The notes beneath the pieces are model-generated. The model did no database searches. It saw nothing but the letters and a program-made list of their open reading frames with translations, and had not been told where the DNA came from. Both the position numbers and the translations under genes were made by a program. A stretch of 64,000 bases of DNA. Source: Halosimplex salinum (GTDB lineage: Archaea > Halobacteriota > Halobacteria > Halobacteriales > Haloarculaceae). The stretch spans positions 372,001 through 436,000 of the forward strand of contig NZ_QWGG01000001.1 in NCBI RefSeq assembly GCF_003730195.1, in the 5' to 3' direction. Shown here piece after piece: positions 1 to 64,000 of the stretch. Every line of letters starts with the position of its first letter. Within the stretch, counting starts at the first letter, position 1.

Positions 1-1729
1 CTGCGCGGTCGGTCGCGTCGCTGCCGTCGGAGTCGTCGGGCGTCAGGTAGACGCGCGCCTCCCACGGCCCGAGTTCGAACGAACGGCCCGGAACTGCGGG
101 TGCGTCGTCGTTGGCGAGCGCGAGTTCGAGGCCGTCCACAGTCACGTCGGCGGGCGCCTCGAACGTCGTCGGCTCGTCGTCGAAGTTCAGGACGACGAGC
201 GCGCGCTCGGTCGCGCCCTCGCTCTCGCCGTCGTCCCCGTCGACTTCGAGCGTCCGCGTGTAGGCGAACAGCGAGGGGTGGTCCGGGTAGAGCAACTCGA
301 AGTCGCCGTAGACGACGAGGTCGCGGTCGCGGAGGGCGATCAGGTCGCGATAGTAGTGAAACACCGAGTCGGGATCCTCGCGGGCGCGCTCGACGTTGAC
401 CTCGGTGTAGTTGGGGTTCACGTCGATCCAGGGCTCGCCGTCGGTGAAGCCGGCGTGTTCGTCGCCGGACCACTGCATCGGCGTCCGTGCGTTGTCCCGG
501 CCGATCGCCTCGACGGCGTCGCGGACGTCCGCGTACGACTCCGCGGCGGTGTCGGGGTCCTCGATGGTCGCGTCGACGTAGTTCAGCGCCTCGACGTCCC
601 GCAGGTCCTCGCGCGTCTCGAACGGCGCGTTCGTCATGCCGAGTTCCTCGCCTTGGTAGACGAACGGCGTCCCGCAGAGGGTGTGGGTGAGCGTCCCCAG
701 AAGCTCGGCCGACTTCCGTCGGTACTCGTCGTCGTTTCCGAACCGCGAGACCATCCGGGGCTGGTCGTGGTTGTTCAGGTACAGGGAGTTCCAGCCGTCC
801 TCGGCGAGGCCGGTCTGCCACTTGGCGAGGATCTGCTTGAACTCGACGAGGTCGGGGTCGCGGGCGTCCCACTTGTGCTCGTCGTGGTCGAACGTGACGT
901 GCTCGAACTGGAACACCATCGAGAGGCCGTCCTCGCCGACGTACCGCCTCGCGTCCGCGACCGAGGCGCCGGGCGTCTCGCCGACGGTGAGTATCTCCTC
1001 GTCGGCCAGCACCTCGTCGACCATCTCGCCGACGTACTCGTGGACGCGGGGGCCGTTCATGAAGTGCTCACCGCCGCCGTCGGGGTAGCCCTCGGCCTTG
1101 GAGATCATGTTGATGACGTCCATGCGGAAGCCGTCGATGCCGCGGTCGAGCCACCAGCGCATCATGTCGTAGACGGCTTCGCGCACGTCCGGGTTCGTCC
1201 AGTTCAGGTCCGGCTGGGCCTCGTCGAAGAGGTGGAGGTACCAGGCGCCGCGCTCCTCGTCGTAGCTCCAGGCGGGGCCGCCGAAGACGGACTGCCAGTC
1301 GTTCGGCGGTTCCTCGGGCGAGCCCTCGACCCAGTGGTAGTAGTCGGCGTACTCGCCCTCTTCGCGCCGGGAGCGCTGGAACCACTCGTGCTGGTCGGAC
1401 GTGTGGTTGACGACCAGATCCATGATCAGGCGCATGTCGCGGTCGTGGAGTTCGTCGCGCAGGCGCTCCCAGTCGGCCATGTCGCCGTAGCCGTCGGCGA
1501 TCGACCGGTAGTCGCTGATGTCGTAGCCGTTGTCGACCTGCGGCGAGTCGTAGACGGGGTTGAGCCAGACGGCGTCGACGCCGAGGTCGTCGAGGTAGTC
1601 GACGCGGTCGACGAGTCCCCGCAGGTCACCGACGCCGTCGCCGTCGCTGTCCCGGAAACTCTTCGGGTACACCTGGTAGACGACCGCTTCCTTCCACCAG
1701 ACCCGCTCGGCCTCGCTGACGCCGCTCAT
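1..1729 (-). CDS. GH13 alpha-glucosidase, oligo-1,6-glucosidase type (3' end outside window)
   Basis: Hydrolyses terminal alpha-glucosidic bonds of short oligosaccharides, probably in the cytoplasm since no signal peptide is seen. About 576 residues are visible, close to the usual 550-580, so only a small C-terminal part can be missing. The GH13 conserved regions are present: DLVVNH (residues 104-109), GFRMDVIN with nucleophile Asp204, EILTVGET with acid Glu251, and NNHDQPR with Asp322. The QPDLN signature (172-176) and Val directly after the nucleophile are typical of the alpha-1,6-acting oligo-1,6-glucosidase subfamily. The start ATG at 1729 follows a GC-rich leader with no clear TATA. It is divergent from the ABC transporter at 1981, which suggests that it digests the imported substrate. 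Confidence 0.9.
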   Translation of the reverse strand, partial: MSGVSEAERVWWKEAVVYQVYPKSFRDSDGDGVGDLRGLVDRVDYLDDLGVDAVWLNPVYDSPQVDNGYDISDYRSIADGYGDMADWERLRDELHDRDMRLIMDLVVNHTSDQHEWFQRSRREEGEYADYYHWVEGSPEEPPNDWQSVFGGPAWSYDEERGAWYLHLFDEAQPDLNWTNPDVREAVYDMMRWWLDRGIDGFRMDVINMISKAEGYPDGGGEHFMNGPRVHEYVGEMVDEVLADEEILTVGETPGASVADARRYVGEDGLSMVFQFEHVTFDHDEHKWDARDPDLVEFKQILAKWQTGLAEDGWNSLYLNNHDQPRMVSRFGNDDEYRRKSAELLGTLTHTLCGTPFVYQGEELGMTNAPFETREDLRDVEALNYVDATIEDPDTAAESYADVRDAVEAIGRDNARTPMQWSGDEHAGFTDGEPWIDVNPNYTEVNVERAREDPDSVFHYYRDLIALRDRDLVVYGDFELLYPDHPSLFAYTRTLEVDGDDGESEGATERALVVLNFDDEPTTFEAPADVTVDGLELALANDDAPAVPGRSFELGPWEARVYLTPDDSDGSDATDRA

Positions 1730-1853
1730 CGCCGGTCACCGTTCCTCGGACGGGCCGGTTCACGGCGACGGCGCTCGGACCGCCCGCGCCGCGATCCGTC
1801 GCGAGACTCCTCCTCGATACGATGTTGGTGTCTCCTCGTCATGACTTGTCCAG

Positions 1854-1872
1854 GGAGTCCGACGCGGACTCC
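1854..1872. promoter_or_regulatory. Inverted repeat in divergent promoter region (possible operator)
   Basis: GGAGTCC and GGACTCC form a perfect 7-bp inverted repeat around GACGC, roughly midway between the divergent glucosidase (1729) and transporter (1981) starts. A second, wider pair, ATGAAG (1921-1926) and CTTCAT (1960-1965), flanks the transporter TATA region. Either could bind the nearby TrmB-type regulator; that is inference. Neither matches the TACT-N3-AGTA palindrome that I recall for Halobacterium TrmB. Confidence 0.3.
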
Positions 1873-1937
1873 GCTCACGAGATACCCAGAGGAACGACCC
1901 ACTTAATTCTGACGAGGATTATGAAGAACGGGTTCAA

Positions 1938-1951
1938 CCAAAGTTTTTATT
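1938..1951 (+). promoter_or_regulatory. TATA-like core promoter of the ABC transporter operon
   Basis: The T/A-rich element AAAGTTTTTATTG lies 30-43 nt before the ATG at 1981, inside an otherwise GC-rich region. This spacing fits a haloarchaeal promoter making a transcript with little or no leader. Confidence 0.5.
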
Positions 1952-1980
1952 GCATGGTCCTTCATGATACTGAACGAGCG

Positions 1981-3888
1981 ATGTCTGACAATCAGCGACA
2001 CGGCACGGACGGGCGTTCGGTCTCGCGCCGTCGAATGATGCAGCTACTCGGCGCAACGGGCGCTGCGGCTGGTCTCGCAGGCTGTGGTGGACAGTCGGCA
2101 GTCGAAACCGATACACCCGCCGACGACGGTGACGGTGGCGACGGTGACGGCGACGGCGGCGGTGCGGACGACGAGACGCCGACGCCGACTGCGACGCCGG
2201 TGCAGGTCGACAGCGAGTCACTGGCGACGATCCAGGAGCTCGCGTACGTGACGAACCAGACGCTCCCGGTGCTCCCGCTCCAGGAGAAGCTGGCACAGTC
2301 GTTCCAGACGACCGACGACTGGTCGGTCCCCTCGAAGGACAGCGACGCGGTGCAGACCTACTGGCCGACCGAGTGGCTCCCCCGCTCGGGCGAGTGGACC
2401 GCGAAGGACGGCTCCGACGACGACCGACTCACGTTCGCGCAGTGGGCGGTCCCGCAGGACTCCCAGTACAACCCCTGGAACGGGAAGAACTTCGGCGAGG
2501 CACGCCGGATGCTGTTCGACCGGTTCATGCAGTACAACCTCGCGACCCAGGAGTACTCGGGGTACGTCGTCAGCGACCACTCGCTGGACGGCACGACCCT
2601 GACCCTGAACGTCCGCGAGGGCCAGACCTGGCACAACGGCGACGCCGTCACGGCGACGGACGTGGCGAACCAGATCAAACTCGACATCTACAACGGCGGC
2701 AGTCTCGGCGAGTTCGTCGCGCCGGAGGACGACGGCATGATCTCCGAGCGAGTCACCGCCGTCGACGAGACGACGGTCGAGATGGAGCTCGTCGAGGAGG
2801 TCAACGGCGACATCCTGCTGGCGTACCTCCAGCCGAAGTACCTCGTCGCCCACGAGGGCAGCTACGGCGAGTTCGTCACCGCGCTGGACGAGGCGGAGTC
2901 CGAGGACGAGCGCTCGCAGGCGCTCGCGGACCTCACGGAGGACACCACGCCCGAACCGGTCGGCTGTGGCCCCTTCCAGTTCGAGGACGCCGACACCCGT
3001 CGGACGCTGTTGACGAAGTACGACGACCACCCGGACGCTGACAACATCAACTACCCCGAGGTCGAGTACCTCTACAAGCCGGAGAACCAGGGCCGCTGGA
3101 ACTCCCTCATCAACGAGGAGACCGACGGGTCGGCGACGCTGTTCATGCCGTCGAACAAGCTGAACCAGCTCCCCGACTCCGTGCAGGTCAGCCTCATCCC
3201 GCGCCACTGGGGTCTGGGCCTCGTCTTCAACTTCGACGAGGAACCCGTCGACGACCCGCGCGTCCGCAAGGCCATCGCGCACGTCGTCAACCGCGAAGCG
3301 GTCGCGAAGAACTCCGGTGCCGGCACGAACTCCAAGATCGCCGTCTCCTACCCGAGCGGCCTGACCGGGGAGTTCAACGGGCAGATCGAGGGCGCCTGGC
3401 TCGAGGGCGTCGTCGACGAGTTCGAGACGTACGGTCGCGGCGAGGCCCAGACCGACGAGGCCGCCGCGCTCCTCGAGGACGCGGGCTACGAGAAGTCCGG
3501 CGGCACCTGGCAGAAGGACGGCGAGCCGCTGACGATCCCGATCGCGGGACCGTCCGGCTTCTCCGACTGGGTCGCCGGCGCGGAGACCGTCGTCTCGCAG
3601 CTGAAGGAGTTCGGTATCGAAGCGCAGGCGGAGATGAAAGACACCTCGACCTACTGGGGACAGGACTACTCGAACGGCGACTTCGTCGTCGGCCTGCAGG
3701 GCTGGGCGTCGTACGACCAGTCCCACCCGTTCTTCCACTTCCAGTGGCTGTTCGACAGCTGGGACGCGCAGAACGCGTGGAACCTGCCGAGCGAGTTCGA
3801 ATCGTCGGTGCTCCACGACCAGGTCCGCGACGGCGAGACCGTCGTTCCGTCGGACCTCGTCGCGGCGCTCTCCACCGCGAGCGAGTAA
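1981..3888 (+). CDS. ABC transporter substrate-binding lipoprotein, family 5 (Dpp/Opp type)
   Basis: Extracellular ligand-binding component that delivers solute to the permeases encoded next. The N-terminus has a Tat motif (SRRRMMQ, residues 15-21), a hydrophobic stretch and a lipobox LAGC with Cys35. A Gly/Asp-rich linker (to about residue 80) follows, then the large family 5 fold, 635 residues in all. ATG 1981 is preferred over upstream in-frame starts because it places the Tat signal at the N-terminus and lies about 30 nt after a TATA element. Family 5 proteins bind peptides, but also oligosaccharides and nickel. The adjacent alpha-glucosidase and TrmB regulator favour a saccharide, which is inference. 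Confidence 0.9.
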   Translation: MSDNQRHGTDGRSVSRRRMMQLLGATGAAAGLAGCGGQSAVETDTPADDGDGGDGDGDGGGADDETPTPTATPVQVDSESLATIQELAYVTNQTLPVLPLQEKLAQSFQTTDDWSVPSKDSDAVQTYWPTEWLPRSGEWTAKDGSDDDRLTFAQWAVPQDSQYNPWNGKNFGEARRMLFDRFMQYNLATQEYSGYVVSDHSLDGTTLTLNVREGQTWHNGDAVTATDVANQIKLDIYNGGSLGEFVAPEDDGMISERVTAVDETTVEMELVEEVNGDILLAYLQPKYLVAHEGSYGEFVTALDEAESEDERSQALADLTEDTTPEPVGCGPFQFEDADTRRTLLTKYDDHPDADNINYPEVEYLYKPENQGRWNSLINEETDGSATLFMPSNKLNQLPDSVQVSLIPRHWGLGLVFNFDEEPVDDPRVRKAIAHVVNREAVAKNSGAGTNSKIAVSYPSGLTGEFNGQIEGAWLEGVVDEFETYGRGEAQTDEAAALLEDAGYEKSGGTWQKDGEPLTIPIAGPSGFSDWVAGAETVVSQLKEFGIEAQAEMKDTSTYWGQDYSNGDFVVGLQGWASYDQSHPFFHFQWLFDSWDAQNAWNLPSEFESSVLHDQVRDGETVVPSDLVAALSTASE

Positions 3889-3897
3889 CCGAAACCC

Positions 3898-4908
3898 ATG
3901 AGCTACGTACTGAAGCGGATCGGCCAATCGATACTCACCGTCTTCGTCGTGGTGTCGGCCAGCTTCGGCCTCGTTCGGCTGTTGCCGGGCGGCCCGCTGG
4001 ACTACCTGCGCGCGCAGGCGATCCAGCAGGGTGGCAGCGACATGACGATGGCGGAGATCAACCAGCGCATCGCCGCCCAGACCAACATCGCGGTCGACGA
4101 GCCGATCTACGTCCAGTACGTCGAGTACATGGCCGCGATCGTGCAGGGCGACTTCGGCCAGTCTATCTGGTACGAACAGCCCGTCACGAGCGTCATCGGT
4201 CCGGCTATCCCGTGGACCGTGTTCCTGACCGCCTCAGCGCTGTTCCTCGCCTTCACCGTGGGCGTCTCGCTGGGCGCGATCATGGCGTACAAGGAGGGGT
4301 CGCGCTTCGACGTGACCAGCACCGGCATCGGTCTCGTGCTCAACTCGACGCCGGGCTACGTCGTCGGGCTGTTGCTCGTCGCCTTCCTCGGCTATCGCTA
4401 CGAGCTCTTCCCGACCGGCGGCCGCTACGCCTCGGAGCTGTCGCCGGGGTTCAACGTCCCGTTCCTCGCGAGCGTCCTGCAGCACGGCGCGATGCCGATC
4501 GCGTCGATGGCCGTCGTCGGCTTCGGCGGCTGGGCGCTGTCGATGCGGGGCAACTCCATCCGCGTCCTCGGTGAGGACTACCTCCGGGTCGCGCGCCTGC
4601 GCGGGCTCTCGACCCGACGGATCGCCCTGCGATACGTGGCTCGCAACGCCATCCTGCCGATGTACACCGGCCTGATGATCGCCATCGGGACCGTGTTCGG
4701 CGGGGCGGTCATCATCGAGAACATCTTCGCCTACCCCGGCGTCGGGTTCTACCTGATCCAGGCGATCAACGCGCGGGACTACCCGCTGATGATGGGCGGG
4801 TTCATCCTCATCACGGTCGCGATGGTCATCGGTATCACCATCGCCGACCTGACCTACGGGATACTCGACCCGCGCGCCAAAGGAGGTGCCTCGCGTGAGT
4901 CCTATTAG
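3898..4908 (+). CDS. ABC transporter permease, DppB-type
   Basis: First membrane subunit of the importer, 336 residues, with an N-terminal signal-anchor helix and about six transmembrane segments. The cytoplasmic EAA-type loop that contacts the ATPase is near RVARLRGLSTRRIALRY, and the family motif AYPGVGF follows. It starts 10 nt after the binding-protein stop, so it is co-transcribed. Its last 14 nt overlap the start of the second permease. Confidence 0.9.
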   Translation: MSYVLKRIGQSILTVFVVVSASFGLVRLLPGGPLDYLRAQAIQQGGSDMTMAEINQRIAAQTNIAVDEPIYVQYVEYMAAIVQGDFGQSIWYEQPVTSVIGPAIPWTVFLTASALFLAFTVGVSLGAIMAYKEGSRFDVTSTGIGLVLNSTPGYVVGLLLVAFLGYRYELFPTGGRYASELSPGFNVPFLASVLQHGAMPIASMAVVGFGGWALSMRGNSIRVLGEDYLRVARLRGLSTRRIALRYVARNAILPMYTGLMIAIGTVFGGAVIIENIFAYPGVGFYLIQAINARDYPLMMGGFILITVAMVIGITIADLTYGILDPRAKGGASRESY

Positions 4909-6145
4909 AGACGACGACGGCGAGGACCCGACCTTCGACGCCATCGCCGGCAACGACGACGCCATCGACGCCGACGAGGTCGTCGGCACGGACGACGAGT
5001 CCGGCCCCGCACGTCCCGCGGTCTCGGGCCACGGCCGGAAGGGCCGGGTCGCGGCCGACGGCGGTGAGGGCTCCGAGGGAGCCCGAGCCTCGTCCGAACT
5101 TCGTTCGGACGGCGGGACCCGCTCGAAGGGGAACGTCTCGGAGTTCGAGCAGATGGCCGACGTGTCGCTGACGAAGGGCGAGCGGCGGCGACAGTGGGCC
5201 GACGAGAAACTGCTCGCGCCCGGCCGGATCGTCTGGAGCGACTGGCGAGCGCGCTTCGGCCTGCTCGTCGTCACGTTCTACCTGTTGATGGGTATCGTCG
5301 GTCCGAAACTCGTCGAAGCGCCGTCGCCGAACCAGGGCGACTACCTCATCGGCGCGTTCCGGACGCTGGACCACCCCTTCGGGACGACGGCGTCGGGGAC
5401 GGACATCCTCTCGCAGACGGTCTACGCGACGCCGTCGATGCTGATCATGATCACCTCCGGTGCGGTGTTCACGGTCGTCCTCGGGACGGCCACTGGCACG
5501 CTCGCCGGGTACAAGGGCGGACGCGTCGACAGCGTCCTGATGACGATCACGGACGTGATGATGACCATCCCGGGCCTGCCGCTGACGATCGTGCTCGCGG
5601 CGGCGCTCCAGATCGACGGCAATCCCGCCGTCATCGGGATCCTCATCACCATCAACGCCTGGGCGGGGCTGGCACGGGCCATCCGCTCGCAGGTGTTGAC
5701 CCTGCGCGACGCCGAGTACGTCGAGGCCTCGCGGATCATGGGCATCGGGACGCCGAAGATCATCGGGAGCGACATCATCCCGAACCTGATGCCGTACATC
5801 ACGATGAACTTCGTCCGGCAGGCCCGCGCGGTCATCTTCGGGTCGGTCGGGCTGTACTTCCTCGGCGTCCTGCCGTACAACAGCGTCAACTGGGGCGTCA
5901 TGATGAACGCGGCCGTCAACCGGGCGGGAGCGACCTCCTCGGCCGCCGCGTTCCACTGGCTGCTCGTCCCCATGCTGACGATCATCGTCCTCGCGCTCGG
6001 GTTGACCCTGCTCGCGCAGGGGGCCGACCGCGTGTTCAACCCGCGAGTCCGCGCTCGCCACGCGAAGTCGGTCGAGGGCGGCGACGAAGACGACGAGGAG
6101 GGCGGTTCCGGCGGAACCACGACCGCGGCGACGGGAGGGATCTGA
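4895..6145 (+). CDS. ABC transporter permease, DppC-type, with long hydrophilic N-terminus
   Basis: Second membrane subunit, about 416 residues. The EAA loop is at EASRIMGIGTPKIIGSDIIP. GTG 4895 is chosen because AGGAGG at 4881-4886 sits 8 nt upstream; GTG 4886 overlaps that ribosome-binding site. The first ~110 residues are acidic and of low complexity, and membrane helices begin only near residue 120 (FGLLVVTFYLLMGIVGP). This extension is longer than in bacterial DppC. The gene overlaps the preceding permease by 14 nt, implying translational coupling. Confidence 0.88.
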   Translation: MSPIRDDDGEDPTFDAIAGNDDAIDADEVVGTDDESGPARPAVSGHGRKGRVAADGGEGSEGARASSELRSDGGTRSKGNVSEFEQMADVSLTKGERRRQWADEKLLAPGRIVWSDWRARFGLLVVTFYLLMGIVGPKLVEAPSPNQGDYLIGAFRTLDHPFGTTASGTDILSQTVYATPSMLIMITSGAVFTVVLGTATGTLAGYKGGRVDSVLMTITDVMMTIPGLPLTIVLAAALQIDGNPAVIGILITINAWAGLARAIRSQVLTLRDAEYVEASRIMGIGTPKIIGSDIIPNLMPYITMNFVRQARAVIFGSVGLYFLGVLPYNSVNWGVMMNAAVNRAGATSSAAAFHWLLVPMLTIIVLALGLTLLAQGADRVFNPRVRARHAKSVEGGDEDDEEGGSGGTTTAATGGI

Positions 6146-6146
6146 C

Positions 6147-8441
6147 ATGGCAAGCACACGGGACGACGGGAGCATCGACGGCGGCAGTCGCGGACGCGAC
6201 CAGACCGCGACGGCCACCGAGGACCCCATCGTCGAGGTGCGCGACGTCAGCGTCACCTACGACCTGCAGGCGCGCGACGCGATGGTGCTCGACGACGTGA
6301 GCCTCGACCTCCGTCGCGAGGAGATCCTCGGCTGCGTCGGCGAGTCCGGGTCGGGCAAGTCCATGCTCGCGAACGCGATGATGGACGCCGTCGAGGAACC
6401 CGGAATCACCACCGGGAGCGTCCGGTACTACCCCGAGACCGGGAGCGAGCCCGTCGAGGTGCTCGACCTCGAGGGCGACGACCTCAAGAAGTTCCGCTGG
6501 GAGGAGATCTCGATGGTGTTCCAGGGCGCGCTGTCATCGTTCAACCCCACGATGACGATCGCCGGGCACTTCGAGGAGACCCTCGACGCACATGACTACG
6601 ACGTCGACGAGGGCATGCATCGCGCCCGAGAGCTCCTCTCGGACCTGTATCTCGACCCCGACAGGGTGCTCGAGTCGTACGCGCACGAGCTCTCCGGTGG
6701 GATGAGCCAGCGGGCGCTGATCGCCCTCTCGCTGATCCTCGAACCGGACGTGCTCCTGATGGACGAGCCGACGGCGGCGCTCGACCTGTTGATGCAGCGC
6801 TCGATCCTGAGCCTGCTCGACGACATCAAGGAGAAGTACGAGCTGTCGATCCTGTTCATCACGCACGACCTGCCGCTGGTGGCGGGGCTGGCCGACCGAC
6901 TGGCCATCCTCTACGCCTTCGAACTCGCGGAGGTCGGACCGAGCGAACAGATCGTTCGCGATTCGGAACACCCCTACACGAGGGCGCTGCTGAAGGCGGT
7001 GCCGAACCTCGACGCGCCGCTGGACACGATGACCCCCATCGAGGGGACCGCGCCGAATCCGGCACACGTCCCGAACGGGTGTCACTACGCGCCGCGGTGT
7101 CCGCTCGCCGACCAGCGCTGTCACGAGGAGAAGCCCGGCTGGTACGACGCCGGGCCGGACCAGCGGACGGCGTGTTTCCACCACGAGCGCGCGGACGAGG
7201 CGGTCCCGTTCGACGTCGAAGCGGTCCTCGACGCGACCGAGTCCGTCGATGACGCCTCGGCCGACCCGGCGGAGCAGTTCTCCGGGCACACCGCCGAGGC
7301 CGAGGCCACTGCGGGCGTCGCGGGCGCGACCGCCCCGGACGACGAGACGGTCGTCTCACTCGACGACGTGTCGATCCACTTCGAGGAGGAGCAGGGGACG
7401 ATCGAGTCGCTGTTCGAGGAACCGGACGCGGTCCGGGCCGTCGACGACGTGTCGATCGACATCCCCGAGAACGACGTGCTCGCCCTGGTCGGCGAGTCCG
7501 GGTGCGGGAAGACGACGCTGGGCAAGGCGATCATCGGCGTCCAGCGGCCGACAGACGGCACGGTCTCGTACCGTGGCCAGGACGTCTGGGCGGCCAAGGA
7601 CGGCGTCGGTGACCCCGACGTCGAGTACGGCTCGATCCGTCGGGCGCTCCAGATCATCCACCAGGACCCCGGCGCGTCGCTGAACCCGAACCAGAAGGTC
7701 GTCACGTCGCTCGAAGCGCCGCTGAAGCGCTGGGACCCGGACCTCTCGACCGAGGACCGCCGAGCGCGCATCTACGCGCTGCTCAAGCGCGTCGGGATGC
7801 AACCGCCCGAGGACTACGCGAACCGCTTCCCACATCAGCTGTCAGGCGGGGAGCAACAGCGCGTCGCCCTCGTGCGGGCGCTCCTGATGAACCCGGACGT
7901 GATCCTCGCCGACGAAGCCGTGTCGGCGCTGGACGTCTCCCTCCGCGTGGAGACCATGGACCTCCTGCTCGAACTCCAGCAGCAGTTCGGCACCTCGTTC
8001 GTGTTCATCTCGCACACGCTGTCGAACGCCCGCTACCTCGCGGAGAAGGCCGACGGGCGGATCGGCATCATGTACCTCGGCGAACTCGTCGAGATCGGAC
8101 CGCCCGAACAGGTGCTCGGCGACCCTCAGCACCCGTACACGAAGGTGTTGCGGTGGGCGACGGCGAACCTCGACCCGAGCGCCCAGGAGATGACGGACCC
8201 ACCGGTCCGGTCGATCGACATCCCGGACCCGGTGAACCCGCCCAGCGGCTGTCGGTTCCACACCCGCTGTCCGGAGGCCCGCGAGGTCTGTACCCGAGAG
8301 GCGCCGGATCTCGGCGACGGCGAGTCGATCGACGACGGACGCGCCGTCGCCTGTCACCGCTCGGACCCGGACCACGAGTACTGGCACAGCGAGCCGCTCG
8401 AAGGCGTCGACACCGCCGAAACACCGTCGATCGAGGACTGA
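6147..8441 (+). CDS. Fused DppD-DppF ABC transporter ATPase
   Basis: A single 764-residue protein holds both ATPase subunits that are separate in bacterial Dpp/Opp systems. The first half has Walker A GESGSGKS (65-72), signature LSGGM and Walker B LLMDEP. The second half has Walker A GESGCGKT (near 450), signature LSGGE and Walker B VILADE. Each half ends in the Opp/Dpp C-terminal domain with four cysteines (as in GCHYAPRCPL...C...C and GCRFHTRCPE...C...C). In some DppD proteins such cysteines hold an Fe-S cluster. It starts 1 nt after the permease stop and completes the transporter operon. Confidence 0.92.
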   Translation: MASTRDDGSIDGGSRGRDQTATATEDPIVEVRDVSVTYDLQARDAMVLDDVSLDLRREEILGCVGESGSGKSMLANAMMDAVEEPGITTGSVRYYPETGSEPVEVLDLEGDDLKKFRWEEISMVFQGALSSFNPTMTIAGHFEETLDAHDYDVDEGMHRARELLSDLYLDPDRVLESYAHELSGGMSQRALIALSLILEPDVLLMDEPTAALDLLMQRSILSLLDDIKEKYELSILFITHDLPLVAGLADRLAILYAFELAEVGPSEQIVRDSEHPYTRALLKAVPNLDAPLDTMTPIEGTAPNPAHVPNGCHYAPRCPLADQRCHEEKPGWYDAGPDQRTACFHHERADEAVPFDVEAVLDATESVDDASADPAEQFSGHTAEAEATAGVAGATAPDDETVVSLDDVSIHFEEEQGTIESLFEEPDAVRAVDDVSIDIPENDVLALVGESGCGKTTLGKAIIGVQRPTDGTVSYRGQDVWAAKDGVGDPDVEYGSIRRALQIIHQDPGASLNPNQKVVTSLEAPLKRWDPDLSTEDRRARIYALLKRVGMQPPEDYANRFPHQLSGGEQQRVALVRALLMNPDVILADEAVSALDVSLRVETMDLLLELQQQFGTSFVFISHTLSNARYLAEKADGRIGIMYLGELVEIGPPEQVLGDPQHPYTKVLRWATANLDPSAQEMTDPPVRSIDIPDPVNPPSGCRFHTRCPEAREVCTREAPDLGDGESIDDGRAVACHRSDPDHEYWHSEPLEGVDTAETPSIED

Positions 8442-8577
8442 CGTCAGACATGCAAGGGACCACTCCCGGACCGGCTGTCGGCCCCCGTCGCCGCGACGGA
8501 TCCGTGGGCCGGCGCCCGGCCGGGAGCGGAACCGTGAACTGTCAGCCCTGCGACGACGTACGACGGAGGAGTACACC

Positions 8578-8775
8578 GTGACGAACGTCTGGCGCTCGTT
8601 TCTCACCGCGAGCGGCGTCTTGCTGGGATTTCTCGTGCTGTCGATACCGTTCATCGAGCCGGGGACCGGCACGTTCGTCGTCTCGGTCGTGAGCTTCGCG
8701 ATGCTCGCGGTCGTGTTCGTCGCCTCGGCCGCGTTCATCTACGCCGACTGGGACCCATTCGATGACCTGCTGTGA
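8578..8775 (+). CDS. Small membrane protein of unknown function
   Basis: 65 residues with two hydrophobic helices (about 8-28 and 33-55) and an acidic C-terminus. The GTG start is supported by GGAGGA at 8565-8570, 7 nt upstream, which indicates translation within a longer transcript, probably the ABC operon. I do not recognise a family. Confidence 0.6.
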   Translation: MTNVWRSFLTASGVLLGFLVLSIPFIEPGTGTFVVSVVSFAMLAVVFVASAAFIYADWDPFDDLL

Positions 8776-8841
8776 CCCCGCGCGACGACCCGAACTGCAA
8801 GAGGAACTACCATACGTGACACCATACAACGAAGTGATACG

Positions 8842-9900
8842 ATGACCAGCGACCACGTCGACGACGGGACGCTCAGGGAGGAACTGAACGTCTTCGGCTT
8901 CTCCGACACGGAGATCGACACGTACCTCGCCGTCCTCGAACACGGCGAGACGACCGTCAGCACCGTCTCGGAGGAGGCCGACGTGACCCAGCGGGCCGTC
9001 TACAACATCGCCGAACGGCTCGCGGACCGCGACCTCGTTCGCGTCAACGACCACGCCTCGCCGACGACGATCCGGGCGCTCCCGCCCCAGGAGGCGATCG
9101 ACTCGCTCTCGAACCGCCTCGAGTCGATCACGCCGACGCTCGAAGACCGGTTCAACGAGACCGAGCCGCAGACGCCGGAGATACAGATCGTCAAGGCCCG
9201 CGAGACCGCGGTCAAGCGACTCCGGGAGGGGATCTCCGAGGCGGAACACGAGGTGCTCGTCGCCGTCCCGGAACACGCCTACGAGGACATCGAACCGGAA
9301 CTGCAAGCCGCGGTCGACCGCGGCGTGCTCGTCTTCCTGCTGGTCGGCGACGCCGCGGACCTCGACGGCGAGGAGTCGCGACTCGAAGCGTCGGCCGCGG
9401 TGGCGCGCTCCTGGTCCGAGAGTCTGCCGTTCATGTACGCGGCCGACGACGAGTCGGCGATGATCGGCCACTCGGGCATCCTCTCGGGGACGCACGTCGA
9501 CAAGGAGGCCGTCGCCGTCACGCAGGACAACCTCGCCGGGTCCATCGTCGGGCTCTACTTCGGCGCCTACTGGCCGGCCGCGACGGAAATCCACGTCCGG
9601 GAGCCCGACCCGCTCCCCCAGACGTGCGAGTGGCTCCGTCACGCCGCGCTGGAGGCCGCGCTCCACCGGCGCGAGGGGACCGAGCTCTACGCGGACGTGA
9701 CGACGGACGACGGCCCGGAGGTCGAGGGCCGGGTCAGCCAGGTCCGCCAGGCGTTCGTCGAACCCGCGACCAACGAGTACACGCTGGAGACGAGCCTCTA
9801 CCTCGAGACCGACGACGGCGAGGTCAGCGTCGGCGGCCCCGGGTCGTTCATCGAGGACTACGAGGCCGAGCGCGTCGAACTCCGACCGGCCGAACAGTAG
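8842..9900 (+). CDS. TrmB-family sugar-responsive transcriptional regulator
   Basis: 352 residues. The N-terminal winged helix-turn-helix (about residues 5-85) matches TrmB: FGFSDTEIDTYLAVLEHG followed by a recognition region around TQRAVYNIAERLADRDLV. The C-terminal half resembles the TrmB effector domain, which in characterised homologues binds maltose, trehalose or related sugars. Its position behind an alpha-glucosidase and an ABC importer suggests that it controls them. Two copies of ACCATAC, 12 bp apart (8809 and 8821), lie just before the start and could be part of an autoregulatory site. Confidence 0.85.
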   Translation: MTSDHVDDGTLREELNVFGFSDTEIDTYLAVLEHGETTVSTVSEEADVTQRAVYNIAERLADRDLVRVNDHASPTTIRALPPQEAIDSLSNRLESITPTLEDRFNETEPQTPEIQIVKARETAVKRLREGISEAEHEVLVAVPEHAYEDIEPELQAAVDRGVLVFLLVGDAADLDGEESRLEASAAVARSWSESLPFMYAADDESAMIGHSGILSGTHVDKEAVAVTQDNLAGSIVGLYFGAYWPAATEIHVREPDPLPQTCEWLRHAALEAALHRREGTELYADVTTDDGPEVEGRVSQVRQAFVEPATNEYTLETSLYLETDDGEVSVGGPGSFIEDYEAERVELRPAEQ

Positions 9901-9982
9901 CCTCCACTCCCGTCGTTCTCCGACCGGCCGAGCAGTACCCCCTGTCCGCCGTTTTCCCCGTTCTCGATATCCGACCAGTCCC

Positions 9983-9994
9983 CGAACACGTTCG
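9983..9994. promoter_or_regulatory. CGAA-N4-TTCG palindrome before DUF2249 gene
   Basis: CGAACACGTTCG ends 38 nt before the ATG at 10033. It matches the CGAA-N4-TTCG motif that, from memory, is reported for the haloarchaeal oxygen/nitrate-responsive regulator NarO in Haloferax. No TATA-like element is evident downstream, which would fit an activator-dependent promoter. Related sites occur at 11403 and 12752. Confidence 0.55.
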
Positions 9995-10032
9995 GCGCAA
10001 CGCTGGGGGCGGTCGCGGACCGATCTTCGCCC

Positions 10033-10305
10033 ATGTCCACGGGACTGAACGTCGACGCGATACTCGCGGCCAGCGACGCTCCGGAGGACGCCCCGCGGGA
10101 GACGCTGGACGTGCGGGACCTGGGGCCGCCGAAGCCGCTGAAGAACACGCTCGAACGGCTGGTCGACCTCGACGACGACGCGGTCCTCGTCCAGTTGAAC
10201 GACCGCGCCCCCCAGCACCTCTATCCGAAACTCAACGACCGCGGCTACCGGTACGAGACCGTCGAGCGCGACGGCGTCACGGTCACGACTATCTGGCGTC
10301 CATGA
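10033..10305 (+). CDS. DUF2249 domain protein
   Basis: 90 residues. The DUF2249 hallmarks are present: the opening LDVRDLGPPKPL, the central VLVQLNDRAPQHLYPKL and the closing DGVTVTTIWRP. The family is small, is often found near denitrification or low-oxygen respiration genes, and resembles the TusA/SirA fold; its biochemical role is unsettled. The stop overlaps the next ATG (ATGA). It is the first gene after a CGAA-N4-TTCG site. Confidence 0.8.
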   Translation: MSTGLNVDAILAASDAPEDAPRETLDVRDLGPPKPLKNTLERLVDLDDDAVLVQLNDRAPQHLYPKLNDRGYRYETVERDGVTVTTIWRP

Positions 10306-10772
10306 CCGGCGCGTCGTTCACGGACGCCGCCGGCGACAGCCGTTCGGCGGAGACGCCTCGGCCGACGGAGCGAGCGACCGACGCCGAGGTGGAGGCCGCC
10401 GTCGAGCGCATCCACGACCGGGCCGCCGAGATCCGGGACCGCGAGGTCGAGACCGCGCTCGGGAAACTGGACGCGACCGGCGACCTCTCCACGGCCGACC
10501 GCGAGGCAGTCTCCGCGCTCGCCGACCGACTCGTCGCGCGGCTGATCGCGACCCCGGAACGCGGACTTCGGTCGGCCGCAGAGGAGGAGCCGACGGGAGA
10601 GACGGACGGCGCGACGACGGCTGACGAGAACGGCGCAGCGGCGGGCGACGGCGACGCGGACGGCGCCGGGACGACTGACGCGGACGGCACGGCGGCGGGC
10701 GACGCCGACGCGGACGGCGCCGGGACGACTGACGCGGACACTATCGAGACGGCGCTGGACCTGTTCGGGTAG
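10302..10772 (+). CDS. Free-standing glutamyl-tRNA reductase C-terminal-like (dimerisation) protein
   Basis: 156 residues. Residues about 30-92 read like the helical dimerisation domain that ends HemA: RAAEIRDREVETALGKL, then DREAVSALADRLVARLIATP. The catalytic and NADPH domains are absent. The tail (about 95-150) is acidic, low complexity and contains a duplicated 18-residue unit. It is translationally coupled to the DUF2249 gene by ATGA. A role in tuning haem synthesis or binding a haem-enzyme partner is possible but is inference; the similarity could be limited to a helical hairpin. Confidence 0.65.
   Translation: MTGASFTDAAGDSRSAETPRPTERATDAEVEAAVERIHDRAAEIRDREVETALGKLDATGDLSTADREAVSALADRLVARLIATPERGLRSAAEEEPTGETDGATTADENGAAAGDGDADGAGTTDADGTAAGDADADGAGTTDADTIETALDLFG
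10638..10739. repeat. 54-bp period tandem duplication inside a coding region
   Basis: Two 48-bp copies (10638-10685 and 10692-10739) differ at one base. In frame, they duplicate an Ala/Gly/Asp-rich 18-residue unit in the acidic tail of the HemA-like protein, and so preserve the reading frame. Confidence 0.85.
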
Positions 10773-10808
10773 TCGATTTTCGGGTCGAAAATTGTGGAAT
10801 CCGCCGAG

Positions 10809-11132
10809 TCAGCCCTCGGCGAGTACGAGCAGCGCGACGCTGTCCTCCCGGGCGGTCGGCGAGATGTCCTGGTCGCCCGAGAAGCGGGCGGCGTCGCCCG
10901 CGACCAGTTCGTGCGTCTCCTCGCCCAGTTCCATCTCGAGTTCGCCCTCGATCACGTAGCAGACGATCTCCTCGTCGGGGTGCTGGTGGGGCGGAACACG
11001 ATCGCCGGCCTCGAGCGCGAGGCGGACGGTCTTCGGTGCCCCCTCGAAGAGGACGCCGCGGCCATCGCCGTCGAGGTCGGGCAGGTGGACGAGTTCGGTC
11101 TCGGTCTCGGGCGCGGAGTCCGCGTCGGTCAT
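10809..11132 (-). CDS. Cupin-domain protein
   Basis: 107 residues, a single small beta-barrel. The first cupin motif is visible as GDRVPPHQHPDEEIVCYVIEG, giving two His and a Glu as metal ligands. The second motif, normally with a His, reads GDAARFSGDQDISPTARE and seems to lack a clear His, so metal binding may be weak. Its ATG overlaps the stop of the upstream DUF2249 gene by 4 nt. Substrate unknown. Confidence 0.75.
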   Translation of the reverse strand: MTDADSAPETETELVHLPDLDGDGRGVLFEGAPKTVRLALEAGDRVPPHQHPDEEIVCYVIEGELEMELGEETHELVAGDAARFSGDQDISPTAREDSVALLVLAEG

Positions 11133-11362
11133 ACCTTGGGGAGGTCGGCGACGAACTCGTCGACGTCCCGACGCTCCACGTCGTAGTTGTCCGCGTCGAA
11201 GTCCTCGACCTCCGCCTGGAACTCGTAGAACAGCGGCTTCGGCTCGTGGTCGTTCACGATCCGGAGCGTCTCACCGCTGTCGAGGTCCTCGAAGGCCTCG
11301 TGGATCATCGGATGGCGCTCCGGCGGCGGCACGTCCCGGATGTCGAGCGTCGTAGCTGGCAT
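11129..11362 (-). CDS. DUF2249 domain protein (second copy)
   Basis: 77 residues with LDIRDVPPPERHPMI and LRIVNDHEPKPLFYEF, the typical DUF2249 halves. It is clearly diverged from the copy at 10033. It leads the two-gene minus-strand unit with the cupin. The palindrome at 11403-11414 ends 40 nt before its start, the same spacing as at the other DUF2249 gene. Confidence 0.8.
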   Translation of the reverse strand: MPATTLDIRDVPPPERHPMIHEAFEDLDSGETLRIVNDHEPKPLFYEFQAEVEDFDADNYDVERRDVDEFVADLPKV

Positions 11363-11402
11363 GCACTCGGAGGTACGCCGGCCGACGGCCTGTCCCTTCG
11401 GA

Positions 11403-11414
11403 CGAACATGTTCG
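11403..11414. promoter_or_regulatory. CGAA-N4-TTCG palindrome in divergent region
   Basis: CGAACATGTTCG is a perfect 12-bp palindrome between the minus-strand DUF2249-cupin unit (start 11362) and the plus-strand membrane gene (start 11500). It could serve both. The half-site spacing and the central AYATG-like bases match the sites at 9983 and 12752. Confidence 0.6.
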
Positions 11415-11499
11415 ATGGTGTGTACCGCTCGGGACGAGGAGGGGTCCGCGACGGCGTTCGCCGCCAGATTGAGGGGGCCCGCGGTCGCAGGTTCGCGGG

Positions 11500-12687
11500 A
11501 TGTCGTCGGCGACGCTCTCCCGATGGTCGCGCGCGCTGGTCGCGAGCGGCGTCTGCTGGCTCGTGGGCTGGCAGGCGGCGGCCGTTGCCGGCCTGCCCCG
11601 GCGGACGACCGTGACGCTCGGGCTCTTCGGCTTCGTCCTGCACGTCGTCTTCGGGAAGGCGTACTCGCTGGTCCCCTCCTACTTCGACCGCAACCTGGCG
11701 TGGCCGTTCGCTCCGGCGCTGCACCTGCCGCTCGCGGCGGTCGGAACGCTCGGACTCGCCCTCGACCCGCTCGCCGGTGTGCCCGATGCGGTGGGGGCCG
11801 TCGGGGCCGCGGCGTGGGCGGCCGGTCTCGCGGTGTTCCTCGGGACCCTCGGCTGGACGCTCAGGGACAACGAGACCGGCGCGGAGACGGGGACCGGCGA
11901 CCACAACGCCGCCCGACGGCCGGTCGACCGCGCGGCGAACCTGTTCGTCCCGGTCGTCCTCGCCTATCTCGCCCTCGGGTCCTGGGAGACGCTCGCGGCG
12001 CACACCGTGATCGCGCCCGTCCTCGACGGCTACCCGCCGCGTGCGACGCACTTGCTCGCCGCGGGCGGCGCCGCGCTGCTCGTCTTCGCCGTCGGGTTCC
12101 GACTCCTCCCTCGCTTTCTCGTCGCGACCGTTCCCTCGCGGGTCCCGTGGGTCGTCCTGCCGACGGGCGCGCTCGGGCCGGCACTGCTCGCCGCGGGCCT
12201 CCCCGCCGGCTCCGTCTTCCGAACGGGCGCTATCGTCGAAGCCGTCGCCGTGTTCGGGTTCGCGGCCGCGTACGTCCACCTCTACCGGTCGAGCGACCGC
12301 CGGCGCGTGGGCTTCTACGGCCCGCTCGTCGGCGTCGGGTTCGGCGTGCTCGCCGTCGTGCTCGGGCTCTCCTTCGCGTTCGGCCCGGTCGACCCAGCTC
12401 TCGTCGCCGCCCACTACCGCCTGAACCTCCTCGGCTTCCTCGGGCTGACCGTCGTCGGCGTCACGTTCCAGTTCTACCCGCCGACGGTCGGTCGGTTCCC
12501 CGGCGCGGGCGACGACCTCGCGACCGCGGCGCTGGGACTCATGGCCGGAGGGCTGGTGGCGGAAGTCGCCGGTGCCGCGGCGTCGGCCGCCCTCGCGGTC
12601 GGTGCCGGGCGCGTGCTGGCTCTCCTCGGAGCGCTCGCCTACGCGTATCTCGTCCTCGGTGTGTTCATCCAGCGCGCCCGGGACTGA
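11500..12687 (+). CDS. Polytopic membrane protein, NnrS/haem-copper-oxidase-like
   Basis: 395 residues, almost entirely hydrophobic, with about 11-12 predicted helices. Conserved-looking polar points are H49 in LHVVFGKAYSLVPSYFDR and the segment HYRLNLLGFLGLTVVGVTFQFYP. Such motifs recall the NnrS family and other relatives of oxidase subunit I, which are associated with NO stress and denitrification. The oxidase metal ligands themselves are not all present. It lies between the DUF2249 unit and an oxidase subunit I gene. Function is unproven. Confidence 0.6.
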   Translation: MSSATLSRWSRALVASGVCWLVGWQAAAVAGLPRRTTVTLGLFGFVLHVVFGKAYSLVPSYFDRNLAWPFAPALHLPLAAVGTLGLALDPLAGVPDAVGAVGAAAWAAGLAVFLGTLGWTLRDNETGAETGTGDHNAARRPVDRAANLFVPVVLAYLALGSWETLAAHTVIAPVLDGYPPRATHLLAAGGAALLVFAVGFRLLPRFLVATVPSRVPWVVLPTGALGPALLAAGLPAGSVFRTGAIVEAVAVFGFAAAYVHLYRSSDRRRVGFYGPLVGVGFGVLAVVLGLSFAFGPVDPALVAAHYRLNLLGFLGLTVVGVTFQFYPPTVGRFPGAGDDLATAALGLMAGGLVAEVAGAAASAALAVGAGRVLALLGALAYAYLVLGVFIQRARD

Positions 12688-12751
12688 CGGCGGCTCGACC
12701 GCCAGCGTGCACGCGCCCGCGGTACCCGTGTCTCGGTCGGAGATGGCGATC

Positions 12752-12772
12752 CGAATATGTTCCCGCGAACAT
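12752..12772. promoter_or_regulatory. CGAA-N4-TTC(C) site and overlapping palindrome before oxidase gene
   Basis: CGAATATGTTCC (12752-12763) matches the motif at 9983 and 11403 except for the last base, and ends 40 nt before the ATG at 12804. It overlaps a perfect palindrome ATGTTC-CCGC-GAACAT (12757-12772). A hairpin-capable GGGGG...CCCCC (12781-12797) follows in the leader. Confidence 0.5.
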
Positions 12773-12803
12773 CCACGGGAGGGGGCGTCGAATCCCCCGT
12801 CAC

Positions 12804-14609
12804 ATGGCTGATATCGCGACGCTCACGCTGTCCGGGCTGACAGCGGTCTTCCTTCTGGGCGTGTTCGTCTGGGTCGTACGGCTCGAAGACTGGCGCTCGT
12901 ACACGCCGCAGGTCGGAGACGGCGGCGGCGCCGCGGGCGGCGGGGCCTACGGCACTGACCGGGAGCACGCACACAAACCGAGCGGGATCGTTCGCTGGCT
13001 AACCACCGTCGACCACAAGGACATCGGGCTCATGTACGGCGTCTTCGCCGTCCTCTCGTTCGCCTGGGGCGGGGTCGCGGTCATGCTGATGCGCTTCGAG
13101 CTGATGACGCCGACCTCGAACTTCCTCGAGAGCGGCGTCTACAACGGCCTGCTCACCAGTCACGGCATCACGATGCTATTTTTATTCGGGACGCCGATGC
13201 TCGCGGCGTTCTCGAACTACTTCGTCCCGCTGCTGATCGGCGCCGACGACATGGCGTTCCCGCGGATCAACGCCATCGCGTTCTGGCTCCTTCCCCCCGG
13301 CGCCCTGCTGATCTGGGGCGGCTTCCTCCTGCCGAGTCTCGCGCCCGCCCAGACGGCGTGGACGATGTACACGCCGCTGTCGGTCGAACAGACCAACGCC
13401 GGCGTCGACCTCATGCTGCTGGGCCTGCACCTCACCGGCGTCTCGGCGACGATGGGCGCGATCAACTTCATCGCGACCATCGCGACCGAACGCGGCGAGG
13501 ACGTGACCTGGGCGAACCTCGACATCTTCTCGTGGACCGTGCTCACGCAGTCGGGACAGATCGTCTTCGCCTTCCCGCTGCTGGGGAGCGCTATCGTCAT
13601 GCTCCTGCTCGACCGCAACCTCGGCACGACGTTCTACGCGATCGGCGAGGGCGGCGGGCCGATGCTGTGGCAGCACCTGTTCTGGTTCTTCGGCCACCCC
13701 GAGGTGTACATCCTCGTGCTCCCGCCGATGGGGCTGATCAGCTACATCCTCCCGAAGTTCACCGGCCGGAAGCTGTTCGGGTTCAAGTTCGTCGTCTACT
13801 CCACGCTGGCGCTCGGGGTCCTGAGCTTCGGCGTCTGGGCCCACCACATGTTCGCGACGGGGATGGACCCGCGCCTGCGCGCCTCGTTCATGGCCGTCTC
13901 GCTGGCTGTGGCGGTCCCGTCGGCGGTCAAGACGTTCAACTGGATCGCGACGATGTGGAACGGGCGACTCAGGCTCACCGCCCCCTTCCTCTTCTGTGTC
14001 GGGTTCATCGCGAACTTCATCGTCGGCGGCGTGACCGGGGTGTTCGAAGCGTCCATCCCAGTCGACCTGCTCCTGCACGACAGCTACCACGTCGTCGCGC
14101 ACTTCCACTACGTCATCATGGGCGGCATCGCGTTCGCCGTCTTCGCGGGGATCTACTACTGGTTCCCGCTCTACACGGGCAAGATGTACCAGCGGACGCT
14201 CGCGAAGTGGCACTTCTGGCTGACGATGGTCGGGACCAACCTCACCTTCTTCCCGATGATCCTGCTCGGCTACGCCGGCATGCCGCGCCGGTACGCGACC
14301 TACTCGCTGGATGTCGGCCCCGAACTGCTGTTCACGCTCCTCCACCGCTCGGCGACGCTCGGCGCCCTGATCCTCGCCGTCGGCCAGCTGATCTTCGTCT
14401 GGAACATCGTCCAGTCGTGGCTCGAAGGCCCGCTCGTGCGGGACGGCGACCCGTGGGACCTGAAGGAGACCAACCAGCACGGCCGCGAGTGGGCGTGGTT
14501 CGAACAGCAGCGGGAGACGACGCTGGCGACCGACGGCGGGGAGCGTGTCGAAGACGCACGACCCTCGTCGGACGTGTCCGACGGCGGGGAGAGCGACGGC
14601 GACGACTGA
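12804..14609 (+). CDS. Haem-copper oxidase subunit I (A-type cytochrome c/quinol oxidase)
   Basis: 601 residues, about 13 helices including one extra N-terminal helix before the canonical twelve. Active-site residues are present: HGITMLFLFG (low-spin haem His), WFFGHPEVYILVLPP (CuB His, the Glu of the D-channel and the cross-linked Tyr), VWAHHMF (two CuB His), SYHVVAHFHYV (haem ligands) and the K-channel Lys in SAVKTFNW. The HPEVY motif marks an O2 reductase rather than a nitric oxide reductase. The C-terminus is acidic. No subunit II or III gene lies nearby, which is unusual. ATG 12804 follows the palindrome cluster at 12752-12772. Confidence 0.92.
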   Translation: MADIATLTLSGLTAVFLLGVFVWVVRLEDWRSYTPQVGDGGGAAGGGAYGTDREHAHKPSGIVRWLTTVDHKDIGLMYGVFAVLSFAWGGVAVMLMRFELMTPTSNFLESGVYNGLLTSHGITMLFLFGTPMLAAFSNYFVPLLIGADDMAFPRINAIAFWLLPPGALLIWGGFLLPSLAPAQTAWTMYTPLSVEQTNAGVDLMLLGLHLTGVSATMGAINFIATIATERGEDVTWANLDIFSWTVLTQSGQIVFAFPLLGSAIVMLLLDRNLGTTFYAIGEGGGPMLWQHLFWFFGHPEVYILVLPPMGLISYILPKFTGRKLFGFKFVVYSTLALGVLSFGVWAHHMFATGMDPRLRASFMAVSLAVAVPSAVKTFNWIATMWNGRLRLTAPFLFCVGFIANFIVGGVTGVFEASIPVDLLLHDSYHVVAHFHYVIMGGIAFAVFAGIYYWFPLYTGKMYQRTLAKWHFWLTMVGTNLTFFPMILLGYAGMPRRYATYSLDVGPELLFTLLHRSATLGALILAVGQLIFVWNIVQSWLEGPLVRDGDPWDLKETNQHGREWAWFEQQRETTLATDGGERVEDARPSSDVSDGGESDGDD

Positions 14610-14666
14610 CCGTCGCCTACCGCTTCGGAGCCGACACTTCATTGCGTGGGCGACCGAACCCCGACC

Positions 14667-15128
14667 ATGGCCGAGGACATCGACCGCGCTCGGATGGTGG
14701 GGATCAACCACGTCGCGCTGACCGTCGGCGACGCCGACGAGGCGCGCGCGTTCTACGAGTCGATATTCGCGTTCCCCGTCCGCGGCGAGACAGACAGCGC
14801 CGTCTTCCTCGACATGGGCGACCAGTTCCTCGCGCTCTCCGAAGCCGACGACGCGGGCGAGTCGAGCGACGCACACCGGCACTTCGGTGTCGTCGTCGAC
14901 GACACCGACCTCGTTGCGGACCGACTCGCCGAGGAGAGCGTCGAACTGTTGGAGGGTCCCGGACTCGACTTCCGGGACCCGTGGGGGAATCGGATACAGG
15001 TCGTCGCCTACGAGGACGTGCAGTTCACGAAAACCGACCACGTGCTCGCGGGGATGGACCTCTCGGGGCTCGAAAAGACCGACGACGCCGTCGCGGAACT
15101 CGCCGAGAAGGGGATGGCCCCGGAGTGA
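14667..15128 (+). CDS. VOC (glyoxalase/bleomycin-resistance fold) family protein
   Basis: 153 residues. The start reads INHVALTVGDADEARAFYESI, the first VOC beta-alpha-beta unit, and FGVVVDDTDLVADRL with LDFRDPWGNRIQVVAY forms the second. His in NHVAL and in HRHFGV, plus the Gln/Glu positions, could bind a metal. ATG 14667 is preferred over GTG 14646 because it begins directly before the fold and has a T-rich promoter element about 25 nt upstream. Substrate unknown. Confidence 0.8.
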   Translation: MAEDIDRARMVGINHVALTVGDADEARAFYESIFAFPVRGETDSAVFLDMGDQFLALSEADDAGESSDAHRHFGVVVDDTDLVADRLAEESVELLEGPGLDFRDPWGNRIQVVAYEDVQFTKTDHVLAGMDLSGLEKTDDAVAELAEKGMAPE

Positions 15129-15293
15129 CCGGCCGCTCGCGCCACTCCCGTCGCGGAAACTGTCGGCTCCGATACACTGCGGAGACCGCTGGGCCGAATC
15201 CCTCCCGGTCGAGCCTGTAATTCCGGCTAACACTACTGACAGCCGGTAAATACGCACGAAAAACATTTACAATTGGTAGCCATTGGCACGGGT

Positions 15294-16262
15294 ATGGACG
15301 AGTACCTGTCGAGGAAGTCCCTCCGGGTGGTAGTGGTGGGAATCGTGGCGATGGCGGCGATCGCCGTCGGTGCGGCGACGATCGCGTCGGTGGTGGACGC
15401 CGGTCCGTCGGAGACGGGCGAACCGGTCCAGGACGGCGATCCGAACCCGCCGCCTATCGACGGGGGATCGATGACGCCGACGCCCGACGGCCCGGAGGAG
15501 CCGACGCAGACGCCGGGGACGCCGGGAGAGCCGAGAGAGCCGATCGAGATGACGCGGTGTATCAAGCCGCTGGCGTCGTGGTACGGCGGAGTCGTCTACT
15601 TCGGCGCGTTCGCCGCGCTCGTGGTGACGATCAAGCGGCGGTACTCCGCCGGCGCGTCGCTCCTCGGACTGTACGCTATCGCGCCGCCGGCGCTGCTCTC
15701 CTACTTCCTCTCGACGGACTGCCCCTCGTGGGGCGGGCCGGGCGTCGGGAACGGGTCGCTGGGCGGAGACCTCGGGGGCGACTTCGCGGGCAACCCGCTC
15801 GTCTCGACCAACCTGCCGCCGGAGGTGATCCTCGGCGCGTTCGGGGTCGTCCTCGTCGGGACGGCGGCCGTCCTGCTCCGCGCCTCGGGCGGCCAGACCG
15901 TCACCCAGATCGACCAGGGAGAGCGCGCGACCGACGACGGCGACCCCGTCGACCCGCGTGACTTCGCGGTCGCGGCGGGTCGCGTGGCGGACCGGCTGGA
16001 AGCCCGCAACGCCGACGTGGACAACGAGGTGTACCGCGCGTGGTGGGAGATGACCAGTCTGCTCGACGTCGCCGACCCCGACACGGCGACGCCCGGGGAG
16101 TTCGCCGACGCGGCCGTGGCCGTCGGACTCGACGAGACCGACGTGGCCGAACTCACGCGGCTGTTCGAGGAGGTCCGCTACGGCGAGCGCGACGTCGTCG
16201 ATCGGGAGGAGCGTGCCGTCTCCGTGTTCCGCTCGATCGAGGAGTCCTACGGCGACGAGTAG
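15294..16262 (+). CDS. DUF4129 domain membrane protein
   Basis: 322 residues: an N-terminal helix (about 8-30), a Pro/Asp-rich external loop, two further helices near residues 95-140, another near 180-200, and a cytoplasmic C-terminal DUF4129 domain (about 225-320) with VYRAWWEMTSLL and the acidic FEEVRYGERDV region. In haloarchaea this family usually lies beside MoxR/DUF58/transglutaminase genes; here only the lipoprotein follows. ATG 15294 lies 24-30 nt after the TATA-like CATTTAC (15264-15270), indicating a leaderless mRNA. Confidence 0.75.
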   Translation: MDEYLSRKSLRVVVVGIVAMAAIAVGAATIASVVDAGPSETGEPVQDGDPNPPPIDGGSMTPTPDGPEEPTQTPGTPGEPREPIEMTRCIKPLASWYGGVVYFGAFAALVVTIKRRYSAGASLLGLYAIAPPALLSYFLSTDCPSWGGPGVGNGSLGGDLGGDFAGNPLVSTNLPPEVILGAFGVVLVGTAAVLLRASGGQTVTQIDQGERATDDGDPVDPRDFAVAAGRVADRLEARNADVDNEVYRAWWEMTSLLDVADPDTATPGEFADAAVAVGLDETDVAELTRLFEEVRYGERDVVDREERAVSVFRSIEESYGDE

Positions 16263-16349
16263 ACGAGTAGGCCCGTGAGAGCGGCGGTCGAGTCCGTCCG
16301 CCGCCGAACCGCCGCGGTCCTTTTCCGCACACGAACCGAACGTCGGCGT

Positions 16350-17195
16350 ATGCGCGCCGCGGCAGTCGTCGTCGTTCTCGTCGTTCTCGCCGGCTGTAGC
16401 GGGATCGTTCCGGGGCCTGACCCCGACTCCGGCCCCGAGACGGTGACGCCCGCGCCCGTGCCGACCGACGAGGGGTTCCCGCCGGGCATCGGCCCGTCGG
16501 GCGTGACAGACTCGTCGGCGCTCGCGGTGGCACACGCCGCCGCACTCGACGGGAACGCGTACACGCTGCTCTCTAACCGGACGGTCCGCAGACCGAACGG
16601 GTCGATCCGGTCGGTGCTCGCGGTCGAACTCGAACTCTCGCCGTCGCGGCGGTATCACGTCGACGTCTCCGTCCGGGGCCCGGACGCGCCGGTCGTCATC
16701 GGTGAACCGCCGACCCGCGCCGAGTACTGGGCCGACGACGAGACGTACCTCCGCCGGCAGGTGATCGACAACAGAACGGAGTACAGCCGGTACGACGCCT
16801 CAGAGGACTACGTCGGGACCTGGCGGTTCTGGCTGGGGACGGTGGCGCTCGACATTGGACCGGAGGCCGACCTCCGACGGACGCTCGACAGCTTCCGGAC
16901 GAGCGTCGCCGAGCGGACGACCGACGACGGCCGAGAACTGGTCCACATCGTCGGAACAGCGACGCGCTCCGACGAGTTCGTGGACGACCAGAGCGACGCC
17001 GGCGCGGTCACGAACGCCACGCTTCACGCGTTCGTCACCGAGTCGGGCTTCGTCGAATCGTATCACGTCGTCTACGACGCCGAGCGGGCCGACGGCTCGG
17101 TGGTTCGCGTCAGGCGCTCGGTCCGGTTCCGCGAGGTGGGGTCGACGACGGTCGACCGGCCGTCGTGGTACGACGAAGCGGTCGCGCAGGGGTGA
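16350..17195 (+). CDS. Haloarchaeal lipoprotein of unknown function
   Basis: 281 residues with a short signal and lipobox VVLAGCSG (Cys about residue 15), then a Pro/Asp/Thr linker. The exported domain is mostly beta, with recurrent patterns such as YHVDVSVRGP, EYWADDETYLRR and ESYHVVYDAERADGSVV that recall outer-surface lipoproteins of halophiles. ATG 16350 is chosen because it starts directly at the signal peptide and follows a T-rich element about 25 nt upstream. It is not part of a recognisable pathway. Confidence 0.7.
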   Translation: MRAAAVVVVLVVLAGCSGIVPGPDPDSGPETVTPAPVPTDEGFPPGIGPSGVTDSSALAVAHAAALDGNAYTLLSNRTVRRPNGSIRSVLAVELELSPSRRYHVDVSVRGPDAPVVIGEPPTRAEYWADDETYLRRQVIDNRTEYSRYDASEDYVGTWRFWLGTVALDIGPEADLRRTLDSFRTSVAERTTDDGRELVHIVGTATRSDEFVDDQSDAGAVTNATLHAFVTESGFVESYHVVYDAERADGSVVRVRRSVRFREVGSTTVDRPSWYDEAVAQG

Positions 17196-17265
17196 GCGCC
17201 GTCGCGGCAGCGACCCGAATCGATTCGGCGGTGGCGGCTTCGGACCGCCGGGCGAACGCTCCGGT

Positions 17266-17574
17266 ATGAGCGACAGAGCCGGCGACCTGCGGACGCTCGC
17301 GGACCGACTGACCGACCGCGAGGGCGTGACCGACGCCTGGACGGCCAAGAGCTTCTCCGACCGGTTGTTCGTCGTCGAGGTCCCACCGGAGTCGACGCTC
17401 TCCGGCGACGTCCGGGACAGACTCCACGACCACGGGCTCAGAGAGGCAGACGAGGTGTACGATATCGAGGGGGCGGACGACGCCGACTTCGCCGGCGAAC
17501 TGACCGACGGGCGACGCTACCGGTTCGTCGACGTGCGCTCGCGCGGCGAGTTACAGTCCTACGTCGTGGAGTGA
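17266..17574 (+). CDS. Conserved small protein, unknown function
   Basis: 102 residues, acidic, mixed alpha/beta: LRTLADRLTDREGVTDAWTA opens with a helix, then FVVEVPPESTLSGDVRDRL. The C-terminus RYRFVDVRSRGELQSYVVE looks like a beta-alpha finish. No catalytic motif is visible. It starts 70 nt after the lipoprotein stop and may be co-transcribed. Confidence 0.6.
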   Translation: MSDRAGDLRTLADRLTDREGVTDAWTAKSFSDRLFVVEVPPESTLSGDVRDRLHDHGLREADEVYDIEGADDADFAGELTDGRRYRFVDVRSRGELQSYVVE

Positions 17575-17599
17575 GTGCGGGTCGAAAACGGCTGCGAAC

Positions 17600-17679
17600 G
17601 ACGAGGTGAATCGGGGCCGGGGGTTCGAAGACGAGGTGAATCGGGGCCGGAGATCGGAGACGAGGTGAATCGGGGCCGG
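17600..17679. repeat. Three tandem direct repeats, 29-30 bp period
   Basis: The 21-bp unit beginning GACGAGGTGAATCGGGGCCG occurs at 17600-17620, 17630-17650 and 17659-17679 without mismatch, separated by short variable spacers. It lies between the convergent gene ends at 17574 and 17720. A role in 3'-end formation is possible but not shown. Confidence 0.9.
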
Positions 17680-17719
17680 GGTCGGAGAACAGAATCGAGT
17701 GCGGGCGACTACAACCGGG

Positions 17720-18892
17720 TCAGCCCTCGTAGCCGGCGTAGTCCATGAGCTGGGCGAAGATGTCGGAGTCCATGGCCTCCTTGTAGACGATGCCGCCGAC
17801 CATGCCGCCGGGGTAGGAGTTGCCGTTCATCGCGTGGAACACCTTGTGGCAGTGCATGAGGTAGATGCCGGGGTCGGCGTCGGCCTCGAACTCGATGGTC
17901 TTGCGCTCGGCCGGCGCGATGTTGAGCACGTCCTCCTTGTAGCGGGCCGCTTCGGGGATCTGCGAGCCGTCCTTCTCGACGACCTCGAAGCGGTGGTTGT
18001 GGGTGTGCATCGGGTGCATCATGTACCCGTTGTTGGCGAAGTGGATGCGGACGGTGTCGCCCTGCTCGACGATGACGGGAGAGCCGTCCTCGGGGTGGAG
18101 CGTCCGCGGGGCGGACTTGCCGTTGATGGTGAACACGTTGGGGTTGCGCTCGCGGGGACTGTAGTCCACGTCCATCCCGGCCATCTGCTTGTTGAGGTTG
18201 TTGTCCCACTCCTTGAGCGTCATGAACGTCTCGACGTCGGCCTCCTCGTACCCCTCCGGGTCGACGCGGAAGAAGCCGTACATCCCCATGTCGATGTGGC
18301 GGTGGGTCTGGTAGTGGCAGTGATACAGGTGGGTCCCGGGGACGTTCGCGGGGATGTCGTAGGTGTGCTTCTCGCCCGGCGGGACGGTGATGCCGGTCGT
18401 CGTCGGGACGCCGTCGTCTTCCCACTTCTTGCTGACGCCGTGGAAGTGGACGGTGTGGGGCCGCTTGCCGTCGGTGTTGTCGAGCGTGACCTCCATGTCC
18501 TCCCCTTCGGTCGTGCGGAGGATCGGACCGGGGACGCTGGGCTCGCGGTCGTCGGCCTGGAACGCCCACGTCGCCGGCAGGTCGACGGGACCGCCCATCG
18601 TCTCGCCGGGGTGGACTTCGTGGTAGGAGGGGACGCTAGAGAGGGTGACCTTCCCGCCCTGTTCGTCGACGTTGACGACCTGGGGTGGCGAGGTCTTCGG
18701 CAGGTCCGCGGGGTTCAGCGACTGGGCCGCGGGTGACCCGCTCGCTTCGGCGTCGGAGACGGTCACGCCGGAGCTCTCGCGCTGTGCGGTCTGACAGCCG
18801 GCGAGAGCGAACAGGCCGGTCGTACCGGCGGCGGCTTTGGCGAACTCGCGACGCGACATATCCGTTCCGGGCGCACCGATGTTGTCGGTCAT
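17720..18892 (-). CDS. Two-domain multicopper oxidase, Tat-exported lipoprotein
   Basis: 390 residues. The N-terminus has a Tat motif (SRREFAK) and lipobox ALAGC. Domain 1 carries HTVHFHG and HLYHCHYQTHRHIDMG; domain 2 carries HPMHTHNHRF and LMHCHKVFHAMNG. Two HxH pairs plus two HCH motifs make the trinuclear and type-1 copper sites of a two-domain laccase-like oxidase. The HCH motifs argue against copper nitrite reductase, which has HCA. The start at 18892 lies 26-35 nt after TATA-like CCTTTATGC, so the mRNA is probably leaderless. Cys and His are present at both potential type-1 sites. Confidence 0.85.
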   Translation of the reverse strand: MTDNIGAPGTDMSRREFAKAAAGTTGLFALAGCQTAQRESSGVTVSDAEASGSPAAQSLNPADLPKTSPPQVVNVDEQGGKVTLSSVPSYHEVHPGETMGGPVDLPATWAFQADDREPSVPGPILRTTEGEDMEVTLDNTDGKRPHTVHFHGVSKKWEDDGVPTTTGITVPPGEKHTYDIPANVPGTHLYHCHYQTHRHIDMGMYGFFRVDPEGYEEADVETFMTLKEWDNNLNKQMAGMDVDYSPRERNPNVFTINGKSAPRTLHPEDGSPVIVEQGDTVRIHFANNGYMMHPMHTHNHRFEVVEKDGSQIPEAARYKEDVLNIAPAERKTIEFEADADPGIYLMHCHKVFHAMNGNSYPGGMVGGIVYKEAMDSDIFAQLMDYAGYEG

Positions 18893-18924
18893 ACTCACTT
18901 CCGAGTTGGTAGTAGCTGCATAAA

Positions 18925-18988
18925 GGGGGGTAAGGGGATTCCCAGGGAGTGAAAACAGCCCACAGCATCGGGGGGTAGGGTGATACCC
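18925..18988 (-). promoter_or_regulatory. Pair of 19-bp direct repeats upstream of the multicopper oxidase
   Basis: GGGGGGTAAGGGGATTCCC (18925-18943) and GGGGGGTAGGGTGATACCC (18970-18988) match at 16 of 19 positions and start 45 bp apart. The first copy directly abuts the TATA element (18917-18926) on its upstream side. The arrangement is that of a paired operator or activator site. The controlling protein, perhaps copper- or redox-responsive, is unknown. Confidence 0.5.
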
Positions 18989-19074
18989 GGACGCCCGAAC
19001 AAGTGCGGGGGCGGTGCGGTTCGACACGGGCGGTTCGGCCAGCACTTTTCACCCTGGCTCGCGGATAACGAGCC

Positions 19075-19938
19075 ATGTACGACGCGGTCCTCTTCCCGAC
19101 GGACGGGAGCGACGCGGCAGACGCCGCCCTCGGTGTCGCTATCGCCGTCGCCGACGCGCACGACGCGACGATTCACGTGCTCAACGTCGCGGACACGAAC
19201 CAGCCGAGTCTCACTCGCATCGAGGGGCAGGTCCGGGACGTGCTCGAAGGCGAGGGGCGAACCATCGTCGACGAGGCGGCCACCGAGGCGCGTCAGGCGG
19301 GCGTCGAAACGGTGGCGGAGGTGATCCAGGGCGGGCCGTCGCGGACGATCCGGGAGTACGTCGACGACCAGGGGATCGACCTCGTCGTCATGGGTACACG
19401 GGGCGGACGCGACATCGAGCAGATCGTCCTCGGGAGCGTCACGGAGCGGGTCGTCCGGTCGAGCGGTGCGCCGGTGCTGGTCGTCCCGCCCGAGAGCGAC
19501 AGCGAGTACCCGCCAGAGAGCGTGCTGGTCGGTACCGACGGTAGCGAGGGGTCCGAAGCGGCGGTCGACGAGGCGGCCGGGATCGCCGAGGCGTCGGGGG
19601 CAGCGCTCCACGCCGTCTCGGTGGTCGAACCGAGCCTGCTGGGGCTCGACGTGCGCTCCGAACAGGCGGCCGAAGACCGCGAGGGTCGTTTCGCGGAGCG
19701 ACTCGAGTGGGCCCGAGAGCGGGTGGAGAACCGTGACGTCGCCGTCGAGACGGCGCTGGAGGAGGGCGACGTGGTCGAGACGCTGAACGAGTACGCCGAC
19801 GAACACGGCGTCGACCTGATCGTCGTCGGGACCCACGGACGGACCGGCATCGACCGGCGGGTCCTGGGGAGCGTCACCGAGAACCTGATGCGGTCGGCGT
19901 CGGTCCCCGTCCTCTCGGTACGCGCGGCCGGTGAGTGA
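19075..19938 (+). CDS. Universal stress protein, two tandem UspA domains
   Basis: 287 residues, two UspA domains (about 1-142 and 147-285). Each has the opening LFPTDGSDAA / LVGTDGSEGS and an ATP-binding loop G-2x-G-9x-G-S: GTRGGRDIEQIVLGS in the first and GTHGRTGIDRRVLGS in the second. Tandem forms act as intramolecular dimers. It has its own T-rich promoter element about 25-34 nt before the ATG. It is divergent from the multicopper oxidase. Confidence 0.92.
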   Translation: MYDAVLFPTDGSDAADAALGVAIAVADAHDATIHVLNVADTNQPSLTRIEGQVRDVLEGEGRTIVDEAATEARQAGVETVAEVIQGGPSRTIREYVDDQGIDLVVMGTRGGRDIEQIVLGSVTERVVRSSGAPVLVVPPESDSEYPPESVLVGTDGSEGSEAAVDEAAGIAEASGAALHAVSVVEPSLLGLDVRSEQAAEDREGRFAERLEWARERVENRDVAVETALEEGDVVETLNEYADEHGVDLIVVGTHGRTGIDRRVLGSVTENLMRSASVPVLSVRAAGE

Positions 19939-19991
19939 GCGCGCGGCGCGCATAGAAAGCGATTTAGCCGGCGGGGAGCGACGGACCGGTA

Positions 19992-22157
19992 ATGAGTCTC
20001 TCCGACGCCGACCGCGAACTCGTGGTCGACGAGCTGGGGCGGGAACCGACCCGCGCCGAGGCCGCGCTCTTCGAGAACCTCTGGAGCGAGCACTGCGCGT
20101 ATCGCTCCTCGTGGCCGCTCCTCGGCGCGTTCGACAACGAGGGCGACCAGGTCGTCGTCGGCCCCGGCGACGACGCCGCCGTCGTCTCCCTCCCGTCGGC
20201 CGACGCGGACGACGAGACGTACGTCACGCTCGGCATCGAGAGCCACAACCACCCCTCGTTCGTCGACCCGTTCGACGGCGCGGCGACGGGGGTCGGCGGC
20301 ATCGTCCGCGACACGCTCTCGATGGGCGCCTATCCCATCGCGCTCGCGGACTCGCTGTACTTCGGCGACTTCGACCGCGAGCACTCCCGCTATCTCTTCG
20401 AGGGCGTCGTCGAGGGAATCTCTCACTACGGGAACTGTATCGGCGTCCCGACCGTGACTGGCTCGACCGCCTTCCACGAGGACTACGAGGGCAACCCGCT
20501 CGTGAACGTCGCCTGCGTCGGGCTGATCGACGACCCGGACCGCCTCGTCACCGCCGTGGCACAGGAACCGGGGAACAAACTGATGCTCGTCGGGAACTCG
20601 ACGGGCCGCGACGGTCTCGGCGGCGCCTCCTTCGCCAGCGAGGACCTCGCCGAGGACGCCGAGACGGAGGACCGCCCAGCCGTTCAGGTCGGCGACCCAT
20701 ACACGGAGAAGCTTCTCATCGAGGCGAACGAGGCGCTGATCGACGAGCGCCTGATCGAGTCGGCCCGCGACCTCGGCGCGGCGGGCCTCGGCGGCGCGTC
20801 GTCGGAGATGGTCGCCAAGGGCGGTGTGGGCGCGGAGATCGAACTGACGAACGTCCACGAGCGCGAGCCGAACATGAACGCGATGGAGTACCTGCTCGCG
20901 GAGAGCCAGGAACGGATGTGCTACGAGGTCCGGCCGGAGAACGTCGAGCGCGTCCACGAGATCGCCGACCGCTACGACCTGGGATCGTCGGTCATCGGCG
21001 AAGTGACCACCGGGAACTACGTCTGTACGTTCGAGGGCGAGACGGTCGTCGACGCGCCCGCGGAGTTCCTCGGCGACGGCGCGCCGTTCCACGACCTGCC
21101 CGCCGAGGAACCGGTCGAACAGGAGCGTGACCTGCCTGACGGCGTCGACCTCTCCGCGGCGTTCGAGGCGGTCGTCGGCAGTCCGAACACCGCCTCGAAG
21201 GAGTGGGTATACCGGCAGTACGACCACGAGGTGCAGGTCCGAACCGCGATGGCGCCGGGCGACGACGCGGCCGTGATGGCCGTGCGAGAAGCAGAGGCGG
21301 GCGTGGCGTTCTCCTCGGGCGCGGACCCCAACTGGACCGACGCGGCGCCGTACGAGGGCGCCCGCGCCGTCGCGCTGGAGAACGCGACCAACGTCGCGGC
21401 GAAGGGCGCGCGACCTCACGCCGCAGTCAACTGTCTCAACGGGGGCAACCCGGAGAAACCCGACGTGTACGGCGGGTTCAAGGGCATCGTCGACGGGCTC
21501 GCCGAGATGTGCTCGACGCTGGACGTGCCCGTCGTCGGCGGGAACGTCTCGCTGTACAACGACTCGGTCACCGGTCCCATCCCGCCGACGCCGACGCTCG
21601 CACTCGTCGGGGTCAAGGACGGGTACGACGCGCCGCCGGCGGCCCTGCAGGGCGAGGGCGAACTCCTCCTCGTCGGCGCTCGGTCGCTGGAGGGCGACGC
21701 CGAGGCCCGCCTCGGCGGGTCGGAGTTCCTCGCGCAGTTCGGCGGCACGGACCGGTTCCCCGAGTCGCTGGCCGACCCCGACGCGTTCGTCGAGACGCTC
21801 GTCGACGTCGCGAACGACGAGTCGACGCTGGCGACCCACGACGTGAGCCACGGCGGCCTCGCCGTGACGCTCGCCGAGATGGTGACCGACGAAGCCGGCG
21901 CGAGTGTCGACCTCGACGCGCCGTCCAAGGGAAGCCCCGAGGCCCTGCTGTTCGGGGAACAGGCGGGCCGTGTCGTGATCGAGACGACCGATCCGCGGAG
22001 CGTTCGGGAAGCGTTCGACAGCGTCACGCCGGTGTACGATCTCGGTGAGGCCGACGACTCCGGGACGCTCGACGTGACGCTCGACGACGCGGCCCTCTCG
22101 TACGGCGCCGCCGACGTCGCCGACCTGCGCGACGTGATCGAGCGGGAACTGGCGTAG
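19992..22157 (+). CDS. purL: Phosphoribosylformylglycinamidine synthase subunit PurL
   Basis: Fourth step of purine synthesis: ATP-dependent amidation of FGAR to FGAM, using ammonia delivered by PurQ with PurS as bridge. The 721-residue length matches the small archaeal/Bacillus-type PurL. Motifs are [12 protein letters not shown] near the N-terminus, the substrate loop [30 protein letters not shown] and DVSHGGLAV. PurS and PurQ genes are not in the window. A T-rich element (19956-19968) precedes the ATG. Confidence 0.95.
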
Positions 22158-22259
22158 ACCGCTCTGAACTGGCGTATTTCTGGAAAGAAGTCGGGTCGGT
22201 TTGCCGGTTCGGTTCGTCGCCCCGCGTCCTATCCGAGCGGATACCGACGCGACGCCGCG

Positions 22260-22646
22260 CTACGCCGATTCTTCGAGCGCGTCGAGGCAGTCGTCGACGA
22301 CGTCGGGGACTTCGACGGACGCCTCTTCGTCGATCCAGACGTAGAATCCCACGTCCGATTTCGGGTAGAGGGCGATGCCGGTGCCGTGTTCGTTGACCTG
22401 GATGTCGGACTTGATCCGGCTCCCGTACAGTTCGCTGCCGATGTCGGCCTGCTGAAGCTGGTACACCGCGTCGCGGTGCATCTTCTCCGGCGAACGGGTG
22501 TCGACCTCGGCGACGATCCGCTCGAACCAGTCGGCGCCGTAGAAGACGTCCGACTCGTCCTCGGTGAACCTGGTGACCGTCTTGAGCCCGTCCCCGACCC
22601 GGTCCTCCAGACGGTCGATCAGGGCCCCGTGATTCGTCTCAGACAC
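22260..22646 (-). CDS. Conserved haloarchaeal protein, unknown function
   Basis: 128 residues, alpha/beta, with DVFYGADWFERIVAEVDTR and a C-terminal GIALYPKSDVGFYVWIDEE. The GTG at 22646 is preferred over a longer form because the TATA-like GTAAAAAACG (22668-22677) lies 22-31 nt upstream, so a leaderless GTG start fits. No motif allows a function. Confidence 0.6.
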   Translation of the reverse strand: MSETNHGALIDRLEDRVGDGLKTVTRFTEDESDVFYGADWFERIVAEVDTRSPEKMHRDAVYQLQQADIGSELYGSRIKSDIQVNEHGTGIALYPKSDVGFYVWIDEEASVEVPDVVDDCLDALEESA

Positions 22647-22727
22647 ACCAACTCGAACGCGACAGTCGTAAAAAACGCTTCCGTCGGACTTCACTGGGAG
22701 AGAGAGCCCGGCCGCCGCGACTCTCCG

Positions 22728-22928
22728 TCAGACCAGCGCCAGCGGCAGGGCGAAGGCGATGGCGACCCCGACGAGCATGACGGCGAAGCCGACGCCGACG
22801 TCGCGGGTCGTGTACTCGCTCTGGGGCGCGGTGCTGCGAAGCGGCGGCTCGCCGGACGGGAGTTCCTTGCGCGTCGGGTCGTAGTCGGGGCGCTCCTCGT
22901 GTCCGTGGTCGTCGTGGTCGTCGCTCAT
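22728..22928 (-). CDS. Small single-helix membrane protein
   Basis: 66 residues: a charged, His/Asp-rich N-terminus (MSDDHDDHGHEERPDYDPTR), a central STAPQSEYTTRDVGVGF segment and one C-terminal membrane helix. The pattern recalls a small family seen across haloarchaea, with no known role. The His-rich start might bind metal, but that is speculation. Confidence 0.65.
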   Translation of the reverse strand: MSDDHDDHGHEERPDYDPTRKELPSGEPPLRSTAPQSEYTTRDVGVGFAVMLVGVAIAFALPLALV

Positions 22929-23055
22929 AGCTTCCGATCCGTCCGGGGGGCACCTTAGCGTGTCGGAACCGGACGCCGTCCGAGCACGACTGCGGGGCCG
23001 CTCGACGCGGAGAGCGGATACCTTTTGCCACTCGCCTCCCGAGACGGAGGTATAG

Positions 23056-23871
23056 ATGGCTCTGACGAAGCGGATCATCCCCTGTATCGACGTCGACCTC
23101 GACGACGAGGGGAACGCGGCGGTCTACACCGGAGTGAACTTCGAGGACCTCGCGTACACGGGGGACCCGGTGGAGATGGCCAAGAAGTACAACCAGGCCG
23201 GGGCCGACGAGTTCGTCTTCCTCGACATCACGGCCTCCGCCGAGGGCCGCGAGACGATGCTCGACACGGTCTCCGCGGTCGCCGACGAGGTGTTCATCCC
23301 GCTGACGGTGGGCGGCGGGATCCGCACTCGCGAGGACGTGAAAGAGACCCTGCGGGCGGGCGCGGACAAGGTGTCGATCAACACGGGCGCGCTGGAGCGA
23401 CCGGAACTGATCACCGACGGCGCGCGGGCCTTCGGGAACCAGTGTATCGTCATCAGCGTCGACGCGCGCCGCCGCTACGACGAGGCGGGCGAGCACTACG
23501 TCGATGTCGACGGCGAGTCCTGTTGGTTCGAGTGTACGGTCAAGGGTGGACGCGAGGGGACGGGCGTGGACGTGGTGTCGTGGGCCGAGGAGGCCGAGGA
23601 GCGCGGGGCGGGCGAGCTGTTCGTCAACTCCATCGACGCCGACGGGACGAAAGACGGCTACGACATCCCGCTGACGAAGGCGGTGTGCGACGCCGTCTCG
23701 ACGCCCGTCATCGCCTCGTCGGGGTGTGGCGGCCCGGAGGACGCCTACGAGGTGTTCACGGAGGCGGGCGCCGACGCGGCGCTCGCGGCCTCTATCTTCC
23801 ACTTCGACGAATACTCCATCGACGAGGTGAAGCGATACCTGGACGACCACGACGTGCCCGTGCGCCTCTGA
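23056..23871 (+). CDS. hisF: Imidazole glycerol phosphate synthase, cyclase subunit HisF
   Basis: Cyclase half of the HisF-HisH glutamine amidotransferase in histidine synthesis; it makes IGP and AICAR from PRFAR with ammonia. 271 residues form a (beta/alpha)8 barrel. The catalytic Asp residues sit in [13 protein letters not shown] and [11 protein letters not shown], and the phosphate loops in LTVGGGIRT and [14 protein letters not shown]-rich element (23019-23029) precedes the ATG. HisH is not in the window. Confidence 0.95.
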
Positions 23872-23874
23872 GCG

Positions 23875-24747
23875 ATGAGTGACGGAGAGGGGTCCGGTGA
23901 CGACGCCCGGACGCGGTCCGCGAAGTGGCGCTGTGCGTGGTGTGACAAGCCCCACGACCGGAACGACCCGCCGTGTGACAACTGCGGGCACCACAAGTTC
24001 GAGAAGGCGGTGGTGCCGGTCGCGCCCGACGACCCCGACCACCAGCGCGAACCGGTGTGGGTGTGCCCGGAGTGCGGTCGCGTCCACCAGAAGAACTCGC
24101 CGCCGTGTAGCCGCTGTGGGAACGCCAGCCTCGAGCGGCGGGTCCCGGACGACGCCGACTACGCCGAGGAACTGAGCGGCACCTCCTACGTCGACCTGTT
24201 GAGCGCGCGCTACGCGGCGGGGCTGGCGGTCGCACTGGTCGCCGGGGCCGTGCTGGTCCTCGGTCTGCTCGGCGTCGTGACGCTCCCGGGCATGGGGAGC
24301 GACGTGCCGGGGAGCGCCGAGAGCGTCGCCGGAGTCGACCTCGCCGAGACGGAAACGGCGTTCGTCGCCGACCTCAACGAGCGGCGGAGCGTCGCCGGAT
24401 TCGAGGCCTACGAGCGCCACGAGAGCCTCGACGACGCCACACGGCTCTACAACGAGGGGCGGCTTCGAGCGGTGTACGACGGTGGGACACGCTACGGCGA
24501 GCAGAGCGTCCTCGACGAACTCGACGGAGCGTGCGGTGAGGAGATAACCGCACTGCGCGCGTACTCGCTCACGGCCGAGGACGCCGGCGACGGGGTGTTC
24601 GACTCGCCGGAGGCCCTCGCGACCGCGCTGGTCGACGACTACGAGCGGTTCGACCAGACGTTCTACGAGACGCCGCGTGGCCGCGTCGGCGTCGACGTCC
24701 ACGCGGGGCCGGACGACCGCGTGTTCGTCAGCGTTCTGGTCTGCTGA
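23875..24747 (+). CDS. Double zinc-ribbon membrane protein with CAP-like domain
   Basis: 290 residues. Two zinc-ribbon units at the N-terminus (CAWC...CDNC and CPEC...CSRC, residues about 20-90) precede one membrane helix (about 110-135). The external C-terminal domain begins ETAFVADLNERRSVAGFEAY, with YNEGRLRAVYDGGTRYGEQS, resembling the CAP/SCP fold of exported extension domains. The usual CAP His residues are not clearly conserved. It starts 3 nt after hisF, so it is co-transcribed, although no link to histidine synthesis is evident. Confidence 0.65.
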   Translation: MSDGEGSGDDARTRSAKWRCAWCDKPHDRNDPPCDNCGHHKFEKAVVPVAPDDPDHQREPVWVCPECGRVHQKNSPPCSRCGNASLERRVPDDADYAEELSGTSYVDLLSARYAAGLAVALVAGAVLVLGLLGVVTLPGMGSDVPGSAESVAGVDLAETETAFVADLNERRSVAGFEAYERHESLDDATRLYNEGRLRAVYDGGTRYGEQSVLDELDGACGEEITALRAYSLTAEDAGDGVFDSPEALATALVDDYERFDQTFYETPRGRVGVDVHAGPDDRVFVSVLVC

Positions 24748-24758
24748 CCGCTCGCGGC

Positions 24759-24953
24759 TCAGCGCATCCGGCGAGCGACCCGGAGCGCGACGGAGACGAG
24801 CGTTCCGAGGCCGGGGATCCGAGAGGACAGCGCCGCCGCGACGACGAGCAGGAGGCCGCTCTTCCTGCGGCCGCGGGCGAATGCCACGGCCGCGTCCACG
24901 AGCGTCGAGACGATGCTGAGCTTCCCGAAGGTTCTCGCGTTCCGTGTTGCCAT
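24759..24953 (-). CDS. Small basic membrane-associated protein
   Basis: 64 residues, unusually basic for this genome, with a hydrophobic stretch SGLLLVVAAALSSRIPGLGTLVSVAL flanked by Arg. No family recognised. It is convergent with the zinc-ribbon gene, 11 nt away. Codon use is ordinary; a real small gene is likely but not certain. Confidence 0.45.
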   Translation of the reverse strand: MATRNARTFGKLSIVSTLVDAAVAFARGRRKSGLLLVVAAALSSRIPGLGTLVSVALRVARRMR

Positions 24954-25091
24954 TGCTTCCGGAGGGAGGGGAGCGCTAGTGAAGTAGAACCGCCTTGCTG
25001 GCGCAGGGTCGCGACGCTGTCGGTTCGGTCGTCTCTACGGCGGGAACGGAGTGACCGGCGAACGAATGCGGCGGCCGGACGGGGGACGGGG

Positions 25092-25583
25092 TCAGTCGGA
25101 GAGGATGGATACGTCGGTGGTCTGCTCGATGGCGGTGGGCTCGCCGCGCTCCAGGCGGTCGAGCCGGTCCATGATCGTGTGGACCTCGTCGCCTTTCGTA
25201 CAGGGGGCGACGTGGCGGAGTTCCTCGCCGTCGTACTCCGCCAGGCCCATGACGGGCAGGACCATCGCCGTGCGCGGCTCGTCGGTCACGTCGTTCTCGA
25301 CTTCGTGAGTCTGGTAGAACGATTCGAGCGAGACGTTGTTCGAGAGCGCCCACTGTTTGAACTCGGCGACACGATTGAGGATGTACTCGCCCTCCTCCGT
25401 GCGGGCGCCCGAGGAGTTCCGGGCGATCTGCTTGCCCCAGACGATGACCGAGAAGTCCTCGATCTCGTCCTCGGCGTCGAGTTCCTGGAGTCGCTCGATC
25501 ACCGCTTCCTGCCTGTTGTGCGCACCGTCGGGCAACAGCGACCTGACGTAGAGTTCGATCCGCGGCGTCTGTGTCCCCGTCAT
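25092..25583 (-). CDS. Haloarchaeal HTH-domain-annotated small protein
   Basis: 163 residues beginning RIELYVRSLLPDGAHNRQEAVIERLQEL, then DFSVIVWGKQIARNSS. This pattern recurs in many haloarchaeal proteins often annotated as HTH-domain proteins, although a clear recognition helix is not visible to me. The C-terminal part has DEVHTIMDRLDRLERG. T-rich bases (25611-25631) lie about 30-45 nt upstream. Role unknown; possibly regulatory. Confidence 0.6.
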   Translation of the reverse strand: MTGTQTPRIELYVRSLLPDGAHNRQEAVIERLQELDAEDEIEDFSVIVWGKQIARNSSGARTEEGEYILNRVAEFKQWALSNNVSLESFYQTHEVENDVTDEPRTAMVLPVMGLAEYDGEELRHVAPCTKGDEVHTIMDRLDRLERGEPTAIEQTTDVSILSD

Positions 25584-26042
25584 CGTACACCAACCACCGC
25601 ACCGGGTGATGAAAAAACTTCTGCTGTTTTTCCCGAATTATGCATGTTTGTGTTTGTCACGGCGCTATTACCCCGCCTTCGGTGAACGAACGTTAACTTC
25701 CATTCGGATAGCCTTCCGACTTTTCCGCGAATCGTTGGTTTCGATTAAAGTCGTAGTATTATTCGACTACTGTCGAAGTCGGTCGGCGGGCACCGTCGTC
25801 GACACTCTCCCGTCGCTGGACGTACTGCGTGGGCAAATCCGCAGTCGACGTCGAGACGGCCGGTCGTATACAGTGTTTACCGTCGAGAAAACGGTCCATA
25901 CCAGTGACTGATCGGAGGGACTGACGACAGGCAGCAGTCACGTCGGGGCCCCGGCGGTCGCGGCAGTGGCCACCCCAGAGTGTGGGATCGGGCGCCAAGA
26001 TTGATTATCTTCGGCGTGAAACTTTCCAGATGGAGGATCCAG
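25584..26042. other. 459-bp intergenic region with AT-rich segment
   Basis: No convincing gene. Bases 25606-25770 are much richer in A/T than the surroundings and hold T-runs and an imperfect inverted repeat, GTAGT...ACTAC (25752-25768). The right-hand end carries the CBS-HPF promoter element GATTATC (26002-26009). Confidence 0.6.
26032..26036 (+). promoter_or_regulatory. Shine-Dalgarno site of the CBS-HPF gene
   Basis: GGAGG lies 6 nt before the ATG at 26043. Most starts in this window are leaderless, so this marks a transcript with a real 5' leader and fixes the start at 26043 rather than at an upstream in-frame GTG. Confidence 0.7.
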
Positions 26043-27185
26043 ATGGATATTGCTGATATAGCCACCAGCGAGTATGTCGCTGTCGACGTCGACGAACGCC
26101 TGGGGAAAGTGCGGTCGCTGTTCGAACGCGAGAACCCCAAGGGTCTGATCGTCACCGACGACGACGAGTACGCTGGGATCATTACGCAGAAACAGCTGGT
26201 GCAGTCTCACATCGAAGACAACACGAAGGCGAGCGCGATGATGCAGTCGGCCCCGAAAGTCGAGCGCACGGCGGACGTGCGCAAGGTCGCCCGCGTCCTC
26301 GTCGAAGGCGGAACCAAGGTCGCCCCCGTCTTCGAAGCCGACCGCCTCTGGGGGATCGTCACCGAGGACGCGATCCTCGAAGCGGTCCTCGAGAACCTCG
26401 ACGCGCTCACGGTCCGGGACATCTACACCGACAACGTGGTCACGGTCACCGAGGAGTCGAACGTCGGGCAGGCGATCAACCTGCTCCGCGAACACGGCAT
26501 CTCCAGGCTCCCCGTCCTCGACGAGGACGGGCGGCTCTCGGGGATGGTGACCCGTCACGACATCGTCGACATCGTCGTCCGCGACATGGACAAGGCCACC
26601 CGCGGCGAGCGGGCCGGCGACATCGAGCGCGTGCTCGACTTGCCCGTCTACGACGAGATGAACAGTCCCGTCGCGACGACGACGCTCGACGAGTCCGTAC
26701 GCGACGCCGTCCAGCGGATGCTCGAACACGACTACGCCGGCCTCGTGGTCACCCCCGAGGGCGACGACAGCGTCGTCGAGGGCATCCTCACCAAGACGGA
26801 CGTGCTTCGCGCGCTGACGTTCACCGAGGAGGAGCACATGGACGTCCAGATAACCAACATCAAGCTCCTCGACACGATCAGCCGGGAGGACATCCGCCAG
26901 CGCATCGAGCGCGTCGCCGACAAGTACCAGGCGATGCAGGTCCAGCACTGTCACGTTCGCTTCCACGAACACAAGGAGAAACTCCGCGGCACGCCGCTGA
27001 TCCGCTGTCAGATCCGCCTGCGCACCAACAAGGGCCAGGCCGCCGGCTCCGGCGAGGGGTACGGCGCCGACTCCGCGTTCGGCGTCGCGCTCGACAAACT
27101 GGAACGGAACGTCCTCGAACTCAAAGACGTGCAGGCCGACGAGGAGTACCGCGGCCAGCTCCTCCGGAAACTCGGCGAACTGTAA
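26043..27185 (+). CDS. Four-CBS-domain protein fused to an HPF/RaiA-like ribosome hibernation domain
   Basis: 380 residues. Two Bateman pairs (four CBS domains, about residues 1-260) carry recurrent GLIVTDDDEYAGIIT, RLPVLDEDGRLSGMVT and LVVTPEGD-type strands that bind adenosine nucleotides in homologues. Residues about 290-375 match HPF: QVQHCHVRFHEHKEK, QIRLRTNKGQAAGSGEG and ALDKLERNVLELK. HPF binds the 30S subunit and stops translation. The fusion suggests that ribosome hibernation is gated by cellular AMP/ATP, which is inference. Confidence 0.8.
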   Translation: MDIADIATSEYVAVDVDERLGKVRSLFERENPKGLIVTDDDEYAGIITQKQLVQSHIEDNTKASAMMQSAPKVERTADVRKVARVLVEGGTKVAPVFEADRLWGIVTEDAILEAVLENLDALTVRDIYTDNVVTVTEESNVGQAINLLREHGISRLPVLDEDGRLSGMVTRHDIVDIVVRDMDKATRGERAGDIERVLDLPVYDEMNSPVATTTLDESVRDAVQRMLEHDYAGLVVTPEGDDSVVEGILTKTDVLRALTFTEEEHMDVQITNIKLLDTISREDIRQRIERVADKYQAMQVQHCHVRFHEHKEKLRGTPLIRCQIRLRTNKGQAAGSGEGYGADSAFGVALDKLERNVLELKDVQADEEYRGQLLRKLGEL

Positions 27186-27275
27186 GCCTCGCGACCACTG
27201 CGCCCCACCACGGCGCTTTCCGCTTCGCTCTCTCCCGACAGCGGCTCGCCCGGTGCGCTCGACCGACAGCCGGAC

Positions 27276-27425
27276 TTACTCCGAGTAGCCTTCCTGGAGG
27301 AAGGCGCCCTCGGTCTCGTACACGGAGACGAGTTCCTCGACGAGCTCGGCCAGCGACTCGTCGTCTTCGAGGTGTCGCTCCATGCGCTCGGCGAGGTCGT
27401 CGTCGATCTCGATAGTGGTCGTCAT
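27276..27425 (-). CDS. 49-residue antitoxin-like (ribbon-helix-helix type) protein
   Basis: Starts MTTTIEIDDDLAERMERHL and continues DDESLAELVEELVSVY. The short strand followed by two helices is the shape of RHH/CopG antitoxins and of small haloarchaeal relatives. No toxin gene is adjacent, so it may be a solitary DNA-binding or regulatory protein. The ATG is at 27425 and the stop TAA at 27276. Confidence 0.6.
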   Translation of the reverse strand: MTTTIEIDDDLAERMERHLEDDESLAELVEELVSVYETEGAFLQEGYSE

Positions 27426-27507
27426 GTGGGTGGGTACCATTGGACGGCGAGCCGGAAGAACCTGATGGGCGCAGCGGGACCACGCTTCGAGCGGTCGCGA
27501 CGGCGTC

Positions 27508-28284
27508 TCACTCGGACGCGCTCTCCGCGCCGCTCTCGTCGGACGACTGCATCACTTCGGTCGGGTCTCGGGCGCGGAACGCCGGCAGACTGGGGTCGCG
27601 GTGGGGGTTCCGGCCGAACGCCGCGCCGCGGAGGTCCTGTTCGTCGAGCTGGTCTCTGAGCGTCCGGTCCAGCCGGTTGACGCTCGTCACGTCGAGTCCG
27701 ACGATGTCCAGCAGCGTCCGGTAGCGGGGGTCGTCTTTGATCGAGTCGAACCGCTCGTGCAGGTCCGCTAGCGACTCCGGCGGTTGCTCGGCGATCCAGT
27801 CGGTGTCGTGGAGTCCGAGGATCCGCTGGCGCTCGTCGTCGACGACGTGCTGGATGACGACGAGCGCGACCTTCTGGATGGCCCGCTGGCTCCCGAACAC
27901 CGTCAGGTCGAGGTCGGTCATGATACCGAGCGCCCGGTCGCGCTCCCACGGCGTCAGGCCGAGCCGATTGCAGAAGGCGTGCGTGATGCGCGCCTTCTCC
28001 AGTCGGTGCATCCGCTCGCCGTGGCCGGCCATCGCCGGGTGTTGCTCGTCGTGGAGCCGCCGGAGGTTCTCGCCCACGTCCTCGTCTGGATGCTCCGGTC
28101 GACCGATGAGCGTCGCGCTCGGCGTCGTCACGTCCCACCGGCGGAACGACTCGTCCTTGACAGCCTCGACTCGCCCGAGTGAACCGTCTCCCGGACGGGT
28201 GCTCACCTCCCGTTCCGCTCGCGGATCGACCGGCTCGCTTCGGGCCCGGAGCCCGTCGTCAGCCGCGTCACGTCCCCCGTTCAT
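27508..28284 (-). CDS. rpoeps: DNA-directed RNA polymerase subunit epsilon-type protein (haloarchaeal)
   Basis: 258 residues. The central part, WDVTTPSATLIGRPEHPDED, then LHDEQHPAMAGHGERMHRLE, ALGIMTDLDLTVFGSQRAIQ and VALVVIQHVVDDERQR, matches what I recall of the haloarchaeal subunit annotated as epsilon, which has no counterpart in other archaea. Its role in transcription is poorly defined. The start ATG at 28284 lies 24-33 nt after TATA-like CTTTCTATAG (28308-28317), so the N-terminus begins MNGGRDA. Upstream lies an array of five promoter-like repeats. The first ~45 residues are acidic and variable. Confidence 0.65.
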   Translation of the reverse strand: MNGGRDAADDGLRARSEPVDPRAEREVSTRPGDGSLGRVEAVKDESFRRWDVTTPSATLIGRPEHPDEDVGENLRRLHDEQHPAMAGHGERMHRLEKARITHAFCNRLGLTPWERDRALGIMTDLDLTVFGSQRAIQKVALVVIQHVVDDERQRILGLHDTDWIAEQPPESLADLHERFDSIKDDPRYRTLLDIVGLDVTSVNRLDRTLRDQLDEQDLRGAAFGRNPHRDPSLPAFRARDPTEVMQSSDESGAESASE

Positions 28285-28358
28285 CTCGTCGGGCTTCGCC
28301 CTCTGGACTATAGAAAGCACCGGCTGACGGTCGAAATTGACCGCAGAACCGCACGACC

Positions 28359-28397
28359 CCTCTTACTATATCCCGTTGTGACGAGAACTACTTAAAG
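28359..28397 (-). repeat. 39-bp promoter-like repeat, copy 1
   Basis: On the minus strand the unit starts CTTTAAGTAGTTCTCGTCAC and ends TATAGTAAGAGG-like (here ATAGTAAGAGG). This copy is nearest to rpoeps, 75 nt from its start codon. It differs from the consensus at one base in the GGGG block (GGGATATAG). Confidence 0.9.
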
Positions 28398-28485
28398 AGC
28401 GCCCCGGCCGACGTTGTGAGCGGCCACGGGACCCGACCGAGTCACGACGGACGCGTCGCTCGGAGTCGAACTACGCCGCAGAACT

Positions 28486-28524
28486 CCTCTTACTATACCC
28501 CGTTGTGACGAGAACTACTTAAAG
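28486..28524 (-). repeat. 39-bp promoter-like repeat, copy 2
   Basis: Matches the consensus throughout: minus strand CTTTAAGTAGTTCTCGTCAC followed by AACGGGGTATAGTAAGAGG. The left flank on the minus strand continues AGTTCTGCGGCGTAG. Confidence 0.9.
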
Positions 28525-28641
28525 GCCTGTCGCGAGCAAGCGCCCCCCAGTCGTCGGCCACCGTCGGGAGCCGGCCGGTCGTGTCTGTGGCCGCTACCCG
28601 AACCCAGCGGTCGCTGGTCAAAACGAGATCTCAGAAAACTC

Positions 28642-28680
28642 CTCTTACTATACCCCCTTGTGACGAGAACTACTTAAAGG
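28642..28680 (-). repeat. 39-bp promoter-like repeat, copy 3
   Basis: One change from consensus, in the GGGG block (AAGGGGGTATAG). The minus-strand flank continues AGTTTTCTGAGATCTCG. Confidence 0.9.
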
Positions 28681-28779
28681 AACGATGGCCTCAGTGGACC
28701 CATCCGCAATCGGCTATCGGCCGGCCGTCGAAGCGAACTGTGGCCGCGTCGCTGATCGATCGCGATGTCGCGAAGAACT

Positions 28780-28818
28780 CCTCTTACTATACCCCGTTGT
28801 GACGAGAACCACTTAAAG
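28780..28818 (-). repeat. 39-bp promoter-like repeat, copy 4
   Basis: One change from consensus, in the TATA-like block (CTTTAAGTGG). The minus-strand flank AGTTCTTCGCGACATCGCGA can form a short hairpin. Confidence 0.9.
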
Positions 28819-28911
28819 GAGCGAACGGCCCAGCGACTCAGTCGTCGATCGTTCGACCGTCGGTATAGGTGGGGTAGGCGTCGCTGACGAATCGTAGTAC
28901 GACGCAGAAAT

Positions 28912-28950
28912 CCTCTTACCATATGCCGTTGTGACGAGAACTACTTAAAG
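28912..28950 (-). repeat. 39-bp promoter-like repeat, copy 5
   Basis: The most distant copy from rpoeps. It differs from consensus in the GGCATATGGTAAGAGG part. The minus-strand flank ATTTCTGCGTCG...CGACGC can form a 6-bp hairpin. Confidence 0.9.
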
Positions 28951-28969
28951 GAACGAGCGGCCCGGACGG

Positions 28970-29310
28970 TCACCGGTCGGGATTCGTGACGTGATACAGT
29001 AGTTCGTACTCGCCCACGTCCTGCCCGTCTTCGAGCACTTCGCGCATGACCTCTTTGTGCTCCTCGTCGATGTCGTGGTCGGAGTCCTCGAACTGGTCCC
29101 AGACTCGCTCGATGTCCTCGGCTTCCATGTAGTACACCAGATGCGGGCCGTCGTCGGTGCGTTCGAGGAGCGCCGACTCTGTTTTCATCCCCTCGTCCCG
29201 GAGCGTCTCGACGACCTCGTCACTTCGGTCGCGGACTTCACCCATCCACTCTTTCAGCGGTCGACTTTGCCCTCTTCCACGCGCTGTTTGACCATCACGA
29301 CGTCGGTCAT
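28970..29310 (-). pseudogene. DUF6176 family gene interrupted by a one-base frameshift
   Basis: The intact-looking downstream frame (28970-29245, 91 residues, starting MGEVRDRSDEVVETLRDEGM) lacks the usual N-terminus. An upstream frame begins at ATG 29310, MTDVVMVKQRVEEGKVDR, and stops at 29254. Restoring one base near 29257 joins them through LKEWMGEV, giving about 113 residues with the expected DUF6176 pattern (KxRxxxGKxxRLxEW). A TATA-like AAACGATAAG (29338-29348) about 28-38 nt before 29310 supports that start. The site is not a classical slippery heptamer, so mutation or sequencing error is likelier than programmed frameshifting. Family function unknown. Confidence 0.75.
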
Positions 29311-29484
29311 TCTGTTCGAGCGATAGGTCCCTCGGTCGCTTATCGTTTGGGCGGCTGTGGAACGTAGTCTCTCACGTGGGTGCAGCCACAGGTGTCGATG
29401 CCTGTTCGATACGGATGCTCGTTGAGTAGTTGTTTCTATGTAGTGAGTCGTGAATAGAAGTCGAGTTGGAGTGACCGCAGTCGT

Positions 29485-29880
29485 CAGCAAGCGACGAAAG
29501 CCCTCGACACGCTCGCGGGCGCTGAGCGGGATATCCTCGCTACGCTCGGATAGTGCCCGCTCAGACGACTGAACGCGAGCGCGCCTCGCCCTTTCAGTCC
29601 ACCGGAAGACTCACTCCGCTCGTCTTCCGAGCCCTGATTCGCTCCACTCGTCGGGACGCCAGGACCGCTCCGCCACACACAGCACCGCAAAAACAGCCTC
29701 GTACCTCCCCAACCGATTGCGGTGCTCACTCCGTTGCGCTCCTCATCCCTCGCGCGGCTTCGTCGCGGCACGGAGGCCGCCAACGTCAGAGCACGCTCTG
29801 ACGGCCCTCGGAATCGCGAGCGATTCCGAGACGACAGCGCGCGCCACCGCAATTGTTCACTCTGCGGGCTGCACTGAACA
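29485..29880. repeat. Hairpin-rich repeat element, copy A
   Basis: Gene-free DNA just downstream of the cdc48 stop. It begins with CAGCAAGCGACGAAAGCCCT (29485), and from 29574 to about 29878 is almost identical to 39867-40169. It contains perfect inverted repeats such as GGAAGAC...GTCTTCC (29600-29624), CGTCAGAGCACGCTCTGACG (29784-29803) and GGAATCGCGAGCGATTCC (29810-29827). An outer pair ATTGCGGTG (29716) / CACCGCAAT (29845) encloses the last two. All six frames look open in places, but no protein is credible. Confidence 0.85.
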
Positions 29881-29959
29881 CACGCCGAACGAAGCGAGGT
29901 ATTCCACCGAACAAGAACGACAGAAGAGAGCGAGGGGCACCCGCTCGAAAAAGGGGTCG

Positions 29960-32185
29960 CTACTGGAAGCCGATGCGGCCGCCGGAACGGCGCTGCTGGG
30001 CGTTCTGACTGCCGCTCTTGAACTCCTCTTCCATCTGCTCGTAGTAGTCGCGGATGTCGTCGGTGATGGTCGGGCGGACGTTGTCCATCGCCTGTCGGAA
30101 GTGACTCATCTCGACGACGTCGGCGTCTTCGTCCTCGCGGAGCGCCTCGATGGCGGCCTCGCGGCCGATCGATTCCAGGTCCGAGCCGACGAACCCGTCG
30201 GTGACCTCGGCGAGCTCTCGCAGGCTCACGTCGGGACCGAGCGGCTGGTCTTCCGTGTGGATGCGGAGGATCTGCTCGCGGCCCTCCGTGTCGGGCTCGC
30301 CGATCATGACGAGCCTGTCGAAGCGGCCCGAGCGGATGAGCGCCGGATCGATCATGTCGGGGCGGTTGGTCGCGCCGATGACCATCACGTCTTCCATGTC
30401 CTCCAGCCCGTCGAGTTCGGTGAGGAGCTGGTTGACGACGCGTTCGGAGACGTTACTGCCGACGTCGCCGCCGCGGCCGGGCGCCAGCGAGTCCAGTTCG
30501 TCGAAGAAGATCACCGTCGGGGCGACCTGCTTCGCCTTCCTGAACGTCTGGCGGATGGCCTTCTCGCTCTCCCCCACCCACTTCGAGAGGAGTTGCGGGC
30601 CGCGCACGCTGATGAAGTTGGCGTCGGTCTCGTTGGCGACGGCCTTGGCCATCAGCGTCTTCCCGGTGCCCGGTGGGCCGTAGAGGAGGACGCCGCTCGG
30701 CGGGTCGATACCCATCCGGCGGAACTTCTCGGGCTTGTTCAGCGGCCACTCGACGGACTCCTGGACCTTGCCCTTGGCCGACTCGAGGCCGCCCACGTCG
30801 TCCCACGACACCTTCGGCAACTCGACGAGCACCTCGCGCATGGCGCTGGGACTCACCTCGTTGAGGGCGCCGCGGAAGTCCTCGCGCTTGATGATCATCC
30901 GGTCGATGAGGCTCGGCGGGATGTCCTCCTCGTCGAGGTCGATCTCCGGGAGGTATCGGCGGAGCGCCTTCATCGCGGCCTCCTTCGTGAGGCTCTCGAT
31001 GTCGGCGCCGACGAAGCCGTGCGTCTCGTCGGCGAGCCGGCCGAGGGTCACGTCGTCCGAGAGCGGCATGCCGCGGGTGTGGATCTGGAGGATCTCCTCC
31101 CTGCCCACCTCGTCGGGGACGCCGATCTCGATCTCGCGGTCGAACCGGCCCGGCCGGCGGAGGGCTGGGTCGACGCTGTCGACGCGGTTGGTCGCGGCGA
31201 TGACGATGACCTGGCCCCGGGATTCGAGGCCGTCCATCATCGTGAGCAGCTGTGCGACGACGCGGCGCTCGACTTCGCCGGTCACGTCCTCGCGCTTCGG
31301 TGCGATGGAGTCCAGTTCGTCGATGAAGATGATCGAGGGCGCCTCCTCGCTGGCGTCCTCGAAGATCTCTCTGAGTTGCTGTTCGGACTCACCGTAGTAC
31401 TTCGAGATGATCTCCGGGCCGGCGATAGAGAAGAAACTGGCAGAGGTCTCGTTGGCGACCGCCTTCGCGAGCAGGGTCTTCCCCGTGCCGGGCGGGCCGT
31501 GGAGCAGGACCCCCTGTGGCGGCTCGATGCCGAGCTTCTTGAAGATCTGGGGGTGTTTCATCGGCAGTTCCACCATCTCGCGGACCCGCTGGATCTCGTT
31601 TTGCAGGCCGCCGATATCCTCGTAGGTGATGCCGCCGCCGGTCTTCTCGAAGCCGCTGATGGGCTCCTCGCGGAGTTCGACCTCGGTGTCCTCCGTGATG
31701 AGGCAGACGCCGTCGGGTTCCGTCTCGACGGCGATCAGCGGGATCGCCTGTCCGGGCGACCGCATGAACGGGTGGTTCGTCGAGGACATCACCGGGACGA
31801 TGTCGCGCTCGACGACCGGCCGTTTGAGGATCTGTCGTTTCACCATACCTGCGGCGTCGGAACCGAACTGGACGCTGGCCTCCTCGGGCGGCGCGAGGAC
31901 GAGCTTGTCCGCCTTCTCGGCCTCGGCCTTGCGGATCTCGACGCGCTCGCCGATGCCGACGTCGGCGTTCTGGCGCGTGAATCCGTCGATGCGGACCGTA
32001 TCCGTGTTCCAGTCCTGTCGGTCCGCTCGCCACACTTTCGCCGCGGTCACTTCGCTGCCTTCGATCTCGATGATGTCGCCGGGTGAAAGCTTGAGGTGTA
32101 GGAGCGTGTCGGGGTCCAGCCGGGCGATGCCGCGACCCGAGTCGTTCGGGTACGCTTTCGCCACTTCTAGTTGCACTTCGTTCAT
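29960..32185 (-). CDS. cdc48: Cdc48/VCP-type AAA+ ATPase
   Basis: 741 residues. A CDC48 N-terminal double-psi barrel (about 1-180, starting [20 protein letters not shown]) is followed by two AAA modules, each with Walker A GPPGTGKT and Walker B (IIFIDELDS in D1, VIFFDELDS in D2), plus sensor and arginine-finger segments [10 protein letters not shown] and [10 protein letters not shown]. In archaea it unfolds and extracts proteins for the proteasome and other partners. The tail ends [10 protein letters not shown]. The hairpin-rich element A lies directly downstream. A T-rich element near 32225-32237 may be its promoter. Confidence 0.95.
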
Positions 32186-32575
32186 AGTCGAGTGGGAGTG
32201 TGTCTCACTCGGGTACCCCCGCGGATATGCTTTTTGCCTCCGGCGGTCTCCTCGGTGAATCGACAGGCTATTTCCCCGTCACGTCTCCGAATTTCGCCGC
32301 CTCGCTTCGGGGCTCACAATGCGTCCGATCTCAGCACCCGATACAGGTCTCCTGCCGTCACGGCACTGCGTCTGCGGACCGCGAACTCGCCGGTGGGCCC
32401 GAGTATCGTGCTCGCCGGTGGGTCCGCGGGTCGGACTCGCCGGAGTCGATCCCCGGGTGCCCCCGTCGAGGATCGTGTCGATATCGATACCCTGTGCGGA
32501 CACCACGCGGCAAAACAGCGCCAATGCGATCCCGACGAGCGGTTCATTAATCCCCGTCGCACACGAATCCGGCAT
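32186..32575. other. 390-bp divergent intergenic region
   Basis: No credible gene. It holds the putative cdc48 promoter (A/T-rich bases 32225-32237), an inverted repeat CGAGTG...CACTCG (32189-32211) just before the cdc48 start, and the TATA-like CATTAATC (32545-32552) of the SOUL gene. CTCGCCGGTGGG occurs twice (near 32387 and 32413). Confidence 0.5.
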
Positions 32576-33211
32576 ATGAGGGAAGTTACCAAGGCCGCGA
32601 TCGTCGGTGGGGGCGTCTTTCTCGCTGGCTGGGTCGGCTGGGGTCTGTACTCGAACCGCTCGGCCGAATCGGTTCCCTACGAGCGGCTCCGAACCTTCGA
32701 CGGGGTCGAACTTCGAGCGTATCCGCAGACGGTTCTCGTCGAAACGACGGCACCGGACCAGATCACGGCGTTTCGACGGCTCTTCGGGTACATCTCCGGA
32801 GCCAACGGGGGCGACGAGTCGATCTCCATGACCACACCCGTCGAGACGCGGTCGGGAGCGTCGGTGGCGATGACGGCCCCCGTTCGGTCAGATTCGTCCG
32901 GGAGCGGGACTGACGAGGTGCGGATGTCGTTCTACCTGCCGTCGGAGTACAGCCCGGAGACCGTGCCGATACCGACGGAACCGACGGTCAGACTCGTCGT
33001 CGAGCCGCCGAAGCGAGTGGCCGCGAGGCGATTCTCCTGGTACGCCCCGGAGTGGCGCGTCGCGAGACAGGAGCGGAAACTCCGCTCGGCCCTCGAGCGC
33101 GAAGGGATCGATCCCCGGGACGACCCGTATCTCCTGCGTTACGACGACCCGTGGACACCGCCGTTCATGCGCCGGAACGAAGTGGCAGTCGAGGTCGCCA
33201 CCGATAGCTGA
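32576..33211 (+). CDS. SOUL-family haem-binding protein with membrane anchor
   Basis: 211 residues. One N-terminal hydrophobic helix (about 8-26) anchors the protein. The SOUL/HEBP fold follows: VPYERLRTFDGVELRAYP, then the hallmark ISMTTPVETRSGASVAMTAPV and RMSFYLPSEYSPETVPIP. Family members bind haem or tetrapyrroles. A TATA-like element lies 24-31 nt before the ATG, so it is probably leaderless. Confidence 0.85.
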   Translation: MREVTKAAIVGGGVFLAGWVGWGLYSNRSAESVPYERLRTFDGVELRAYPQTVLVETTAPDQITAFRRLFGYISGANGGDESISMTTPVETRSGASVAMTAPVRSDSSGSGTDEVRMSFYLPSEYSPETVPIPTEPTVRLVVEPPKRVAARRFSWYAPEWRVARQERKLRSALEREGIDPRDDPYLLRYDDPWTPPFMRRNEVAVEVATDS

Positions 33212-33436
33212 TTCCGTTCGAGTCGGTACAGCAGGGCAGCGCGCAGGCCCACCCTGCGGGGGAGAGGTAGCTTCGGTCCACAATTTCGTTCCACGAATTC
33301 GTTTCCGACGACTGCGAACACACCGGAGACCCGAACTCCGAACTCGAGGGTAGCTGGGACGCGACGGACACCCTGACCGTCCAGGTCCTCACCCGCCACC
33401 GGACCGTTTTTGCACTGCGCGCGCGGGAGTTATCGT

Positions 33437-34774
33437 ATGCGAACGCTCGCCTTCGACGGTCGGCTGGGTGCAAGCGGCGATATGTTACTGGGTGCGCTCG
33501 TCGCGGCCGGGGCGGACCCGGACGTTCTGTCTCCCGTCGAGGACGCCCTCCCGGTCCGCTACGACGTGCGGTCGGTCACGAAAAACGGAATCTCCGCGAC
33601 GGCCGTCGACGTGCGCCACGAGGACGCCGACGAGGAAGATCACGGTGAGCACCACCACGACGGCCACGCTCACGATCACGGCGACCACGATCACTCGGAC
33701 GGCCACGCTCACGATCACGGCGACCACAGCCACGACCACGGTGATGACGACGGGCATGGACACGCACACGGTCACGCCGAGGGAGCGGGGCCGAACCGCA
33801 CGTACGCCGAGGTCGTGGAACTGGTCGAGTCGCTGGGCCTGCCCGACGGCGTGGAGCGCGACGCGCTGGCGGTGTTCGAACTGCTCGGCGAGGCAGAGGC
33901 GAGCGTCCACGGGACGGCCATCGACGAGACGCACTTCCACGAGGTGGGTGCCGACGACGCCATCGCCGACGTGGTCGGGGTCTCGCTCCTGCTGGATGAC
34001 CTCGGCGTCGAGCGAGTGGTGACGACACCGCTCGCGACCGGTGGCGGCGAGGTGGCGATGAGCCACGGCACCTATCCGGTGCCCGCGCCGGCGGTCGTCG
34101 AACTCGCCGAGCGCGCGGACTGGTCGCTGCGCGGCGGACCGGTCGAGCGGGAACTGCTGACGCCCACGGGCGCGGCACTGCTCGCGCACTTCGCCGAGGG
34201 GGTCGAGTCGCTCCCGAACCTCGAAGTGATCGCCTCCGGGTACGGCGCGGGGGGATACGACCTCGAACGGTACCCGAACGTCCTGCGGGCGATCGTCGGC
34301 GAGGGGAGCGGCGGACTCACGCGGGACGCCATCACCGTGCTGGAGACGAACCTCGACGACGCGACGCCGGAGGTGCTTGGGGGCCTCCAGGAGTCGCTCG
34401 CCGACGCCGGCGCGCGAGACGTGTCGATACTGCCGGCGACGATGAAGAAGTCGCGCCCGGGACACCTCGTGAAGGTCGTCGTCAAGCCCGAAGACGCCCA
34501 GCGAGTCGCGCGCAGACTCGCGGAGGAGACGGGGACGCTCGGCGTCCGCGAACACGGTGCCGGTCACCGCTGGATCGCCGAGCGCGACCTGCGGACCGTC
34601 CCCGTCGAGGTCGACGGCGAGTCCTACGACGTGGCGGTCAAGGTCGCGAGCGACGACGCCGGCGAGGTGTTCGACGTGAGCGCCGAGTACGACGACGCCG
34701 CAGCGGTCGCTCGTGAGACGGGCCTGCCGGTCAGGGAGGTCGTCCGGCGCGCCGAGACCGCGGCGAGAGAATGA
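33437..34774 (+). CDS. larC: LarC nickel-pincer cofactor biosynthesis protein with His-rich insert
   Basis: 445 residues. Family start RTLAFDGRLGASGDMLLGAL, middle HFHEVGADDAIADVVG and TPTGAALLAHF, and C-terminal ETNLDDATPEVLGGL and SRPGHLVKVVV match LarC, which inserts nickel into the pincer nucleotide cofactor of lactate racemase-type enzymes using CTP. Residues about 63-115 are an expanded Asp/His tract (over 20 His) likely to store or deliver metal. LarA, LarB and LarE are not nearby. ATG 33437 lies 24-32 nt after a T-rich promoter element. The next gene overlaps by 4 nt. Confidence 0.88.
   Translation: MRTLAFDGRLGASGDMLLGALVAAGADPDVLSPVEDALPVRYDVRSVTKNGISATAVDVRHEDADEEDHGEHHHDGHAHDHGDHDHSDGHAHDHGDHSHDHGDDDGHGHAHGHAEGAGPNRTYAEVVELVESLGLPDGVERDALAVFELLGEAEASVHGTAIDETHFHEVGADDAIADVVGVSLLLDDLGVERVVTTPLATGGGEVAMSHGTYPVPAPAVVELAERADWSLRGGPVERELLTPTGAALLAHFAEGVESLPNLEVIASGYGAGGYDLERYPNVLRAIVGEGSGGLTRDAITVLETNLDDATPEVLGGLQESLADAGARDVSILPATMKKSRPGHLVKVVVKPEDAQRVARRLAEETGTLGVREHGAGHRWIAERDLRTVPVEVDGESYDVAVKVASDDAGEVFDVSAEYDDAAAVARETGLPVREVVRRAETAARE
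33651..33738 (+). repeat. Internal direct repeats encoding the His-rich tract of larC
   Basis: GGCCACGCTCACGATCACGG occurs at 33661-33680 and again at 33700-33719, with shorter CACGATCAC-type copies around them. The repeats keep frame and encode HAHDHGDH units, suggesting that the tract grew by slippage. Confidence 0.7.
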
Positions 34775-35667
34775 CCGAGACCGTCCTCGTCGTCGGCGCG
34801 AGCGGGTTCCTCGGACGCTCCGTCGTCGAGCGACTGCGAGCGGGCGACGGCCGCGACAGCGACGATGGCGGCGCGGACCGTCGCGTCCTCGGAACCTACT
34901 GTTCGACCCCGAGCCCCGCGGCGAGCGTCCAGTTCGACTTCTGGACCGACGACGTGGGCTCGCTCGTCGACGAGCACGAGGTCGATACGGTCGTCTTCAC
35001 GGCCGCCGTCGAGTACGGCGGCGACGTGGACACCGGCGAATCGGACGTGGACGCCAGTTTCGAGCGCCGTGCCGAGCGGTTCGCAGCGAGGTGTGCGGAC
35101 GTGCGCCTCGTCTATATGTCCAGCGCGGCGGTGTTCGACGGTCGTGACAGTCGGTACGCCGAGTCGGCTCCGCGGTCGCCCCGTGACGCCTACGGTCGAC
35201 GACTGGTCGCCTTCGAGGACGCGGTCGACGAGCACTGCGAGGACGCCGCCGTCCTCCGCACGAGCTACCTCTTCGGCTTCTCCCGGGGCGAACTGGACCA
35301 CAGGCTGGCGCGGACGCGAGCGCACCTCGACCGCGGCGAGTCGGTCGCGTACTTCACGGACATGTACAAGAGCCCGGTGCTCGTGACCGAGGCCGCCGAG
35401 AGCGTCGCGGCGCTCGCCCGCGGCGCCGCGACCGGCGTCGTCCACGTCCCCACGCCCCGAGTGAGCGTCTACGAGTTCCACTGCGAGGCGATGCGCGCCC
35501 TCGGGTACGACCCCGGCCCGATCGAACGGGACCGGATCCCGACGGACATGGACGTAGCGCCGGACACGTCGCTATCTTCCGATCGGTTTCGGGAGGTCGT
35601 CGGGTTCGAACCCGCCGCCGTCGCGCCCGCGCTCCGGTCGCAGGGGGACGGCACCGAGAGCGAGTGA
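34771..35667 (+). CDS. RmlD-like NAD(P)-binding dehydrogenase/reductase
   Basis: 298 residues, extended short-chain dehydrogenase fold. The Rossmann motif GASGFLG is at residues 9-15, with LVYMSSAAVFDG and the catalytic Tyr region PRDAYGRRLVAFED. The Lys expected four residues after the Tyr is replaced by Leu, so classical catalysis is doubtful. TSYLFGFSRGEL resembles the dTDP-4-dehydrorhamnose reductase substrate region. It overlaps larC by 4 nt (ATGA), so it is co-expressed with it. Substrate unknown. Confidence 0.75.
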   Translation: MTETVLVVGASGFLGRSVVERLRAGDGRDSDDGGADRRVLGTYCSTPSPAASVQFDFWTDDVGSLVDEHEVDTVVFTAAVEYGGDVDTGESDVDASFERRAERFAARCADVRLVYMSSAAVFDGRDSRYAESAPRSPRDAYGRRLVAFEDAVDEHCEDAAVLRTSYLFGFSRGELDHRLARTRAHLDRGESVAYFTDMYKSPVLVTEAAESVAALARGAATGVVHVPTPRVSVYEFHCEAMRALGYDPGPIERDRIPTDMDVAPDTSLSSDRFREVVGFEPAAVAPALRSQGDGTESE

Positions 35668-35677
35668 TCGCGGGCCG

Positions 35678-35884
35678 TCAGGCTTCGTCCGCCCCGTTCT
35701 CGCTCTCTCGGTCCGTCCCATTCTCGCTCGCCCAGTCCGCCCCGTCTTCGCCCTCGCTGTCCATCTCGTCGAGGTGCTCCCGGAACAGCTCCGTGAGTAC
35801 ACTCGACAGGCGCTCGGCGCCGATCTCGTCGATCGCCTCGGCGGCGCGCCGGGCCGCTTCGACGTCGTCGTCTCCGTCCGTCAT
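35678..35884 (-). CDS. Small acidic protein, unknown function
   Basis: 68 residues. A helical segment DVEAARRAAEAIDEIGAERL then LTELFREHLDEM is followed by a very acidic tail with repeated SENGTD/SENGAD units. The ATG is at 35884. It sits on the strand opposite the dehydrogenase, 10 nt from its stop. Confidence 0.55.
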   Translation of the reverse strand: MTDGDDDVEAARRAAEAIDEIGAERLSSVLTELFREHLDEMDSEGEDGADWASENGTDRESENGADEA

Positions 35885-35947
35885 ACCAGCACCTACGGCA
35901 CAGGTCGCCGAACCGGTTTCGCTCGCGCTCCCGCGGCAGTTGGGAAG

Positions 35948-36679
35948 TCAGTCCTCCCGATGCTCCGCGAGCGCTTCGTCCATGGACAACTCGCCCAGCG
36001 CGACGCGGCGGGCGAGGGTCTCGTCGATGGCGCGGTTCGTCTCGCTCGCCTCGCGCGAACGGTCCTTGATGCGCTGGAGTTCGCCGCTCGTCGGTTCGAT
36101 GGTCCGGGACTCGACGCGCTCGCCCTCGAGTCGGGCGATGTTGACCGCGGCGAGCACGTCGCCCATCCCGCGTGCGCCGGTGCCCAGATACGGCGTCGTC
36201 CCGGTCTCGTCCACGAGTTCCACGGGGACGTCCTCGAGGTCGTCGATGATCTTCGCGCCCTGGAGGCGAGCGCCGTCGCCGATCCGGACCAGCGGATCGA
36301 CGGCGTCTGCCACCTCGTCGCGGACGACCTCGGCGGCGTCGGTGAGGGGGACGTGGAACGTCGCGACCACCATGTCACCGGAGAGGACTGCGACGCCGGG
36401 GCGCTCGCCCGGGTCGACGCCGACGACGGTGCGGCCGCTCCCGCCCCGGAGGATGGCGACGACTTCGTCGACGGCGCGGCGCGCGTCGTCCGGGTCCGCG
36501 CGCACGACCGGAACGGCTTCGGGGTTGGGCGGCTCCTCGCCGGCGGCGCTGACGATGACGGTCGTCTCGTCCGGGAGGTCGTCGTCGAGTTCGACGGTCG
36601 TGAACGTCACGCCGCGGTCGCGCAACTCGTTGACGACGCCGTGGTAGACTTCGAAGTTCGCCGTCGCGACGACTATCAC
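35948..36679 (-). CDS. Predicted RNase H-fold (RuvC/YqgF-like) protein
   Basis: 243 residues. After an N-terminal VIVVATANFEVYHGVVNEL domain, the segment RTVVGVDPGERPGVAVLSGD carries the DPG-type first strand of the RNase H/RuvC superfamily, and ARGMGDVLAAVNIAR near the end could supply a later acidic residue. This hints at a nucleic-acid-cleaving or -binding role, but the full acidic triad is not certain. GTG 36679 is chosen because a T/A-rich element (ACACTTAGGTG, about 36703-36713) lies about 30 nt upstream. Confidence 0.6.
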   Translation of the reverse strand: MIVVATANFEVYHGVVNELRDRGVTFTTVELDDDLPDETTVIVSAAGEEPPNPEAVPVVRADPDDARRAVDEVVAILRGGSGRTVVGVDPGERPGVAVLSGDMVVATFHVPLTDAAEVVRDEVADAVDPLVRIGDGARLQGAKIIDDLEDVPVELVDETGTTPYLGTGARGMGDVLAAVNIARLEGERVESRTIEPTSGELQRIKDRSREASETNRAIDETLARRVALGELSMDEALAEHRED

Positions 36680-36763
36680 AGTGGCCCTAGACCAGCCTCC
36701 CACCTAAGTGTTCGACTGTCTCGGTCGGGCGTTCGTCGAGTGTGCGACCGTCCGTCTCCGGCG

Positions 36764-38617
36764 TCACGGACGGAACCCGTCGAGCGGTCCGGGCGCGTCG
36801 CCGTCACAGCTGAGCAGTTCGGTCCCGTTCGCGTTCTCGACCACCGGGGGACTCCCGTCTCCGACGAGTCGCGGCGGTCGATCCCAGCGCGGGTCGCCCT
36901 CGGCGGTCGCCGCGGTGGCGGCCGTGACGAGCCAGTGCGTGCCCGGTTCGTACTCGGCCTGGAGCGTCGGGACGACGGTCCGTGCGGCGACCACGTTCGT
37001 GTTCGGGTCCTGGCCGACGACGGCGCCCGAGCGGTCTCCGCGGAGGTCACGGACGCCGCTCGTTCCGGCGGGATACCGAACGACCGCGCTGGCGCCGTCG
37101 GTCACCTCGTCGACGGCCTCGGTGTCGTCCTCGCCGCTCCGGTCCATCGGGAATCCGCCTTCCGCGCTCTCGAGCGCGCGGTCCGTGTCGAGGCGGTGGA
37201 CGCGGACGTGCCACGGCGACGCGGGCGCGAGCCAGGTGTCGACGGTGACGTCGTCCCACGGTTCCCAGCGGGCGTACAGCGTGTCGCCGTCGACCTCGGT
37301 CTCGGTGACGTCGATGCGGGTCCGGTAGTCGCGGCCGTCGTGAGTCAGTGCGAGCGCGCTGTCGAGGCCGGCGCCGCCGAGTCCCGGCGCGCGACTGCGG
37401 ACGCCGAACCCGAACTCCGTGGAGTAGGCGAACTTCGTGTACTTCTCCAGGTAGTGGCTGTTCTGCCCGGCGGTCAGGGCGTAGTGGTGGTCCGCGTCGC
37501 GGTCGCGGCAGACGACCATCCCGGGCTCCCGCTGGACCGTCGTCGTCGGCGTCTCACCGAGCGGCCGCTCGTCGGCCCGCCAGAACGGATGGTCCGACGG
37601 GAGCGCGAGCGGCAGGAACGCTTTCGTCCCCCAGTACGGCGAGCACTGGGAGTTGTACGGTTCGCTGGTCTTGATCGTCGGGTAGCGATACCCGACCGAG
37701 AGCCGGCCGTCGCCGGTGAAGATGGGCTGGTCGGCCCACCAGCGGATGTTGCGCGCCCAGAGCCCCCTGATCTCGCCCCAGGGGAGCGCTTCGACGCCGG
37801 CGAACGCGAGGGCGCCCCAGAACGACGCCTGCGCGAAGCGATAGGTGAGGCTGCGACCGTACGGCAGGCCGGCGCCGTCGTCGGCGAACCAGTGTCTGAA
37901 CTCCCGGGCGAACAGGCGCGCTCGCTCGCGGAGGCGCTCGGCGCGCTCGGGGTCCTCGTCGCCCGCGAGCTCCGCGTAGACGAGGCCGTACACCTGCATC
38001 GCCCACGCGACGTAGTAGTCGCGACAGCCGCCGGGACCGTCGGCGTACCAGCCGTCGTCGAGGGAGAACGACTCGAGTCGGTCCATCGTCTCCCGGGTCG
38101 CCGCCCAGTCGTGGTCGGCACCGACGGACCGCAGACCGAGCGTGACGAGCACCCGCCAGTACAGCCAGTTGCAGTCGTACAGGTCGGCGTCGACCACCTG
38201 GTTCAGATACCGCGTCACGTTCGCCCGCTCGCGCTCGTCGAGCGGGTCCCACAGTTCGTCGCTCGCGACCGCGAGGCCGAACCCGATCGCCGCGAGTTCG
38301 ACGTGCTTCTGGGAGTAGTCTCCGGCGTTCCCCCAGTACTCCGGGTGGTCCGGGTCCGTCCCGTTGACCAGTCCCGTCCGATAGCGGTCCCAGTCGTCGA
38401 ACTCGCCGTCGCCGGCGGCGAGCGGGACGAGTCCCCACAGCGGCCGGGAGAATCCTTCCATCCCCGTCGCGGCCTCCGAGTGGCTGGCGCCGCGCGGGTC
38501 GGGGTTCACCCGGGCCCGTCCCGGGCTGAAGTGGGGTTTTAGCGGCTCGTACAGAGAGACCACGGCGGACTGGAAGTCCGAGCGGGTCTCCAGCGGGTTG
38601 TCCGCGAGCGGATTCAT
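36764..38617 (-). CDS. DUF2264 domain protein
   Basis: 617 residues without signal peptide. The N-terminus SLYEPLKPHFSPGRARVNPD, the conserved MEGFSRPLWGLVPL, YWGNAGDYSQKHVELAAIGF and WADQPIFTGDGRLSVGYRYP match DUF2264, an (alpha/alpha)-barrel family probably acting on carbohydrates, with a beta-rich C-terminal part (about 390-617). It is encoded alone, so no pathway can be given. Minus strand, 84 nt upstream of the RNase H-fold gene in transcription order. Confidence 0.8.
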   Translation of the reverse strand: MNPLADNPLETRSDFQSAVVSLYEPLKPHFSPGRARVNPDPRGASHSEAATGMEGFSRPLWGLVPLAAGDGEFDDWDRYRTGLVNGTDPDHPEYWGNAGDYSQKHVELAAIGFGLAVASDELWDPLDERERANVTRYLNQVVDADLYDCNWLYWRVLVTLGLRSVGADHDWAATRETMDRLESFSLDDGWYADGPGGCRDYYVAWAMQVYGLVYAELAGDEDPERAERLRERARLFAREFRHWFADDGAGLPYGRSLTYRFAQASFWGALAFAGVEALPWGEIRGLWARNIRWWADQPIFTGDGRLSVGYRYPTIKTSEPYNSQCSPYWGTKAFLPLALPSDHPFWRADERPLGETPTTTVQREPGMVVCRDRDADHHYALTAGQNSHYLEKYTKFAYSTEFGFGVRSRAPGLGGAGLDSALALTHDGRDYRTRIDVTETEVDGDTLYARWEPWDDVTVDTWLAPASPWHVRVHRLDTDRALESAEGGFPMDRSGEDDTEAVDEVTDGASAVVRYPAGTSGVRDLRGDRSGAVVGQDPNTNVVAARTVVPTLQAEYEPGTHWLVTAATAATAEGDPRWDRPPRLVGDGSPPVVENANGTELLSCDGDAPGPLDGFRP

Positions 38618-38757
38618 GTCATCGGGTGGTCGCGGGACCCAGATAAAGCTCCCTTCAGAGTCCGTGAGGGAAACGGGCGAGCGACGGACCCGCGCCGCGC
38701 GTCCACGGCCTCACCTCTTTGCGATCGTTTTTGACTGGTGACGACGAACCGGAGGAC

Positions 38758-39444
38758 GTGAGCGATCGTATTCCGACCGGCTGTGGGGCCATCGACGACC
38801 TGCTGGGCGGGGGGTTCGAGCGCGGTGCGGTCACGCAGGTGTACGGCCCGCCGGCCGCGGGCAAGACGAACGTCGTCCTCTCGGCCGCGGTCGAGCTGGC
38901 GGCGCGGGGCGACTCCGCGCTGCTGATCGACACCGAGGGGCTGTCGGTCGACCGCATGGAGCAACTCGCCGGCGGTCGGGACCGCGACGTGGACGACGTG
39001 GCTTCCAGACTCATCGTCACCGAGGCCCACACGTTCGAAGAGCAGGAGGAGGCCGTCCGCGACGCCGAGGAGTTCGTCGACATCGTCGACTTCATCGCCG
39101 TCGACAGCGCGACCGGGTTCTACCGCCTCCAGCGCACAGAACAGGAGGAGGGGGAGGCGCTGCGCGCGGTCGGGCGACAGCTCGCCCACCTCCTCTCGCT
39201 GGCCCGGAAACACGACATCGCCGTCGCGTTCACCAACCAGGTGTTCACCGACATCGACTCCGAACAGGCCCGCGGACTCGGCGGCCACACCCTCAACCAC
39301 TGGTCGGCGACCATCCTCCGGGTCGACCGCTTCCGCGGCGGCAACCGCCGGGCGACCCTCGAGAAACACCGCGCGAAGGCCGTCGGCGAGAAAGCGCAGT
39401 TCAAGATCACCGACAACGGTCTGGAGAGCGGCGAACCGCGGTAA
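38758..39444 (+). CDS. radB: DNA repair and recombination protein RadB
   Basis: 228 residues, a RecA-family ATPase core without the N-terminal DNA-binding domain of RadA. Walker A GPPAAGKT (residues about 30-37) and DFIAVDSATGFYRL (Walker B) are present. RadB assists RadA in homologous recombination. GTG 38758 fits the usual length and N-terminus (SDRIPTGCGAIDDLLGGGFE) and lies about 25-30 nt after GTTTTTGAC. GGAGG at 38751-38755 is too close to act as a normal ribosome-binding site. Confidence 0.92.
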   Translation: MSDRIPTGCGAIDDLLGGGFERGAVTQVYGPPAAGKTNVVLSAAVELAARGDSALLIDTEGLSVDRMEQLAGGRDRDVDDVASRLIVTEAHTFEEQEEAVRDAEEFVDIVDFIAVDSATGFYRLQRTEQEEGEALRAVGRQLAHLLSLARKHDIAVAFTNQVFTDIDSEQARGLGGHTLNHWSATILRVDRFRGGNRRATLEKHRAKAVGEKAQFKITDNGLESGEPR

Positions 39445-39626
39445 TCGAGTGTTGTCGTCTCGTTTCGTGGCTTTCTCCGGCTATCCGATTGTCGGATGCT
39501 ATATTCGGTATTCCAGTTTGGTTTCCTGAGACCGACCGACAATGCTCTCAGTACAGGTGCTTCTTGAGCAGTGATTTCGAATTTCAATTTCGTGAAGAGA
39601 AGCCGGCCTGAAAAGACCGCAAGAGA

Positions 39627-40171
39627 CAGCAAGCGACGAAAGCCCTCGGCGCGCTCGCTAGGAGTTGCTTCGACTGCACTCGACAGCAGGCGATGAAAGC
39701 CCTCGGCGCGCTCGCGGTCGCTGAACGGCATATCCTCGCTCGGACAGCTGCACCGCGCCGCCCTCGCTCGGATAGGGGCCGTTCAGGCGACTCCGTTCGC
39801 TCCGCTCACCGAAAGACTCGTTCCACTCGTCTTTCGAGCCCTCACTCGCTTCGCTCGTGAGGACACCGCGAGCGCGCCTCGCCCTTTCAGTCCACCGGAA
39901 GACTCACTCCGCTCGTCTTCCGAGCCCTGACTCGCTCCGCTCGTCGGGACGCCAGGACCGCTCCCCCACACACAGCACCGCAAAACAGCCTCGTACCTCC
40001 CCAACCGATTGCGGTGCTCACTCCGTTGCGCTCCTCATCCCTCGCGCAGTTCCGTCGCGGCACGGAGGCCGCCAACGTCAGAGCACGCTCTGACGGCCCT
40101 CGGAATCGCGAGCGATTCCGAGACGACAGCGCGCGCCACCGCAATTTCACTCTGCGGGCTGTACTGAGCAT
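39627..40171. repeat. Hairpin-rich repeat element, copy B
   Basis: CAGCAAGCGACGAAAGCCCT starts at 39627, and a related block restarts at 39684 (CAGCAGGCGATGAAAGCCCT), so the left part is internally duplicated. 39867-40169 is nearly identical to 29574-29878, with the same hairpins. An extra hairpin CCTCAC...GTGAGG is at 39840-39862. Both copies lie directly downstream of the stop of a minus-strand gene, in the same orientation. Confidence 0.85.
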
Positions 40172-40173
40172 CC

Positions 40174-40228
40174 GGCGCCGAAGGCGCCGGTTCACGCGGC
40201 CGAGCGAAGCGAGGCCGCGCCTTTTTCA
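40174..40228 (+). terminator. Hairpins followed by T-run
   Basis: GGCGCCGAAGGCGCC (40174-40188) is a perfect hairpin. GCGGCC-GAGCGAAGCGA-GGCCGC (40197-40219) is followed by GCCTTTTTC. Hairpin plus T5 on the plus strand could end plus-strand transcripts reading out of radB, but haloarchaeal termination relies mainly on T-runs, so the hairpin may be incidental. Confidence 0.35.
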
Positions 40229-40436
40229 CCACCGGAAGACGATCCGCTCGCTTCGCTCGCGGCTGCGACTTCCGAGCCTCGTCTCGCCCCGCTCGACGAG
40301 ACCATGTTTTTGCCGCGAGAGGTGCCCGCAGGGGGCGAGGTGCGACCGAAGGGAGCACCTCGATGCGAACGGGGAGCGGAGCGAGCCGTGAGCGAGCGAA
40401 GCGACCGAGGACACCCGAGCGGGAACAAGATGGCTG

Positions 40437-41117
40437 CTAGTAGATAAGATCGTCGTCGTTCTCGACCATGTAGAGGGTGCGGGCGGCGATGTTGACGGCG
40501 TGGTCGCCGACGCGTTCGAGGTCGCGGATCGTGAGGAGGAGGCGGGACACGTCGGCCATGAGCTGTTCGACCTCTTCCTCGCCGGTGTCGTCGTCGACCT
40601 CGCGTTCGATGAGGTCGCGGACGACGGCCTCGGAGGCGGCCTCACAGCGGGAGTCGATGTCGTCGTCCCGTTCGGAGATGGCGAAACAGGCGTCGGGGTC
40701 CTCGCGGTCGTAGGCGTCCATCGAGGCCTCGACCATCTCGACGACGAGCGTCCCGATCTCCTGGATGTCGACGTCGGGGTAGAGGTCGCGCTCGGCCTCG
40801 TGGGTGTAGTCGCCGAGGTTTGTGGCGAGGTCGGCGATGCGTTCGAGGTCGGTGATGATCTTGAACGAGGCGGCGATGAATCGGAGATCGGACGCGACGG
40901 GCTGCTGGAGGGCCAGCAGGTCGATACAGTCCTGTTCGAGTTCGAGGTACAGCTGGTTGACCTCGTCGTCGCCGTTGATGACCTCCCAGGCGAGGTCGTC
41001 GTCTTTCGTCTCGAGGGCGTCGAGGCCCATTCGGAGCCGTTCGAGGACGACTTCGCTCATGTAGAGGACGTCCTCCCGAAGAGTGTCTAGCTTCTCCTGA
41101 TATCCTTCGCGTGGCAT
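40437..41117 (-). CDS. phoU: Phosphate transport regulator PhoU
   Basis: 226 residues, two three-helix PhoU bundles with the repeated motifs NGDDEVNQLYLELEQDCIDL and DLERIADLATNLGDY (first) and SERDDDIDSRCEAASEAVVR and DLERVGDHAVNIAA (second); the E/DxxxD positions bind metal clusters. PhoU signals phosphate sufficiency through the Pst transporter. ATG 41117. It is the last gene of the pst cluster, separated from it by the HAD gene. A TATA-like element (GCATAAG, about 41150-41157) gives it its own promoter. Confidence 0.93.
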   Translation of the reverse strand: MPREGYQEKLDTLREDVLYMSEVVLERLRMGLDALETKDDDLAWEVINGDDEVNQLYLELEQDCIDLLALQQPVASDLRFIAASFKIITDLERIADLATNLGDYTHEAERDLYPDVDIQEIGTLVVEMVEASMDAYDREDPDACFAISERDDDIDSRCEAASEAVVRDLIEREVDDDTGEEEVEQLMADVSRLLLTIRDLERVGDHAVNIAARTLYMVENDDDLIY

Positions 41118-41220
41118 AGTTGTCCCGACTGGCGGCGAAGCAATGTACCTTATGCTCGTCGAACGTGTTGCCAGCCGGTGAGAGCGTCGGCGACGGGTCG
41201 GAGCCGCGTCGCAGAGTACG

Positions 41221-41886
41221 TCACCGGGACTTGCCGAGCGCGTCGGCGAGCGCGGTGAGCGTCTCGACCTCGAAGGTCGGCTCGCGGTCGAGGACCGTGT
41301 CGGCCCGGTGGTCGCGTCGGAGGAAGGCGCTGTCGACGCCGGCGCGGTGGGCGACCTCGACGTCTTTGGGACTGTCGCCGACGTAGAGGGCGTCACGGGT
41401 ACCGAGTGCGTCGAGGGCCGCGTCGAGGTAGTGGGTCTCGGGCTTGCGGCGGCGTGCGCCCTCGACGGTGGGGTCGCGGCCGGCGACGTGCTCGAAGTGG
41501 TCGCCGAGGCCGAAGTGGTCGACGATGAACTCGACAGTCTCGTGCTGGTTGTTGCTGACGACGGCCTTGCGGTGGGGGAGGTCACCGAGCGCGGACACGT
41601 CGTCGTAGAGCGGTTTCTCGCCGGCGCGGATCGCCTCGCACTGGTGGCGGACGGCGTGGTCCTCGCGGCTGGCCCAGTAGTCGGCGAGCGCGATGTCGAA
41701 CGAGTCCTCGATCGCGGCGAGGCCGTCGAGGTCGCCGCGGGCGGCGTGGTCGACGTGCGCCTCGGGCGGGTCGTCGACGCCGTGGGTCGCGAACGCCTCT
41801 CTGGCGACCCGGCGCAGCAGGTCCATCTCGGTGAGCTCGACGAGGACACCGTCGTTGTCGAAGACGACCGCTTCGTACGTCGTCAC
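41221..41886 (-). CDS. HAD-family hydrolase (phosphoglycolate-phosphatase-like)
   Basis: 221 residues. Motif I is VVFDNDGVLVELTE (DxD nucleophile pair), motif II AVVSNNQHE, motif III Lys in RRRKPETHYL and motif IV YVGDSPKDVEVA. A helical cap lies between motifs I and II. It acts on a small phosphate ester of unknown identity. The GTG start at 41886 lies 24-31 nt after a TATA-like CATACTATTC. It is embedded between pstB and phoU, so a role in phosphate recovery is plausible. Confidence 0.82.
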   Translation of the reverse strand: MTTYEAVVFDNDGVLVELTEMDLLRRVAREAFATHGVDDPPEAHVDHAARGDLDGLAAIEDSFDIALADYWASREDHAVRHQCEAIRAGEKPLYDDVSALGDLPHRKAVVSNNQHETVEFIVDHFGLGDHFEHVAGRDPTVEGARRRKPETHYLDAALDALGTRDALYVGDSPKDVEVAHRAGVDSAFLRRDHRADTVLDREPTFEVETLTALADALGKSR

Positions 41887-41954
41887 TGTGGGCGGGAGTC
41901 GGCGGCGGAGAATAGTATGCGTATCGGTGCGAAACGACGGAGAGGGGGAGGCGA

Positions 41955-42890
41955 CTAGCCGAACTTCCCGGTGATGTAGTCCTCGACGCGCTGGCTCTCG
42001 GGGTTCTCGAAGATCTTGTCGGTGTCGTCGTACTCGACGAGTTCGCCGCCGGTGAGGAACACGGCCGTCTGGTCGGAGATGCGGGCGGCCTGTTGCATGC
42101 TGTGGGTGACGACGACGACGGTGTAGTCCTCCGCGAGGTCCTCGATGAGGTCCTCGATCTTCGAGGTGGCGACGGGGTCGAGCGCCGAGGCGGGTTCGTC
42201 CATGAGGATCACTTCGGGGCCGACGGCGAGACAGCGAGCGATACAGAGCCGCTGTTGCTGGCCGCCGGAGAGTCCGAGCGCGTTGTCGTCGAGTCGGTCT
42301 TTCACCTCGTCCCACAGGGCGGCCTGTCTGAGCGACTGTTCGACGAGTGCTTCCTCCTCGTCGCTGTCGTCGCGGCCGAGGAGGCGGGCGACGAGCCCGG
42401 TGTTCAACTCGCCGTGTTTGCGCGGGCCGTAGGCGATGTTGTCGCGGATGGACTTCGGGAAGGGGTTGGGCGCCTGGAACACCATGCCGACGCGCTTGCG
42501 GAGTTCGACGAGGTCGACGCCCTCCTGGTAGATCTCCTCGCCGTCGAGCTTCACGGAGCCGTCGATGCGCGCGGCGTTGATCCGGTCGTTCATGCGATTC
42601 AGACAGCGCAGGAACGTGGACTTGCCACAGCCAGACGGCCCGATGAGGGCGGTGACGCTCTCGCGGGGGATGTCCATGGAGACGCCATTCAGCGCGTGGT
42701 CGTCGCCGTAGTAGACGTCGAGGTCCTCGACGGCGAGTTTGGGCTCGCCGGGGAAGGTGAAGTTCGTCCACTCTTCCTGAGTCCGCTCGTCCGTCTCGCC
42801 AGCCGTGGTGTGGGTCTGGGTCTCAGACTGGGGGTCGTTCGCCGTGGTCGGTGCGTCCGTTCCGGTCTGTGTCACGTCTGTTTCGCTCAT
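41955..42890 (-). CDS. pstB: Phosphate ABC transporter ATPase PstB
   Basis: 311 residues. The first ~55 are a Thr/Glu-rich haloarchaeal extension, then the ABC domain: [19 protein letters not shown], Walker A GPSGCGKS, the PstB-specific [11 protein letters not shown], signature LSGGQQQR and Walker [14 protein letters not shown]. It powers phosphate uptake. ATG 42890 overlaps the pstA stop by 4 nt. Confidence 0.95.
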
Positions 42891-44527
42891 TGGTCGAGTT
42901 TCCTCCTGAAGTAGATCCGCGATGCGACGCCGACCGCGTAGAAGCTCATGACGACGAGCAAGAGGACGAGCGCCGTGCCCCACGCGAAGTCGAGGTTCTC
43001 CCCGAGCCCGGCGCCGATGACCGCGAACAGCTGGTAGGGGAGCGCGCTCGAGGACTGGACGAGGTTCACGTCCGGCACCGCCACGAAGGGGAACGCCGAC
43101 GTGAACCGGAAGCCGCCCTGTATCACCCCGGCGACCTCCGCGGGGAAGGGGTCGCTCGTGGTGACGAGCAGGATGGGCGCCGTCTCACCGGCGATGCGGC
43201 CGATGCCGAGGATGATGCCGGTGATGACGCCCGGGAGGGACGCCGGGAGGACGACGCTCTTGATGGTCTCCCACTTCGAGACGCCCAGCGCCGCGCTGGC
43301 GTCCCGGTACTCGTCGGGGACGCTCTTGAGCGACTCGCGACTGGTGATGACGACCAGCGGCAGGAGCATGAACCCGAGGACGAGTTGCCCGGCGAGGAGG
43401 GAGTTCGTGTTGCCGAGTCGCGGGACGAAGAAGGCCAGTCCGAACAGGCCGTAGACGATGCTGGGCGTGCTCCAGAGGCCGTTGGTCGATATCTCGACGA
43501 GGGAGGTGAACCGCCCCTCGTCGGCGTACTCCGTGAGGAAGAGGGCGGCGCCGACGCCGAGCGGGACGGCGAGGGCCACTGCGCCGACGACGAGCCAGAC
43601 GGTGCCGACGATGGCGGGGAGGATCCCGTCGATCCCCGAACCGACCGTGGTGTACCCCTCCATGACGAACGGCCAGTAGAACCAGACGATCGGTCCTTCG
43701 AGGATAACCCACGTGTCGACCAGCGGCGGATTGAACCACGTCCACGGGCCCCAGAAGAGGCCGTACTTGATGCCCTCGGTCATCGGGCCGAACCCGCGGA
43801 CGGCGATGAACCCGACGACCGAGACCAGCAGCGCGAGCATGCCGGCCGCGTTCGTCCCGACGAGGACGTAGGCGCCGGTCTGTCGGCCCTGCGGTCCGAA
43901 GCCGCCGTAGACGCGGGCGGCCGTCCACGCGCCGACGAGGCCGGCGAACAGCGCGATCACCGGGACGCCGACCGCGCCGGTCAGGACGACCGAGAAGTTC
44001 TCGGGGCCCCACCGCCAGCCCGGTCCGACGAGTCCCGTGACGACGACGAGTCCGGAGAGGAGCACGAACAGGCCGGCCGAGAGAGTGACGCCGAGGTCCT
44101 CGCGTGCGACCAGCGCGACTGCCGCGCCGACGCCGCCCGTCAGCAGGGCGACGACAGGCCAGGCCGTCGAGAGGCCGAGCGTCTGCGCGCCGACGAGGCC
44201 GCCCACCGCGAACCAGAGCGCGCCGACGAAGACGGCGGAGGCGAGTCCGCCCGTGTGGCCGGGCTCGGTCTCGAAGAGCCCGCCGTAGGACGCGGCGCCG
44301 AGGACGACGACGCCCGTTCCGACGACGGTCAGGGCAGCTCCCAGCAGCGTCGAGACGGTCGTCCCGGCGACGGGCGTGTCGGCGGGCAGGTACTGGAAGA
44401 GAGCGAGCAGTCCGACCGTGAACGACGCGAACGACAGCGCGACCAATCCGCCGCTGACCAGTTCGCGCGTCGACGAGTCGCCAGAGACGAGCGTGTCGGT
44501 CGAACTCCGCTCCGTGTCGAAACTCAT
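42887..44527 (-). CDS. pstA: Phosphate ABC transporter permease PstA with extended N-terminal membrane region
   Basis: 546 residues, about 250 longer than bacterial PstA. The C-terminal half (from about residue 300) is the normal permease, with [16 protein letters not shown], the EAA-type loop [20 protein letters not shown] and [20 protein letters not shown]. The N-terminal half adds about six hydrophobic helices of unknown role. It overlaps pstC and pstB by 4 nt at each end. Confidence 0.92.
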
Positions 44528-45567
44528 TGCTCACCACCCAGTCGCTGTCGCATCCGCCGTTCGATGAGCTGTGAGCCGATGCTGAAGCCCATGACCGTGA
44601 CGAACAGGACGACGCCGGCGGCGAACAGCGCGGAGAACTGGAGGCCGCTCGCGGCCCCGTACTGGCTGGCGATGAGGCTCGTCAGGGTGATCGTGTTGCC
44701 GAACACGTCCATCAGCGGGTCGGGCAGGTTCGTGACGTTCCCGAGGATGACCGTCGCGGCCATGGTCTCGCCGACCGCGCGACCGACGCCGAGGAGGACG
44801 GCGGCCGAGATGCCCGAGAACGCGGCCGGGAGGGTGACGCTCGTGGTCGTCTGCCAGTCGGTGGCACCGAGGGCGCCCGCGCCGTTCTTCATCGCGTCGG
44901 GGACGCTCGCGATGGCGTCCTCGGCGACGGAGACGACCGTCGGGAGCGCCATGATGCCGATGACGAGGCCGGTCACGAAGAGGCTCCCGTAGTCGGGGAG
45001 GCTCAGTTCGCCCTGCATGAACGGGTTGATCAGGGTGTAGCCGATGAACCCGTAGACGATGGAAGGGATGCCCGCCAGCATCTCGACGGCGGGCTTCACT
45101 ATCTCCCGGGCCCACCCGGGCGCGATCTCGCTGATGAAGACGGCGCCGGCGACGCCCAGCGGCGCCGCGACGAGCGCCGCGATGATGGTGGTCACGAACG
45201 TCCCCCACATCATCGGGACGAGCGAGTAGGTGTTCGCGCTGGTGTCCCAGAACGGGTCCGAGCCGACGAGCAGGTACAGCCCCATCTCTCGGACGACCGG
45301 GACGGCGTTGACGAGCAGGTAGACGGTGATGAACGCGAGGATGAGGACCGTCGAAGTGGTCGTCACGAAGAGGAGAAAGCGAGCCGTGTTCTCCTCGTCG
45401 ACGACGTAGCTGCCGGCGACGAAGAGGGCGAACGCGACCGCGAGATAGCCAGTCAGGGCGGGGGCGACGAGAAAGGAGAGGATCGTCAGCGTCAGGAGGA
45501 CGGTCCCGATGCCGCCGACGATGCGCGAGTTTCTGTCGAGGCCGCCGAGTCGCGTCGCCACGCTCAT
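44524..45567 (-). CDS. pstC: Phosphate ABC transporter permease PstC
   Basis: 347 residues with about eight helices. The EAA-type loop is PDAMKNGAGALGATDWQTTT, followed by LPAAFSGISAAVLLGVGRAVGE, typical of PstC. PMMWGTFVTTIIAALVAAPLG marks the first core helices. It overlaps both neighbours by 4 nt, so the cluster is one operon. Confidence 0.94.
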   Translation of the reverse strand: MSVATRLGGLDRNSRIVGGIGTVLLTLTILSFLVAPALTGYLAVAFALFVAGSYVVDEENTARFLLFVTTTSTVLILAFITVYLLVNAVPVVREMGLYLLVGSDPFWDTSANTYSLVPMMWGTFVTTIIAALVAAPLGVAGAVFISEIAPGWAREIVKPAVEMLAGIPSIVYGFIGYTLINPFMQGELSLPDYGSLFVTGLVIGIMALPTVVSVAEDAIASVPDAMKNGAGALGATDWQTTTSVTLPAAFSGISAAVLLGVGRAVGETMAATVILGNVTNLPDPLMDVFGNTITLTSLIASQYGAASGLQFSALFAAGVVLFVTVMGFSIGSQLIERRMRQRLGGEQ

Positions 45568-46649
45568 GCTTCGGGCTCCGGCAACTTGTCGAACTCCGCT
45601 TGCTGGCGCTCCGCGGTCAGCTTCGAGTACCCCTCGGGGACGACGAAGTTCTGCTGCCCGAAGTCGCTGAGGATCATCCGCAGGAAGGCGGCCTCCTTCT
45701 TCGAGGTGCCCTGCCAGGTGTAACAGTAGAGGTCACGTGCGAGGGGGTAGGAGGGGTCGGAGAGGTTCTCGCCCGGCGTGTAGGTCGTCCCGTCGAACTC
45801 GAGTTCGATGGCGGGCACCGAGTCGTCGACGAACGCCAGCGCCATGTACGCGATGGCGTTGTTGGAGTTCGAGACGGTCGTCTTGACCTGCTGGTTCTGT
45901 CCCTTCCGGGAGTCGACGCCGTCCATCGCGGCGTCGGCACCCCCGAGCATGTTGGACCGGAACGCGGTGTCGGTCCCGGACCCCTCCGCTCGACCGACGG
46001 CCTGGATCTCCTTCTCGGGGCCGTCGTAGCCGTCGATCTCCGACCACTGGGTAATGTCGCCGGTGTAGATGCCGCGGACCTGTTCGGCGGTGAGTTTCGT
46101 GACGCCCGCCTCGTAGATCTCCCTGCTGACGATGATAGGCTGTGCGTCGACGGCGACGACGTGCTCGGTGAACTTCGAGAGTTCCTCCTCCGAGGCGTCG
46201 GGAAACTCGGCCGCGGCCGACGCGCTCGCGTTCCCGATGTCGATCTGCTCGTCGCGGAGTTTCTCCAGTCCGGTCCCGGAGTGGCTGAGACCGACCCGCA
46301 CTTCGAACGGCGGGTTGACGTCGCCGTCGGCCTCGAACCCGTACTTGCTGCCCCAGTAGTCGGCCAGTCGCATGTCCGTCTCGATGTCGTACTGGCCGGG
46401 GCCCCAGTACTCCCGGTCGGTCGGTTCGTAGTTCGAGGCCCAGTAGGAGGCCGCACCCTGGACGATCGGGAACAGCGTCGAGGACCCGCCCGCCTTGAGC
46501 AGATCCAGGTCCGAACCGCCGCCCCCGCCGTCCCCACCGCCGGCCTGACCCGGCGGTCTCGAACTCGTACTGATGCAACCACCCAGCGACGCGGCGACGC
46601 CCGTTGCGCCGACCAGCAGTTGTCGGCGGGTCACAGGTGTATCCCGCAT
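45564..46649 (-). CDS. pstS: Phosphate-binding lipoprotein PstS
   Basis: 361 residues. A Tat signal (TRRQLLVG) and lipobox LGGC precede a Gly-rich linker. The phosphate-binding fold shows LLKAGGSSTLFPIVQGAA (GSST phosphate loop), GLSHSGTGLEKL and GRAEGSGTDTAFRSNM. It captures phosphate at the cell surface for PstCAB. The TATA-like TATTTAG lies 26-32 nt before the ATG at 46649. First gene of the pst operon. Confidence 0.95.
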   Translation of the reverse strand: MRDTPVTRRQLLVGATGVAASLGGCISTSSRPPGQAGGGDGGGGGSDLDLLKAGGSSTLFPIVQGAASYWASNYEPTDREYWGPGQYDIETDMRLADYWGSKYGFEADGDVNPPFEVRVGLSHSGTGLEKLRDEQIDIGNASASAAAEFPDASEEELSKFTEHVVAVDAQPIIVSREIYEAGVTKLTAEQVRGIYTGDITQWSEIDGYDGPEKEIQAVGRAEGSGTDTAFRSNMLGGADAAMDGVDSRKGQNQQVKTTVSNSNNAIAYMALAFVDDSVPAIELEFDGTTYTPGENLSDPSYPLARDLYCYTWQGTSKKEAAFLRMILSDFGQQNFVVPEGYSKLTAERQQAEFDKLPEPEA

Positions 46650-47118
46650 TACCTCATGAGTGGCTCTAGATTAACTAAATACTCTACTATTATAGCTATA
46701 TAGACGTACATACTCATGCGTACCGTGAATGCGCAGTGTCGTCGGGGAGTAGGGAGACCTTACGGGAGTCGCGCCGCGGATCTGCTCCGTTACCGCGTTC
46801 CTGAGGGGCCAGACGGGTCTCTGCCCGCCGGGAGATCGAGACGCCGACGATCCGTTCACGGATATCGCGGAATCTACCCGCGAAGTGACTGCTACCGGCC
46901 GGCCGTGAGTTCGGCCTGGGCGACCGAACCACCGGGCGATCCGACGACACTGACCGAATATATAGGCGTTAGTAGACGATCCGCGATCGTCGACCGGGGC
47001 GGAGAGACGGTCGCGGTCCCGTGTCCCTCGGCTCGATATATGTTGCAATATACCGGTACGTAGATGTAAATATATAGAAAGGGGTTGATTTATTGCTCAG
47101 TGCACGTGAACCCGAGAC
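46650..47118. promoter_or_regulatory. Divergent pstS / AbrB-PhoU regulatory region
   Basis: 469 bp with no credible gene. A/T-rich promoter blocks lie at both ends: 46667-46704 (TATTTAG and a TATAGCTATATAG stretch) for pstS, and 47066-47098 (GTAAATATATAG and TGATTTATTG) for the AbrB-PhoU gene. An imperfect palindrome TATATGTTGCAATATA (47037-47052) lies beside the latter. Phosphate-responsive control is expected, but no known site can be named. Confidence 0.6.
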
Positions 47119-48117
47119 ATGGAGACCAGAAAGGTCCAGGTCACGGGCGGATCGACGTACACGGTGTCTCTACCGAAGGACTGGGCGACGGAGAACGACG
47201 TGAGCGCGGGCAGCGTCGTCGAGTTCTACTCCGAGGAGGACGTCCTCCTGCTCTCGCCGAAGAGCGAGAACGAGCGCGAGGAGGGGTCGATCGACATCGA
47301 CGGGCTGGAGGGGGAACAGCTCACGCGCGCGGTCATGACGATGTACGTCAGCGGCTTCGACGTCATCAACTTCGAGGCGTCACGGGTCACCGCCGGCCAG
47401 CGGCGCACCATCAGGAACGCGACGCAGGGGCTCGTCGGCCTCGAGGTCATCGAGGAGACCGGCGAGCGCGTCGTCCTCCAGGATCTGCTCGACTCCTCGG
47501 AGCTGTCGGTCCACAACGCGATCACGCGGATGCGACTGGTCTCGATGACGATGCTCTCCGACGCGGTGACGGCGCTCCTGGAGAACGACGACGAACTCGC
47601 TCACGACGTGATCGAGCGCGACGACGACGTCGACCGCCTGTGGTACATGGTCTCGCGAGTGTTCCGGACGGTCCTGCGCAACCCCGCGTCCGCGACGGAG
47701 ATCGGGTTCCCGCGGGAGACCGTCTTCGACTACCAGTCGTCGGCCCGCCAGCTAGAGCGCATCGCCGACCACGCGACGAAGATCGCGACGATCGCCCTAG
47801 AGATCGGACCGGTCAACGAGTCCGTGGCCACGGCGCTGAGCGAGTTACAGGCCGCGGCGGTCACCGTCCCCGAGACAGCGATGGACGCCCTCCTCGAGGA
47901 CGACCCCGAAGAGGCCGTCGAACTCGCGACAGAAGCGCGAGCGGACCTGCCCGCGATCGACGACCGCGCCCGAGACGTGGACGTCGTCATCAGGAACCTC
48001 GACGACCCGGAACTCGCCCAGTCGCTCGGTCTCGTCGTCGACTCCCTGTCCCGGACCGCCGACTACGGCGGCAACATCGCCGAGAGCGCCCTCCAGAAAG
48101 CCGCACCCAGTCCGTAA
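47119..48117 (+). CDS. AbrB-PhoU phosphate-uptake regulator
   Basis: 332 residues. An N-terminal SpoVT-AbrB DNA-binding domain (KVQVTGGSTYTVSLPKDWA, about 1-48) is joined to a linker domain and PhoU-like helical bundles (LERDDDVD-like ERDDDVDRLWYMVSR and ARQLERIADHATKIATIA). This architecture is common in archaea beside pst operons and is thought to repress them when phosphate is ample. It is divergent from pstS. Confidence 0.88.
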   Translation: METRKVQVTGGSTYTVSLPKDWATENDVSAGSVVEFYSEEDVLLLSPKSENEREEGSIDIDGLEGEQLTRAVMTMYVSGFDVINFEASRVTAGQRRTIRNATQGLVGLEVIEETGERVVLQDLLDSSELSVHNAITRMRLVSMTMLSDAVTALLENDDELAHDVIERDDDVDRLWYMVSRVFRTVLRNPASATEIGFPRETVFDYQSSARQLERIADHATKIATIALEIGPVNESVATALSELQAAAVTVPETAMDALLEDDPEEAVELATEARADLPAIDDRARDVDVVIRNLDDPELAQSLGLVVDSLSRTADYGGNIAESALQKAAPSP

Positions 48118-48508
48118 CGTATCCACGAAGTGACCTGTCCCGACGTGCCGTCTCGTTCTCAGTGGAGTACTGATCGGCTCACTGTTCGACGGATTTGTAC
48201 GAGAAGAAAGCGGGGGATGGACGCCCCGCCGTGAGGTGGCAGTTCTTCGGTGTGGTGTGCGAGACGCGTCGGGGTGCGGGTGCTCGGTGGTGTGTTCGAT
48301 GGCGTGCCCCGGTGTGCTCGATGGCGTGCTCCGCCGAAGTGACCGTCGCACGCCATCCGCACCTCGCGACCGATGGACCAAAAACGTCGCTAAGAGCGAT
48401 ATAGCCCGCTACTGATCGCGGGGGAGCGCTATGTACCTCGGACGGGTTCACCGCGACGCGGAGACACTGCTGTCCGGGGCGGAGAACGGCGAGAAGTCGA
48501 GTACGACG
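48118..48508. other. 391-bp intergenic region with 22-bp tandem repeat
   Basis: No credible gene. GGTGTGTTCGATGGCGTGCC (start 48289) is repeated with two or three changes from 48311, giving a 22-bp tandem pair within a GTG-rich stretch (48250-48340). It separates the convergent AbrB-PhoU and S8e genes. Confidence 0.6.
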
Positions 48509-48880
48509 TTACTCGACGAGGACGGCGTTGATCTGACCGTCCTGGCCGGGTCGGGAGGTGACGCGGGCGCGCCCCTCGCTCGTGGCGATGATGGCGCCTT
48601 TCGTGACGATGTTTCGGCGCACGTAGTTGGGGTTCGAGGCGTTCTCCTCGACGTCTTCGATCTCGGCGGTGACGACCTCGTCGCCGTCCGCGACGCTCGC
48701 GGTGTCGACGGTGACGGCGCGGACCTTCTCCGTGTTGCCGCGGGCGTCGATCGTCTTGAGTTTCGCGTCGCCGAGACGGGTCTCCGTCGGCTCGGCCCCG
48801 AGTTCGTGTCGCTTCTTCTTGCGGAAGTCCCGGCGTCGACCGCCGGTCCGCTTGCGCGGGGAGCGTCCCTGGAACTTCAT
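48509..48880 (-). CDS. rps8e: 30S ribosomal protein S8e
   Basis: 123 residues. MKFQGRSPRKRTGGRRRDFR and KKRHELGAEPTETRLGD, then NPNYVRRNIVTKGAIIAT and VTSRPGQDGQINAVLVE, match archaeal S8e, which binds 16S rRNA. ATG 48880 is preferred over a start 30 nt upstream because the protein family begins here. A promoter-like TACTTCAA lies 23-30 nt before it on the opposite-strand reading. Confidence 0.95.
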   Translation of the reverse strand: MKFQGRSPRKRTGGRRRDFRKKKRHELGAEPTETRLGDAKLKTIDARGNTEKVRAVTVDTASVADGDEVVTAEIEDVEENASNPNYVRRNIVTKGAIIATSEGRARVTSRPGQDGQINAVLVE

Positions 48881-48986
48881 ACCTGACCACTGTCCCAGCG
48901 TGTACTTCAACCTCTCGACTCCCGGTCGTCGTCCGTCCGCCCCGCTCGAACCCGGCTTCGCCCGCTCGACCCGCGCTTCCCTCGAC

Positions 48987-49062
48987 CCGACCGCTCGTCA
49001 CCGACCGCTAGCCACCGACCGCTCGCCGCCGACCGCTAGCCACCGACCGCTCGTCGCCGACC
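48987..49062. repeat. 14-bp tandem minisatellite
   Basis: The unit CCGACCGCTMGYCR runs five times without interruption (48987-49056) plus a partial sixth, alternating between CTAGCCA and CTCGTCR forms. It lies in the divergent region between S8e and the DUF2240 gene, ending about 40 nt before the ATG at 49101. Confidence 0.85.
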
Positions 49063-49100
49063 GGCAACGTTACGTTCCGGGCCCCACCCATCGAGTCACG

Positions 49101-49550
49101 ATGAGCCTTCGTCGCGCCGTCGCCGTCCCCTTCCGGTCGAAGGGCCGCGAGCGCCTCTCGCAGAGCGAATTCGTCGTCGCGCTCTCGCTCGACCGCGACT
49201 GGTTCTCCCCAGAGCAGGCCAAGCGGCTGGTCGACGTCGCCGTCACCGAGGGACTGCTCGAACGCGACGACGACGAGGTCGCGCCGACCTTCGAACACCG
49301 CGAGCTGTCGGTCCCGGACGGGTTCGTCCCGGACGACAACGTGTTGCGCCAGCGGTCGAACTTCGAGCGGGCGCTGGACGCTATCGTGGAGTCGGGCGTC
49401 GACAAACAGACCGCGGTCGCCGAGGTCAACCAGCTCCAGGCCCACCTCGGCGTCACCGTCGAGGCCGCGGCGGTCGTCTACGCCCGCCGCGAGGGCGTCG
49501 ATATCGGTGACGTCGCCGACCGCGCGCGCGGCGAACTGGGTGAGAGCTGA
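49101..49550 (+). CDS. DUF2240 family protein
   Basis: 149 residues, acidic and helical, archaea-specific. Starts MSLRRAVAVPFRSKGRERLS, then SLDRDWFSPEQAKRLVDVAV, with a winged-helix feel, and ends in a helical GVTVEAAAVVYARREGVDI segment. No catalytic residues are evident. It overlaps the next gene by one base (TGATG). Confidence 0.75.
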   Translation: MSLRRAVAVPFRSKGRERLSQSEFVVALSLDRDWFSPEQAKRLVDVAVTEGLLERDDDEVAPTFEHRELSVPDGFVPDDNVLRQRSNFERALDAIVESGVDKQTAVAEVNQLQAHLGVTVEAAAVVYARREGVDIGDVADRARGELGES

Positions 49551-49912
49551 TGGTCGAAGACCGCGTCTCCGACGGCAAGCGCATCGCGCAACTCCTCTCC
49601 TCTGAGCTCTCCGGCCGCGACCGCGGCACGCTGGGTGACGTGACCGTCGTCGACGCCGACCCGGACGCCGAACCCTCGCCGGAAGGGACTGTCGCCTACG
49701 GCATCGCCTACCGAGACGAGCGCGTCGCGACGGTCCGGATCTACCCGGACGCGGCGACCATCTCCGTCGACCTCGCGGCCGAGACGGTCACGGCGGCCGT
49801 CCGCGGACCGGACCTGCGCGTCGTCGACGAGACGGACCTCCGGATCGAGTCGGGCGCGGCCGTCAAGCGGGCGGTCGACGCGCTGGTCGCCGGGCTCGCG
49901 GACTCCGAGTGA
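49550..49912 (+). CDS. Conserved haloarchaeal protein, unknown function
   Basis: 120 residues. DGKRIAQLLSSELSGRDRG is helical, followed by beta strands TVAYGIAYRDERVATVRIYP and the C-terminal helix GAAVKRAVDALVAGLADSE. It is coupled to the DUF2240 gene by TGATG, so the two proteins probably act together. No family role recognised. Confidence 0.65.
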   Translation: MVEDRVSDGKRIAQLLSSELSGRDRGTLGDVTVVDADPDAEPSPEGTVAYGIAYRDERVATVRIYPDAATISVDLAAETVTAAVRGPDLRVVDETDLRIESGAAVKRAVDALVAGLADSE

Positions 49913-49997
49913 GTCGACCGGGGTTCGTCGACCGGTAGAGACCGGCACGCGCTTCGAATCGACCGCTTTTTGGCCGAGAGGGGGCTAGTATCCGGCA

Positions 49998-50675
49998 ATG
50001 ACGGGTTCCGTAGACACGGTCCTGTTCGATCTCGACGACACGCTCTGTACGTACGAGCGCACCGCAGACGACATCCTCGAGATCGCCTTCGACCGAGTCG
50101 GCGTCGACCCATTCTTCGACGGCGCCGAGTACATCGGCCGACTGGGGGAGTTCTCCGACGCCGGCGACGACATCCGGGACACCCGACGGGCGGCGTTCGG
50201 GACGTTCGCGGACGAGGCCGGCCACGGCGAGGCCGTCGGCGAGGAGATCGCCGACATCTACACCGACGAGCGCGACCAGACAAACGTCGCGTTCCGCGAC
50301 GGCGCCGAGCGCGCGCTCGACGCCCTGGCTGAGGCCTACCGGATCGGCATGGTCACCAACGGCGACCCGTGGATGCAGTCCCAGAAGCTCGCCGGCCTCG
50401 GCATCGAGGACGAGTTCGAGGTGATCGTCCACGCCGGGCACGACGCGCCGTACAAGCCCGACCCCGAGCCGTTCCACGTCGCACTCGACGAACTCGGCGT
50501 CGAGGCCGACCGAGCGGTCCACGTCGGCAACTCGCTGGCTTCTGACGTGACCGGTGCGCACGCCGCCGGCGTCCGCTCGGTCTGGCTCGCCGACGGGGAC
50601 GGAACCGACCCCAACCCCGAACCCCATCACGTCGTCGAGTCCCTCCACGACCTGGTCGAGGAACCGTGGGCGTAG
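49998..50675 (+). CDS. HAD-family hydrolase, copy 1
   Basis: 225 residues. Motif I VLFDLDDTLCTYER, motif II IGMVTNGDPW, motif III Lys in HDAPYKPDPEPF and motif IV HVGNSLASDVTGAHAAG place it in the HAD group with a helical cap. The substrate is a small phosphate ester, not identifiable here. It has its own T-rich promoter element (49966-49972). It is a tandem paralogue of the next gene. Confidence 0.85.
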   Translation: MTGSVDTVLFDLDDTLCTYERTADDILEIAFDRVGVDPFFDGAEYIGRLGEFSDAGDDIRDTRRAAFGTFADEAGHGEAVGEEIADIYTDERDQTNVAFRDGAERALDALAEAYRIGMVTNGDPWMQSQKLAGLGIEDEFEVIVHAGHDAPYKPDPEPFHVALDELGVEADRAVHVGNSLASDVTGAHAAGVRSVWLADGDGTDPNPEPHHVVESLHDLVEEPWA

Positions 50676-50730
50676 GCGGTCTCGCGGCCGACCGGCACGC
50701 TTTTCTCCGACCCATGCGGCGCTCCCAGTG

Positions 50731-51423
50731 ATGTCCTCGGCGGTCACGACGGTCCTCTTCGACCTCGACGAGACGCTCTGTGACTACGTCCGTTCCAGCG
50801 CCGAACTGCTCGACGCGGCGTTCGAGGCGGCGGGTGTCGACCCGCTCTTCGACGTCGCGAGGTATCACGAGATCGCGGAACGCTACAGGGACGACGCCGA
50901 GGCGAAGGCCGAGCGGCGGGCGCGGTGTTTCGCGGACCTGGCCGAACGGGCGGGGCGCGACCGTTCGATCGGACGGGACGTGGCGAGCGTCTACGCCGAC
51001 CTTCGCGACCACGGGAACGTCTCGGCCTACGAGGGGGTCGGCGAGACGCTGACCGACCTCGGCGAGACGCACGCGCTCGGCGTCGTCACGAACGGCGAAC
51101 CCGCGATGCAGGACCCGAAGCTCGACGCTATCGACATCCGCGAGCGCTTCGACACGGTCGTCTACGCCGGCATCGACACGCCGGCCAAGCCGGCGACGGC
51201 CCCGTTCGAGCGGGCGCTCGCGGACCTCGACGCGACGCCCGCGGAGGCCGTCTTCGTCGGTAACTCGATCGAGACGGATATCACGGGTGCGAACCGCGCG
51301 GGGCTGACGTCGGTGTGGATCCCGCTGGACCGGGACGCGGGCGCGAGTCCCGAAACCGACCGCGAGCGGCCGGATCACCGCGTCGACGACGTGACTGCGC
51401 TCCGTGAGCGACCCTGGGAGTGA
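50731..51423 (+). CDS. HAD-family hydrolase, copy 2
   Basis: 230 residues. Motifs VLFDLDETLCDYVRSS, LGVVTNGEPAMQDPK, DTPAKPATAPFERAL and FVGNSIETDITGANRAG align throughout with the preceding gene, so the pair arose by duplication. A T-rich promoter element lies 25-33 nt before the ATG. The last 49 nt overlap the 3' end of the convergent membrane-protein gene. Confidence 0.85.
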   Translation: MSSAVTTVLFDLDETLCDYVRSSAELLDAAFEAAGVDPLFDVARYHEIAERYRDDAEAKAERRARCFADLAERAGRDRSIGRDVASVYADLRDHGNVSAYEGVGETLTDLGETHALGVVTNGEPAMQDPKLDAIDIRERFDTVVYAGIDTPAKPATAPFERALADLDATPAEAVFVGNSIETDITGANRAGLTSVWIPLDRDAGASPETDRERPDHRVDDVTALRERPWE

Positions 51424-51830
51424 GCCCAGAGCACCCAGCCTCCCGCCGCGACGAGGAGCGCGTCCCCGACGACGGAGAGTCCCGCCGTCCCGGCGAACAG
51501 CGCTCGGCCGCTCTCGACGCTCGCGACGTGGTCCGGGCTGTGAACGACGAAGTGCGCGAGGACTTCGAAGATCAGCCCGCCGACGCCACCGACGAAGACG
51601 AGCAGCGCGCCACGGCCGACGGCCCCGCGGACGGCGAGGCCGGCGCCGGCGACGGGGAGACCGAGCAACACGAGCAGCGCGTAGGCGATCTGCCAGTCGG
51701 GGTTCGGGACCGGGATCGAGACGTGTGCGACGGCGTGACTCCCCGTGAGAGCGAGGTGGGCACCGACAGCGCCCAGGACCGCGAGTCGCTGCCAGTCGCG
51801 TGCTTCGGACGCTCTCGGGTTCACGGTCAC
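51375..51830 (-). CDS. Four-helix membrane protein, unknown function
   Basis: 151 residues with four hydrophobic helices (about 15-35, 47-68, 75-98 and 115-135). The GTG at 51830 overlaps the stop of the upstream SDR gene (GTGA), supporting both the start and co-transcription. Its 3' end overlaps the convergent HAD gene by 49 nt. Confidence 0.65.
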   Translation of the reverse strand: MTVNPRASEARDWQRLAVLGAVGAHLALTGSHAVAHVSIPVPNPDWQIAYALLVLLGLPVAGAGLAVRGAVGRGALLVFVGGVGGLIFEVLAHFVVHSPDHVASVESGRALFAGTAGLSVVGDALLVAAGGWVLWAHSQGRSRSAVTSSTR

Positions 51831-52681
51831 GACGGCGCTCCCGCGGGCGGTGCCGCCGTGGGTTCGGACTTGTCGCGGTACTCCGACGCCAGCCACTCCT
51901 CCCACGTCGTCGTCCCGACGGCGCGGTCCGGACAGGTCGCCCGCCCCTCGCGGAACGCGCTCGCGATCGAGCCCGGAACCGGGAGTCGGACGATCGGCCG
52001 TCGGAGGCCGCGCGCCTCGCGATACGCCGTCGCCAGTTCGCCGAGCGTCCGCACCTCCGGGCCGCCGACCGGCGGAACGCGCCCCCGTGGCTCCCCGGTA
52101 GCGCAGTCGACGAGCGCGTCGGCGACCTCGCGGTGGTCGACCGGCTGAACCCGGAACCGCGTCGGCAGCGGCCACACCGGCAGGCGCGAGACCGTCCCGA
52201 GGATCTCGTCGACGAACGCGTGGAACTGCGTGGCCCGCAGGATCGTCGCGGGCACGTCGCTCGATTCGACGGCTCGTTCCGCGGTCAGTTTGTGCTGGTA
52301 GTAGGCGTACGGGATCTCGTCGATGCCCACGATCGACACGTAGACGACGTGTTCGACGCCCACGGACGCCGCCACGTCGAGGAGGCGCTCCGTCCCGCGT
52401 ACGTCGACGGCTTCGGTGTCGCCGGTCGGTGCGCTCGCCGCGTGGACGACGGTGTCCACGTCGGCGACCGCCGACTCGATCCCGGTCCCGTCGGCGAGGT
52501 CCAGTTCGACCCACTCCGCGCTACCCTCCGTACTCTCCGGCCACTCCTGGGCGTCGACCTCGACTTCCTCGTCCGGTGGCGACCGACTCGCGGCACGGAC
52601 GGCCACCCCGGCGTCCACCAGTCTCGGGAGCAACGCTCTTCCGAGCGTACCGGACGCGCCGGTCACTAGCGTTTCGCTCAT
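51827..52681 (-). CDS. NmrA/SDR-type NAD(P)-binding protein
   Basis: 284 residues, atypical short-chain dehydrogenase. The Rossmann motif GASGTLG is at residues 8-14, VVYVSIVGIDEIPYAYYQHK gives the Ser/Tyr-x3-Lys elements, and ATILRATQFHAFVDEIL and RVQPVDHREVADALVD are typical of the NmrA-like subgroup. It may be an NAD(P)-sensing or quinone-reductase-like protein. ATG 52681. Confidence 0.82.
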   Translation of the reverse strand: MSETLVTGASGTLGRALLPRLVDAGVAVRAASRSPPDEEVEVDAQEWPESTEGSAEWVELDLADGTGIESAVADVDTVVHAASAPTGDTEAVDVRGTERLLDVAASVGVEHVVYVSIVGIDEIPYAYYQHKLTAERAVESSDVPATILRATQFHAFVDEILGTVSRLPVWPLPTRFRVQPVDHREVADALVDCATGEPRGRVPPVGGPEVRTLGELATAYREARGLRRPIVRLPVPGSIASAFREGRATCPDRAVGTTTWEEWLASEYRDKSEPTAAPPAGAPS

Positions 52682-52767
52682 GTGCGTCGCTACGCGCCGA
52701 GATGTCGTGTCGTTGCTGCCGGATCAGTCCGGTAGGTTTTTCAACGAATCCGGGCGGACTGGCTCGC

Positions 52768-53430
52768 ATGAAGCGCGTTCGCGTGCGGATCACGGCGAAC
52801 GGACGGGAGGGGGATATCCACCCGATGTACGGCGTGATGACGAACGCGTCGTTCGTCGAGCGGGGAACGGCGCTCCAGTGGAACTTCACCGGCGACGCGC
52901 TGGGGATCCTCCACTACGTCGAGGGCGACGCCGACGCCTTCGCCGCCGCCGCCGAGGAGTTCGACGTCGTCGTCGGCTACGATATCGAGCCCGCGGGCGA
53001 GGGGTCGTTCTACGCCTACGTTCGCGACGCGACGACCGAGCCGCTCCGGGACATGTTCGGGCCGATCACCAGCGGCGGGCTGGTCGTCGTCCCGCCGATC
53101 GTCTACGGCGCCGACGGCGACGTGACCCTCTCGATATTCGGTCCCGAGGCGGAGATCCAGGCCGCGGTCGAGCAGGTCCCCGACCCCGTCGACGTGACTG
53201 TCGAGGCGGTCGGCGGCCTCGCGGCGAGCCGGGCCGCCCCGACGGCGAGGCTCACAGACCGCCAGCGCGAGGCCGTCGACGCCGCGCTCGACCTCGGGTA
53301 CTACGACGTGCCCCGGACCGCGAGCCACGAGGCGGTCGCCGACGTCCTCGACTGTGCGCCCAGCACCGCGGCCGAACACCTCCGCAAGGCCGAGTCGACG
53401 CTCCTGCACGGGGTCATGCGCGCCGAGTGA
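52768..53430 (+). CDS. HTH-10 (bacterio-opsin activator type) transcriptional regulator
   Basis: 220 residues. An N-terminal beta-rich sensor region (RVRVRITANGREGDIHPMYG ...) is followed by the C-terminal HTH-10 domain, LTDRQREAVDAALDLGYYDV, then HEAVADVLDCAPSTAAEHLR. A TATA-like TAGGTTTTTC (52733-52742) lies 26-35 nt before the ATG. It is divergent from the SDR gene, a possible target. Signal unknown. Confidence 0.85.
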   Translation: MKRVRVRITANGREGDIHPMYGVMTNASFVERGTALQWNFTGDALGILHYVEGDADAFAAAAEEFDVVVGYDIEPAGEGSFYAYVRDATTEPLRDMFGPITSGGLVVVPPIVYGADGDVTLSIFGPEAEIQAAVEQVPDPVDVTVEAVGGLAASRAAPTARLTDRQREAVDAALDLGYYDVPRTASHEAVADVLDCAPSTAAEHLRKAESTLLHGVMRAE

Positions 53431-53510
53431 GCGAACGGTGACGGACGGTCTCGGCGGGCCTTTCCTTTGCCGGCAGACGGCTCTCGTACGGGACGGCGAA
53501 ACTGTCTGGC

Positions 53511-53786
53511 ATGGCGAGCGCACCGTCGATTCAGGACGTCGAACAGACGGAGAACTACTACCACGTCCGCTACCGCGACCCCGACGACTTCGACGAGATC
53601 CGGACGCCCGACTGGGCGGAGAACGTCGCCGGTTCCGTCGTCGATGGCGCCGAAGTCCGCACCGGCGACGAACACGGCAACGAGAACTGGACGGTCCAGA
53701 GCGTGCTCGTCCCGGTCGAGGCCGTCGCGGGCGACGCCGAAGCGCGCGACACCGCCGATCAGATCGTCGACAAGATGGAGTCCTGA
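53511..53786 (+). CDS. Conserved small haloarchaeal protein
   Basis: 91 residues. VEQTENYYHVRYRDPDDFDE, then RTPDWAENVAGSVVDGAEVR and the tail RDTADQIVDKMES. The compact beta fold has no catalytic motif and its function is unknown. It ends 22 nt from the convergent GTPase stop. Confidence 0.7.
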   Translation: MASAPSIQDVEQTENYYHVRYRDPDDFDEIRTPDWAENVAGSVVDGAEVRTGDEHGNENWTVQSVLVPVEAVAGDAEARDTADQIVDKMES

Positions 53787-53808
53787 CGCGTCTGCCGTCC
53801 GCGAGCGC

Positions 53809-55467
53809 TCAGTCCTCGGGGTTCACGTCGGTGACCTTGCCGACGCCCTTCGACTGGCCCTCGCGGAAGACGAACCGCTGGCCCTCCTCGACCATGTACG
53901 CCCGGAACTTGAACCGGACGCGAGTCGTCCCGGAGTCGCCGGGGAGGAGTCGGCCGTCGTCGGGGTAGAACGCCGCCGCTTCGCTGACCGTCTCGAGGTG
54001 GACCACGGGCTCGTACCCCTCGCCGATGCGGGTGGGGTGGTTGAGCACCATCACCTCGGCCTCGAACTCGCGGACCGGGTCGGGGTCGGCGTCGCGCGGC
54101 AGGAGGACCATCCCTCGCTCCACGTCGGCCTCGCGGACGCCCTTGAGCGCGATGCCGACGATGCGGCCCGCCTTGGCGCGGTCGACCCGGTGGTAGTGCA
54201 TCTCGATAGAGCGCACTTCGACCTCGCGGAAGCTCCCGTCCTGCATCGGGCCGAGGAGGAGTTCGTCGCCGGCCTCGACGCGACCGGAGCGAATAGTACC
54301 GGAAGCGACGGCGCCGACGCCGGTCACCTTGTACGAGCGATCGACGTACATCGTGAACTGGTCGTCCTCCGGGCCGGCGGTCTTGGGCAGTCGCTCCAGC
54401 AGTTCGTCGAGGGCGTCCATTCCGTCCATCGTGACGGCGCTGGTCGCGAGGACCGGGACGACGGTGTCGTCTATCTCCTCGACGGCCGCGCCGACGCCGT
54501 GGCGAGCGACGGACAGCGGCGTCTTCTCGACCTCGCGGAGCAGGCGCTCGACCTCCCGTTCGACCTCCTCGACGCGTTCGTCGTCGACGACGTCGGCCTT
54601 CGTGATGACGACCATCGTCGGCAGGTCGGTGGCGAGCAGGATGCCGAGGTGCTCGCGGGTCGTCTTCGTCGGGCCGTCGTCCGCGGCCACGGTGAGGAGG
54701 CCGTAGTCGAGTTTCTGGCCGACGAGGCCGCGGATGGTCGTGCGCAGCCACGGCTCGTGGCCGACAGTGTCGACGAAGGAGACGAGGCGGTCGGCCTCCT
54801 CGACGACGCGCGCGCGGTCGGACTTGCGGTCGGGGTTGTCCATTCGGACCGGGCCGTCGTCGTCGAAGCCGTAGACGCCGTAGGACAGGTCGGCGGAGAG
54901 GCCGCGCTCGACCTCGTGGGGCTGGACGTCGAGATACGAGCGGGTGCCGCCCTCGCCGTCGTCGGGCTGGCCGGTGACGAGCGAGCCCACGAGCGTGGAC
55001 TTGCCGTGGTCGACGTGGCCGGCGGTGCCGACGACGATGTGCTCGTCGTCTTCGAGGACGGCGCCCTCTCGAACGATGGCGACGCCCACGATGCCCTTGG
55101 CGGGCGCGTCGGAGCCGGTGCGGCGGCCGTCTTTCGGTTCGGCGCGGCCGTCGGCGTCGACGCCCCACGTCTCGACGTTCTCGATGTGGGCGTCGGCTTC
55201 CTCGGCCAGCAGGCTCAGTACGTCCATCGACTCGGTGAACTCGTCGGGCGCGATGCCGGCGATGCCGCCGTCGTCGGTGACGCCGACAACGTAGGTCGCC
55301 TCGCCGTCGCCGGAGAGGACGCGGTGTCGGAGCTGGGCGGCAAGGCTCTCTCGACGGCCGTCGGCGAGGTGGAGGTCTTTGCTGAGCCGCTCTTTGAACT
55401 CGACGCTGCCGCCCTCGCGCTCACCGCGCTCGATGGCGCGTTCGAGGACGGCCCGGTCGGGGCTCAT
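53809..55467 (-). CDS. GTPBP1-like translational GTPase
   Basis: 552 residues. An N-terminal domain (about 1-130, GGSVEFKERL ... YVVGVTDDGGIAGI) typical of the GTPBP1/2 family precedes an EF-Tu-like GTPase: G1 GHVDHGKS (150-157), G3 DTVGHEP, G4 TKAD. Two beta-barrel domains follow (YKVTGVGAVASGTIRSG and STTRVRFKFR-like GTTRVRFKFRAYMVEEG). Eukaryotic relatives bind aminoacyl-tRNA and the ribosome and affect mRNA decay; the archaeal role is not established. ATG 55467. Confidence 0.88.
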   Translation of the reverse strand: MSPDRAVLERAIERGEREGGSVEFKERLSKDLHLADGRRESLAAQLRHRVLSGDGEATYVVGVTDDGGIAGIAPDEFTESMDVLSLLAEEADAHIENVETWGVDADGRAEPKDGRRTGSDAPAKGIVGVAIVREGAVLEDDEHIVVGTAGHVDHGKSTLVGSLVTGQPDDGEGGTRSYLDVQPHEVERGLSADLSYGVYGFDDDGPVRMDNPDRKSDRARVVEEADRLVSFVDTVGHEPWLRTTIRGLVGQKLDYGLLTVAADDGPTKTTREHLGILLATDLPTMVVITKADVVDDERVEEVEREVERLLREVEKTPLSVARHGVGAAVEEIDDTVVPVLATSAVTMDGMDALDELLERLPKTAGPEDDQFTMYVDRSYKVTGVGAVASGTIRSGRVEAGDELLLGPMQDGSFREVEVRSIEMHYHRVDRAKAGRIVGIALKGVREADVERGMVLLPRDADPDPVREFEAEVMVLNHPTRIGEGYEPVVHLETVSEAAAFYPDDGRLLPGDSGTTRVRFKFRAYMVEEGQRFVFREGQSKGVGKVTDVNPED

Positions 55468-55602
55468 GAGGGCCGGTAACGGGGGACAGTACAAAAGCCT
55501 TCTCCGGGTTTGTGCCGGGAACACGTCGGTAGCGCTCCCGAACGCTCCGGAGGCGTCCGGAACGCTCGTGAGCGGTCGGTGGCGGGCGCCGGAACGGACC
55601 CG

Positions 55603-56286
55603 TCAGTCCCGACCCGACCGGATCCGTTCGACCGCTTCGAGGAACCCCTCGCCGAACGCCTCGTCGAGGACCACGTCGGCCGTCTCGCGGGCCGGTTCGT
55701 CGGCGTTCGCGACGGCGTAGGACCGGCCGACCGCTTCGAACGTCGAGACGTCGTTGATCGAGTCGCCGACCGCGACGAACGCCTCGGGGTCGCGGTCGAG
55801 TCGCTCGGCGACTTCCGCCAGCGCCCGCCCTTTGCTCACGTCCGGCGACTTGACGTGGTAGGCGAAGCCGGTGTCGACGACTTCGAGGCCGTGGTCGGCG
55901 GCGATCCGCTGGAGCGGTTCGAGCGGGGCGTCGCGATTCACGGCCACCTCGGTCTCGCGCCAGCGGTTGATCAGGTCGTGATCACCCCAGCCGAGGTCGT
56001 GTCCGACCGCGACGTACTCGTCGACGACCGACTGGGCGGCCGCGCGGTCGCCGAGGAAGAGCAGGTCGTCGGTCGCGTGGACGAACGCGACGCCGCCGTT
56101 CTCGGCGACGACGGTCCGTTCGAGGCCAGCGAACTCGCAGAGCGCGACCGGGTAGGGGAGCGCCTTCCCGGTGGCGAGGACGACCGGGGCGTCCCACTCG
56201 CGCAGGACGGTGAGGACGGGCGGGTAGACCGCCCGGTGTTCGTCGGTGAGCGTCCCGTCGATGTCGACGGCGAGTGGCGGTGTCAC
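55603..56286 (-). CDS. Phosphoglycolate phosphatase (archaeal HAD type)
   Basis: 227 residues. Motif I PLAVDIDGTLTDEHRAV, motif II PVVLATGKALPY, motif III Lys in DVSKGRAL and motif IV AVGDSINDVSTFE define the Cof-like HAD subfamily with a C2 cap, which in archaea includes phosphoglycolate phosphatase. The GTG at 56286 starts directly before the fold; no better ATG is upstream. Confidence 0.82.
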   Translation of the reverse strand: MTPPLAVDIDGTLTDEHRAVYPPVLTVLREWDAPVVLATGKALPYPVALCEFAGLERTVVAENGGVAFVHATDDLLFLGDRAAAQSVVDEYVAVGHDLGWGDHDLINRWRETEVAVNRDAPLEPLQRIAADHGLEVVDTGFAYHVKSPDVSKGRALAEVAERLDRDPEAFVAVGDSINDVSTFEAVGRSYAVANADEPARETADVVLDEAFGEGFLEAVERIRSGRD

Positions 56287-56395
56287 TGGTCGGTCGTCGG
56301 CGTTCCGCGGGCAAAAACATGGGTGACTCCGCCAGCAGAACTTCGTTCGGCGACCGCTCGACACGATGGGCGGATGTACCGCTTCGATAGAGGAG

Positions 56396-56608
56396 TCAGC
56401 GATCGAGTGTGTCTTCGACGATTCCCTCGACCTGCTTTAAAATCGCGTAGACAGCGAGAAACAGGGCGAGGACCACGACCGGCAGTCCGAGTGCGCCCCA
56501 GGTGAGGCTAACTACCGCGACGAGATAGAGCACTACTAACTGGAGAAACAGGTACGCAGACCTTCGAGGGATCCCGGAGACGTCGAATCTCTCCTCTGTC
56601 GAAGTCAT
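56396..56608 (-). CDS. Small two-helix membrane protein
   Basis: 70 residues: charged start MTSTEERFDVSGIPRRSAY, then two helices (about 20-40 and 42-60) and a charged end. No family recognised. It lies between the tandem repeat at 56649-56709 and the phosphatase gene. Confidence 0.6.
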   Translation of the reverse strand: MTSTEERFDVSGIPRRSAYLFLQLVVLYLVAVVSLTWGALGLPVVVLALFLAVYAILKQVEGIVEDTLDR

Positions 56609-56648
56609 ACCTGAACGACATTACGCCCGCATATACGTGCTGTGACCC

Positions 56649-56709
56649 GAGCGGAATATTGGCAGCAGAATTGCGCACTGAGCGGAATCTTCGCAGCAGA
56701 ACTGCACAG
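56649..56709. repeat. 31-bp tandem direct repeat
   Basis: GAGCGGAATATTGGCAGCAG begins at 56649 and its near copy GAGCGGAATCTTCGCAGCAG at 56680. The repeat continues for about 29-31 bp with a few mismatches. It lies between the stop of the DnaJ gene (56718) and the start of the small membrane gene (56608), so it could contain a promoter operator or an end signal. Confidence 0.8.
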
Positions 56710-56717
56710 GGTGGCTC

Positions 56718-57305
56718 TCAGTCCGTCAGTCGCTCGTAGGCCGAGTTGACCTTCTTGAACGCCTCCTCGTCGCCCGTCGAGGAGTCGGGGTGGACCTCCT
56801 TGACCTTCTCGCGGTAGGCCGCCTTGATAGCGTCCTCGTCGGCACTGGGGTCGAGCCCGAGCGTCTCGTAGGCCTCGGCCGCCGTCGGACCGCTCCGCTG
56901 GGCGGCCGCGGCGGCGCGCTGTCGACGTTGCCCGCCGCGGTCGGCCCGGGCCCGCCGTCGCCCGCCGCCCACCCGCTGTCCCTGGGTCGCCCTGGCGCGC
57001 CGTCGCGCGTCCTCGTCGCGCGGCGGCTCCCAGTCCTCGCGGGGACCGGCGCCGAAGCCGCCGCGCTCGTTCCGGCCGCCGCGGGTGGCGCCGCCGCGGC
57101 CGGGTTCGGCCTGGGCCTCCACGCCGCGGTAGAGGCGCTGTGCGAACCGGCCGGAGGCGTGGTACCACATGAAGTAGGCGACGGCGCCGAACAGCGCGGC
57201 GACGAGGAGGAAGCCGAGGTTGTAGACGAATCCGAAGATACCGAAGAGGGCGGCCGTGGCCGCGAAGACGACGGCGAGCGCCGTGACGAGACGGGAACCG
57301 TACAC
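56718..57305 (-). CDS. Membrane-anchored DnaJ-domain protein
   Basis: 195 residues. Two N-terminal membrane helices (LVTALAVVFAATAALFGIFG and LGFLLVAALFGAVAYFMWY) are followed by an Arg/Gly-rich linker and a C-terminal J domain (about 130-195) with AYETLGLDPSADEDAI, the HPD tripeptide in KEVHPDSSTG, and KKVNSAYERLTD. HPD stimulates Hsp70 (DnaK), so this probably recruits DnaK to the membrane. The GTG at 57305 is chosen because the TATA-like ACGTTTAG (57330-57337) lies about 26-32 nt upstream. Confidence 0.82.
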   Translation of the reverse strand: MYGSRLVTALAVVFAATAALFGIFGFVYNLGFLLVAALFGAVAYFMWYHASGRFAQRLYRGVEAQAEPGRGGATRGGRNERGGFGAGPREDWEPPRDEDARRRARATQGQRVGGGRRRARADRGGQRRQRAAAAAQRSGPTAAEAYETLGLDPSADEDAIKAAYREKVKEVHPDSSTGDEEAFKKVNSAYERLTD

Positions 57306-57387
57306 GTTCGCGCCTTGGAGGTGGACCCCCCTAAACGTCTCGGACGCACCAGCGGTTCCGGGACCGTCCGGCGGCGGGGCCGAGGAG

Positions 57388-58743
57388 TCACCGGAGCGCG
57401 TAGAGCACGCCGTCCTCGCCGCCGGTGAGGGCGAGGCCGCCACCGATCACCAGATCCGTGAGTTCGGTGCCGTTCTCGAAGGCCCAGCGCCCCGCTCCGC
57501 CCTCGACGTCGACGGCGAACTTGTACTGGTTTCGCACGTCGGCGTCGTGGTACGCGTCGAGGTACAGCGTCCCGTCGGCGACGCCGGCCGCGGAGACGCC
57601 GCCCTGGGCCGGTTCGGGCGTGAACGTCCACGCCTCCGACCCGTCCTCACTGGCGTACGCCGTGAGAGTGTTACCGCCGGCGAAGAGGCGCCCATCCGTT
57701 AGACTCGCATCCGTGAGGAATCCCGGCGTCTCGTCCTCCCAGCGGACCGTGCCCTCGGAGGGGTCCAGCGCCGCAGTGCGAGCGCCGCCGGCGAACAGGT
57801 CGCGGTCGGCCGCGACCGTCGAGGTCACGTCCCACGAGTCGAAGCGCCACCGCTCCTCGCCCGAGTCGGGGTCGAACCCCAGGAGCACGCTGTAGCGGTC
57901 GCTCTCCTCGGCGTCGACGGCCTGCACGACCGTCCCGTCGACGACCGCGAGCGTCCCGTAGCGGTCCTCCGTCTCGACCGCCCATCGCTGGCGGCCGTCC
58001 CCTCGATCGAAGCCGTACGTCCGGCCGGTCGCGGAGACGAACAGCGCGTCGTCGGTGACGACGGCCTCGCGCGGGTCGCCGATCTCGGCCGACCACTCGG
58101 TGTCGCCCGCGGCGAGCGTGAGGGCGTACAGCGTCTCGCCGGACGCCGAGAGCGCGTCGTCGGCGGTGGCGACGTAGGCCGTGCCGTCCGCCGTCCCGAG
58201 GATCTCGAGCCACCAGCTCGTCGGGCTGAACGTCCACCGCTCCTCGCCCGAGGCCGCGTCGACGCCGTGGAGGACGTGCCCCGACGAGAGTTCGTTCGTC
58301 CCCGTCAGCGCCAGCAGGACGTCCTCGGCGAGCGTCAGGTCCTGCACCGGCGACGACGCCTCGAACGTCCAGCCGACCACTCCGCTGTCGTCGAACGCGC
58401 GGACGGTCCCACTCTCGGACCCCGCGAATACGCGGTCGGCCCCGACGACTGGGTCGGCCGTCACGGCGGCGTCGAACCCCCGGCGCCACGCGAGGGCGGC
58501 GGATTCGGATGGCGGCGTCTCCGTCGGCGTGTCGGTCGGCGGGTCCGTGGCGGTCGGTGTGGAATCGGTCGAAGTCGACGTGGCTGTCTGGGTCGCGGTC
58601 GGCGTTCCGGCCGGTCCGGCCGTCGGTGTCGTCCCTGTGGAAGTGGTGTCGGTCTCGCGGGATTCGTCGCCGAGACAACCGGCCGATCCGACCGCACTCG
58701 CGGCGACGGCGGCCAGGAACGTCCGGCGGGAGGGGCTGTTCAT
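57388..58743 (-). CDS. PQQ-repeat beta-propeller lipoprotein
   Basis: 451 residues. A Tat signal (SRRTFLAAVAA) and lipobox SAGC precede a Thr/Pro/Ser-rich stalk (about 30-85) and an eight-bladed-type propeller whose blades repeat G..YALD/W.F patterns, for example GVDAASGEERWTFSP, GFDPDSGEERWRFDS and ALDPSEGTVRWED. Such proteins bind partners or cofactors at the cell surface, and PQQ binding itself is doubtful. ATG 58743. Confidence 0.85.
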   Translation of the reverse strand: MNSPSRRTFLAAVAASAVGSAGCLGDESRETDTTSTGTTPTAGPAGTPTATQTATSTSTDSTPTATDPPTDTPTETPPSESAALAWRRGFDAAVTADPVVGADRVFAGSESGTVRAFDDSGVVGWTFEASSPVQDLTLAEDVLLALTGTNELSSGHVLHGVDAASGEERWTFSPTSWWLEILGTADGTAYVATADDALSASGETLYALTLAAGDTEWSAEIGDPREAVVTDDALFVSATGRTYGFDRGDGRQRWAVETEDRYGTLAVVDGTVVQAVDAEESDRYSVLLGFDPDSGEERWRFDSWDVTSTVAADRDLFAGGARTAALDPSEGTVRWEDETPGFLTDASLTDGRLFAGGNTLTAYASEDGSEAWTFTPEPAQGGVSAAGVADGTLYLDAYHDADVRNQYKFAVDVEGGAGRWAFENGTELTDLVIGGGLALTGGEDGVLYALR

Positions 58744-58834
58744 ACTGCCGACATCTCCAAAGCGCGGCAAGTGTCTTGTGCTGCCGATCGGGGGGCCACC
58801 AAACCCCTAAACGCGTCGGGGCCCAACCGGGAAT

Positions 58835-59056
58835 ATGAGCGTCTCAGGGCTCTGTGAGGTCTGTCAGCGACCGGACGTGGACCACACCTGCGACCGCTGT
58901 GGTAACCTCGTGTGTGACCGCCACTTCGACACCGAACTGGGCGTCTGTAGCGAGTGCGTCGCGGAGGTCCGGGGCGGCGACCCGTCCGACCCGACCGGCA
59001 CGCCCGACGACTCGTCCGAGGACCTGCCGGACGGCGTCGACACCTACGAGTACTGA
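58835..59056 (+). CDS. Small zinc-finger protein
   Basis: 73 residues. Cysteines CEVC...CDRC...C...CSEC with HTCDRC and DRHF make a likely two-zinc B-box-like or AN1-like finger in the first 45 residues; the tail is acidic and flexible. Haloarchaea have many such tiny zinc proteins of uncertain role. ATG 58835. Confidence 0.7.
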   Translation: MSVSGLCEVCQRPDVDHTCDRCGNLVCDRHFDTELGVCSECVAEVRGGDPSDPTGTPDDSSEDLPDGVDTYEY

Positions 59057-59080
59057 GCGGTGACGACGGCAGGGACCGGG

Positions 59081-59713
59081 TCAGTTCTCCGCTCCGGTCC
59101 CGAGCAACACTTCCGTGTACTCGCCGAGAGCGCGGGCGGCGAAGTTGCACACGTGCAGGGAGACGACGGCGAGGAGGACGCCGCCGGCGGAGAGCGCGAG
59201 CGCGACGGGGAGGGTGTCGACGGTCGTCGGCCCCAGCTGGTAGGCGATCTCCGGGTGGCTGTACAGCAGGGGAGCGAGCGCGAACGACGCCGAGAGCGTG
59301 CCCAGCACGGTCAGGCCGACGAACGCGGCCAGCCCGACGACGAACTTCGAGAGCAGGTAGCCGACGGCGAGGTAGCTCCGCGGGTCGGTCGCCAGTCGCG
59401 TCGCGTACTCGACGAGCGTCTCGTCGGTCGGGTTCGGCGTCTCGTAGGTCACGTCGCTGTCGAGCAGGCCGCGAGCGAGGCGCGTCTCCAGTTCCGCGAG
59501 GTTGACGGCGACCGCCAGCACCGCGACGAGCAGCGGGATCCCGACGAGGATCGGTATCATCGCGATCCCGGCCGAACCGCCGCCCCACAGCATCGTGAAG
59601 TAGAGCACGCCGAGCGGGAACGTCAGCAGCAGGTAGGTCAGGTTCCGGTACGTCTGCGGGTCGACCGCGACGCCGAAGAAGCGTCCCAGGGCCGAACTGA
59701 TACTCGTCGTCAT
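59081..59713 (-). CDS. Membrane protein with putative sensor domain
   Basis: 210 residues. The start TTSISSALGRFFGVAVDPQT and TYRNLTYLLLTFPLGVLYFT match the bacterial/archaeal sensor-like membrane domain that often precedes histidine kinases. About four helices are present and no kinase part follows. ATG 59713 lies 28-37 nt after the strong TATA TTTTTATAGG (59741-59750). Confidence 0.75.
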   Translation of the reverse strand: MTTSISSALGRFFGVAVDPQTYRNLTYLLLTFPLGVLYFTMLWGGGSAGIAMIPILVGIPLLVAVLAVAVNLAELETRLARGLLDSDVTYETPNPTDETLVEYATRLATDPRSYLAVGYLLSKFVVGLAAFVGLTVLGTLSASFALAPLLYSHPEIAYQLGPTTVDTLPVALALSAGGVLLAVVSLHVCNFAARALGEYTEVLLGTGAEN

Positions 59714-59787
59714 CACGGTCGAACGGAGGAGTCCCACGACCCTATAAAAAGGCCCACGACTTCCGGCGGAGAACGCCTCCCCTAGCC

Positions 59788-60612
59788 TTATATATCGGCT
59801 TCCGATCGGTGTCGGTTCAGCCGCTTCTTCAGCCGTTTCGCGGCCTGCCCGGCGGCGTCGGCGAAGCCCTCGCCCTGGTCTTCCCCGGCGAAGATGATGC
59901 CGCGCGAGGAGTTGACGAGGCCGACGCCGTCCGCGAGGCCGTACTCGACGGCGGCCTCGGCGTCGCCGCCCTGCGCGCCGACGCCGGGGACGAGGAACGG
60001 CATGTCCGGGACGATGTCCCTGACTTCCTCCAGTTCCTCGGGGGCCGTCGCGCCGACGACGAGGCCGACGTTGTCGTTCCCGTTCCAGAGGTCGGCGAGC
60101 GCGGCGACCCGTTCGTAGAGCGGTTCGCCGGTCTCCAGTTCGAGGTTCTGGAGGTCCGCGCCGCCGGGGTTGGAGGTGCGACAGAGGACGATAACGCCCT
60201 TGTCCGGGCGCGAGAGGAACGGTTCGAGTGAGTCGCGGCCCAGGTAGGGGTTGACGGTGATGGCGTCCACGTTCATGCCGTCCTCGGAGAGGAGGTCGGC
60301 GTACTTGCGCGCGGTGTTGCCGATGTCGGCGCGTTTGGCGTCCAGCAGGACGGGCACGTCCTTCCCGTGGGCGTAGGCGACGGTCTCGCGGAGCGCCTTC
60401 CAGCCGTCGGGGTCCTCGTAGAAGGCGGCGTTGGGCTTGAACGCGGCGGCGTGTTCGTGGGTCGCGTCGATGATGCGGCGGTTGAACGCCCAGCGGGGCA
60501 GGTCGTGGTCGGCGAGGTGGTCGGGGATCCGCGCCGGGTCGGGGTCCAGCCCGACCGAGACCACGCTGTCGACGGTCGCGATCCGGTCGGCGAGTCGGTC
60601 GAAGAAGTTCAT
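59788..60612 (-). CDS. pyrF: Orotidine 5'-phosphate decarboxylase, type 2
   Basis: Last step of UMP synthesis. 274 residues, a TIM barrel with the catalytic Lys/Asp set in VLLDAKRADIGNTARKYA, typical of the larger type-2 enzymes, with SVGLDPDPARIPDHL near the start and LVPGVGAQGGD near the end. ATG 60612. No other pyrimidine genes are adjacent. Confidence 0.93.
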   Translation of the reverse strand: MNFFDRLADRIATVDSVVSVGLDPDPARIPDHLADHDLPRWAFNRRIIDATHEHAAAFKPNAAFYEDPDGWKALRETVAYAHGKDVPVLLDAKRADIGNTARKYADLLSEDGMNVDAITVNPYLGRDSLEPFLSRPDKGVIVLCRTSNPGGADLQNLELETGEPLYERVAALADLWNGNDNVGLVVGATAPEELEEVRDIVPDMPFLVPGVGAQGGDAEAAVEYGLADGVGLVNSSRGIIFAGEDQGEGFADAAGQAAKRLKKRLNRHRSEADI

Positions 60613-60747
60613 ATCTCCTCCTCGCCGAGTCCGGTAAACAAGGTTCCGACTCTCAGCGAGTCCGACGGCGCGGCCGGTGACGCCGATGTCATCGGGTGGC
60701 GTCGGTGTCGGCGAGCGCCTTTGTAGGTCGGCGCCGTACGGAAGCCC

Positions 60748-60825
60748 GTGAGAGACGACTCCGCGACGCTCGAAGCGCCCGTATCGAGTTCAGACCCGAC
60801 TGACACCGTCGAGGAGGCGGTCTGA
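60748..60825 (+). CDS. Possible 25-residue leader ORF before the esterase
   Basis: GTG at 60748 reads MRDDSATLEAPVSSSDPTDT and ends at TGA 60823-60825, which overlaps the esterase ATG at 60825 (TGATG). GGAGG at 60812-60816 lies 8 nt before the esterase ATG. The overlap suggests coupling, but the peptide has no recognisable feature and may be chance. Confidence 0.25.
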   Translation: MRDDSATLEAPVSSSDPTDTVEEAV

Positions 60826-61466
60826 TGGACGGACCCCACCAGGGTCAGCAACTCGCCACGGGCGGAACGCCCCTCGACGAGGCCGACGCGGCGATGGTCC
60901 TCGTGCACGGCCGCGGCGCGACCGCCAGCAGCATCCTCCAGATGGGCCGCCAGCTCCACCGCGACGGTCTGGCCCTGCTCGCGCCGCAGGCCGACCGCAA
61001 CGCCTGGTACCCCAACTCCTTCCTCCAGCCCGTCGAGTCGAACGAACCCGGACGCTCCTCCGGCCTGCAGGCCATCGAGGACGCTGTCCAGAAAGCCAAC
61101 GACGCCGGCATCCCGACCGAGCGCGTGCTGATCCTCGGCTTCTCGCAGGGCGCCTGTCTCGGTACCGAGTTCGTCGCGCGCAATCCCCGGCGGTACGGGG
61201 GATGCGTCGCCTTCTCCGGCGGGCTGATCGGCGAGACCGTCGACCCCGACGAGTTCGAAGGGTCGCTGGAGGGGACGCCCGCGTTCGTCGGCTGTAGCGA
61301 CGTGGACCCGCACATCCCCGAAGAACGCGTCCATATCACGACGGAAGTGCTCGAAAAACTGGAGGCGGACGTGGAAGAGCGGATCTACGAGGGGATGGGC
61401 CACGGCGTCAACGACGACGAGATCGAGTACGTCGATGGGATGGTCGCGAACCTCGTCGACGCCTAG
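60825..61466 (+). CDS. Phospholipase/carboxylesterase (alpha/beta hydrolase)
   Basis: 213 residues. The oxyanion-side motif MVLVHGRGATASS, the nucleophile elbow LGFSQGACLG (Ser), the acid in GCSDVDPHIP and the His in YEGMGHGVNDDEI make a complete Ser-Asp-His set of the carboxylesterase type. The substrate is probably a short-chain ester, and the location cytoplasmic. It has a Shine-Dalgarno site rather than a leaderless start. Confidence 0.88.
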   Translation: MDGPHQGQQLATGGTPLDEADAAMVLVHGRGATASSILQMGRQLHRDGLALLAPQADRNAWYPNSFLQPVESNEPGRSSGLQAIEDAVQKANDAGIPTERVLILGFSQGACLGTEFVARNPRRYGGCVAFSGGLIGETVDPDEFEGSLEGTPAFVGCSDVDPHIPEERVHITTEVLEKLEADVEERIYEGMGHGVNDDEIEYVDGMVANLVDA

Positions 61467-62182
61467 AGGGTCTCGGCCGCGAACCGCGTCATGACTTTCT
61501 CCTCGGCGCGCTGGAGTCGGTACTGGACCGTCGACTCGGGCGTGTCGAGCACTTCGGCGATGTCGGCGACCGTCGACTCCCGCGGGGTGCCGTAGTAGTC
61601 GGCTGCCACGGCCGCGGCGACCGTCTCGCGCTCTTCGGGAGTCAACACGCCGGCGGTCCCGTACCCGGCGTTCCAGTTCTGCGGGTCGGAGACGTGGCTG
61701 AGTTCGAGCGAGATCCCGTCGCGCAACTGCGCGTCGATGCGGTCGTACAGCGCGCCCACCGCACAGCCGTCGGGGACGAGCAGCCGCCAGACGTACTCCG
61801 CGCCCTCGCGCTCGGCCTCGATCAGGATCCCGTCGCCGACGTGGTCGACAGCGAGGTAGGGGATCGAGTGGCAGTGCTGGATCTCCTCGCGCCGGGTGAA
61901 GTAGACTCGGTGGTCCGGGTCGGCGCTCAGGACCTGATACTCGCGCGTGGAGGTACACCCCTCCACGTCCAGACACTCGTTACACGTCGACTCGTCCAGA
62001 AACAGCGGTTCGACCGCGTCCAGCGCCCCCTCCGGTCCGAGCACGTGGTCGACGCGCCACATCGACCGCTCGTTCGCGAAACACGCCGCCGTCTGCGCCC
62101 GCACCCCCGGCCGCTCCACGAACACGTCCATCAACTCGTCGGCGCCCGCATCGTAAGTGAGGACGAACTCGAACTCGCGCAT
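61463..62182 (-). CDS. HTH-10 (bacterio-opsin activator type) transcriptional regulator
   Basis: 239 residues. A sensor region contains a Cys cluster (STCNECLDVEGCTSTREY) that could bind a metal or sense redox. The C-terminal HTH-10 domain reads LTPEERETVAAAVAADYYGTP, then ADIAEVLDTPESTVQYRLQRA. It overlaps the esterase end by 4 nt (convergent). Target genes unknown. Confidence 0.85.
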   Translation of the reverse strand: MREFEFVLTYDAGADELMDVFVERPGVRAQTAACFANERSMWRVDHVLGPEGALDAVEPLFLDESTCNECLDVEGCTSTREYQVLSADPDHRVYFTRREEIQHCHSIPYLAVDHVGDGILIEAEREGAEYVWRLLVPDGCAVGALYDRIDAQLRDGISLELSHVSDPQNWNAGYGTAGVLTPEERETVAAAVAADYYGTPRESTVADIAEVLDTPESTVQYRLQRAEEKVMTRFAAETL

Positions 62183-62350
62183 ACCGATCCGTGCGTTGGT
62201 TATAGCTAAACGATTTCGATCCGCTGTTCCACTACCCTCCTCTCACGGTAATATAGTACGTACGCGGAGATTCATATCTTGGTGATAGACAATCTGTCTG
62301 GCGAACTTCCGTGAGTGGATCGCTGAGAAATTCCGAGCGCGCCGGCCGGA

Positions 62351-62848
62351 CTACTCGTTCTGTGTCTGGTCGGAAACCCGGTAGCGGTCGCCGTCGCGCG
62401 TCGCCAGGTCGAACGCGACGCTCCAGTCGAGCAGTCGCTCGGTCCGTTCGCGCCACTCGTCCGCCCAGTCGGTGTGTCGGTCCCGCTCCCAGCGAGGGAC
62501 CGCTCCGCGCAGTCGGTCGAACGACTCGTCGACCGTCAGCGACCCCGCCTCGCGGAGCGCGTCGAGCAGTTCGGTCGCGCCGAACACGCGCCGCTCGAAG
62601 GCGTCGGCCAGGTCGGCCTCGTCGACTTCGACCCGGCGCCGTCGGAACCCGCGGTCGGTCTCCGCGACGAGTTCGAGGGCCTGGAGGAAGGTGAGGTACT
62701 CTCTCGCGACGTCGCGCGAGGGGGCGGCGGTCTCGTCGACCAGTCGGATACAGCAGTCCTCGACGCTCCCGGGGACGAGCGGTACCGCCCGGTGGGCCGT
62801 CGCGAGGAACTCGCGGTCACGGACCGGGGGGACGATCTTGTATCGCAC
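62351..62848 (-). CDS. Conserved haloarchaeal protein, unknown function
   Basis: 165 residues, helical. YKIVPPVRDREFLATAHRAV opens the protein and a central winged-helix-like segment AREYLTFLQALELVAETDRG is followed by VFGATELLDALREAGSLTVD. It may be a DNA-binding or adaptor protein. It lies 4 nt after the mch stop, so it is co-transcribed with mch. Confidence 0.65.
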   Translation of the reverse strand: MRYKIVPPVRDREFLATAHRAVPLVPGSVEDCCIRLVDETAAPSRDVAREYLTFLQALELVAETDRGFRRRRVEVDEADLADAFERRVFGATELLDALREAGSLTVDESFDRLRGAVPRWERDRHTDWADEWRERTERLLDWSVAFDLATRDGDRYRVSDQTQNE

Positions 62849-62852
62849 GGCT

Positions 62853-63785
62853 CTAGAGGCCGAAGCTCTCGACGAGGCGGTCCTCGTTCACGTCGCCGAG
62901 AACGTGCGTGTCGCCGCCCATCACGTCGATGGTGACCTGTGCGGGCGCGAACACCGACTCGGGCACGTCGTAGAAGTCCCAGTCGGCGTCGTCGAATATC
63001 TCGGCGAACGGGGCGTCGTACTCGGCGGTCGCCGTCGAGGGCACCTCGTCGAAGCGGTCGAACGGTTCGTCGACGACGAGGTGGGCCTGCCCGCCGTAGG
63101 CCAGCGCGTCGTTCGTCCGGGCGATGGCGGTCTCCTCGTCGCCGGCGACCGGCGCGACCGGCGCCGACCCGGTGACCGACAGGATATCGAGCGGGTCGTA
63201 GCCCAGTTCCGACAGCCGGAACGTGGCGAGTTCGGCCGCGCGGGCGGCCATCGCGACGCTCCCGGTGAGGCTCGCCGTCGAGAACGCCTGGAGGAAGACG
63301 CCGCTCTCGGCGACGCCGGCCACCTCGGCGACGTGTTCGACCACGGCGTCGCCGGGCACTTCGTCGCTCTCGACGGTGAGGACGGCGAACTCGAAGTCGT
63401 CGCGGTAGCCGACCCGCTGGAACTCCTCCTCCTCGGCGACGAGCGAGCGGGCCGGTCCGCTGCCGAGCCCTTCGAAGCCGTCGACGCTCAGCTCCCAGCC
63501 CGCCTTCTGCGAGCAGAGCAGGGCCATCGCCGGGTGGTCCGTCGACAGTTCGACGTGTGCCAGCGGTGCGCCGCCGACCTCGTCCATCCGGGTCTGGACG
63601 GTCGCCAGGCCCGCCGTCTGTATCTCCGCGAGCATCAGTCCCGCTTCGACGCCGCCGGGGACGTCGACGCCGAAGTCGACGACCAGCGCCTCGCTGTCGA
63701 GCTGGTGGACGGCGACGTTCAGCTCGTCGGCGAAGTCCAGGGCTTCGTCGACCAGGTCCGTCGCGGTCCGGTTGAGACTCTCCAT
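62853..63785 (-). CDS. mch: Methenyltetrahydromethanopterin cyclohydrolase
   Basis: 310 residues. The start LNRTATDLVDEALDFADELN, then GVDVPGGVEAGLMLAEIQTA and the C-terminal FAPAQVTIDVMGGDTHVLGD match Mch. It interconverts methenyl- and formyl-tetrahydropterin in one-carbon metabolism; in non-methanogenic haloarchaea it probably serves biosynthetic C1 transfer. ATG 63785. The unknown gene at 62351 follows immediately. Confidence 0.92.
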   Translation of the reverse strand: MESLNRTATDLVDEALDFADELNVAVHQLDSEALVVDFGVDVPGGVEAGLMLAEIQTAGLATVQTRMDEVGGAPLAHVELSTDHPAMALLCSQKAGWELSVDGFEGLGSGPARSLVAEEEEFQRVGYRDDFEFAVLTVESDEVPGDAVVEHVAEVAGVAESGVFLQAFSTASLTGSVAMAARAAELATFRLSELGYDPLDILSVTGSAPVAPVAGDEETAIARTNDALAYGGQAHLVVDEPFDRFDEVPSTATAEYDAPFAEIFDDADWDFYDVPESVFAPAQVTIDVMGGDTHVLGDVNEDRLVESFGL

Positions 63786-63837
63786 ACGCAGACGTGCTCG
63801 TCCGCGGGACTTGCATCTTCGGTTCGACGCCGCCGGC

Positions 63838-63984
63838 TCACAGCGTGATCCCGAGCGCGACCGCCACCCCTAACACCGCGAGGACCGCCCCGGAGATCCG
63901 ACCGATGAGCTGTTGGCCCTCGGTCCCCTCGTAGTCGTCGTCGGAGAACCCGAAGTACAGCACTCTGTTCTGAAGTCGTGACAT
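63838..63984 (-). CDS. 48-residue single-helix membrane protein
   Basis: MSRLQNRVLYFGFSDDDYEG leads into GQQLIGRIS and one hydrophobic C-terminal helix (GAVLAVLGVAVALGITL). The ATG is at 63984 and the stop TGA at 63838. The sequence pattern is gene-like, but the function is unknown. It lies 52 nt upstream of mch on the same strand. Confidence 0.6.
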   Translation of the reverse strand: MSRLQNRVLYFGFSDDDYEGTEGQQLIGRISGAVLAVLGVAVALGITL

Positions 63985-64000
63985 CCGTGTCGGCGCGATC

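Follow-up and report, generated by a model that had tools for sequence, protein, structure and literature searches.

What are the five near-identical 39-bp repeats that stand ahead of rpoeps, the gene for RNA polymerase subunit epsilon, in Halosimplex salinum, and which factor, if any, reads them? The question was raised by a first-pass annotation of a 64,000-nucleotide stretch of this genome (that whole stretch is called the window here), which took the repeats for tandem promoters reading into an rpoeps-type gene. We have examined the repeat unit in the window, in other haloarchaeal genomes and in relation to the epsilon protein.

The array and the anatomy of its units

All five units lie on the minus strand between 28359 and 28950, oriented toward rpoeps. 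The features of the locus, from the most distal unit to the gene, are the following.

28912..28950, minus strand: putative promoter unit 5 (farthest from the gene); three bases away from the commonest form; predicted start ~28920 (+/-2), from the TATA spacing and an alignment of 256 copies
28780..28818, minus strand: putative promoter unit 4; one base away from the commonest form; predicted start ~28788
28641..28679, minus strand: putative promoter unit 3; one base away from the commonest form; predicted start ~28649
28486..28524, minus strand: putative promoter unit 2; identical to the commonest form; predicted start ~28494
28359..28397, minus strand: putative promoter unit 1 (nearest to the gene); one base away from the commonest form; predicted start ~28367
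28309..28316, minus strand: TTTCTATA box, candidate separate leaderless basal promoter; centre 28.5 nt ahead of the A of the rpoeps ATG
27508..28284, minus strand: rpoeps, gene for RNA polymerase subunit epsilon; 258 aa when read from the conserved ATG

The commonest form of the unit in the window is CTTTAAGTAGTTCTCGTCACAACGGGGTATAGTAAGAGG, and the five units differ by 0-3 bases, with a mean pairwise identity of 94% as against 35-36% for flanking 39-mers. The first-pass annotation had thus described the repeats correctly, including four of their five start coordinates, the third unit beginning at 28641 and not at 28642; its estimate of largely unique spacers of 88-117 bp was close to the measured 88, 116, 100 and 93 bp, and the weak homology that it had perceived beyond the units is real, since the sequences 3' of the units are weakly alike (AGTTCTGCG..., CAGCGACGC), a likeness that recurs after distal units in sister species and fades by about +45. 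Its naming of the downstream gene was also right, because plasmid-borne homologues with 60-63% identity over 81-84% of the RpoEps protein carry the annotation 'DNA-directed RNA polymerase subunit epsilon'. The rpoeps reading frame in the program-made list is 270 aa long and begins at an upstream GTG at 28320; the conserved start is the ATG at 28284, which leaves a leader of about 83 nt from the predicted start of unit 1. When the whole Halosimplex genome (5.07 Mb) was searched with up to 3 mismatches, the five copies of the window were the only ones, and a reversed-pattern control of the unit gave no match anywhere in the same 5.07 Mb.

Each of the seven other Halosimplex genomes searched carries one to four units upstream of rpoeps, and the offset of the proximal unit from the gene in the window is that of most of these sister species. 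More widely, a weight matrix was run over the fetched flanks of rpoeps at 80 named loci, drawn from many genera of haloarchaea. The unit was present at 74 of them, with scores of 17-60 bits compared with at most 8.4 in shuffled loci, and it lay no more than 1 kb upstream of the gene at 70. Tandem arrays (2-5 units within 1 kb upstream) were found at 32 of the 80 loci, the five-unit array of the window being among the largest seen; the spacing from unit to unit had a median of 132 bp and a minimum of 84, and no helical phasing of this spacing was detected across the 80 loci. On rpoeps-bearing plasmids the unit is upstream of the gene in two and faces its 3' end in a third. Units pointing at the 3' end of rpoeps occur at 10/80 loci; at L097, L098, L100, L104-L106, L111-L113 and L118, one to three opposite-strand units lie just past the gene and run antisense into its 3' end. 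Three genomes (G237, G277 and G283) have 3-4 rpoeps matches each.

The anatomy of the unit was derived from 256 non-redundant copies from many haloarchaea, which align without gaps. The 5' part carries a weak CCGnnnnGTYC; the TATA element TTTAAGT that comes after it is nearly invariant and is followed by two loose positions and then YTCTSGYNRCAANG. Between TATA and start lies a specific YTCTSGYNRCAA block, the end of which is the -10 'WW' element, AA occurring at -11/-10 in 253 copies. An AG stands three positions ahead of the inferred start, and the expected start position is occupied by TA, or by TAG in the Halosimplex type. This initiator-like TA lies 26-27 nt 3' of the TATA box, the start itself being inferred from the spacing, and a pyrimidine-purine step is found there in 210 of the 256 copies. 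Past the inferred start the sequence is G/A-rich to about +9, with conservation fading by about +18. The start region is rigidly conserved and not one copy contains an indel.

Measured against the published haloarchaeal promoter consensus (BRE CGAAA, TATA TTWT, -10 WW; PMC4983044), the unit lacks the BRE alone and keeps both TATA and -10. The absence is complete, as GAAA is missing from the 12 nt upstream in all 256 copies, the usual haloarchaeal BRE being CGAAA. A core promoter that drew its specificity from the interval between TATA and start would look like this. The TATA-type box, the -10 AA, the initiator-like TA, the fixed spacing throughout the alignment and the recurrent arrays make it well supported that the window units are tandem promoters reading into rpoeps, although promoter activity is inferred and transcription start data are lacking. 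The first-pass picture of tandem promoters stands to this extent; what it missed is that the unit is no merely local feature but an element of rpoeps-bearing genomes, and that it is without the usual BRE. In all nine genomes examined (all eight Halosimplex and one further), the midpoint of the TTTCTATA box lies 28.5 nt ahead of the A of this ATG, and the box likewise has no CGAAA. Its placement fits a leaderless transcript, and together with the upstream array it may fit a circuit with a basal and an autogenous input, in which this separate promoter might supply basal rpoeps expression; this remains an inference.

Distribution of the unit and of rpoeps

A sequence-only model of the unit (R1) and a profile of RpoEps (A1) were run on the same set of 292 Halobacteria genomes, with orthologues of rpoeps accepted at E below 1e-70. 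The set of unit-bearing genomes and the set of genomes with an rpoeps orthologue were identical (122/122), and the unit was found in none of the 170 genomes without one. The search of the unit over haloarchaeal genomes, proposed as a check in the first-pass annotation, ties the unit to rpoeps by co-occurrence. The annotation had held that a dispersed element unrelated to rpoeps would refute its reading: there are only the five copies in the Halosimplex genome itself, and in some other genomes the unit is indeed dispersed over many unlinked loci, yet it is confined to rpoeps-bearing genomes. The formal co-occurrence p-value of 1e-85 is inflated by shared ancestry, and for this reason contrasts within clades weigh more. 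In genus g34 (seven genomes), two have rpoeps together with units, 10 in one genome and 4 in the other, spread over several contigs, and five have neither; among the family-f4 genomes listed, only G157 has an rpoeps orthologue, and it carries eight units on several contigs. A phylum-wide scan of 295 genomes added one marginal match (E = 9e-4), about what chance would give. Weakly diverged units in genomes lacking rpoeps might have escaped the scan filters. Viral contigs contained no exact match to a narrow pattern of the unit core, and scans for conserved peptides revealed no RpoEps relatives in them. Taken together, the co-distribution in the 292 genomes suggests a private promoter class linked to epsilon.

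The RpoEps family is present in a subset of the haloarchaea. Fifteen genomes contain only distant RpoEps homologues (L027 in G053, and 14 others; E 1e-12 to 1e-56), and the unit is absent from all of them; judged from sequence, these homologues may form a second branch of the family that does without the unit element. Certain short plasmid proteins of haloarchaea that resemble the distant homologues are annotated as hypothetical (hits H5-H9).

Complete mapping of 18 genomes placed 69 of their 112 unit copies more than 5 kb from rpoeps, and the three genomes of genus g4 that were examined (L305-L307) have no unit at rpoeps and 1-4 elsewhere, so the unit is not merely a piece of the rpoeps locus. 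Copies at unlinked loci with unrelated flanks were more alike within a genome than between genomes (mean identity 0.834 vs 0.614), a difference reached by none of 2000 label shuffles. Such agreement is expected if a single trans-acting factor per genome reads all the copies. Two caveats apply: the genomes are related to one another, and recent copying may have gone undetected, a possibility that the flank filter addresses. RpoEps itself would be the economical candidate for this factor, its recognition of the units being inferred.

Nearly all unit copies are intergenic. The genes that follow units away from rpoeps, named from their translations and not by database assignment, include serS in Halorhabdus-like genomes, prs, an acetyltransferase and a KDPG aldolase; in Natrialbaceae the unit precedes a gene adjoining rpoeps that, named in the same way, encodes a nucleotidyltransferase. 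A single common regulon was considered and rejected, as targets other than rpoeps vary by genus and many of these units have no obvious reading frame downstream. Many point at the 3' end of an opposite-strand gene and not at a start codon. In G253, a trio of similar small genes (L296, L298 and L302; TRAM-like as judged by eye) shows one arrangement throughout, a unit of the epsilon type pointing at the gene's 3' end from 75-76 nt away, which suggests a duplicated cassette of gene plus antisense promoter.

Epsilon and the explanations of the unit

Epsilon is a component of the Halobacterium RNA polymerase (OE_1279R) and was reported to be needed for efficient transcription of native templates by the enzyme (Madon and Zillig 1983, as cited in PMC8305020). 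In that source, a 2021 review of open annotation questions, co-purification of epsilon with RNA polymerase is given as known for Halobacterium only, and the relevance of the subunit, which was discovered in the Halobacterium enzyme more than 40 years ago, is described as still enigmatic (PMC8305020). RpoEps had no match in Pfam or NCBIfam, and its profile gave only chance-level matches to sequences of solved structures. Membership of the TFB/TFIIB family was rejected at the sequence level, there being no Pfam match and no similarity to the eight TFBs of its own genome (hhalign probability 0.2%). A search of the Halosimplex genome (G000) for TFIIB repeats returned 25 matches, in about a dozen TFB-like genes. 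AlphaFold2 models of RpoEps form a helical bundle (pTM 0.58 for the whole chain and 0.70 for its core alone), and the best Foldseek matches, dominated by cyclin T, TFIIB and Brf2, are weak (E 0.2-3, TM 0.33-0.42). The models thus point only weakly to a cyclin-like fold, which is a lead and not a result.

The explanation that we prefer, while giving it no better than an even chance, is that the unit is the core promoter of a dedicated class, used with the help of epsilon and placed in tandem at rpoeps for the control of epsilon's own gene. Each 39-bp unit would be a complete core promoter, composed of a TATA box, the specific block between TATA and start, and an initiator, and the haloarchaeal RNA polymerase would use it with the help of RpoEps. 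Epsilon would most likely be an accessory specificity factor, reading the sequence from -20 to -10 and around the start site as a substitute for the absent TFB recognition element, and through the tandem units it would control its own gene; in other genera the same promoter may also serve a few further genes or non-coding transcripts. Transcription initiation at the units, epsilon as the recognising factor and a positive effect are all inferred here, from units whose tandem repetition, fixed architecture without a BRE and strict co-occurrence with rpoeps are directly observed. More doubtful, though possible, is the proposal that epsilon is a true promoter-specificity subunit: epsilon-bearing polymerase would read a private core promoter, made up of TATA, YTCTSGYNRCAA and the start region and devoid of a BRE, in a sigma-like manner that does not rely on TFB or TBP paralogues, and would feed back through the tandem copies. 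Several points speak against the preferred explanation. Data on transcription starts, binding or expression are lacking, RpoEps is not similar to TFB in sequence and has only the weak fold matches given above, the co-occurrence could stem from another factor travelling with rpoeps, and many copies away from rpoeps face the 3' end of an opposite-strand gene instead of a start codon.

In the Halosimplex genome, moreover, the unit serves rpoeps alone, which would fit homeostatic (negative) control no worse than activation; for this reason negative autoregulation is the strongest rival. Ordinary TATA promoters would here carry an operator, and RpoEps, alone or in RNA polymerase, or a partner, would bind the TATA-to-start interval, repress transcription and hold epsilon constant, the tandem copies giving a steeper response. 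The conserved block does sit where archaeal repressors are generally known to block RNA polymerase, and some genomes have arrays at both ends of rpoeps. We nevertheless regard this as unlikely, if by no means negligible, since an operator on an ordinary promoter needs no loss of the BRE and would not require a start region so rigid that indels never occur, and serS and prs would be strange genes for a purely silencing loop to act on.

Another transcription factor, inherited together with rpoeps, could instead recognise the units, with epsilon merely one of its targets. Co-distribution alone cannot separate such partners, and the comparison of the 292 genomes did not extend to their gene content; still, no second gene is regularly found at these loci (rpoeps is in 76 of the 80, the next commonest gene in 36), and the exact match holds within genus g34 and for the lone holder in family f4, so that we think this distinctly improbable. 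Less credence still can be given to the suggestion, also made in the first-pass annotation, that there are five small-RNA genes sharing one promoter; in other genomes, on this view, the same promoter would drive antisense RNAs. It could draw on the weak conservation of early transcribed sequence to about +45 after the distal Halosimplex units and on the many units elsewhere that face a convergent gene, rpoeps included, but it found no structural support: 17 early transcripts of Halosimplex units shared no consensus structure and were not unusually stable (folding z-scores from -1.2 to +1.4), the window had no Rfam match, and the spacers diverge freely. That the unit is a small mobile element which happens to carry a promoter is barely credible, in spite of the genomes that hold copies at many unlinked loci, given that flanks are dissimilar beyond the 39 bp and the fading early-transcript stretch, that none of the 170 Halobacteria genomes without rpoeps has a copy, and that viral contigs contained no exact copy of the narrow core pattern.

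The unit among known promoter systems

The literature searched contained no description of the unit, nor of any promoter element or target gene set for epsilon. Our findings go beyond the first-pass annotation in pointing to a putative dedicated class of core promoter whose occurrence coincides with that of an RNA polymerase subunit, recognition by epsilon and the sign of the control remaining inferred. An element confined to epsilon-bearing genomes provides a candidate DNA target for epsilon and a ready list of promoters. If epsilon does read the unit, archaea possess promoter selection by a subunit of RNA polymerase, and the missing BRE would suggest a route by which epsilon could assume part of the work of TFB.

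The unit resembles the haloarchaeal basal promoter (PMC4983044; Brenneis 2007 cited there) in its TTTAAGT TATA element, in the AA at -11/-10 and in an inferred start some 27 nt downstream of the TATA centre. It differs in having no CGAAA BRE in any copy, and in possessing the weak CCGnnnnGTYC together with many further, strongly conserved positions from TATA to about +8. Haloarchaeal rRNA operons have several near-identical tandem TATA promoters, and the array resembles them as a row of near-identical TATA promoters ahead of a gene for the transcription or translation machinery, with the difference that the gene served here encodes a subunit of RNA polymerase. Outside the array the Halosimplex genome has no copy of the unit, and hence its rRNA operons have none. 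Alternative specificity factors can control their own genes, as in bacterial sigma-factor circuits and among the paralogous TFBs of haloarchaea. The unit class is similarly confined to genomes with one RNA polymerase-associated factor and stands ahead of that factor's own gene, whereas RpoEps has no sequence similarity to TFB, its action on the units is untested, and TATA and -10 are kept. The protein encoded downstream of the array corresponds to the epsilon of Halobacterium (OE_1279R), and its homologues are annotated as epsilon.

Follow-up and report, generated by a model that had tools for sequence, protein, structure and literature searches.

A DUF6176 gene on the minus strand of the window (the whole stretch of 64,000 nucleotides analysed here) lacks one base at the junction of codons 18 and 19, and its reading frame runs into a premature stop there. 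We consider it likely that this is a recently broken, dispensable gene whose full protein has been lost. The lesion described before is thus true and was interpreted correctly, and it is ordinary: as in other haloarchaeal single-base-indel pseudogenes, one base is affected, the remainder is intact and the gene is a dispensable accessory one, with nothing distinctive here. By itself it is of minor weight, since it concerns an accessory gene whose decay has only begun. The case does show the dispensability and patchy occurrence of DUF6176 in haloarchaea, and it draws notice to the variable interval between a cdc48-family gene and an RNA polymerase subunit epsilon-type gene, where repeat copy number and gene content differ among eight Halosimplex-type genomes. 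The repeat array in this interval is a more interesting feature than the lesion.

The disrupted gene

The window is part of contig 11 in a draft assembly of 5.07 Mb and 28 contigs. The features of the locus are the following.

29960..32185, minus strand: cdc48-family AAA ATPase gene, upstream neighbour
about 29338..29350, minus strand: promoter-like stretch CCCAAACGATAAG of the DUF6176 gene, largely conserved in two relatives; putative promoter
29257..29310, minus strand: codons 1-18 of the DUF6176 gene (MTDVVMVKQRVEEGKVDR), predicted to form strand 1 and the beginning of helix 1
29256..29259, minus strand: one base fewer than in two congeners, between codons 18 and 19
29254..29256, minus strand: premature stop TGA, product of the shifted frame
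28970..29257, minus strand: continuation of DUF6176 in the next frame, with ATG 29245 as the start of an ORF of 91 residues
27508..28281, minus strand: RNA polymerase subunit epsilon-type gene, neighbour

The DUF6176 frame starts at ATG 29310-29308, runs for 18 codons and ends at TGA 29256-29254. In the adjacent frame the sequence goes on as LKEWMGEV... from 29257 up to a stop ending at 28970; the first ATG of this frame is at 29245. The preliminary description had the frame from 29310 broken at 29254 and the next frame carrying on DUF6176. Its coordinates are correct, and reading through raises the score against the Pfam family PF19673 (DUF6176) from 75.6 bits for the 91-residue ORF to 100.4 bits, both above the curated cut-off of 27 bits. 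By profile score the locus therefore belongs to the family. A full-length domain in one open frame is not found, positions 22-107 of 109 lying in one frame and the start in the other, and with the domain split in this way the window copy is a disrupted member. In a frame-tolerant profile alignment, joining the two frames gains 37.4 bits after a penalty of 10 bits. Upstream of the lesion, the N-terminal profile scores at best 48.5 bits within the 90 nt around the start. None of 2000 random stretches of the same length from the window reaches this value (mean 8.9, sd 1.8, highest 45.4), which shows that the match is not due to chance.

Comparison with close relatives, which the preliminary description had called for, was possible with two of the seven other genomes of the genus (G002 and G006). 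Both hold DUF6176 at the same position, between the cdc48-family gene and the epsilon-type gene, as a single unbroken frame of 113 codons, and thus provide the intact orthologue at the same locus by which a pseudogene is recognized. The coding part of the three-way DNA alignment is gapless but for one base missing from the window between codons 18 and 19, exactly where a deletion at about 29257 had been proposed. The same alignment places the CCCAAACGATAAG stretch, with some changes, 30-40 bases before the same ATG (29310) in both relatives. Going by this conservation, the stretch belongs to the upstream start, in agreement with the earlier assignment of a promoter-like element at 29338-29348.

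Distribution of DUF6176

The gene is present in 3/8 genomes of the genus, in 12/59 relatives and in 29/146 genomes drawn from the order. With such a patchy occurrence in both genus and order, DUF6176 is a dispensable accessory gene in haloarchaea. Intact members were found in the two congeners and in Haladaptatus species. A literature search found no paper mentioning DUF6176, and nothing on the cdc48/epsilon-gene locus, tandem promoters or the epsilon subunit in haloarchaea.

We also looked for relics of DUF6176 in the congeners that do not have the gene, and 14 of 15 comparisons stay within their shuffles. In the genome G004, the sequence directly preceding a repeat copy matches the 3' end of DUF6176 over a short length, scoring 30 against a highest value of 29 in 200 shuffles, and this is no more than suggestive of a relic. 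As a separate observation, in three genomes of the genus g39 (G054, G187, G249) a long ORF with an ABM domain is found no more than about 2 kb from DUF6176, a possible hint of a functional link between the two.

Some other DUF6176 loci look disrupted as well. Among 45 loci, three of them incomplete (L086, L104, L114), the frame-tolerant alignment makes four look disrupted, namely that of the window and the following three.

L101 (G187): frameshift, gain 14.0 bits
L095 (G181): internal TAG, gain 5.4 bits (weak)
L018 (G021): internal TAG, gain 2.4 bits (weak)

A lesion in G263 that was apparent by eye is unsupported in this alignment. A high decay rate of the family was considered and rejected, as two of the four apparently disrupted loci, the TAG cases, gain just 2.4 and 5.4 bits. 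As a yardstick, the ABM-family rows show no internal stop among the matches listed; no rate is claimed from this.

Age of the lesion

The proportions of nonsynonymous and synonymous differences (pN, pS) between the window and each of the two congeners were counted by the method of Nei and Gojobori. After the lesion, pN/pS is 0.124/0.460 against G002 and 0.091/0.395 against G006, corresponding to a dN/dS of about 0.17-0.19. Before the lesion, the two comparisons with relatives give 0.047/0.358 and 0.094/0.435. Among the lineage-specific codon changes, 8/14 are nonsynonymous in the window as compared to 13/34 in the two relatives together (Fisher p = 0.34). Taken together, the pN/pS pattern and these codon counts indicate that selection acted over most of the divergence.

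Relaxation on the window lineage is thus not significant, and besides the gap there is no further damage in the window copy. Both points count against an explanation by decay, and the codon counts against the two relatives give no significant sign of a long neutral decay. Since purifying selection is seen in the codons before and after the lesion alike, the lesion is either recent or an isolated error in the sequence. The preliminary description had offered these same two options on the ground that the rest is intact, and the selection now seen in that part bears it out.

Mutation or sequence error

It is important to consider whether the missing base is an error of sequencing or assembly, the gene being intact in the organism. 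The intact and selected remainder of the gene speaks for this, and so does the reliance on one draft assembly of 28 contigs. On the other hand, the run at the lesion site is two bases long, with no long homopolymer, and a two-base run is an atypical place for a homopolymer error. The local error rate can be judged from a scan for split frames among coding-like ORFs, in which 250 kb of this genome were compared with 280 kb of G006. A first pass flagged 3/54, 2/49, 2/54 and 2/55 comparisons; with a GC3 filter, 2/128 (G006 to own) and 1/122 (own to G006) remained. One of the two flags among the 128 is DUF6176 and the other is antisense to plus-strand ORFs, while the single flag among the 122 is conserved sequence preceding a solute-binding protein gene. 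A small flag at 27121-27483 was judged indirectly: it has no own-strand match better than the neighbouring genes, and it is gone under the GC3 filter.

General frame errors in the assembly were accordingly rejected, as the flags other than DUF6176 are frames antisense to, or before, real genes (partly judged by eye). In the 128 genes compared, which span about 250 kb, DUF6176 is the only frame break placed in a real gene; frame breaks are thus not a general trait of the assembly, and the local error rate is low. Together with the short run at the site, this leads us to favour a real mutation, and we infer that the base is absent in the living cell; an error is rather unlikely.

For a real mutation, the course of events would be the recent loss of one base of DUF6176, at codon 18/19, in a Halosimplex-type haloarchaeon. 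Translation from the native start would then end after 18 residues, and the full protein would not be made. As the gene is dispensable, the lesion may be read as the first step of its decay, with a remnant that would have no function.

Predicted fold and possible products

We now consider what the remnant could still provide, starting from the predicted fold. The model of the intact H. carlsbadense homologue has a mean pLDDT of 80.3 and a pTM of 0.70; the other four models reach 44.5-69.3. It contains strands at residues 3-11, 42-52, 55-64 and 101-109 and helices at 13-28, 30-39, 67-75 and 80-92. Structural comparison gives 9lmn_A as the best match (Z 10.3, rmsd 2.5 over 98 residues), followed by 1tuw (Z 8.5), 7byu_A (Z 8.4) and 1x8d_A (Z 8.3). 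DUF6176 is thus predicted to be of the dimeric alpha/beta-barrel type, a superfamily with a ferredoxin-like alpha+beta fold: many chains of this kind (ABM, LsrG, NIPSNAP, cyclase and rhamnose mutarotase types) align with residues 1-98 of the model, although the sequence identity is 4-22% and the Foldseek E-values are weak (best 0.042). A sequence profile search for solved structures gave no convincing relative.

The chain that would start at ATG 29245 is without strand 1 and half of helix 1, and its mean pLDDT is 53.6 compared to 80.3 for the intact homologue. Given the missing elements and the poor prediction, the 91-residue remnant is probably non-functional, and it probably fails to fold. 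The preliminary description had suggested that this ATG could still yield a 91-residue product. The ORF is indeed present, which makes such a product possible, whereas its folding appears unlikely from the model.

A partial function would require reinitiation at ATG 29245 after the TGA at 29254, giving the 91-residue protein and possibly also the 18-residue strand-1 peptide. The distance from TGA to ATG is just 8 nt, and the two ORFs together lack no more than four residues (LKEW). In a study on Haloferax volcanii (PMC10666635), distances of -8 to +10 nt are treated as predictive of coupling and gaps of 13/14 nt kept 40-60%. As coupling in that organism tolerates short gaps, reinitiation is conceivable. 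However, ATG 29245 is an ordinary internal Met common to several homologues and hence not a selected new start, and the product would be the truncated, poorly predicted chain discussed above. We therefore hold reinitiation with partial function to be improbable. That the lesion has created a new, translationally coupled pair, in which the 18-residue peptide and the 91-residue chain assemble into a working barrel, is very improbable. The full protein could also be restored by programmed frameshifting, and the change of frame required is indeed -1. Both congeners encode the protein in a single frame with no shift site, however, and inspection of the junction by eye shows no X XXY YYZ slippery heptamer, which makes this option hardly credible. 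The loss of the full protein from a recently broken gene thus stays our preferred reading.

The cdc48/epsilon-gene interval

Between DUF6176 and the epsilon-type gene, whose plasmid-borne relatives in other haloarchaea carry the annotation 'DNA-directed RNA polymerase subunit epsilon', lies the following feature.

28380..28960, minus strand: array of five promoter-like repeats (TTTAAGTNGTTCTCGTCACAA...TAGTAAGAGG)

The five tandem repeats are about 125-155 nt apart. The element TTTAAGTNNTTCTCGTCACAANGGNNTATAGTAAGAGG is found upstream of the epsilon-type gene in all eight genomes of the genus, in 1-5 copies each (5, 2, 4, 3, 5, 4, 3 and 1 for G000-G007, in this order), where a copy is a match with at most two mismatches to the first 21 positions of the element. 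In this genome it is confined to the array, apart from one three-mismatch match elsewhere. With its TATA-like box and conserved start region, the element appears to be a duplicated promoter. An rRNA promoter was considered as well and rejected, as neither 16S gene has a TTTAAGT/TTTAAAT-type element in the 1500 nt that precede it. An Rfam search of the window gave nothing.

The content of the interval varies. DUF6176 occupies it in three genomes, a CAAX-protease-like gene in G003 and unrelated ORFs in G001, G004 and G005, while G007 has nothing there. In G004 and G005 (loci L036 and L037) the ORF, unrelated to DUF6176, lies between two repeat copies, so that the copies bracket cargo. Other genera of the family have related elements as well, which in two loci of one genus stand before the epsilon-type gene. 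In the genus g4 of the same family (L046-L051), a variant, about TTTAAGTRCTTCTSGTCGCAATGGCTGATAGTGAGCC, is seen at several places near other genes, with three in tandem in L049.
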